Below the pieces are notes generated by a model that had not been told where the DNA came from, ran no database searches, and worked only from the letters and a program-made list of their open reading frames with translations. Positions 1 to 36,913 of a stretch of 36,913 bases of DNA are shown one piece after another. This DNA comes from a bacterium. Lineage in GTDB: Bacteria > Armatimonadota > Chthonomonadetes > Chthonomonadales > JAMCWF01. How positions within the stretch are numbered: the first letter of the stretch is position 1; the number at the start of each line of letters is the position of its first letter. The position numbers and the translations under genes are program-made. The stretch is from NCBI GenBank assembly GCA_021842405.1, contig JAKBZR010000026.1, forward strand, positions 1 through 36,913, given 5' to 3'.

Positions 1-24
1 GCAAACCCGAACTCTTACCTAAAC

Positions 25-54
25 TTGACCTTCACCCTCCTTATCGGATATGAT
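25..54 (+). promoter_or_regulatory. Putative sigma70-like promoter for the peptidyl-prolyl isomerase gene
   Basis: TTGACC (25-30), 18-nt spacer, TATGAT (49-54), followed by an AAAGGAG Shine-Dalgarno upstream of ATG 96. Confidence 0.45.
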
Positions 55-95
55 GGGGAGCAGAACGATCCCCCTTTCTGAAAGGAGAAATCCGA

Positions 96-1262
96 ATGCG
101 AGTTTCGTTACGGCTGGTGCTTGGCATAATGGTGATGGCGCTTGGCGTAGCAGCTTCCGCCGCTCCCTTAAAAAAGCCGGCCAACAAAACGATCACGAAA
201 ACGGTTTCTAAAGCGGTTACCAAGCACCACCTCAGCTCGCCCGGCCTACCGAACAACGTAGTGGCCACCGTTAACGGCGAGCCGATAACACGGCAGCAGG
301 TGATGGCCCAGATCGTACCGGACCAGATCGCCCGAATTAAGGCGACCTCTTTCCCCGATCGGGTTCGCCCGCTGGCCGCCAGTGTGGGCACGCTGGTGCT
401 GGAGCGGCTTTTCAATCCCGCCAACCACGATAAGCCGATCGTGGTCTCTGAGCAGGAGGTGGAAAACTGGCTCTTTATGGAGCGCCCATCGGTGCTGACC
501 ACCGCCGTACAAGATCTTATCCGCGAGCGACTGATCCATCAATCAGCGGTAAAAAATCATATCGTGGTGACACCGGCCGAAATTGCAGCCCGCATGCACC
601 TCACCATCGGGAAGGTAAAAAAACAGATGAATCAGCCGCAGCTCGCCGATTTGGAGGTGTTGAAGATGTACGGGGTGCGCGAGCAGGCGTTGGAAGAGGC
701 CACCAAAACCCAGCTTGAGCTGGAAAAACTGGTACTGCTCAATTATGAGAAGAAAATCGGCCACACCATCGGACCGGATGATTTCATCCAGGCTCGACAT
801 ATACTCATTCATGTCAAGCCCGGTAGCACCCCGCAAGAGACCGACGCCGCCTACGCAGCCGCGAAAACCAAAATTGAACAGATCCGCCAAGACATCGTCT
901 CCGGCAAGATCAAATTCTCGAAGGCGGCCGAGCAATACAGCGATGACGGCGCCAGCAAATTACGCGGCGGCGACCTGGGCGTTTTCGTCCGCGGCGCGAT
1001 GGTCAAGCCGTTTGATGAAGTGGCCTTCAACCTGAAGCCAGGCGTCATCAGCGAGCCGGTCAAGACCGAATTTGGCTGGCATCTCATCGAGGTGACCCGA
1101 CTAGGCAAGGATATCAGCCAGGGTGAACGGGATCAGGCGCTCCAGCAGTTCCTGCAAAACCAGTACGGTGCCGTAATTGCGGATTTGATGAAAAGTGCGA
1201 AAATTATTAATCGCTACCCGCCCAAACCAACACAGTCCCCCATGTTTGGCAGCCATCAATAG
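96..1262 (+). CDS. SurA/PpiC-type (parvulin) peptidyl-prolyl cis-trans isomerase, exported
   Basis: N-terminal signal-like hydrophobic segment (LVLGIMVMALGVAASAA). Parvulin signature ARHILIHVK...AAEQYSDDGASKLRGGDLGVFVRGAMVKPFDEVAFNLKPGVISEPVKTEFGWHLIEV. Confidence 0.9.
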   Translation: MRVSLRLVLGIMVMALGVAASAAPLKKPANKTITKTVSKAVTKHHLSSPGLPNNVVATVNGEPITRQQVMAQIVPDQIARIKATSFPDRVRPLAASVGTLVLERLFNPANHDKPIVVSEQEVENWLFMERPSVLTTAVQDLIRERLIHQSAVKNHIVVTPAEIAARMHLTIGKVKKQMNQPQLADLEVLKMYGVREQALEEATKTQLELEKLVLLNYEKKIGHTIGPDDFIQARHILIHVKPGSTPQETDAAYAAAKTKIEQIRQDIVSGKIKFSKAAEQYSDDGASKLRGGDLGVFVRGAMVKPFDEVAFNLKPGVISEPVKTEFGWHLIEVTRLGKDISQGERDQALQQFLQNQYGAVIADLMKSAKIINRYPPKPTQSPMFGSHQ

Positions 1263-1272
1263 ACCCTCGCCG

Positions 1273-1322
1273 GCGCCGAACCGCGCATTTTATTGAAAGC
1301 GGTTCGGCGCTCTTTTTATTTT
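1273..1322 (+). terminator. Intrinsic terminator after the peptidyl-prolyl isomerase gene
   Basis: Perfect 12-bp stem GCGCCGAACCGC (1273-1284) / GCGGTTCGGCGC (1299-1310), followed by TCTTTTTATTTT. Confidence 0.9.
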
Positions 1323-1469
1323 GGTCATCCAATCGTAGCCGTCATCAACTCGCCGTTCCTCCATGCATCTCAGCAAGCACCCCTATTCAATCGGGATGCG
1401 TCCACAGAAGGGTGGAGTTTTGATATATAAAAATGGTAAACCGGCTTTCCACAAAAACCCAAACCTGCA

Positions 1470-1504
1470 CAAAAACCAAAAATACTGCATAAAACTCAGT
1501 ATTT
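1470..1504 (-). terminator. Putative intrinsic terminator for the methylase gene (minus strand)
   Basis: Inverted repeat AAATACTG (1480-1487) / CAGTATTT (1497-1504). On the minus strand the stem is followed by TTTTTGGTTTTTG. Confidence 0.55.
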
Positions 1505-1534
1505 GGCGTTGATCCCAGTAGGATTGCTTGGCCA

Positions 1535-3706
1535 CTAATACCCAATGGTACAATCAAAGGTCAGTGATAATTGCGCTTTGGCGATGCGTTTCTGACATTC
1601 ACTGCAGCTTATATGGAGGTGCACATCATCGCTAAACCCATCTAGTATTCCACCTTGGCGCAGCATTACACGAGCAGGTTCTGTGAGAACCTTCAGAGGA
1701 CCTAGCGCACACAGGTATTGGCTAAAGACGACCATCCGGCAATCGTTACGAGAAAGCGTTAGTCCTGACGACATTAAGCGTCTGAGCTTGTTATCGGCAG
1801 AGTCTACCGCTTTGCTACAGGCATCCAAGGCCAATAACCTAGGCCGTAGGTCTTCCTCGCTTTTTCTGCAAACCAGTATTACGTCAAGCTGAATGGGTTC
1901 CTTTGTTTGCGATTTCGGCATAGCCACGGATAATTCTGCTCTAACCGGATGTGCGTTCACGATGGAGAAGCCTGCTCCGTAGACTGCGTCCGCGAGCGAT
2001 GACCATCCTTCGGCACGAGAATGATGATAGGTGAACGCGAGCAGCCCTCCGGGTTTGAGAACCCGACGGCATTCAGAGAACACGGCGCGTAACTTGGAAG
2101 CGAAACTATCGGCATCACCATCTTGAACCTCGCGCGGATCTCGTGTGCTGAGGCGTTTGCCAATGAATCCTCGCGGATACAGCATTTCCCAAGAGTAGAA
2201 GAAATCGGCTAGCTCCGAGTAGTGGACGTTGTCGAAAAACGGAGGGTCCGTCACTACCAAGTCTACCGAGCCAGACGGCAGAGACATTGTGTCCGAGCTT
2301 CCGCAAGACAGGTAAACTGTATGTGGCTCCCAATTCTCTCTGTCGGGCCACTCACTCGCCACGTTACCGTTGAGCTGGACGCTGCAGTAGAACTTCTTGA
2401 TCGAGCTACCCGCTGCAAGCTCGAACGGTGCTGATCGGTAATCCAGCGCTCGCAATAAACGAGTCTTAAACAGACTGGAGAAGGAGCCGGAACTCTTTGG
2501 CGTGCCCCAAACATTGGCCTCGAGAGGAGTGCGTTCGGGTTTCAGAATATGATGAGAAAACATGTGTCTGACTGCTCCCGTGCCTTCGCCCTTGTATGAG
2601 GCAAACATATTGTTAAATTCCAACACTCCCGAGAACAGTAGCAGCAGTGCTTCCCTGGTCTCCTTTTCAGGTATTCTGGCGATAGCATCCTGCAACCAGC
2701 CAAGGGCGAGCAGTTGTCGATCATTAAAGAAGCTGCGCCAAGTCTTGTAGTTGTAACTGATTGCCTGGCGTGTGTTGAACCCATCAGACAGACCGGCGTC
2801 AGGCAGGCGAATGCGGCCACTGTCTATTTCGTACGAGAGTTCATCCGAGCACATTCTGTAGGCATCGTTATCAAGCCGGTTTATTCTTAGGTAAACCTTC
2901 GCGCCGTCCGGTGTCAAGAGGAACTTTCCGTACAACCGGTGCTGAGGCGGATCGGCACGGCGGCGGACGGTGTCTACTATCGAGAACGAGCGTGAGCATT
3001 TCGGACACTCGGCAGTTGCGCCTCTTGCTGCGCCTTGGTGGGGATTGAACTTCAACTCACACGACGGGCAAATGGCACTGTCGCTTCCGTTAAGCGAGGG
3101 GAAGATGTCGCCACATCCGGGACAGCACACCTGCACCTCTGGTTTCCGGTCCGGATAGGCATTACGTGCTATTATGCGTGTAGGAAATAGGTCTACACCG
3201 GAGCCGCAGTGAGGACATTCGATGTGCTTGACCCAGAAGTAATACAGCACGTCGCACTCCCGCCCGTTTGCATCGGATGAACGATAGAGTTGGCGTATGC
3301 GTTCACCGACTGTGGCGGAAAGCTGCGAGAATGCTGAAAGCAGCCGTTCTCGGTTGAGTGGTCCCAGAGCCACCCTAACACTTTCGCATGCAACCGGGTT
3401 GATATCACGCCCCAGCGTGATACATCCGAGCTTATGAGCCTCCCCTATGGTAGTGCCGCTACCCATAAATGGGTCGAGCACAGTCACGCCATCATGATTG
3501 TGCTTCTCATAAAAGCCCCTTTTCAGGTCCGAGCCTTGCGGCATTAGACAGCCCAGTATAATCCCACGAAATATGGAACCAAGCCGTTTTGCCCACCACT
3601 TGTGTAGATGGTAGATCGGCCGATTGATCTCCTTGCGCCAACTTTCGCGTTCACCGAGCGAGGAGAGGAATTCAAACGGAAAATCATCTGATTCGATGAG
3701 GCGCAT
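1535..3706 (-). CDS. DNA methyltransferase (amino-MTase, N6-adenine/N4-cytosine type) with zinc-ribbon insert
   Basis: Motif I VLDPFMGSGTT near the N-terminus and motif IV VVTDPPFFDN. About 400 aa between them with repeated CxxC pairs (CPHCG, CCPGCG, CPSC, CPKC). N-terminal NRPIYHLHKWWAKRLGSIFRGIILG is typical of COG1743/DUF1156-like Zn-ribbon methylases. The track ORF extends to 3835, but MRLIESDDFPFEF at 3706 is the more likely start and avoids overlap with the upstream gene. Confidence 0.85.
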   Translation of the reverse strand: MRLIESDDFPFEFLSSLGERESWRKEINRPIYHLHKWWAKRLGSIFRGIILGCLMPQGSDLKRGFYEKHNHDGVTVLDPFMGSGTTIGEAHKLGCITLGRDINPVACESVRVALGPLNRERLLSAFSQLSATVGERIRQLYRSSDANGRECDVLYYFWVKHIECPHCGSGVDLFPTRIIARNAYPDRKPEVQVCCPGCGDIFPSLNGSDSAICPSCELKFNPHQGAARGATAECPKCSRSFSIVDTVRRRADPPQHRLYGKFLLTPDGAKVYLRINRLDNDAYRMCSDELSYEIDSGRIRLPDAGLSDGFNTRQAISYNYKTWRSFFNDRQLLALGWLQDAIARIPEKETREALLLLFSGVLEFNNMFASYKGEGTGAVRHMFSHHILKPERTPLEANVWGTPKSSGSFSSLFKTRLLRALDYRSAPFELAAGSSIKKFYCSVQLNGNVASEWPDRENWEPHTVYLSCGSSDTMSLPSGSVDLVVTDPPFFDNVHYSELADFFYSWEMLYPRGFIGKRLSTRDPREVQDGDADSFASKLRAVFSECRRVLKPGGLLAFTYHHSRAEGWSSLADAVYGAGFSIVNAHPVRAELSVAMPKSQTKEPIQLDVILVCRKSEEDLRPRLLALDACSKAVDSADNKLRRLMSSGLTLSRNDCRMVVFSQYLCALGPLKVLTEPARVMLRQGGILDGFSDDVHLHISCSECQKRIAKAQLSLTFDCTIGY

Positions 3707-3725
3707 CTGCACTACGGTTGGGCTT

Positions 3726-4526
3726 TTACTCGTTATCAATGTCTTTCTCTTCTTCCTCGACGACCACAATCGGACGCTCACGTATGGTGACCCGTTCATC
3801 TGGGCCGTCTCGCATGCGCCAAGCCTTGAAAACATGCTCTTGCCCAGTGGAGGGATTAGGGATGGTTTCTGGTGTCAGAGTGTTCTCTCTGAGATCGAAT
3901 ACGTAGCCAACAACGAGATGTTCGGCCTCTTTCCTAACAAGCTCACCGACCAGTTTGAACTCGTCGGTGACCTGAAAGTCGCGAGGAAGAATCAGTGTCT
4001 GGAGATGCGCGACGCCGGAGACGATTCCAAACGGGGTGGGAGCAACGTACATCTTGCGGTCGCGGATCAAGATGTCGCTGTAACTGCCGAATCCCTTTAC
4101 GCTCTTGTTCTTGTGTATGTACTCGTGGTCTGCATTCAGGAAATCGCCGTGGCAGACAACAAAGTCCAGCACGGGATAACTATTGCCGTCGGGCTTAGCC
4201 GGATAGCGTCCAAATACATAGAAGATAGCGCGTCCGTTGTGATTGCCTGAGGGGACTTGGCTGTTGCAGTCATAAGTCACTTCTCGACCGGGGTAAGCTA
4301 GCCCTTTCACCTCATAGCCTTCAGCAACATGCACGATACGGAAATCAGGGTAGCTGTTCCGACTGCCTTGCTCATGATGAATGCTCGTCTCATCGAGCCG
4401 GGCCAGGAACCAGTTTTGGAAATGGAACTCCTTATCCTGTCGATTTTCTCTGCTGATCAGCTTGCCGTTCTTTATTGCAGTCACGCATGTGGTGAACACT
4501 TGCGTGACGGTTGATTCGTTAGTCAT
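3726..4526 (-). CDS. Putative restriction endonuclease (PD-(D/E)xK-like) partner of the methylase
   Basis: YPDFRIVHVAEGYEVKGL fits PD-x(n)-ExK spacing. Same strand as the methylase and ends 19 nt before its inferred start. Confidence 0.6.
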   Translation of the reverse strand: MTNESTVTQVFTTCVTAIKNGKLISRENRQDKEFHFQNWFLARLDETSIHHEQGSRNSYPDFRIVHVAEGYEVKGLAYPGREVTYDCNSQVPSGNHNGRAIFYVFGRYPAKPDGNSYPVLDFVVCHGDFLNADHEYIHKNKSVKGFGSYSDILIRDRKMYVAPTPFGIVSGVAHLQTLILPRDFQVTDEFKLVGELVRKEAEHLVVGYVFDLRENTLTPETIPNPSTGQEHVFKAWRMRDGPDERVTIRERPIVVVEEEEKDIDNE

Positions 4527-4690
4527 AATTAATATGCCATCATCAAGTTCAGATACCGATATTTATTGTACCGCTCCGCATTATCTAATAAATCACTTTT
4601 TAGATCGTCTACCTAACAACTTGGTATCCTGAGAGTGGAAAGGAGAGTTTTTAGGCAAAGTAGGGCTTTCTTTATGAATCAAAACGCCCT

Positions 4691-7600
4691 TTACCATAAG
4701 CCCAATTCGCCGAGTGGCTGGTGGTAGGCGGCATCCATTTCAGACAGCGCCGAAATCTCGTTGCCGGTAACCTCCACGTTGCCCCAGGTCGAGCCGCCGG
4801 TGGTATCCTGCAAGCAGCGGTGGCGGTTGTTGGCACCGAAAAACGTCTCCGCCATCCAGTCGGCAATCCCCAAATGCGCCCATGATCGTTCCAGCATCTT
4901 CCGCGCTTCAGCGGGGGAGCGGCGGGCCAATCGAAAAGCCAGCAGCCGCTCGGCTCGGGCCACATCGCACAGCATCCAGGCCCGATAAGCGTAGTCCAGC
5001 TCATCCAGTTGTGGGGCCACCACCAGATCGAAATTCCTATCCAGAGATCGCCCGATCAAGGGGTTATCGGCCACCGCCTCCGCCTTCCTCAAATAGCGCC
5101 GCCGGCCCGTTTCATACCAGAGCGCGCAGAGGCCGCCGATTGCGTTTCCGTTCGTCATCAGATCTTCGGCATGGGCGAACAGATAATCCCCGATATGGGT
5201 GGCGCCGTCCAGATAGCGGCGATCATGGGTAAGCCGATAAAGCTCGCACAGATCCATCACCGCCAGGCCGTGCACATCGCCGGGATAGTCGTTTTTATTA
5301 CCGAAGTCATGGCGCGGCCCTGAGTCGTCGGCGAAAAGGGCGCCGTCAGTGTCGGTATCATGAATGAGCCAGCCGCCCGCTCGTTGGGCCGCATCCAGGC
5401 AGCGCAGCGCAAATTGGGGATCGCTCTTTGCAAACAACCGGTAGCCCAAAGTGAGAGGATAGGTGCATTGGGCCACGCTGCAGCTCCAGTTGGAAAGCGA
5501 ATAGGCTCTGGCATGACCATCCGCATCCAGCACCCGCCGCGAATAAAAGGATCCGTTCGGCGCTTGGCAGCTCATCATATAGCTCAAAAGGGTGCGCACG
5601 CGATGCGCCGCTATTGGGTTACCGGTGGAGATCGCCAGTACCGCGAGCCCGCGCGAAGCGTTTGCCAGGTCGCAATCAGTCCAGAGGCTGCGCTGGTTTG
5701 AAACTTCCCGATAGGTTCCTTTGGGCGTCAAGAGCGCCTGCTCCAAGAAATGAAAGAACCCGGCGATCGGGTGCTGCCAAATACCGATCGGCTTCGGCGG
5801 AACAGCAGGCGGAAGGCTGACCGGGTCGGCCAGCATCCATCGAACCGATGGTAAACCGGGGACTGGCAGGTGGGCGCGGCACCAGCTCAAGGCCGACTTA
5901 CCATCAGCCTGTAAACCGCTCTCGCTCCGTCCCACTGCCACGATCGCAACCCGCCATACGCTTTGGCCGGGCGGTATTTCCGGCAGTGATTGTTTCAAAA
6001 CCTGAATCTCCCCAGCGCTGCCAGCCGACGCATCATCCAGCGAAAAAAGCTCCATCCAGCGCCCTGGAATTCCCGTTACCGTCGTTTTCAGGGTGGAGGC
6101 TGGAATACTGGTGCGGCCATCGTTTTCAAATCGCCACATTTCAACCAGGGCGGGAGCTCCCCATACCAGGCTCTGGTGCCGCGATATGGTCAGCCCCTTT
6201 TCACGAAACTCTTGAAAATAGGTCATGTAGGGCAACGGCTCATCGAACCAGGTGCTGGCGGTGGTGAAGAACTCCTCCACCAGTTGAGGTGAAGCCCCGC
6301 CACCGATCGAAACCGGCGGTTGATCACCGATCTGCCAGGTAACGTCCATCTTTTGGAGGTAGTTCGTGGCGACCGGCACTCGCTTCTCGGTTTGTAATAT
6401 CTCCTGGCGTTGCGGCGCCACATCCCACCGCAGGTATTGGGGCGATCGCCCACCGTTCAGATCACCGCATTGCATCACCCAATCCGGCTCTTCTTCGAAC
6501 AGAGAGTCTCCGCTGATGAAGTGGTCGGTTGGCTTTCCGTCCCACTTTTTCGGTTGCGGTATTGCCGGCCAGGCGGGAGGGTTGAGATAACCGCCCAACC
6601 GCTCATTCCAGCTCCGGGCTGTCACCAGTGCCGATCGCACGTTTTCCAATTTAGCCAAGCTCATCGCCGTTTCAGCCGCCATGGCCAACCGGTAGCCGAT
6701 CTGAGGAGCAAAGGAGGTGACCCTCGCATCTGGTGAGGGAACCTGATTGTAGCCCGGCTCGAAGTCCCAGCTTTTGACTCCGTTCCATAGGCGGCCGTTG
6801 ACGGCGCGACGGGTCCAAGCGTAATACCACTGCCAGTGCATCAACCGTTCGGCGCCGGTAAGATCGTAGGCCAATCGGAGCCACCGATCCCGCTGATGCA
6901 GGTTTTTAGCGCCTGTCCGCAGTGCAATCCACAAATGAAACAGCTCGTCCCAAGCCGATTGCAGTCGCACCGGTACCGGAAGTTTTGAAGTGGAGACACG
7001 GAGATATTTGCCAGGCGCCTCTTTGATCAGCCAGGCGAGCAGGTGTCGGACGAATTGGCCGTAAGGGGCGCTCCAATGTCGCCGGACGTCCGGCCCCCAA
7101 CCGCCGTCCGGCGTCGAGGTGAAGCAAAAAACCCGCCCGCGGCCGTACTTCCACCAGACCATTGCCGGGTCGCCGTCATTCCATCGCGCCAGCAAGTGCG
7201 CCCCCTGCTTTAGGCCGACTCGGTTATGCCCATGAAACAGGGGGCATTGGCGCCAGTTAATTCCCTGCGTAAACGGGGCCGAGCCGACCATTTCCAGTCG
7301 GCAGGGCTGATCATGCGTATCGGGGCTGGATAAAATCCGTACCGGCAGCACCGGCGCCAGCGGGGTCTTCAAGAATCCGCCGCCCCCATGCCCGCCGTAG
7401 GTCTCCCATGAGCCGCAAACGACCAGCGCACCTCCCAGTTTAACGAACTGGGCGATTGTGTCGGCGCCGCTCTTCCAGATATCAGCGGGAGCACCCGCAT
7501 CCATCCATATCACATCGGAATTGTGGAGCATGTCGGTCAGTGAAATCGTAACCGGATGTTCCAGCCGATAAACGAATTGATGAGGCGGCAGTTGCAAGCC

Positions 7601-8230
7601 GTTTTTTACAAACGCGGCGCTGGTCAGCCACTTTGAATTGAACCGGACCGCTTGCGTCAGGCTGGCGCCGAGCGACTCTCCCCAACCCAACACCGTAACT
7701 CGGATCATTCCGCGAATTCGAACCGGCGACGGCAGCGCGTTCAGCCCCGGTAAGAAATCCAGTATGAGATGGTAGAGGCTGGGACCCCAACCGCCGGTGG
7801 GATCATTATCGGTGAAGCGGAGGTAGATCACCGCGCTGTGCCGGAAATAGGGCATCAGATCGGCCTGATAGTACCCGTGGTTATGGTGATCTATATTGCC
7901 GGTCAGTCCGCTGTTAATCAGGGGCACCCAGTGCTTTTGGTCGGTGCTGATGTCAACCCGGTACTCGCCGGACATATCGAGCGTTAACAACGCATACCGG
8001 ACGGCGAGGTGCGCGAAGCGATAGGTAAAGGAAGCGGCGCCATCAGCAAAGCGCCATGTCCGCCCACCGGTATGGAGCACGAAGCTGTTTTCGGATTGAT
8101 AGAGGTAGGGCTTTTCGCCGGCGGTTCCCGGCGTGAAATGAATGGAAGAGGGCGTGTTGGCATAGGACCCGACGGCGTTTATGCCAAGCAGAAGCACAAA
8201 AGCGGCGCATTGCCGCATGAAAGCAGACAT
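4691..8230 (-). CDS. Large secreted protein, uncharacterised; C-terminal half resembles an (alpha/alpha) toroid/six-hairpin glycosidase-like domain
   Basis: Start at MSAFMRQCAAFVLLLGINAVGSYA (signal peptide, GGAG SD just upstream). GATase-like segment DVIWMDAGAPADIWKSGADTIAQFVKLGGALVVCGSW. Helical repeats with Trp/Tyr/Asp-rich motifs (e.g. GGWLIHDTDTDGALFADDSGPRHDFGNKNDYPGDVHGLAVMDLCELYRLTHDRRYLDGA). The track start at 8275 is probably too long. Confidence 0.6.
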   Translation of the reverse strand: MSAFMRQCAAFVLLLGINAVGSYANTPSSIHFTPGTAGEKPYLYQSENSFVLHTGGRTWRFADGAASFTYRFAHLAVRYALLTLDMSGEYRVDISTDQKHWVPLINSGLTGNIDHHNHGYYQADLMPYFRHSAVIYLRFTDNDPTGGWGPSLYHLILDFLPGLNALPSPVRIRGMIRVTVLGWGESLGASLTQAVRFNSKWLTSAAFVKNGLQLPPHQFVYRLEHPVTISLTDMLHNSDVIWMDAGAPADIWKSGADTIAQFVKLGGALVVCGSWETYGGHGGGGFLKTPLAPVLPVRILSSPDTHDQPCRLEMVGSAPFTQGINWRQCPLFHGHNRVGLKQGAHLLARWNDGDPAMVWWKYGRGRVFCFTSTPDGGWGPDVRRHWSAPYGQFVRHLLAWLIKEAPGKYLRVSTSKLPVPVRLQSAWDELFHLWIALRTGAKNLHQRDRWLRLAYDLTGAERLMHWQWYYAWTRRAVNGRLWNGVKSWDFEPGYNQVPSPDARVTSFAPQIGYRLAMAAETAMSLAKLENVRSALVTARSWNERLGGYLNPPAWPAIPQPKKWDGKPTDHFISGDSLFEEEPDWVMQCGDLNGGRSPQYLRWDVAPQRQEILQTEKRVPVATNYLQKMDVTWQIGDQPPVSIGGGASPQLVEEFFTTASTWFDEPLPYMTYFQEFREKGLTISRHQSLVWGAPALVEMWRFENDGRTSIPASTLKTTVTGIPGRWMELFSLDDASAGSAGEIQVLKQSLPEIPPGQSVWRVAIVAVGRSESGLQADGKSALSWCRAHLPVPGLPSVRWMLADPVSLPPAVPPKPIGIWQHPIAGFFHFLEQALLTPKGTYREVSNQRSLWTDCDLANASRGLAVLAISTGNPIAAHRVRTLLSYMMSCQAPNGSFYSRRVLDADGHARAYSLSNWSCSVAQCTYPLTLGYRLFAKSDPQFALRCLDAAQRAGGWLIHDTDTDGALFADDSGPRHDFGNKNDYPGDVHGLAVMDLCELYRLTHDRRYLDGATHIGDYLFAHAEDLMTNGNAIGGLCALWYETGRRRYLRKAEAVADNPLIGRSLDRNFDLVVAPQLDELDYAYRAWMLCDVARAERLLAFRLARRSPAEARKMLERSWAHLGIADWMAETFFGANNRHRCLQDTTGGSTWGNVEVTGNEISALSEMDAAYHQPLGELGLW

Positions 8231-8282
8231 ATTCTCCTCAACATTCTTAAGTGGTTGATAAAAATAGTGCAACACCTCTGGG

Positions 8283-8425
8283 TCGTCATTTCAGAGCCGC
8301 AAAGCGGAACCCGGAATCCAGTCGCGTATCTATCTGAAAATCCAACACTTCGCACTCTTGCCCGCCTACCGCAGGCGGGAATGACGAAGCGGTGGGCACC
8401 GGCTGGTTTTCAACAACCACTAAAA
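8283..8425. repeat. Composite palindromic repeat (GTCATTTC...GGAATCCAG plus CCCGCCTACCGCAGGCGGGAATGACGAAGCGGTGGGC)
   Basis: Two hairpin-forming units in the intergenic region between the secreted protein and mreB. Sequence shared with 19327-19370 and, inverted, with 24102-24152. Confidence 0.65.
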
Positions 8426-8625
8426 CATTGGACAGTGCAGAAATGGCCCATTTACCGCACGAAAACTCGCGGATGGGAAATCTGCTACAGTATCGTTATT
8501 TAAATTTTAACCCAGCTTTTCCTTCTAAAGATAAGGTTCGCCCGATGGTAATTCACTTGTCCGTCATTGGAGACGCCATGCTATAATCATATTACCTAGT
8601 GAGATCGGGGGAGATAGCTGAATAG

Positions 8626-9672
<1,047 letters not shown>

Positions 9673-9691
9673 TCGGCAATTTACCATCTGG

Positions 9692-10537
9692 ATGCTGGGC
9701 GATGAAAGGGCGGCCGTGTGGGGCACACCGGAACGCAAATTCCGCTATCTTGGTTTTATCATCTGCATTATTCTGGGGGTTGGACTGGGAATCTGGCACA
9801 ACCTGCTGCTGAGACACCACCGCACCGACCCGGTGGAGAGCGTGGTGCGGTTGGTAACCCGCCCCACGTTGAAAGCGGGACACGCCGTGGATCGCTGGTT
9901 CGATCGCCAGGTCGGATGGCTGTTTCATGGGAAAACAATGGCCACCGAAAATCGGCGCCTGCGTGCTGAGGTCGCTGCGCTCAAAGCCCAGGTCGCCGCC
10001 CTTCAAGAAGCCGACATCGAAAACCAGCAGCTCCGCACCGCCCTTCATTTCGTCAATCGTTTCCACCCACATCCACTCGGCGCCGATGTCATTGCGGTGC
10101 GCCCCATTCCTCTCTTCAACACCCTGGTGGTGGATGCCGGATCGGTCGAGGGCGTGAAGACGGAGCAGGCGGTAGTGGTTCCGCAGGGATTGATAGGGCA
10201 GGTCTACGCGGTGAATCGAAATACGGCCGATGTGTTGATGCTGACCGACACCAGCTCGGCGGTGGGCGTGATGGTACAGCGAGCCGGTTCCCGCGCGATG
10301 GGCATCGGTTACGGGACTGGGGCGCCGCAGCTCCAGATCAAAAATCTGCCCCGCAAGACCGATATCAAGGTCGGCGATACCATCGTCTCTTCCGGATTGG
10401 GCGGCGTCTATCCAAAGGGGCTGATCGTGGGCCAGGTGACCTCCATCGCGCAGGATCGGGGCGGATTCAGCGAGCGCGCTTTCGTCCAGCCGGCGGTGGA
10501 TTTCAATCATCTCGAGCAGGTCTACATTTTAAGATGA
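9692..10537 (+). CDS. mreC: Rod-shape-determining protein MreC
   Basis: Membrane segment, coiled coil (ENRRLRAEVAALKAQVAALQEADIENQQLR), then VVDAGSVEGVKTEQAVVVPQGLIGQV...DTIVSSGLGGVYPKGLIVGQV. Confidence 0.95.
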   Translation: MLGDERAAVWGTPERKFRYLGFIICIILGVGLGIWHNLLLRHHRTDPVESVVRLVTRPTLKAGHAVDRWFDRQVGWLFHGKTMATENRRLRAEVAALKAQVAALQEADIENQQLRTALHFVNRFHPHPLGADVIAVRPIPLFNTLVVDAGSVEGVKTEQAVVVPQGLIGQVYAVNRNTADVLMLTDTSSAVGVMVQRAGSRAMGIGYGTGAPQLQIKNLPRKTDIKVGDTIVSSGLGGVYPKGLIVGQVTSIAQDRGGFSERAFVQPAVDFNHLEQVYILR

Positions 10538-11028
10538 CGGCCCGATTTCAACTTCTGCGAGCGATCATCTTGCTCATCTTCGCCGCGTTCCTGCAGGGAA
10601 TGTGGGCGAATGCGATGCGTATCGGTTGGGCGGAACCCAACTTCATCCTCACCTTTATGCTGGTCGCCGGCCTCTTCGCCGATCTGCAAGCGGCGCCCTG
10701 GCTCGGTTTTGCGGCCGGACTGATCGAATCCTCCTTCCTCTCCGTCTATCTCGGTAGCTACCTGGTCAGCCGGTCGCTGGCTACGGCCGGGGTGGCGTTG
10801 CTCGGTGATCGCTTTTATATTGATCGCGTGGAGGCGGCCATTCCAGTCGTCGGGATCGGGACACTGTTGACCGAGGGGTTGTTTTATCTTTTCGCGCCTC
10901 AATACCCTTTCACGGTTTGGGGAGCTCGAGTGCTTGGAGAGGCGGTCTATAATGTAGCGCTGGCGATTCCAGCGTTTATACTGCTTCACCGATTCCTGCG
11001 GCGTCGTCGGGCCGCGCTCGCCCATTGA
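10534..11028 (+). CDS. mreD: Rod-shape-determining protein MreD
   Basis: Hydrophobic 164-aa protein overlapping the mreC stop by 4 bp (ATGA). Position and topology fit MreD. Confidence 0.85.
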   Translation: MTARFQLLRAIILLIFAAFLQGMWANAMRIGWAEPNFILTFMLVAGLFADLQAAPWLGFAAGLIESSFLSVYLGSYLVSRSLATAGVALLGDRFYIDRVEAAIPVVGIGTLLTEGLFYLFAPQYPFTVWGARVLGEAVYNVALAIPAFILLHRFLRRRRAALAH

Positions 11029-11044
11029 TCGGCCGTGTTAGAGC

Positions 11045-13738
<2,694 letters not shown>

Positions 13739-13745
13739 GGTCAAA

Positions 13746-13768
13746 AGTATACTGGTTGGCCAGACGGC
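13746..13768 (-). promoter_or_regulatory. Putative mutS promoter, likely giving a leaderless or near-leaderless mRNA
   Basis: Minus strand TTGACG, 17-nt spacer, TATACT (-10 at 13751-13746), only 7 nt before the ATG at 13738 and no Shine-Dalgarno. Confidence 0.55.
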
Positions 13769-13782
13769 CGTCAAGGTGGAGT

Positions 13783-13912
13783 AAGAGTTCAGTTCTCTGG
13801 GTAATTTAGGCAGCAGGCTTTACCCCAATAGCAATAATCAACTCCATCCTCCCCTCGGGGGAGGGCAGGGGTGGGGGCGAACGAAAATCACTCCCATAAA
13901 ACTGAACTCTTT
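13783..13912. mobile_element. MITE-like element, copy A
   Basis: Terminal inverted repeats AAGAGTTCAGTT / AACTGAACTCTT (12 bp perfect). Internal CCTCCCCTCGGGGGAGG palindrome. Same 5' subfamily (TTTAGGCAGCAGGCTTTACCCC) as copy D. Confidence 0.75.
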
Positions 13913-13919
13913 CGGCAAC

Positions 13920-13947
13920 TTGACAAAGCTGAAATGGGTGTTATAAT
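13920..13947 (+). promoter_or_regulatory. Consensus sigma70 promoter upstream of the Rhs-tip ORF
   Basis: Perfect TTGACA (13920-13925), 16-nt spacer, perfect TATAAT (13942-13947). ATG 13956 lies 8 nt further on. Confidence 0.65.
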
Positions 13948-13955
13948 CAATTCAG

Positions 13956-15125
13956 ATGTTGCGATCCGGTAGTGGGAAGAGGCTTACGCTCACGAAGGTT
14001 CAAGCGATGGCTGACGCAACCGGTTTTACACCTCATCAGCACCGATATTCGGCTTACTCCAGGAGGGGCAGCGCGGGCGACCTCCAACCAAGCTCCACGC
14101 ACCCTGATACCATCAGATGTCACCTATCCAGCCGGGCCGATCGGTGTGGCGGCTCGTTTACGACCACCTACTCGGCGGACGGGATGCGGCAGAAAAAGGT
14201 CAACTCTTCGGGAACCGTTATCTTTGTTCGTGACGGCCAGAATGTTTTGATCGAGACGGACGCCAATCTGATTACCCAGGCTCACTACACCGATTCCCCC
14301 GGCGAGTGGGATGGATTGGCATCGGAGCGAAGGGGCTCAACCAGCAACTTTTACGGGTTCGATCAACAGTCAAACAGTCGCATTCTGGTTTCAATTGGTG
14401 GTAATATCACCGACGGCTACCTGTACAAAGCCTTCGGTGAGGAGCTTCTGGTTTCGGGAACGACGGTCAACCCGCTGCGGTTCGGCGGCGAGGTTGGGTA
14501 CTACCGTGACATCGCGAGCAGGTTGTACGTAAGGGCGAGGCACCTTCGGACTGATCTGGGACGGTGGATGAGCCGGGATCCGATCGGGTTCAAAGGTGGG
14601 TGGCATTTATACCAGTATGTTGTGAATGCGCCGGTGTTGTTTACTGATCCTACGGGGTTACAGTGGTGGCGTTGGCCTTGCTGCAACCCTGCGATAAAGC
14701 TGTGCTGTCAAAAGCCCAAACTTTCACCGATAGAAGCTGCCATTTGGAGTTGTATAAAGCCTGAGATAAGTATCGGCCCTAGCTTACCAATTCCAAATTC
14801 GGGCAATACCAATGAGTGTATTTATAATTTCTGTGTTCAGTTCACGAAGTTAACCCTTCTTAGTTGGTGCAATAGTGATTTGAACGGTCTGTTTGAAAGA
14901 TTTGGTGTTGAACTTCCACCCGGCGTGCATATTGGGATCGGCATCTGTGATTGTATCGCTGACGCGATCTGTAAGGCACAAACAAGTGTTCATAGTATGT
15001 TTGATATATGTAAGGGTGCAAGCGATATTAATGGTTGCATGAACTGTTGCGACAATATTGCTAATGCGGCAGGAATATCACCTGGTTTTTGCTATAGGTT
15101 GATTTGTTCGCAGAAACCAATATGA
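13956..15125 (+). CDS. Truncated RHS-repeat protein (Rhs 'tip') with Cys-rich C-terminal domain
   Basis: Rhs core ending LYVRARHLRTDLGRWMSRDPIGFKGGWHLYQYVVNAPVLFTDPTGL, then a unique domain of about 155 aa with 17 Cys. Only the last Rhs repeats are present, and the first ~65 aa are not recognisably Rhs. Confidence 0.85.
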   Translation: MLRSGSGKRLTLTKVQAMADATGFTPHQHRYSAYSRRGSAGDLQPSSTHPDTIRCHLSSRADRCGGSFTTTYSADGMRQKKVNSSGTVIFVRDGQNVLIETDANLITQAHYTDSPGEWDGLASERRGSTSNFYGFDQQSNSRILVSIGGNITDGYLYKAFGEELLVSGTTVNPLRFGGEVGYYRDIASRLYVRARHLRTDLGRWMSRDPIGFKGGWHLYQYVVNAPVLFTDPTGLQWWRWPCCNPAIKLCCQKPKLSPIEAAIWSCIKPEISIGPSLPIPNSGNTNECIYNFCVQFTKLTLLSWCNSDLNGLFERFGVELPPGVHIGIGICDCIADAICKAQTSVHSMFDICKGASDINGCMNCCDNIANAAGISPGFCYRLICSQKPI

Positions 15126-15358
15126 TCCCCATTGAAAAAGAATTTTGCAATGAGTTCGTAATGGTGCGTTGTGACACAGCAATTGGATATAAATAGAGTC
15201 GAGTGATAGGCTATCATAAAGAGACGAAGTTAGTTGTGGCCGTTTTTCCTTGATGCTTTGATCTCGATCAGAATTCTTGCTAAGACGCTTCTAAGAACAG
15301 AAGGGAGTGTCCTGCCTGAGAGGGAAGATCATAATTAATTAGAGAGGAGATATAATTA

Positions 15359-16024
15359 ATGCGATTTAATTATATTTCAATCCCAATCGTTATGTTTTTC
15401 GTCGGCATATTGACTGGTTGCCAACATGACAATCTGAATAACCGAAGAAGTAGCGGTATTAAATGGAATACTGTTGCCCAATGGGAACCTATATATTATA
15501 AAGGACGAAATATTATAAAAGTAGGTGATTATAATTTGGTTTTTCCAGTTACTTTGCCAAATCATATTAATCCTCTTGGTAATAGAGGGTTAATGGGGAT
15601 ATATACTCAAAAGAGAATTAATTATTTAGTGGTTTCTTTTTATTTTGACGTTGAACATGAGGAATTCATACGTAGATGGGCCGTTAAAATGAAAAAAAAT
15701 TTATGGATTCCAGAGAAAGATTTCCTCGGTAAACCGAAGTACGGATCATCCGGAATTAATGATAATAAAATATGGAATTACGACATAGAGGCGAATACGA
15801 TTTATGGCAGGATCGGCATTAACTTTAGCGGCGCTCCGAATGATCCTAACGAAAAGACAGCTCTAATGAAAGGAAAGCAATACAAAATGTCCAATAATTA
15901 TTTTAAGCTTATTTATGCGTTATGGGGGCGATACTCACCGGTAAAAGGAATCAAGCGACTAATTGAACTAGATATAAAGTATCCAATAGAGCATAACCAA
16001 CAATCTCATAGCAAAATTAAATAG
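15359..16024 (+). CDS. Small predicted lipoprotein, unknown function; candidate cognate immunity protein for the Rhs tip
   Basis: Signal peptide plus lipobox (IPIVMFFVGILTGC|QHD), GAGAGGAG SD upstream, visibly AT-rich relative to the rest of the window, directly downstream of the Rhs tip on the same strand. Confidence 0.7.
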   Translation: MRFNYISIPIVMFFVGILTGCQHDNLNNRRSSGIKWNTVAQWEPIYYKGRNIIKVGDYNLVFPVTLPNHINPLGNRGLMGIYTQKRINYLVVSFYFDVEHEEFIRRWAVKMKKNLWIPEKDFLGKPKYGSSGINDNKIWNYDIEANTIYGRIGINFSGAPNDPNEKTALMKGKQYKMSNNYFKLIYALWGRYSPVKGIKRLIELDIKYPIEHNQQSHSKIK

Positions 16025-16244
16025 TTGCTTCGTTAATGCAAGATTATTATATTCAATTATAAAAGAGCCTGTCCGACAAACGCATAATATTAGAGGGGAC
16101 TCCAAATAGTTTACATAACAATTATATTATATCGCTCGAAATAACATTGCGATGTCAATTATTTAATGTTCCCAGTAATAACCCCAAACAGACCACGCTG
16201 ATGTCGAATTTAATAGCTCTTAAAACCGCTTCGGCGATCATAAA

Positions 16245-17111
16245 ATGCAAGTGTTAGGCAATACAAAACTTAATCATATATCATTCAAAAGCTGCCTCTA
16301 TAAACTACTGGGGAGCAGACGCCTGTTGCAGCTCTGGTACAAAACCAAAAGAGAGTGCATCATCCCATCAAAAGACTTTCGACTGTTCACCGGCCCGATC
16401 AAGAAGGAAGATAAGAATGAAGTCTTTCTCTGGCATATCCCCTCCTGTCGTTCCGTCCGGCTCGACCCGGTGGCGGCCGATCTGATGCGCCTTGCAACCG
16501 CTTCACCAAGCGAGGCAAAAGAGATCATTCCAACCATAGCCCGAAATCATTCCGCCGAAGGGCTGGCCGAAGGTTTTCAATCCCACGCTACCCTGCTCGC
16601 CTGGTTCAACGGACGGACCACTCCTCCCCCATCAACAATGGAGCCTCCGCCGCAAAAGGGCGAGCTGCTGATATTCGGCAACCTCGTCTGCAATCTGAGG
16701 TGTCCCTACTGCCTCTCCAGAGATGCAAGAGAAGAGGCGGACAAGGGCAAGGCTCCCAAGCTTATGCCGATCGAGACGGCAAAGCGGAGCATCCGGTTCA
16801 TCGCTGAAAAGATGGCCGGCAAGGCCGAGCACATCTACATCAACTTCACCTTGGGCGGCGAGCCGCTGCTTTCGTTCGACCGGTACCGGCTGCTGCGCGA
16901 CTACTGCAGTGAAGTATCGGACGAATTCGGTATACCGGTCACCCTCAATATGAACACGAACGGCACTGTCTTCACCGACGGGTTCATTGAATACTGCGAG
17001 CAAAACGGGGTGCAGATGGCGGTCTCCCTTGACGGCTCCCGTGAGATACACGATGCGATGCGGCCGTTCCAATCCGGCGAAGGCAGCTATGACGCTCTTG
17101 TTTGTGCGTAG
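16245..17111 (+). pseudogene. Radical-SAM peptide-maturase-like gene, C-terminally truncated (no SPASM/auxiliary cluster region)
   Basis: CNLRCPYC radical-SAM motif, INFTLGGEPLLSFDRYRLL, LNMNTNGTVFTDGFIEYCEQNGVQMAVSLDGSREIHDAMRPFQSGEGSYD, then an abrupt stop. Family members normally continue for more than 100 aa after this point. Confidence 0.75.
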
Positions 17112-17252
17112 ATCGCTATACCCTACCGGAAAGCTAGCGAATAATCCTTCAGCCCAGACTCAGCATCAAGCGGGATCGCCGGTGAGGGCCGGCGAGGTAT
17201 AATCCCAGCAAGCCCGCGAATTATTCGGGTTGAGACACGCTGAACCGAAGGC

Positions 17253-18440
17253 ATGGGCGCTGTGGTGCCGATCGAACCGCTAATTTTTAACACCATTTTC
17301 GGCGTTTTGCTGATTGCAACCAGCGTCTATTGCTGGCTTTGCCTGTACGCCGCCGACGATTGGCGGCGCGCCTCGGTGGAAGCAGAGACCGATTACCCGA
17401 CCATCACTCTCTTCAAGCCGATCTGCGGCGAAGATCCGGAGCTGCTGGATAATCTGAGATCGTTTTGCCGTCAAGACTATCCCCGTTTTCAAATACTGAT
17501 TGGCGCCCTGGAAGAGGACGATCCCGGCTTGAGCGCCGCCCTTCAACTCCAATCGGAGTGGCCGGAATTGGACTTGAAGGTTATCAGCGGCCGCCCGCCG
17601 GCCGGATGCAACCTGAAGGTTTCAACCCTCGCGATGATGAGCGCCTTCGCAACCGGTGATATATGGGTGCTGTCCGACAGCGATATGCGGGCGAAACCGG
17701 ACTACCTCCGCCGGGTGACGGCGCCTTTTCGCGACCCGGCGGTCGGGCTGGTGACCTGCCCCTATCGGGGAATCAAGGCGCTCGGCGCCGCCTCCCGGTT
17801 GGAGGCGCTGGGGATCGGCGCCGATTTCATGCCGAGCGTGCTTCTAACCCGGAAAATGGAGGGGATGAGCTTTGCATTCGGATCCACCATCGCGATACGG
17901 CGCGCCGTAATGAATGAGATCGGAGGCTTTACTGCCATCGCCGACGTCTTGGCCGACGACTACTGGCTGGGGCGGCATACCGCCAATCTGGGCTACCGGG
18001 TCGTTCTCTCCGACTACGGAATGGATTGTGTGCTCGGCCATGAGCGGTTAAAAGCGATGTTGGCGCGACGGCTTCGCTGGGCAAAGACGGTGCGGGTTTG
18101 CATGCCGGCCGGCTACGCCGGACTGGCCATCACCTACTCAATTGCAATTGCGTTGTCGGCCCTATTGATTCATCCGACGGCGCTCATCTTATGGCTGGCG
18201 GCGGTCGCCCTGCTCAGCCGCATCGTGACGGTCGGAATGATCTCGTTTTTAGCCACAAAGGATTTTACGGTCATCCGCAATTTATGGCTACTGCCGATCA
18301 ATGATATACTAAGCTTAGTGATCTGGGCGATCAGCTTTTTCGGCAATACGATTACCTGGCGCGGGCAGCGATTCTTTCTGCTTAAAGATGGGCGGCTGCA
18401 GCCGATCCAAAGCTCCAATAGACAGGAAACCATGTTATGA
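17253..18440 (+). CDS. hpnI: Family-2 glycosyltransferase, HpnI/ceramide-glucosyltransferase-like
   Basis: TITLFKPICGEDPELLDNLRSFCRQDYPRFQILIG; DSDMRAKPDYLRRVTAPF; LADDYWLGRHTANLGYRVVLSDYGMDCVLGHERLKAMLARRLRWAKTVR (D, DxD, DD, RRxRW-type motifs). Confidence 0.75.
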   Translation: MGAVVPIEPLIFNTIFGVLLIATSVYCWLCLYAADDWRRASVEAETDYPTITLFKPICGEDPELLDNLRSFCRQDYPRFQILIGALEEDDPGLSAALQLQSEWPELDLKVISGRPPAGCNLKVSTLAMMSAFATGDIWVLSDSDMRAKPDYLRRVTAPFRDPAVGLVTCPYRGIKALGAASRLEALGIGADFMPSVLLTRKMEGMSFAFGSTIAIRRAVMNEIGGFTAIADVLADDYWLGRHTANLGYRVVLSDYGMDCVLGHERLKAMLARRLRWAKTVRVCMPAGYAGLAITYSIAIALSALLIHPTALILWLAAVALLSRIVTVGMISFLATKDFTVIRNLWLLPINDILSLVIWAISFFGNTITWRGQRFFLLKDGRLQPIQSSNRQETML

Positions 18441-19264
18441 GCCATCTCTTCAGCTCTCAATTTTGGCAAAAGATAATCGCCGACGCCGAGCGGAATGCCT
18501 TCACCGACGGCTGGGCCGTCTTTCAGATACTGGTCTTCTACCTGGTGCTGAGGATCATCATCAATCGGGTTCTCATCCGAGTAATCCGCCGTATTACCGA
18601 AAAGGGGATCGCCTCCGCCGAGCATCGGGCGCGGGTGACCACCCTTGAGAACATCATCTGGAGCACCGCCAATGTGATATTGGCGATCATGTTCGGCATT
18701 ATGCTTTTACGGGCGCTGGGGGTGGATATCACGCCGATCCTCACCACGGCTGGAATTGCCGGCCTGGCGATTGGATTGGGATCCCAAAAGCTGTTTCAAG
18801 ACACGATTTCTGGGTTTTTGCTCATTTCCGAGAACCAGTTCGTGGTAGGCGAGTACGTGACCATCGGAACGGTCACCGGGGTGGTAGCCGAGGTTGGAAT
18901 GCGCACCACCTGGATTCGCGAGGACAGCGGTAAATTAACCATAATCACGAACGGATCCATCACTCAAGTGACCAACCATTCCCGCGGCCCTTTGGTAACA
19001 TGGATTGATATCGGTTTGGCGCCCGGGTGCGATATGGCGGCCGCAGTGGAAGCGCTGACTCAATGCGGCAAGACGATCTACGAGCAGCACCCGGATAATT
19101 TTCAGGAAGCGCCGTCGGTGCAGGGCGTCATCTCAATTGACGGCGCCAAGATCGTCATTCGGGTTGCGGTCAACGCTCCGCTGGGCGCTCTTTCAACCGC
19201 TCAGTCATTGGTCCGCACCGAAATTTATTCGACCCTGCCGCAAAAAGGGTTCGCAATAGTCTGA
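18437..19264 (+). CDS. MscS-family mechanosensitive ion channel
   Basis: TM helices then GIAGLAIGLGSQKLFQDTISGFLLISENQFVVGEYVTIGTVTGVVAEVGMRTTWIREDSGKLTIITNGSITQVTNHSRG. Start overlaps the upstream stop by 4 bp. Confidence 0.92.
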   Translation: MSHLFSSQFWQKIIADAERNAFTDGWAVFQILVFYLVLRIIINRVLIRVIRRITEKGIASAEHRARVTTLENIIWSTANVILAIMFGIMLLRALGVDITPILTTAGIAGLAIGLGSQKLFQDTISGFLLISENQFVVGEYVTIGTVTGVVAEVGMRTTWIREDSGKLTIITNGSITQVTNHSRGPLVTWIDIGLAPGCDMAAAVEALTQCGKTIYEQHPDNFQEAPSVQGVISIDGAKIVIRVAVNAPLGALSTAQSLVRTEIYSTLPQKGFAIV

Positions 19265-19294
19265 AATATTTTGTATAATCGGATGCGTCAGTAA

Positions 19295-19372
19295 GGAATG
19301 AGTACAGTTTTGCGGGGAATTTAGGCGGGAATGACGAAGCGGTGGGCTCCGTTTCGTTTTTCAATAATCGCT
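19295..19372. repeat. Solo MITE left end fused to a GCGGGAATGACGAAGCGGTGGGC repeat
   Basis: GGAATGAGTACAGTTTTGCGGGGAATTTAGG matches the copy A/D left end. It continues GCGGGAATGACGAAGCGGTGGGCTCCG...TTTTTCAATAATCGC, as at 8374-8425. Confidence 0.65.
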
Positions 19373-19456
19373 TAAATCACTCAGATAAGGTATTTAATGA
19401 CAGAGCCGTTTAGCGAGGGAGCGTAAGATCTTGCCGCCAAATGGGGAAAGGCGTTC

Positions 19457-20416
19457 ATGAAAATATCGGAGCGGAAAGCGGAAGCGCTGGTAGCGCTGCT
19501 CTTCCTGTTGCCAAACTTCGTCGGCTTCCTTTTTTTTACGTCGGTGCCGGTATTGGCCTCCCTCTACTTCAGCTTCACCCACTGGGACCTCTTTCACCGC
19601 CCCCAATTTGTCGGCCTGCAAAACTTCATCAGCCTGCTGGGATTTTCGCACCAGGGCGGTAAGCTGGTCGCCAACGACCCCTTCTTCTGGCAGTACCTCT
19701 ACAACACCGTCTTTCTGATGATCGGCATCCCCTTCACCATCGCCGGCTCGCTGGTGCTGGCCATCACGCTCAATCGCAAGATGCGGGGCGTCGTTCTGTA
19801 CCGCACGATCTACTTTCTGCCCACCATCACGGCCGGAGTGGCGGTTTTAATCGTCTGGAAGTGGCTGTATAACACCGATATCGGCCTGTTTAACGTCATT
19901 ATTGACGATCTGGGCATCTGGCTCCATATCCACCTGCCCTCCCTCTTTCCGGTCGCGTTCACCGGACCGGACTGGCTGGGCCGGGTGGAATGGGCAAAGC
20001 CCTCGCTAATTATCATGGGCTTTATGATGAGCGTGGGCGGCGGCAATATGATCCTCTACTTGGCCGCGTTGCAGGGAGTGCCGCGCGAACTCTATGAGGC
20101 GGCGAATCTCGACGGGGCATCGGGATGGCAGCAATTCCGCCATATCACCTGGCCGCTCATCAGCCCGACCACCTTCTTCATCGGAATCATGAGCTTAATT
20201 TCCGGCTTTCAAGGCGGCTTTGTGACCTCTTACGTTATGACGCAGGGCGGGCCGGCCGGCTCAACCACCACCATCGAGTACTACATTTTCAATAAAGGGT
20301 TCACCATGTTCAATATGGGATACGCCTCCGCCATCGCCTGGTTTCTGTTTCTGGTCATTCTCGTCATCACACTGCTCACCTACCGTTACGGCGGCCGTAC
20401 CGTGACCTACGCTTAG
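19457..20416 (+). CDS. Carbohydrate ABC transporter permease (MalF/UgpA type)
   Basis: Multi-TM protein with EAA-type loop ELYEAANLDGASGWQQFRHITWPLISPTTFF. Confidence 0.92.
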   Translation: MKISERKAEALVALLFLLPNFVGFLFFTSVPVLASLYFSFTHWDLFHRPQFVGLQNFISLLGFSHQGGKLVANDPFFWQYLYNTVFLMIGIPFTIAGSLVLAITLNRKMRGVVLYRTIYFLPTITAGVAVLIVWKWLYNTDIGLFNVIIDDLGIWLHIHLPSLFPVAFTGPDWLGRVEWAKPSLIIMGFMMSVGGGNMILYLAALQGVPRELYEAANLDGASGWQQFRHITWPLISPTTFFIGIMSLISGFQGGFVTSYVMTQGGPAGSTTTIEYYIFNKGFTMFNMGYASAIAWFLFLVILVITLLTYRYGGRTVTYA

Positions 20417-20417
20417 C

Positions 20418-21320
20418 GTGATGCGCTTACACCCGGCAGAAAGCCCGATTAAAGAGAACCGACCGTCCTCCATCTATCGTCGGCCTTGGTGGCAGGTTGC
20501 TTTGCTCCACCTTTCATTGATGGCCGGTTCGTTCCTGATGCTGCTGCCGTTTCTTTGGATGTTTATTACGTCAGTTTCAAACCCGGCTTCCGCCTTTTCT
20601 TCACCGGAGCACTTTCACTGGATACCGCACACCTGGTACTGGTCAAACTACACCGACGTGTTCCGCCGGCTCAGCGCGAACGGGATGAGCTTTTGGCTGC
20701 TCTACTGGAACAGTCTCTTTGTGGCGATCGCGGGCACCTTTGGGCAGGTGTTGACCAGCTCGATGGCCGCCTATGCCTTCGCGCGCCTTCGATTCCCGGG
20801 TCGAGAGCCGCTCTTCTTCGGCTACCTGGCCACCATGATGGTGCCCGGTTCAGTTACACTGATCCCTGTCTTTATCCTGATGCGCGATTTTCACTGGATC
20901 AATACCTACTATGCCCTCGTCATACCGGGCATATTCAGTCCGTTCGGGACCTTCATGCTTCGTCAATTTTTTATGAGCTTGCCTCGCGAGCTGGAGGAGG
21001 CGGCACGCATTGACGGGGCCAGTCTGGTTGGCATTTACTGGCGGATCACCCTGCCCCTTTCAAAGCCGGCCATCGCCACGCTGACCACCTTCACCTTTTT
21101 AGGCTACTGGGTCAGCTTTTTGTGGCCGCTGATCGTTACCGTCTCCCCGCAGATGCGTACCCTGCCGATCGGCCTGACCGTCTTTATGCAGCGCTATACG
21201 GCCGACTACAGTCAGTGGATGGCCGCTTCCGTAATGGCGACGGTGCCGATGATCCTGGTCTTTATTTTCAACCAGCGCTATTTCGTCGAGGGCATCAAGC
21301 TGAGCGGAATCAAGGGATAA
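20418..21320 (+). CDS. Carbohydrate ABC transporter permease (MalG/UgpE type)
   Basis: Multi-TM protein with EAA loop ELEEAARIDGASLVGIYWRITLPLSKPAIATL. Immediately follows the MalF-type gene. Confidence 0.92.
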   Translation: MMRLHPAESPIKENRPSSIYRRPWWQVALLHLSLMAGSFLMLLPFLWMFITSVSNPASAFSSPEHFHWIPHTWYWSNYTDVFRRLSANGMSFWLLYWNSLFVAIAGTFGQVLTSSMAAYAFARLRFPGREPLFFGYLATMMVPGSVTLIPVFILMRDFHWINTYYALVIPGIFSPFGTFMLRQFFMSLPRELEEAARIDGASLVGIYWRITLPLSKPAIATLTTFTFLGYWVSFLWPLIVTVSPQMRTLPIGLTVFMQRYTADYSQWMAASVMATVPMILVFIFNQRYFVEGIKLSGIKG

Positions 21321-21333
21321 ACGGCCGGACTGG

Positions 21334-21372
21334 ATTCCCGCCATCCACTCCACTGGAGTGGATGGCGGGAAT
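21334..21372. repeat. Near-perfect long palindrome between convergent genes; member of the ATTCCCGC...GCGGGAAT repeat class, possibly a bidirectional terminator
   Basis: ATTCCCGCCATCCACTCCA-C-TGGAGTGGATGGCGGGAAT: 19-bp perfect arms with a 1-nt centre. Confidence 0.85.
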
Positions 21373-21415
21373 GACGATAGGTATCGGTCATCTCAGTCCT
21401 ATCGGTCCTTTACTG

Positions 21416-22972
21416 CTATCTCTTATGAGTCGTCTCAGCAACTGCGCCGGCCAGCTCCAGCTCCTTCACCAGCAGGCGCTTCTGCACTTTGCCGGTCGCA
21501 CTGCGGGGCAAGCTGTCTCGAAAGATGATTTCGCGCGGCACTTTGTAGTTGGCCATCTGTTTTCGGCAGAAGCGCTCCATATCCCGGACGGTCACCGTTT
21601 GGCCCGGTCGCAAGACAATCGCCGCCACCACCTTTTCACCCCTCAAGGCATCCGGCATTCCCACCACCGCCACATCGGCAACCGCCGGATGGCCGGAGAG
21701 AACCTCTTCCACCTCACGCGGATAGACGTTCAATCCCGACACGATCACCATATCTTTCTTGCGGTCCACGATATAGAGGTAACCGTCCTCATCGAAGCGA
21801 CCGAGGTCGCCGGTGTGGTACCAGCCGTTTCGCATGGCCGCCGCCGTCTCTTCCGGCCGATTCAGGTAGCCCCGCATCACGTTTTCACCGCGCACCACAA
21901 TTTCACCGATTTCACCGGTCGGAAGCTCAACATCGTTGTCATCGAAGATTTTGATCTGCACGCCCGGCACCGGAAGCCCGACGCTGCCCACCTTTCTCTC
22001 CCCATCCAGCGGATTGACCGAAGTGACGGGGGAGCACTCGGTCGGTCCATCTCCCTCCAAAATTGGTTTCCCCAGCTTGGCCTCGAAAGCACTCAGGATG
22101 CTGGCCGTCATCGGCGCCCCACCGGAGACGCACATCCGCAGGCTGGATAGATCGTATTCCCGGTCGGTTGGGAAGTTTAAAAAGGCGGCGTACATGGCGG
22201 GCACCCCGCAAAATACGGTAATCCGATGCTTCTCCACCGCCTCCATCGCCCGACTCGGCAAGAAGCTGTCGAGTAGAGTCATCGTGCCGCCCAGGAAGAG
22301 CGGTAAATTCTGGCAAACGGTGGCTGCAAACGAGTGAAACAGGGGCAGCACGCACATAAAGTTGTCGTTTTCGGTGAAGGGGAGCGCTTGGGTGATTTGA
22401 CGGCAATTGACGATCAAGTTTCGGTGGGTCAGCAGCGCGCCCTTCGGACGGCCGGTGGTTCCGGAGGTGTAGATGCAGATCGCGATATCTTCCTCGCGGA
22501 TCGTGTTTTCCGGCCGCTGCGCTCCATCTTTATCCGCCAGCCACTGGGACCAGGGGGTGGCGCGATGGTCGGTCGTTTCAGCGCCCACGCTTACAATGAA
22601 GGCGCGCGGCTGATTTCGAGTCGCCAGCGCCGCCTCGACGTTCGGGACCAGCGACTCGGCGGTAAAGACTCCCTTCACCTTGGCATCTCCCCAGATATAG
22701 GCCAGTTCGGGCGGCTTCAGCATCGGGTTCGAAGGCACCGCCACCGCCCCGATTGCGGTGATCGCGTAATAGGCGATCACCACTTCAGGGCAGTTCGGCA
22801 GCAGCAGCGCCACGAAATCACCGGGTTGGATACCGGCATCGCGCAAGGCATCCGCGCATCGCCAAATAGATTGGGCAAACTCACAGTAAGAAATAAGTTG
22901 GTCCCGGTAGATGATGGCATGATGGTCGGCTCGATTCTGTTCACCGATCTTGACGATATCTCTTAGCAGCAT
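21416..22972 (-). CDS. AMP-dependent acyl-CoA synthetase (long-chain fatty acid-CoA ligase family)
   Basis: ICIYTSGTTGRPKGALLTHRN; EGDGPTECSPVTSVNP; WYHTGDLGRFDEDGYLYIVDRKKDMVIVSGLNVYPREVEEVL; LPRSATGKVQKRLL. Confidence 0.95.
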   Translation of the reverse strand: MLLRDIVKIGEQNRADHHAIIYRDQLISYCEFAQSIWRCADALRDAGIQPGDFVALLLPNCPEVVIAYYAITAIGAVAVPSNPMLKPPELAYIWGDAKVKGVFTAESLVPNVEAALATRNQPRAFIVSVGAETTDHRATPWSQWLADKDGAQRPENTIREEDIAICIYTSGTTGRPKGALLTHRNLIVNCRQITQALPFTENDNFMCVLPLFHSFAATVCQNLPLFLGGTMTLLDSFLPSRAMEAVEKHRITVFCGVPAMYAAFLNFPTDREYDLSSLRMCVSGGAPMTASILSAFEAKLGKPILEGDGPTECSPVTSVNPLDGERKVGSVGLPVPGVQIKIFDDNDVELPTGEIGEIVVRGENVMRGYLNRPEETAAAMRNGWYHTGDLGRFDEDGYLYIVDRKKDMVIVSGLNVYPREVEEVLSGHPAVADVAVVGMPDALRGEKVVAAIVLRPGQTVTVRDMERFCRKQMANYKVPREIIFRDSLPRSATGKVQKRLLVKELELAGAVAETTHKR

Positions 22973-22991
22973 TCTTTCTCCTTATGCAAAA

Positions 22992-23015
22992 TTACTCCCT
23001 CAGAACTGAACTGTT
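22992..23015. repeat. Solo MITE terminal sequence in inverted orientation next to copy B
   Basis: TCCCTCAGAACTGAACT (within 22992-23015) is the exact reverse complement of copy B's AGTTCAGTTCTGAGGGA terminus (from 23031). Confidence 0.7.
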
Positions 23016-23025
23016 ACAAACGGGC

Positions 23026-23163
23026 GAATGAGTTCAGTTCTGAGGGAATCATTTACGACCATATTGGATGCACCCCCACCCTAACCCTCCCCCGTAAACG
23101 GGGGAGGGGATTAAGAGGGACTGGGGGGCGAACGAAAATCACTCCCGCAGAACTGAGCTCTTT
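23026..23163. mobile_element. MITE-like element, copy B
   Basis: Ends GAATGAGTTCAGTTC / GAACTGAGCTCTTTC. Flanked by the 9-bp direct repeat CAAACGGGC (23017-23025 and 23164-23172). Interior nearly identical to copy C. Confidence 0.8.
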
Positions 23164-23224
23164 CAAACGGGCTCAACTCCAGCTTGGTGCCATAATATTG
23201 ATTGATATATGAATCCAGAACCCA

Positions 23225-24082
23225 TTGCGAGGTCAGACTGACTGTCTGATCTCATTAATTCAAATAAAGGCTTTTATTTTGTCCTCCAAACCAAATCCGG
23301 GATCCGCCTTTCACATGGCTACACCCGATCGGTACAATGACGATACGCCCGCGCCCTACGACATTATCGGCGATGTGCACGGCTGCCGGAACGAGCTGAT
23401 CTCGCTGGTATACCGATTGGGATATCAACCGGACGGCTCGCATCCGGCCGATCGCCGCCTCATTTTCCTGGGCGACCTGGTGAACCGGGGCTACGCCAAC
23501 GTTCAAACCGCCGAGTGGGTGACTCAGGGCGTGTTGGCTCATCGCCTCCTATTCATCCCCGGAAATAACGACTGGGATCTGGTCAAATGGCTGAGAGGGG
23601 AGAATAACAAGCTGTCGCCGGGTCTGCTTGCAACCATCCGAGAGCTTGCCGGCGGTCAGATCAACTCCCCTTTCAGTCTTGCATTTCAAGAGATCGTTCA
23701 ATCGGCTCCACCGTACTTGATACTGGATCGTGGCCGGTTAATCGTCGCCCACGCCGGTATCGAGGCCGATCGCATCGGAAAAACCGATCCCGAAACCATT
23801 CATTTTACTCTACACGGTGAAAAGATCGGAGTGGAAGAGGCCACCGGCCGGATCATTCGGCGCGATTGGGCGGCCGATTACAGCGGTTCCGCCTTCATTG
23901 TATATGGCCACACGCCGGTAGAGCGGGCTGAAATCCGTAATTCCACCATCAATATTGATACCGGATGCGTACTGGGCGGCTATTTAACCGCTTTTCGCTG
24001 GCCCGAGAAGGAGATCGTCCAGGTTCAATCCGGCTACGACTGGCGCCAAATCCGCCCCCAGGCCGAAGAATCGCAGGAATGA
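23225..24082 (+). CDS. Calcineurin-like metallophosphoesterase (PrpE/Ap4A-hydrolase-like)
   Basis: DIIGDVHGCRNELISLVYRLGY; IFLGDLVNRGYANVQTAEWV; PGNNDW; LIVAHAGI; YGHTPV. ATG at 23315 (MATPDRYNDD) is a possible true start. Confidence 0.88.
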   Translation: MRGQTDCLISLIQIKAFILSSKPNPGSAFHMATPDRYNDDTPAPYDIIGDVHGCRNELISLVYRLGYQPDGSHPADRRLIFLGDLVNRGYANVQTAEWVTQGVLAHRLLFIPGNNDWDLVKWLRGENNKLSPGLLATIRELAGGQINSPFSLAFQEIVQSAPPYLILDRGRLIVAHAGIEADRIGKTDPETIHFTLHGEKIGVEEATGRIIRRDWAADYSGSAFIVYGHTPVERAEIRNSTINIDTGCVLGGYLTAFRWPEKEIVQVQSGYDWRQIRPQAEESQE

Positions 24083-24101
24083 TTCTAAAATAGATGATTG
24101 A

Positions 24102-24300
24102 CAAAGTCGCTGGCGCCCACCGCTTCGTCATTCCCACGTAAGCGGGAATCCAGACCGATGCGGAAATTCTTCTGTCATTGCGAGAGACCGCGAAGCAATC
24201 TCCTCTTGCGGAGGGGGATTGCTGAATGGGTTCAGTTCTCTGGGCAATTTAAGCAGGAGGCCCTCACTCCCTGCCTACCGGCAGGCAGACCGGAATGACG
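24102..24300. repeat. Composite of interspersed palindromic repeats, including a solo MITE left end
   Basis: In order: CACCGCTTCGTCATTCCC...GCGGGAATCCAG; GTCATTGCGAGAGACCGCGAAGCAATCTC; GGGTTCAGTTCTCTGGGCAATTTAAGCAGGA (MITE left end); CTGCCTACCGGCAGGCAG...GGAATGACG. Confidence 0.75.
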
Positions 24301-24349
24301 ATGTTGGAGGAATTGCCGTATTTTTTCAACATCCACCCTCCTATGCGAA

Positions 24350-25150
24350 TTACGGCTCTTTAGGACCAGCCAGCAGTGACTGGGCGACCAGCAGATCGGC
24401 CGGGCGGTCCACATCGGTTGCGATTTCGGGCCGTTTACAAATCAGTGCGCACGCCCGCCCGCCGATCAGACGTGATATCTCTCCCTCCAGCTTCGCCACC
24501 GAAAGCAGGTTGGGCGATAACAACTGGGAAAGCAGGAAGCGGACGACCGTTTGGAACCCGATCATCATGCCCAGCCGCAGCGGGCTTTTGCGGGCGCTAT
24601 AGGCTTGAGCGATGCGGTCCCGATTTTGCTGCAAGAAGTGGGGGCGCAGCAGCACCATATTGCCGCCGGTGAAATTGCCCTCCTTCAGGCGCAGGGCGGT
24701 GCGTTTCATGCCCGGAAAACGTTGAGCGCAGAGCTCCATCGGCACGATCGGGTAGACCATATCGGCCTCCAAATCCAGCGCTTCCCGCACGAAATCGCAA
24801 ACCACTTCAGGATTGATAAAAGGGATGTCGGCGGTTGAGACGAGAACTCGTGAGGTCTCGGTCACCTGTCCGAAGCCGGCGAAGAGGTTGCCGACGAATC
24901 CCTCATCGTTCTGGATCACCGAGATCGGCGCCGGTGCATTTTCCCTCTTGTATTGCCAGCGATCTTTGGTGCCGACGACGATCATCCGGCTGATCGCACC
25001 GGATTTCTCGATCGCATCAATCACCCAATCGAGCATCGGTAGGCCGTTCAGCGGCACCAGCGATTTGCGAGTCTCCCCGCTTGCCTGCGCCATCTCATCT
25101 CCGCAATTTCCCCCAGCCAGAATAACGGCTGGAATGGGTCCTTCATTCAT
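24350..25150 (-). CDS. MobA-like NTP transferase (nucleotidyltransferase family protein)
   Basis: PAVILAGG...TRKSLVPLNGLPMLDWVIDAIEKSG; STADIPFINPEVV. ATG at 25150 overlaps the ispE stop (ATGAATGA). The track start at 25294 is too long. Confidence 0.8.
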   Translation of the reverse strand: MNEGPIPAVILAGGNCGDEMAQASGETRKSLVPLNGLPMLDWVIDAIEKSGAISRMIVVGTKDRWQYKRENAPAPISVIQNDEGFVGNLFAGFGQVTETSRVLVSTADIPFINPEVVCDFVREALDLEADMVYPIVPMELCAQRFPGMKRTALRLKEGNFTGGNMVLLRPHFLQQNRDRIAQAYSARKSPLRLGMMIGFQTVVRFLLSQLLSPNLLSVAKLEGEISRLIGGRACALICKRPEIATDVDRPADLLVAQSLLAGPKEP

Positions 25151-26036
25151 ATTGCAGAGCCTCGTTCCGCCCAACCGTGCAAGCGATAAACACGCGGCTA
25201 TATTTTTTTTGCATGAGGCGCGCCACCTTCTCGGCGTGTGTAGCGCTGCCGAGCATACCGAAAACCGCCGATCCGCTGCCGGCCAGCCTGGCATTGATGC
25301 AGCCGGCCATCATGAAATCGTCGTAGAGAATGGCCAGATCCCGATAGCGCTCGAAGGCCCACGGTTCGAAATCATTGCCGGTCCGCATGATGATCTCCTC
25401 AGCCGATCCCTTGTTGATGGCAGCCTCCATCTTGTGAGTGGCGCGCTGTGATTCCCGATCCGGGATGGCGTCCAGCGCGGCATAGGCCTCCGCCGTCGAA
25501 ACGCCGATGTCCGGCTTTACCAACACCATCCAAAGCGGCGGTGTATCCACTAACGGGGTGATAACCTCGCCGCGGCCGCGCACCGATGCGGCCCCACCAG
25601 TCAAAAAAAACGGCACATCCGATCCCAACTCGGCGGCAATTTGATGGAGCTCTCCGGCGGTAAGGGGTGAGTTGTGAAGGCGATTGATCAGCCGGAGCGC
25701 GGTGGCGGCATCCGAGCTCCCGCCGCCCAGTCCGGCTTGCATCGGAATCCGTTTCTCCAGATGAATGTCCAGTCCTCGCCTTAATTTCAAGTTCATCCCA
25801 TCCGCTGCTTCATAAAACAGGCGGGCCGCTCGAACGACCAGGTTCCCCTCGCCACCGGGCACCGATGAATCGCGGCAGTAGAACCGAATCTCTTCGCTTT
25901 CCGATTGTGAGATGATCAGTCCATCGGCCAGCGAGATATTGACCATCACGCTGGCCAGATGATGATAACCATCGGGGTGACGGCTTAGGATATCGAGCGT
26001 TAAATTGACTTTGGCGAAACAGAGTGATGTCATCAA
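25143..26036 (-). CDS. ispE: 4-diphosphocytidyl-2-C-methyl-D-erythritol kinase IspE
   Basis: AKVNLTLDILSRHPDGYHHLASVMVNISLAD; RIPMQAGLGGGSSDAATALRLIN; SDVPFFLTGGAASVRGRGE; ARLAGSGSAVFGM (GHMP kinase). A start at ATG 26033 is possible. Confidence 0.96.
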   Translation of the reverse strand: MMTSLCFAKVNLTLDILSRHPDGYHHLASVMVNISLADGLIISQSESEEIRFYCRDSSVPGGEGNLVVRAARLFYEAADGMNLKLRRGLDIHLEKRIPMQAGLGGGSSDAATALRLINRLHNSPLTAGELHQIAAELGSDVPFFLTGGAASVRGRGEVITPLVDTPPLWMVLVKPDIGVSTAEAYAALDAIPDRESQRATHKMEAAINKGSAEEIIMRTGNDFEPWAFERYRDLAILYDDFMMAGCINARLAGSGSAVFGMLGSATHAEKVARLMQKKYSRVFIACTVGRNEALQYE

Positions 26037-26122
26037 TTTCGAGAAGCTGGATTAAAAGGGTTCAACTTTATTGGAATAGCAGTTTGGTATTGTTTCTTTT
26101 CGAGTAAATCATTTCGCGGTAG

Positions 26123-27232
26123 CTATCCATCACGAAGGTAGTCATCCATACAGATTTGAGCATCGTTGAATTGGGACTGCGATTCATAGAGCTTAATCAA
26201 TGCATCATAGGCGGACTTCAGCTCCCGCCGTTTGCGAGCCAGGCTCAGCGCGTTCAAGTACTCCCGTTCCGCATCCGCCATCTCTCCGTACTTTTGGAAG
26301 AAGCGGCCTACGTTCAAGCGGGCGTAGAGGTTTCGCAGCAATTTTTCTTCGGCCAGCATCCACAAGGGATCCGCCTGTAAAGCGGGCTCGATGTATTCCG
26401 CGTGATCCATTAATTTCTGTGCCGCCAGTAATGGGATCACCCCGTCCGGATGCTCGAAGCCGAGATCCCAGTTATCGGAGGTTGTATTAAACGGGAAGAG
26501 CGTGTGAATCGTATGCCACCAAAACCGAGCCGCGCGCTCATAATCTCCTTGCACGAAGTAGGCTTCCGCCGCCAGATAGCTGCAGTCACCGAACCAGGGT
26601 GCCGATTCGGAGGCGCGGTAAAAGAAATCCAGCGCCCGCTCGGGGTTGCTATTGCCCAGCGCCACGCATCCCAGACGGCAAAGTGAGGCCACGTTCTGTG
26701 CATCCCAACGCAACATCTCGGAATCAAACTCTTGCTGGTTGCGGACAACCGTTTGATTGAGCTGATAATGGGGGAGTTTGGCCAGCGCCGCCATATCATT
26801 TCGATTCGGACCGGTCGTTTCACTCTCTTCTTCAAAATCGTCTTCATAGCGATCAACGAGCAGTAGCCAGTGCAGGAATGACTGGAATTTACTGGTGATC
26901 GGTTGATAGCAGCCCATCCAGAGCGGTTTGCCGCTCGCTTCGAGGCCGAGCGGCAGCTTCTCATAACGCAGGATGGGGGGATCAGGGGCTCCGCGGCGGG
27001 CTAAGAAGCCGTAAACCCGCTCGAAGCTGTCCATCGCAAAGGGAACGAAGCGGGGCAACATACCGCACCAGCGCAGATAGCCGCCCACAATCTCTTCGAG
27101 TGAGAAGAATTCCACCCCTCCAAAACAGGGCGACTCCCATTGATAGTACAGTTCGGTCATCACCGGCGGTACGGCCAGGTCGTACCGCTCCTGGAGCTTC
27201 TGGTTGTAGCTGCGAACGGTTCTTGCGTTCAT
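26123..27232 (-). CDS. TPR-containing protein with possible SMI1/KNR4 (SUKH)-like N-terminal domain
   Basis: C-terminal TPR-like repeats (LGNSNPERALDFFYRASESAPWF; AYFVQGDYERAARFWW; FFQKYGEMADAEREYLNALSLAR). N-terminus VPPVMTELYYQWESPCFGGVEFFSLEEIVGGYLRW has a SUKH-like pattern. Start MNARTVRSYNQ at 27232. Confidence 0.6.
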   Translation of the reverse strand: MNARTVRSYNQKLQERYDLAVPPVMTELYYQWESPCFGGVEFFSLEEIVGGYLRWCGMLPRFVPFAMDSFERVYGFLARRGAPDPPILRYEKLPLGLEASGKPLWMGCYQPITSKFQSFLHWLLLVDRYEDDFEEESETTGPNRNDMAALAKLPHYQLNQTVVRNQQEFDSEMLRWDAQNVASLCRLGCVALGNSNPERALDFFYRASESAPWFGDCSYLAAEAYFVQGDYERAARFWWHTIHTLFPFNTTSDNWDLGFEHPDGVIPLLAAQKLMDHAEYIEPALQADPLWMLAEEKLLRNLYARLNVGRFFQKYGEMADAEREYLNALSLARKRRELKSAYDALIKLYESQSQFNDAQICMDDYLRDG

Positions 27233-27723
27233 TGCCGGGCGGCTCGCGCGCCGTTTCGAAGGTAGGGCTGGATGGAGGTCGGCGGAAAGTTTAACGGGCA
27301 GTAGTGGCCGTGAAGGTACTCTTCCAGAAATTGTTGCAGTGACATCAGCGTATCGGCCAATTCGCCGGACGTTATGTGGCCGTCTTCCCACTGATCAATG
27401 AGCTCATGCAGATCAATAATGCGGTACTTTCGGGGATCGGCGCCGATCCAGATATCGATAGCCATATCGGTGACGCGATAGTAATCGGGTTCCGTGCATT
27501 CAACCTTCACCAAATCCACGTACCAATCCCGGTCCGTATCCCGTTGGAAATGAGTCAATCTCACCCCCGAAGTGATTAAAACGAAGGAGGGAACTCCATT
27601 CATTAATCGGAGGACATAGCCGTCGGAGTACGCACGGCATACTCGATTGCGGCGCGGCTCTTTGCGCCATACCAACTCGACCTGAACTAATTTATTGGTT
27701 GTATTGCTTTTTATTGTGTTCAC
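27229..27723 (-). CDS. DUF402-family protein (FomD-like nucleotide phosphatase fold)
   Basis: DWYVDLVKVECTEPDYYRVTDMAIDIWIGADPRKYRIIDLHELIDQWEDGHIT. Its stop overlaps the TPR gene's start by 4 bp. Confidence 0.7.
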   Translation of the reverse strand: MNTIKSNTTNKLVQVELVWRKEPRRNRVCRAYSDGYVLRLMNGVPSFVLITSGVRLTHFQRDTDRDWYVDLVKVECTEPDYYRVTDMAIDIWIGADPRKYRIIDLHELIDQWEDGHITSGELADTLMSLQQFLEEYLHGHYCPLNFPPTSIQPYLRNGARAARQ

Positions 27724-27883
27724 GATTTCAACCTGAAAAATGAAATAAAATCAGTAACACGGTTTTATTTCAACGGCCGCCGATGGAAATCCTGCTTGCC
27801 ACACTTCATTATTTAACGGCTTCAATGGAGTCACCGCGGTTGCAACTTGGTGATTTGTATGCTACCCTAGTAAAAAATGTAGT

Positions 27884-28020
27884 AAGAGTTCAGTTCTGTG
27901 GGGAATTATTTACGACCATATTGGATGCACCCCCACCCTAACCCTCCCCCGTAAACGGGGGAGGGGATTAAGAGGGACTGGGGGGGCAAACGAAAATCAC
28001 TCCCATAAAACTAAACTCTT
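27884..28020. mobile_element. MITE-like element, copy C
   Basis: Terminal repeats AAGAGTTCAGTT / AACTAAACTCTT. Interior ACGACCATATTGGATGCACCCCCACCCTAACCCTCCCCCGTAAACGGGGGAGGGGATTAAGAGGGACTG is shared with copy B. Confidence 0.75.
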
Positions 28021-28069
28021 ACATCAATCGTACCACCCCACCAATCGGGTGGACTGCAGGTTAAGCGAG

Positions 28070-29425
28070 ATGAGCTCTCTCAACATGTTCGAAGATAAAC
28101 CGGACGCCGGGAATTCGGAACCACCGCTCTCCGAGTCGGCGCCGCTGGCTACTCGAATACGTCCCCGACAACTGAGCGATTTTGTGGGCCAGGAATCGGT
28201 CGTCGGTGCAGGCACCGTACTGCGGCGAGCCATTGAAGAGGATCGCCTCACATCACTCATCTTTTGGGGACCACCCGGCTGCGGCAAGTCCACCTTAGCC
28301 TCAATCATCGCCCACCAAACGAGCGCCGCCTTTGAGAACTACAGCGCCGTCACCGCCGGTGTCAACGATATCCGCCGGGTGATCGAAAGGGCGCAGGCGC
28401 GGGAACGCCGGAATCGGCAACGCACCATCCTGTTCATTGATGAGATTCACCGCTGGAACCGCAGCCAGCAGGACGCTTTGCTGCCTCACGTTGAAAACGG
28501 CACCATCGTTTTAATCGGCGCCACCACTGAAAATCCTTACTTTGAGGTCAATACGCCGCTGCTTTCCCGCTCCCGCGTCTTTCGTCTGGAGCCGCTGGGC
28601 AGCCGTGAGATAGGACAGCTTTTGCAGCGGGCCTTGGCCGATAAGGAGAGGGGCCTTGGAAATCTGGCGATTGAAGTGGAGCCGGTCGCGCTGGATCTGC
28701 TGTCTGAAATGGCGGATGGAGATGCCCGACTAGCCCTCAATGCGCTGGAGGTGGCGGCGCAGTCGGCGAAACCGGATGCGGAGGGGCGTCTTCGGGTGAG
28801 CGCGGAGCTGGCGGCTGAAGCGGCGCAGGCCCGCATTTTATCGTATGACAAATCCGGCGACGAACACTACGACACCATCTCGGCGTTCATCAAATCGGTT
28901 CGCGGCTCAGACCCCGACGCCGCCGTCTACTGGCTGGCAAAGATGTTGATCTCCGGTGAGGATCCTCGCTTCATCGCCCGGAGGCTGGTCATTCTGGCTT
29001 CGGAGGATATTGGAAACGCTGATCCAATGGGGCTGGTGGTAGCCAACGCGGCGGCTCAAGCGGTGATGTTTATCGGTTTGCCTGAGGCGGAGCTTACGCT
29101 GGCTCAAGCCGCCACCTACCTTGCCGGCGCGCCCAAAAGCAACTCCTCCACCATGGCCATATCAAGAGCCAAAGCGGAGCTTTCGGAACATGGGGCTTTG
29201 CCGGTTCCCTCGCATCTTCGCGATGCCCACTATCGTGCGGCAAAGCGGCTGGGGCACGGGGAGGGATATCGCTACCCGCACGATTATCCCGGCAACTTCG
29301 TGCCGCAAAAATATCTGCCTGACCACGTGCAGGGGCTTCCATTTTATGAACCGAGTGAAAACGGTGCCGAGGCTGAAATAAAACGGCGGTTGGCGCTCTG
29401 GCGGGAACGGATGCGGGAATTCTGA
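28070..29425 (+). CDS. rarA: Replication-associated recombination protein RarA/MgsA (AAA+ ATPase)
   Basis: TRIRPRQLSDFVGQESVVGAGTVLRRAIEEDRLTSLIFWGPPGCGKSTLASIIA; TILFIDEIHRWNRSQQDALLPHVENGTIVLIGATTENPYFEVN; ASEDIGNADPMGLVVANAAAQAV. The track ORF starts at GTG 28049. Confidence 0.97.
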   Translation: MSSLNMFEDKPDAGNSEPPLSESAPLATRIRPRQLSDFVGQESVVGAGTVLRRAIEEDRLTSLIFWGPPGCGKSTLASIIAHQTSAAFENYSAVTAGVNDIRRVIERAQARERRNRQRTILFIDEIHRWNRSQQDALLPHVENGTIVLIGATTENPYFEVNTPLLSRSRVFRLEPLGSREIGQLLQRALADKERGLGNLAIEVEPVALDLLSEMADGDARLALNALEVAAQSAKPDAEGRLRVSAELAAEAAQARILSYDKSGDEHYDTISAFIKSVRGSDPDAAVYWLAKMLISGEDPRFIARRLVILASEDIGNADPMGLVVANAAAQAVMFIGLPEAELTLAQAATYLAGAPKSNSSTMAISRAKAELSEHGALPVPSHLRDAHYRAAKRLGHGEGYRYPHDYPGNFVPQKYLPDHVQGLPFYEPSENGAEAEIKRRLALWRERMREF

Positions 29426-29512
29426 GAAAGAACCGCTGATCCTAATTTGCGCCACCCGGTTGCAGAGCAGCTTGGGACGAAGTGGGAGTGTGTCGCTCGC
29501 TCTGATGAGAAA

Positions 29513-29887
29513 CTAAGCGGTGGTTCCCGGCTCCGTCTTTTTGCGCCGGATCGTTCGTTTTTTCGGCTCGGACGGCGTTTCGATAACCTGAGCGGCGGCT
29601 GGAGCGGCCGTGTTCGTGGCGGCTGCCAATGCGAGGTTCGCTCGCTTCATGAGTCGAGATTTGCGGCGGGCGGCGGCATTGGGATGAATGATCCCGCGCT
29701 CGGCGGTCTTGTCAATCACGCTGAGCGTCTGCTTCAAGGATTCCTGAATGGCGTCCGGTGCGCCGGTCTCGATGACCTGTTTAGCTTTTTTAATGAAGGT
29801 CTTTACGGCCGATTTGGCCGCACTATTCCGCAAATGGTTTTGACGCGATTTTTTAACGTCCTTTTTAACCGATTTTATATTGGGCAC
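29513..29887 (-). CDS. rpsT: 30S ribosomal protein S20 with Ala/Pro/Lys-Arg-rich C-terminal extension
   Basis: MPNIKSVKKDVKKSRQNHLRNSAAKSAVKTFIKKAKQVIE...AERGIIHPNAAARRKSRLMKRANLAL. GTG start preceded by GAGGTGA. Confidence 0.95.
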   Translation of the reverse strand: MPNIKSVKKDVKKSRQNHLRNSAAKSAVKTFIKKAKQVIETGAPDAIQESLKQTLSVIDKTAERGIIHPNAAARRKSRLMKRANLALAAATNTAAPAAAQVIETPSEPKKRTIRRKKTEPGTTA

Positions 29888-30049
29888 TCTTTCACCTCGT
29901 TGAGCATGCGCTCGTAAGCCACACCCCGTTTTCGCGAAGCCAGTATACCTTCAAATGGCCGCTCCATGCAACTCTTTCCCTGTTAATAAATGTAACGATC
30001 AGGCCATATCATCGTCTATAATAGAAAATCGGAATCAGCGGTAGATGTG

Positions 30050-30197
30050 TCGAATGAGTTCAGTTCTCTGGGTAATTTAGGCAGCAGGCTTTACCCCTAT
30101 AGCAATAATCAACTTCCTCCCCCCTCGTGGGGGAGGGTTGGGGCGGGGGGGGCGACAAATGCTGCCAGAAAACATTCCCCGAAAATTGAACTCTTTC
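30050..30197. mobile_element. MITE-like element, copy D
   Basis: Ends TCGAATGAGTTCAGTT / AATTGAACTCTTTC. Flanked by direct repeat GATGTG (30044-30049 and 30198-30203). 5' half as in copy A. Confidence 0.75.
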
Positions 30198-30276
30198 GAT
30201 GTGCCAGCCCGCTTGACAGGGTGGAGATGAGGTGATTTAATGACACCATCTTACGGAGTCTGGCGGCCTTCACACT

Positions 30277-30981
30277 ATGATTGATTTACAACATGTTTCG
30301 GTGGCATACGAGGACACCTACGCTCTGCGCGATGTCAGCCTGAGCATTGAAAAGGGGGAGTTCGTCTTTCTGGTCGGTGCGAGCGGCGCCGGCAAATCCA
30401 CCTTGATTCGGTTGCTGTATCACGGGCAGTTGCCCACCAGCGGAAAGGTGATCGTGGCCGGTCAGCGGGTCAATGAGTTAAGATCGCACGATGTGCCCTA
30501 TTTCCGGCGCAAGATGGGCATCGTCTTCCAGGATTTCGGCCTGCTGCCCGATAAAACCGTCTTTGAAAACGTGGCCTTTGCCTTGCGGGTGATTGGAGCT
30601 TCACGGAGGGATATTCGGCGCCAAGCGCCGCTCATACTGGAAATGGTGGGGCTGGATGGGCGATGCGATGCTTTGCCGGCTCAGTTGTCGGGTGGTGAGC
30701 AGCAGCGCGTCGCGATCGCTCGCGCCCTGGTGAACAATCCTCCCTTGCTGCTGGCCGATGAGCCGACCGGAAACCTGGACCCGGAAACCTCGAAGGGCAT
30801 CATAGACCTGCTCCACCATATCAATTTGCGCGGCACCACCGTGCTGGTCGCAACTCACGATCAGATTGTGGTAGATTGTTTTCGCCGCCGGGTGATCGAG
30901 TTGGACAAGGGTCATCTGGTGCGTGACGAAGAGGGTGGAGCCTATTTCAATGCCGTTATCCAGTCTAGCGTTCCTGTTTGA
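30277..30981 (+). CDS. ftsE: Cell division ATP-binding protein FtsE
   Basis: [109 protein letters not shown]. ftsX follows. Confidence 0.95.
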
Positions 30982-31852
30982 GGAGGCGGCCAAAAACATC
31001 CGCCGTCACAGCCTGATGTCATTCGCGGCGTTGGGTACGGTGGCGATGTCTTTGGCCGTCTTCGGCGGCGCCCTATATGGCATTTACCGTGTGAACCAAG
31101 TCGTATCGGCCCAGCCCAGCCAGTTGGAAATCCTTGCCTTTATGCACGTCAAAACACGGCGCTCCGAAGCGCTGGCGGTGATGCAGCGAATCCAAAAGCT
31201 GCCGTCGGTAAAAAGCGTCAATCTGGTGACCAAAGAGCAGGCGTGGGCGCATTTTATGGCGGAGGACCGCCTGAACAAGACGAATCTCACCACCGCCGTC
31301 ACCGGCAATCCCTTGCCGGACCGGCTCGATATCCGGGTGAAAAATCCACACGAGCTTGGCGCAGTCGCCGACCAATTGAGGAATCAAACCCTCTTTCCTC
31401 AGATTAAATCGGTGTTGGACGACCACCGTTTACTGAAAATATTGCTGGCCGGTGTGGGTCTGCTACGAGTGGTGGGCGGCCTGCTGGCATTTCTTTTATT
31501 TTGTGCCACCACTTTCATCATCCACAACACGCTGCGATTGACGCTGGTAGCCCGGCGGCGTGAGATCCGGATTATGCAGCTTGTTGGCGCCACAAGCTGG
31601 TTTATCCGCCTGCCGCTGGTATTGGAGGGCACCTTCCACGGGCTGGCCGGGGGAATCATAGCCGGCGTGATCGTTCTTATTGCGGCCAATTCAATCAGCA
31701 ACTTAATGTCGCAGTTTCAATCCAAGCTGTCGCTCGTCTCCGTTTCAGCCGGCAACCCCATATTTATCGTGCTGCTGCTGGCGGTGGCCGGCGCGCTGAT
31801 CGGCATGGGCGCCAGTCTCTTCTCCATCCGCCGCTTTCTGGCGCGAGCCTAG
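30950..31852 (+). CDS. ftsX: Cell division protein FtsX (ABC permease)
   Basis: [72 protein letters not shown]. Overlaps the ftsE 3' end. Start at MPLSSLAF. Confidence 0.93.
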   Translation: MPLSSLAFLFEEAAKNIRRHSLMSFAALGTVAMSLAVFGGALYGIYRVNQVVSAQPSQLEILAFMHVKTRRSEALAVMQRIQKLPSVKSVNLVTKEQAWAHFMAEDRLNKTNLTTAVTGNPLPDRLDIRVKNPHELGAVADQLRNQTLFPQIKSVLDDHRLLKILLAGVGLLRVVGGLLAFLLFCATTFIIHNTLRLTLVARRREIRIMQLVGATSWFIRLPLVLEGTFHGLAGGIIAGVIVLIAANSISNLMSQFQSKLSLVSVSAGNPIFIVLLLAVAGALIGMGASLFSIRRFLARA

Positions 31853-31857
31853 CGCCG

Positions 31858-33042
31858 ATGATGTCGGGACGCCTTACCATTCCACCACAGCGCATTCGGG
31901 TACTGTTCTGGCTGTTTTCGGCAATCCTGTGCACCGTGATATCGGTCTACGCCGCCCCGAAACGCCCCTCTCCGGCTGCGAAAAGAACGATCCGAGAGAA
32001 GCTGAATGTGCTGCAGGGAGTGCGGTCACGAATTAGCCAGGTGCGCTCTCAAATCACCACCACCCGCCGCAAGGAGAACAACGTCATCGGACAGATTGGG
32101 GCGGTGGAGGCGCGATTAAATCACACCGTTACCCAGCTTCATACGATTCACGCTACGCTTCAACGGCTTTCCGCCGACCATAGGATGTTGACTCGGCGTA
32201 TCGCCCTGACACAGCGGGGGCTCTCCTGGCACCAGCATCTGCTCGGGCTGCGCATTCGACAAAACTACGAGCACGGTGATGGAAACTATCTGGAGGTTCT
32301 TTTCCGCTCTCGTAGTATGAATGATCTTTTGTCGCGCACCTATTACGTGCACTACATTGTGAGGAGCGATACCGATTTGCTGCGCAGGGTGCAGGCGGAG
32401 GAGCATCAGTTAATTGCCGATCGGACGCGCCTGGCTCGCCAGGAGGCGGAGAAGCAGGCGCTGGGTGGCGAAGTGCAGGCTCAAACCGATCAATATAAAT
32501 CGGATATGAACCAAAAGCAGTCGCTCTTGCACAACTTGCAGGCAACGCGCGAAGGCTATCAGGAATCGCTGGATATCCTGGAACGCGAATCGGCGGAGAT
32601 CGAGGCGCGCATCCAGGCATTGGAGCAGACCCCGAGCGGTCATGCTCGATATATCCAGCATTGGAACGGACATTTCATCAAACCGGTTATCGGGCCGATC
32701 ACCTCTCCGTTCGGCATGCGTTTTCACCCCATCCTGCACCGCTGGCTGATGCATACCGGCGTTGATATCGGGGTGCCTTACGGGACGCCGATCCATGCCG
32801 CGGCCGCCGGGGTGGTGATTATGGCCGGTTATATGCGGGGATACGGCTATACGGTCATCATTGATCATGGCGGCGGCGTTTCAACCTTGTATGCGCATTG
32901 CGAAGAACTGCTGGTGCATGAGGGGGAACACGTGGATCAGGGGAAGGTGATCGGGTTGGTCGGCAGCACCGGGTTGGCTACCGGGCCGCATCTCCACTTT
33001 GAGGTTCGCATCAACGGTGTCCCCGTCAACCCCCACTACTAA
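31858..33042 (+). CDS. EnvC-like murein hydrolase activator / M23-family peptidase with coiled coil
   Basis: Signal segment, long coiled coil, LytM domain GPITSPFGMRFHPILHRWLMHTGVDIGVPYGTPIHAAAAGVVIMAGYMRGYGYTVIIDHGGGVSTLYAHCEELLVHEGEHVDQGKVIGLVGSTGLATGPHLHFEVRINGVPVNPHY. Confidence 0.95.
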   Translation: MMSGRLTIPPQRIRVLFWLFSAILCTVISVYAAPKRPSPAAKRTIREKLNVLQGVRSRISQVRSQITTTRRKENNVIGQIGAVEARLNHTVTQLHTIHATLQRLSADHRMLTRRIALTQRGLSWHQHLLGLRIRQNYEHGDGNYLEVLFRSRSMNDLLSRTYYVHYIVRSDTDLLRRVQAEEHQLIADRTRLARQEAEKQALGGEVQAQTDQYKSDMNQKQSLLHNLQATREGYQESLDILERESAEIEARIQALEQTPSGHARYIQHWNGHFIKPVIGPITSPFGMRFHPILHRWLMHTGVDIGVPYGTPIHAAAAGVVIMAGYMRGYGYTVIIDHGGGVSTLYAHCEELLVHEGEHVDQGKVIGLVGSTGLATGPHLHFEVRINGVPVNPHY

Positions 33043-33157
33043 TACAGCGGTAATCGGCATCCTGCTGGTGACGGCGGGGGCGATGGCGCTCTCATCCGAG
33101 CATCGAAAAAAGGCAATAATTCCCCAGAATGATGAATTTCCCTATCTCTCGTTGTAA
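33017..33157 (+). pseudogene. Short ORF (46 aa), possible N-terminal remnant of a membrane-anchored gene following envC, e.g. an S41/CtpA protease
   Basis: GTG start inside the 3' end of the envC-like gene. My translation: VSPSTPTTNTAVIGILLVTAGAMALSSEHRKKAIIPQNDEFPYLSL* (one TM-like segment, then a stop). Confidence 0.35.
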
Positions 33158-33402
33158 AATAGAAGGGGTTAGCCAAACGATGTGCCGATTTGAGTCGGCC
33201 GGTATTACTTGAATCCCCGCATTTTCAAGGTGAACTCTCGTGCGTTGGATGGTCGTATAATAGGCGTATTGGCTGATTGGAAGTCCCATCGCCTAATGGG
33301 GTATCTATCCATCGAAGAAGCGCCGATCCCTCATCCAGGCGTGCTCCCAATTCAATAAAATAGCATCGGATAGGCAAAGTCAATTCATGGTGAAAGGATC
33401 TT

Positions 33403-35169
33403 GTGATGTCAGACTTGAATTCAGTTAGTGTTTTAAGTTCTTCGGAAGATTTTCAGAGCTACTTAGATTCCATCGCGATAAAATTGGCCGATCGCGTCCG
33501 CGATCGGCATCTGTTTTTAATGAAAGCAATCCATCAGATTGAAGAACGGATCGTAATCGCGCATGAGCTGGAGATTGAGGAGGTTGAGCAGGAACTACGG
33601 GAGCTGCTGGCCGAAGCGAAAATATCGCTGGAGCGGTTGGAGCGGTTTAACGGGCAACATGAGCTGGGAGAAGTTGAAATGGAGCTGCCGAAAATTGCGG
33701 TTGAGCCGGATATCGTCCTTGAGCAAGCGGTAGCCATTGTGAACGGCCCAGCCGAGACCGAAGCCCAGCATGAAGAGGCACCCTGCGCAGTTGAAAAGAT
33801 CGAAGAGCCGACTCTAGCGGTGGAAACGGAGGTGGCGGCCGAAACCCTCGAAATGGAGATGTTTGAGGAAACGCCATCTCGTGATTTAAGAGAGATACTG
33901 GCCAATCTGGATGAGCTGGAGCAGGCGGACACCGAAATTATCGCGCGATCGGCGGAAGATTGGCCCGCCCTCTGCCGAGAAAAAGCGATATTGTGTAAGC
34001 TCCGCTCTCTCCAGCGCGAACTAGAGTATCAAAACCGGGATCTCTTCCAGCTTTACGAGGTGCGCCGTAAAATAAAGGACAAAGTATATTCGCAGTTTGG
34101 CGAATCCCATTACATCATTCCCCTCGATCCCAAACACTCCAAGCTGGAGATCCACGAGTGGAATCGCTTGGCCGATCTCTATGAGGGGTTGGCCGCCGCC
34201 TGGGATCTGTTTAACGACCTCTTGGAAAGTAGCGACCAGTTCACCGAAGGCGAGCTGCATAAATTGCTGGAGGTGGTGGCGGCCCGGCAATCCTTGATGC
34301 ACCGATTTATCCTGGCCGCATTAGGTGAAAGGGCGTTTGACCTCAGCCAGCGTCTCCTGTATGAGCAGCTTAAAAAAATGGTGAGTGAGCGTGATATCTT
34401 CTTGAGCTGCCTCTCCAACGATTACAGCGAGGAAGAACTGGAAGCTCGCATAGCGACTCAAGAATCGATCGAGCAGCGGCATCAAAATCGTCTTGAGAAG
34501 GATCAGGCGAAAGAAAAGGCGCTGCGGGATCTCGAAGCTCTGCTCACCTTGCCCGATTTCGGAACCTATAAAAGCGATGGCAACGACCTCTGCGAGAAGG
34601 TAATCGCCTGCCGAAACGCCGGAATTCCCGCTTCCAACAAAAAGTTGGGCGACCTGGTCGCCGATTGGCATGCACTGCTGGCTGACAGTGACGATAAGCA
34701 TATCAAGGAACTGATACGGGAGCTGGATCGGCGTGAAGAGAAAGCCAGCGCGCACCACGCGGCACCGGTGGAGGTCGAAGAGAATTCAACCAACGGAGCG
34801 ATCGATCCGGCGATCCTGCAGAGCGTGTTGAAGGTTACTCAGAACAAAAAATGCCTTATTATTGGTGGCCAGCGTCGAGAGGAAAACCGCACCGAGCTTC
34901 AGCGCATTCTGGAGCTGGAAGATCTCGACTGGCCCAGCACCAAAGGTAACGAGAGCTTCCGCGAGTTCGAGGACGGCATCCAGCATGCCGATTTTGTGAT
35001 CCTGCTGATCCGTTTTATCCGGACCGGTTGGAAGCGTGTCAGCGATATCTGTGAGCGCAGCGGTAGCAAGCTAATTCGAGTGCCGGGTGGATACGGGGTG
35101 TCGCAGATCGTCCATCAACTCTACAGCCAGGTCTGCGTGGAGGGCCGGCCCGACCACCGTCCTGACTGA
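33403..35169 (+). CDS. Acidic coiled-coil protein with DUF2325-like C-terminal domain
   Basis: C-terminus KCLIIGGQRREENRTELQRILELEDLDWPSTKGNESFREFEDGIQHADFVILLIRFIRTGWKRVSDICERSGSKLIRVPGGYGVSQIVHQLYSQV. N-terminal Glu/Leu-rich coiled coils. Confidence 0.65.
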   Translation: MMSDLNSVSVLSSSEDFQSYLDSIAIKLADRVRDRHLFLMKAIHQIEERIVIAHELEIEEVEQELRELLAEAKISLERLERFNGQHELGEVEMELPKIAVEPDIVLEQAVAIVNGPAETEAQHEEAPCAVEKIEEPTLAVETEVAAETLEMEMFEETPSRDLREILANLDELEQADTEIIARSAEDWPALCREKAILCKLRSLQRELEYQNRDLFQLYEVRRKIKDKVYSQFGESHYIIPLDPKHSKLEIHEWNRLADLYEGLAAAWDLFNDLLESSDQFTEGELHKLLEVVAARQSLMHRFILAALGERAFDLSQRLLYEQLKKMVSERDIFLSCLSNDYSEEELEARIATQESIEQRHQNRLEKDQAKEKALRDLEALLTLPDFGTYKSDGNDLCEKVIACRNAGIPASNKKLGDLVADWHALLADSDDKHIKELIRELDRREEKASAHHAAPVEVEENSTNGAIDPAILQSVLKVTQNKKCLIIGGQRREENRTELQRILELEDLDWPSTKGNESFREFEDGIQHADFVILLIRFIRTGWKRVSDICERSGSKLIRVPGGYGVSQIVHQLYSQVCVEGRPDHRPD

Positions 35170-35175
35170 CACGGC

Positions 35176-35826
35176 TTAAAACAGGGTGGGCGGGGCTTCC
35201 TTGCGGGCTGCGGCCACCTTTTTGCGAGCCGATTCGATATCCCCAATGAGTTGCGCGCGCCCGCTGGCGAAGCCTTCGGCGTCTTGCCTTAAGATGTAGG
35301 CCGGGTGCAAGGTGGCCATAATGTAGCGGGCGAAGGGGCTGGAGGTGAACCAAGTGCCGCGCTCCTGCAGCATGCGAAAGTTCTTGTGGATAAGAGTATT
35401 TGCGGAGGGCGCGCCCAAACAGACGATCACCAGTGGGCCGATCAGCCGCAACTGCTGATCCAACCAATTGAAACAGGCCTCAATTTCATCGGGGCGGGGT
35501 GCTCGATTTCGCGCGCGGCCGTTTTCGATTTCGCAGGCGCGACACTTCACCACGTTACAGATATAGACGTACTTGCGAGTTAACCGGCACTCCAGCAGGC
35601 ATTCATCCAGCAGCGCTCCTGCCCGGCCCACAAAGGGGCGCCCGGTGGCATCTTCTTGCTGTCCCGGACCTTCGCCGACAAAGACCAGCGGCGCTTTCGG
35701 GTTGCCCTCTCCGAAGACGACCTTCGTTCTGATTTGGGAGAGGTGGCAGGCGGTGCAGCTTTGAGCTTGTGCGGAAAGCTCGATCAGTTGATGGACTTGC
35801 TCATCTTCCACGTTAAGCTCATCCAT
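35176..35826 (-). CDS. Type-4/5 (Fe-S) uracil-DNA glycosylase
   Basis: CTACHLSQIRTKVVFGEGNPKAPLVFVGEGPGQQEDATGRPFVGRAGALLDECL; YICNVVKCRACE...NRAPRPDEIEAC; MATLHPAYILRQ. Start MDELNVEDEQ (35826), or MKVTNVPM (35847). The track start at 36036 overlaps the HIT gene. Confidence 0.93.
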   Translation of the reverse strand: MDELNVEDEQVHQLIELSAQAQSCTACHLSQIRTKVVFGEGNPKAPLVFVGEGPGQQEDATGRPFVGRAGALLDECLLECRLTRKYVYICNVVKCRACEIENGRARNRAPRPDEIEACFNWLDQQLRLIGPLVIVCLGAPSANTLIHKNFRMLQERGTWFTSSPFARYIMATLHPAYILRQDAEGFASGRAQLIGDIESARKKVAAARKEAPPTLF

Positions 35827-36331
35827 TGGAACGTTCGTCACCTTCATAAGCGATGCCGGCGATCGGCAGCAAGCGGCGATAGGTCTGCTGGAGGCTTTCG
35901 GGCAGCACACGGGCGTCAGCCAATACCGGCATAAAGTTCGTATCCCCATTCCAGCGTGGCACGATGTGCAGGTGGATGTGATCCGCAATGCCGGCGCCGG
36001 CCGCTCTGCCCATATTGATGCCAACATTAAATCCATCCGGGTGGAATGTACGAGTTAAAAGGTTGATAGAGCGCCGGGTCAGATCCATCATTTCTAGCAA
36101 CGCCGCCGGCTGGAGATCGTTAAGATCGGCGGTATGTTCGTAGGGGGCGACCAGGAGATGGCCGTTGCTGTATGGGAATGCGTTGAGGATGACAAAGGCG
36201 AGTAGGCCACGATAGAGAATCAGGTTCTCTTCGTCGCATTTCTGGCCCGGCTTTTCGCAAAAGATGCAGCCGGTAACGCTGCTGGCCTTTTCGATATATT
36301 GCATGCGCCACGGCGCCCACAATTGTTTCAT
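35819..36331 (-). CDS. HIT-family protein (Ap4A phosphorylase-like)
   Basis: MKQLWAPWRMQYIEKASSVTGCIFCEK; AFPYSNGHLLVAPYEHTADL; DHIHLHIVPRWNGDTNFMPV. Overlaps the start of the UDG gene. Confidence 0.93.
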   Translation of the reverse strand: MKQLWAPWRMQYIEKASSVTGCIFCEKPGQKCDEENLILYRGLLAFVILNAFPYSNGHLLVAPYEHTADLNDLQPAALLEMMDLTRRSINLLTRTFHPDGFNVGINMGRAAGAGIADHIHLHIVPRWNGDTNFMPVLADARVLPESLQQTYRRLLPIAGIAYEGDERSNG

Positions 36332-36386
36332 TCTCTTCGATACTTTACCGTTTTAAGTCCTAATGGCGTTTACCTTACGACCCAAA

Positions 36387-36913
36387 TCAACCTTTCAGAG
36401 CTTCGGCGCCGCCCATAATCTCAGCCAGCTCCGTCGTGATGCCCGCTTGCCTCGCCCGATTAAGCGAAAGCGTCAAGCTGCTGATCATCTTGCCGGCGTT
36501 GTCGGTGGCCGAGCTCATCGAGGTGATCCGAGCGCCCAGCTCACTGGCGTTGGCCTCCAAAAGAACTTGATAAATCTGGGTGATCAGGTACCGTGGAAGG
36601 AGCGAGCTCAATAGAACTTGCGGATTGGGCTCGAAGATGTAATCGGTGGCCGGACCCGCTCCCTCATCAGATGGAGGCTGCAGCGGCAACAGGGAGAGGA
36701 CGGTGGGGCGCTGCGTGATCACGTTGACAAACTGAGCGTAAACGATGTGCAGAGCGTCAATTTCACCCGATTCGTAGGCGGAGCGGATCGCTCTGGAAAC
36801 GGCATTCACATTATCGAACGACACACCTGACGAATCGATGGCGAAGGTCTGCACGATGGGGTATCCTCGGCGATTGAAGAAGGTATAGCCTTTCTTTCCA
36901 ACCATGTAAAGGC
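36387..36913 (-). CDS. atpG: ATP synthase F1 subunit gamma, C-terminal part (5' end lies beyond the window)
   Basis: VGKKGYTFFNRRGYPIV; LLSSLLPRYLITQIYQVLLEANASELGARITSMSSATDNAGKMISSLTLSLNRARQAGITTELAEIMGGAEAL. The frame stays open to the window edge. Confidence 0.95.
   Translation of the reverse strand, partial: LYMVGKKGYTFFNRRGYPIVQTFAIDSSGVSFDNVNAVSRAIRSAYESGEIDALHIVYAQFVNVITQRPTVLSLLPLQPPSDEGAGPATDYIFEPNPQVLLSSLLPRYLITQIYQVLLEANASELGARITSMSSATDNAGKMISSLTLSLNRARQAGITTELAEIMGGAEALKG

Follow-up and report, generated by a model that had tools for sequence, protein, structure and literature searches.

A gene pair in an Armatimonadota genome, made up of an Rhs tip with a Cys-rich C-terminal domain (CTD) and the lipoprotein gene that follows it, is best explained as an orphan Rhs-CT/immunity cassette, which would encode a toxin that is stabilised by disulfides and acts on the envelope, together with a lipoprotein that confers immunity in the periplasm; we hold this reading with a probability of roughly two in three. 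The locus has a sharp domain boundary, occurs as a pair in two bacterial families, has undergone exchange as a cassette, carries the marks of coding constraint and has Cys-rich sister tips. It lies in a window of 36,913 nucleotides, the DNA analysed here, which is the whole of one contig (C40) of a 3.5 Mb genome (G000) that is 97% complete. The features of the locus are collected in Table 1; an Rfam search of the window matched no RNA.

Table 1. Coordinates of the features at the Rhs tip locus, in window positions.
Feature	Position	Strand	Description
MITE-like element	13770..13924	.	32-nt terminal inverted repeats (81%), directly upstream of the tip
Leader	13917..14155	+	three copies in the host genome, each fused to an Rhs tip
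Sigma-70-type promoter	13920..13947	+	TTGACA-16-TATAAT, 12/12 consensus matches
Tip ORF	13956-15125	+	389 aa; bears GRWMSRDPIGF...DPTGLQ
Probable translated orphan Rhs-CT protein	14007..15125	+	372 aa; ATG common to three paralogues
Truncated Rhs core	14157..14660	+	168 aa, ends in DPTGL; TIGR03696
Variable cassette	14590..16102	+	differs from C112, flanks on both sides homologous
Cys-rich CTD, candidate toxin	14661..15122	+	154 aa, 17 Cys
Lipoprotein, candidate immunity protein	15359..16024	+	221 aa, 34% GC, lipobox LTGC (Cys21)
Truncated radical SAM maturase	16245..17111	+	286/482 residues aligned, C-terminal part missing

An orphan tip with its own promoter

The initial annotation described a canonical Rhs core end in the tip ORF, and a match to TIGR03696 (Rhs_assc_core, 61 bits), which spans residues 157-235 and stops exactly at DPTGL, agrees with this. 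The full-length delivery domain and the YD-repeat shell are absent from the window tip, and since only the core of about 168 aa remains, we filed it under orphan tips rather than under full Rhs toxins. The lineage does have longer frames (~600-1300 aa), in this and other genomes, where they run into contig ends or have no clear N-terminus. Elsewhere in the host genome, an unusual Rhs architecture is seen in an 1828-aa open frame with an N-terminal Peptidase_C39 domain and RHS repeats (L056 1428-6914, G000:C63).

The promoter upstream of the tip is nearly identical at two paralogous tip loci, and the promoter region together with ~200 nt of leader is present at three loci of the genome (window, C96 and C112). 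Compared with shuffled sequence, the conserved leader has no extra RNA structure (z +1.27), and its first 50 codons, with 1 synonymous versus 3-5 nonsynonymous changes when compared with the window copy, do not look like those of a constrained protein. The Rhs core, by the same kind of count, seems to be constrained as protein, given synonymous to nonsynonymous codon changes of 39:9 against the C96 paralogue and 40:18 in the other comparison. Position 13956 is probably a false start, and the ATG at 14007 the likelier one, because it is in frame and common to the three copies and because all leader indels fall upstream of it; an RBS-like GAAGG stands before it at 13994-13998.

A Cys-rich domain and its lipoprotein neighbour

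Beyond the boundary lies a domain of 154-156 aa with Cys clusters of the types CC, CDC, GCMNCC and CYRLIC. Counting reproduces the 17 Cys, the clusters and the length of ~155 aa first reported for it, and at least 17 Cys in 156 residues would arise with P ~2e-11 at 1.25% Cys, the frequency in the 18 other ORFs of the window. The domain matches no family in Pfam, NCBIfam, PHROG or PADLOC and has no credible match in the PDB, and collections of phages, plasmids and viral contigs hold no relative of it. Its AF2 model, built from a two-sequence alignment, is poor (pLDDT 50.6), and a Foldseek search with this model returned nothing significant. A PLA2-like domain was considered for the resemblance of ICDC to the PLA2 helix motif and was ruled out by the absence of the catalytic His-Asp pair.

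The next gene on the same strand is the AT-rich lipoprotein gene of the earlier description, of the length and with the lipobox given there. It is preceded by a good RBS (AGAGAGGAG, 15341-15349), and its product begins with a signal peptide and a lipobox ending in Cys (MRFNYISIPIVMFFVGILTGC). The protein likewise matches no Pfam or NCBIfam family and no PDB entry, which agrees with the original impression that neither member of the pair has a known toxin fold; the viral scan held no relative of it either. It is not homologous to the lipoprotein that follows another Cys-rich tip of the genome (C32).

The folds of DcrB, EagR and PsbP are one fold, termed Mog1/PsbP-like, and DcrB is itself a lipoprotein. 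The AF2 model of the window lipoprotein, also from a two-sequence alignment, is poor (pLDDT 47.8), and many of its top Foldseek matches are DcrB, SciW/EagR and EagT6 (E 0.06-0.2), with PsbP lower (to E 0.4), none of them significant; we treat this weak, model-based resemblance as a lead only. Since Rhs effectors are bound by Eag proteins, the lipoprotein might on this basis be an effector-handling chaperone of the PsbP/DcrB/EagR type and not an immunity protein. Eag chaperones, however, work in the cytosol, on TM helices at the N-terminus, whereas the window protein has a lipobox and comes after a C-terminal domain, and with structural matches that stay below significance we find the chaperone role highly improbable.

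Conservation of the pair in a second family

Among 291 genomes of the phylum Armatimonadota, one clear homologue of the CTD was found, in a metagenome-assembled genome of the same order and a different family (G032, MAS4.bin79, JAJZOL010000071.1). It is 51% identical, keeps 12 of the 17 Cys, and is directly followed, after a gap of 17 nt as against 234 nt in the window, by a lipoprotein that is 35% identical to ours and whose lipobox Cys aligns with that of the window protein. The same pair thus exists elsewhere, and the domain was not met apart from its lipoprotein: both clear copies are linked to one, and the downstream gene is in this respect specific to the CTD. Differences between the two CTDs at the three codon positions (.32/.29/.57) point to constraint at the protein level. 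Weaker matches in other genomes (E ~1e-4 to 0.02), partial or interrupted by stops, were treated as chance and left unused. A second type of Cys-rich CTD, with a signal-bearing partner of its own, is likewise shared between the host genome and G033 (CTD 46%, partner 39%, E 3e-26).

That the CTD has only two known members in the 291 genomes counts against the toxin/immunity reading. Two more distant relatives of the lipoprotein occur in gene contexts without Rhs (G022 and G023), and the antidote may therefore have been recruited from a broader family of envelope proteins.

Cassette exchange and flanking elements

A paralogous locus on contig C112 shares both flanks with the window, at 86% DNA identity over the leader and Rhs core (13917-14590) and at 81-91% in the region that starts at 16102 and reaches into the radical SAM gene. 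Between these flanks C112 has unrelated sequence, with genes for another 17-Cys tip, which is very hydrophobic, and for a multi-TM protein. As CTD and lipoprotein are both replaced on C112 while the flanks stay, we regard them as one unit; a joint swap of the CTD and the next gene between paralogous flanks is, judged from the sequences, a signature of toxin/immunity module exchange. By analogy with colicin-type immunities, the hydrophobic tip of C112 and its TM partner (L050 1967-2428 and 2449-2871) would fit a candidate pore-former/immunity pair.

Related copies of the MITE-like element that abuts the window tip are found at L054, L061, L053, L051 and L055, often at or inside Rhs tips. Genes for CcpM/PapB-related radical SAM proteins also recur beside Rhs tips (window 16245-17111; L050 3353-4801; L118 2792-3715), and no cognate precursor is evident for these tip-adjacent genes. 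Their presence raises the idea that the Cys-rich tip is the substrate of the adjacent maturase, which would install thioether crosslinks, since a ranthipeptide/CcpM-related radical SAM gene comes after Cys-rich tips in both the window and C112 and a fragment of one lies within the Rhs array of G032. The paralogue on C112 is intact, but the window gene ends at ~286 of 482 residues and the copy in G032 is truncated too; relatives sit in a cluster of their own, beside a Cys-rich precursor of TAT-like type, and nine other genomes that carry Rhs tips of this kind lack the family. We consider a maturase substrate scarcely credible, and do not count the radical SAM gene as part of the toxin function.

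The cluster with the TAT-like precursor is seen at two loci (L071, G000:C32:9500-16500, and L155, G033:C86) and combines a pilin-like protein, a pair of radical SAM proteins and a precursor-like protein of 157-178 aa, whose leader is TAT-like and whose long tail is repetitive and Cys-rich. It is possibly an unusual, large RiPP system.

Rhs tips across the genome and the phylum

The host genome holds 41 matches to the Rhs core, many of them in tandem arrays (on C41, C32, C89, C95, C84 and C116), and ~20 further tips with other CTDs. Many of these other tips bear stops or truncations, and the window pair could accordingly be decayed debris, relics of an array that are neither expressed nor deployed. 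The truncated core of the window tip, the MITE-like element and broken radical SAM gene that flank it, and the seemingly unconstrained first 50 codons of the shared leader are all compatible with decay. Against it stand an open frame, a consensus promoter and RBSs, coding constraint on both core and CTD, and an intact pair in another family (G032), and we judge debris to be unlikely.

A scan of GTDB with Rhs-core patterns yielded loci from two genomes (G032 and G033), and these, the host genome and further Armatimonadota genomes provided a catalogue of 59 tips with CTDs of at least 60 aa. Cys makes up at least 4.5% of the CTD in 36 of the 59. The median Cys content is 7.3% for the tips nearest the window core (at least 60% identity, n=22) and 4.7% for the others (n=37), a set that mixes two lineages. 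On a tree of the tips, the Cys-rich label clusters, with 9 changes versus 18.4 after shuffling and none of 500 shuffles as low, on a topology whose deep forks are weakly supported and with near-copies that inflate the clustering. These genomes also contain a separate Rhs lineage (C89 in the host; contigs C5, C39 and C43 in G033), whose tips are Cys-poor, with a nucleotidyltransferase match in one of them, and whose partners mostly have no signal or TM segments. Exported partners follow 19 of 29 Cys-rich tips versus 7 of 17 others, a trend only (P 0.13) that depends on crude calls of signals, TM segments and starts.

Several sister Cys-rich tips weakly resemble enzymes, each time below the curated cut-offs of Pfam: the lytic transglycosylase domain DPBB_1 (E 5e-4 and 1.4e-3), SLT (E 2e-3 and 0.06) and, with HExxH motifs, the matrixin/HEIGH metallopeptidases (E 0.01 and 0.06). 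As far as such similarities go, all of them would indicate extracytoplasmic substrates. Cys-rich Rhs tips with HExxH-like motifs, and hence candidate secreted metalloprotease toxins, occur at L134, L137 and L140. At L054 (2200-3264 and 3917-5035), two similar multi-TM proteins of 350-370 aa (~8-9 TM) each come right after a near-identical, very short Rhs tip, and may be products of orphan immunity genes that arose by tandem duplication.

The catalogue also bears on whether the Cys-rich domain is a cytoplasmic metal-binding domain (zinc or Fe-S) and the lipoprotein an unrelated neighbour. Its 17 Cys, with a CxxC inside GCMNCC, may also serve as metal ligands, and the gap before the lipoprotein gene is wide in the window. 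Yet the lipoprotein is co-conserved beside the CTD in G032, where the gap is short, the conventional Rhs tips of the same genomes are Cys-poor, and the sister Cys-rich tips look like secreted enzymes, all of which makes a cytoplasmic metal-binding role very unlikely.

Discussion

The initial annotation had proposed a toxin-immunity pair with a target in the envelope or periplasm, and our results support this in part: the pair is co-conserved in G032, was exchanged jointly on C112, and has sister tips that resemble extracytoplasmic enzymes. The proposal is weakened by the lipoprotein relatives away from any Rhs in two genomes, and poor AF2 models, non-significant Foldseek matches and the lack of a recognised toxin fold also count against it.

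Toxicity, immunity, disulfides, the target compartment and export are what we infer from these observations. The 154-aa Cys-rich tip would be a toxin domain that folds outside the cytoplasm with up to ~six conserved disulfides and is active in a competitor's envelope or periplasm. Immunity would come from the lipoprotein, tethered in the producer's own periplasm, where the toxin would strike. With a core of 168 aa and no export domain, the tip is either expressed locally or, likelier, a reserve tip. By analogy with Salmonella, a reserve tip would recombine onto full-length Rhs proteins via the common core (PMC3967940); the less likely course would be local expression from the tip's own promoter.

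The window tip seems to be one of dozens from a dedicated Rhs lineage. More tentatively, as a possibility that we rate as less likely than not, this Armatimonadota lineage may be devoted to disulfide-rich extracytoplasmic cargo (cell-wall hydrolases, metalloproteases, membrane-active proteins and new folds), paired with immunities in the periplasm or membrane, may operate with no T6SS and release its cargo outside the target cytoplasm, and may run parallel to a conventional lineage with cytosolic toxins in the same cells, with the window pair as a new toxin/immunity family. The chemistry of the cargo would report the compartment of toxin action, and the arrays provide dozens of toxin and immunity families that await study, in a phylum that has received little attention. 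A literature search of limited scope for Armatimonadota and Rhs returned no title or abstract on Rhs toxins of the phylum.

Comparison with known systems

Most work on Rhs toxins concerns Proteobacteria with a T6SS, in which the tip is injected. TssC/VipB (PF05943) is absent from the host genome (97% complete), with a positive E. coli control, and delivery is therefore probably not by a canonical T6SS. Like DcrB, PsbP and EagR, the window lipoprotein may have a Mog1/PsbP-like fold, to which its low-confidence model shows a weak, recurrent similarity; it has no sequence match to them, and the structural matches stay at E of at least 0.06.

Both orphan Rhs modules and immunity proteins with a lipobox have precedents (PMC3482391, PMC12419801, PMC3967940). 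What this locus adds is a candidate toxin, rich in Cys and unclassified, with its lipoprotein, and evidence that one Rhs lineage is enriched in Cys-rich tips, which probably act on the envelope. In Salmonella LT2, orphan Rhs toxins (rhs-orphan) are activated by recombination (Koskiniemi 2014, PMC3967940). The window locus is like these Rhs-CT/RhsI modules in its truncated core, DPxGL boundary and variable CTD with an adjacent gene, and like them it belongs to arrays of displaced tips with a homologous core that permits recombination. It differs in having a Cys-rich CTD, a lipoprotein partner and no TssC (T6SS) in the genome. It also has a promoter that fits the consensus and a plausible start, whereas known orphans are usually without initiation signals (PMC3967940).

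Imm65, an immunity protein with a lipobox, is associated with Tox-JAB-1 (Zhang 2012, PMC3482391). The window lipoprotein showed no family similarity in the Pfam and NCBIfam profile searches and is likened to Imm65 by description, not by sequence, as a lipid-anchored candidate immunity protein encoded beside a polymorphic toxin tip. Lipocone toxins and TipC offer a further parallel, with immunities that are TM proteins or lipoproteins (PMC12419801). Unlike the Lipocone toxins, the window tip has no family match and is again likened by description; as with those immunities, its partner would encounter the toxin in the membrane or in an extracytoplasmic compartment.
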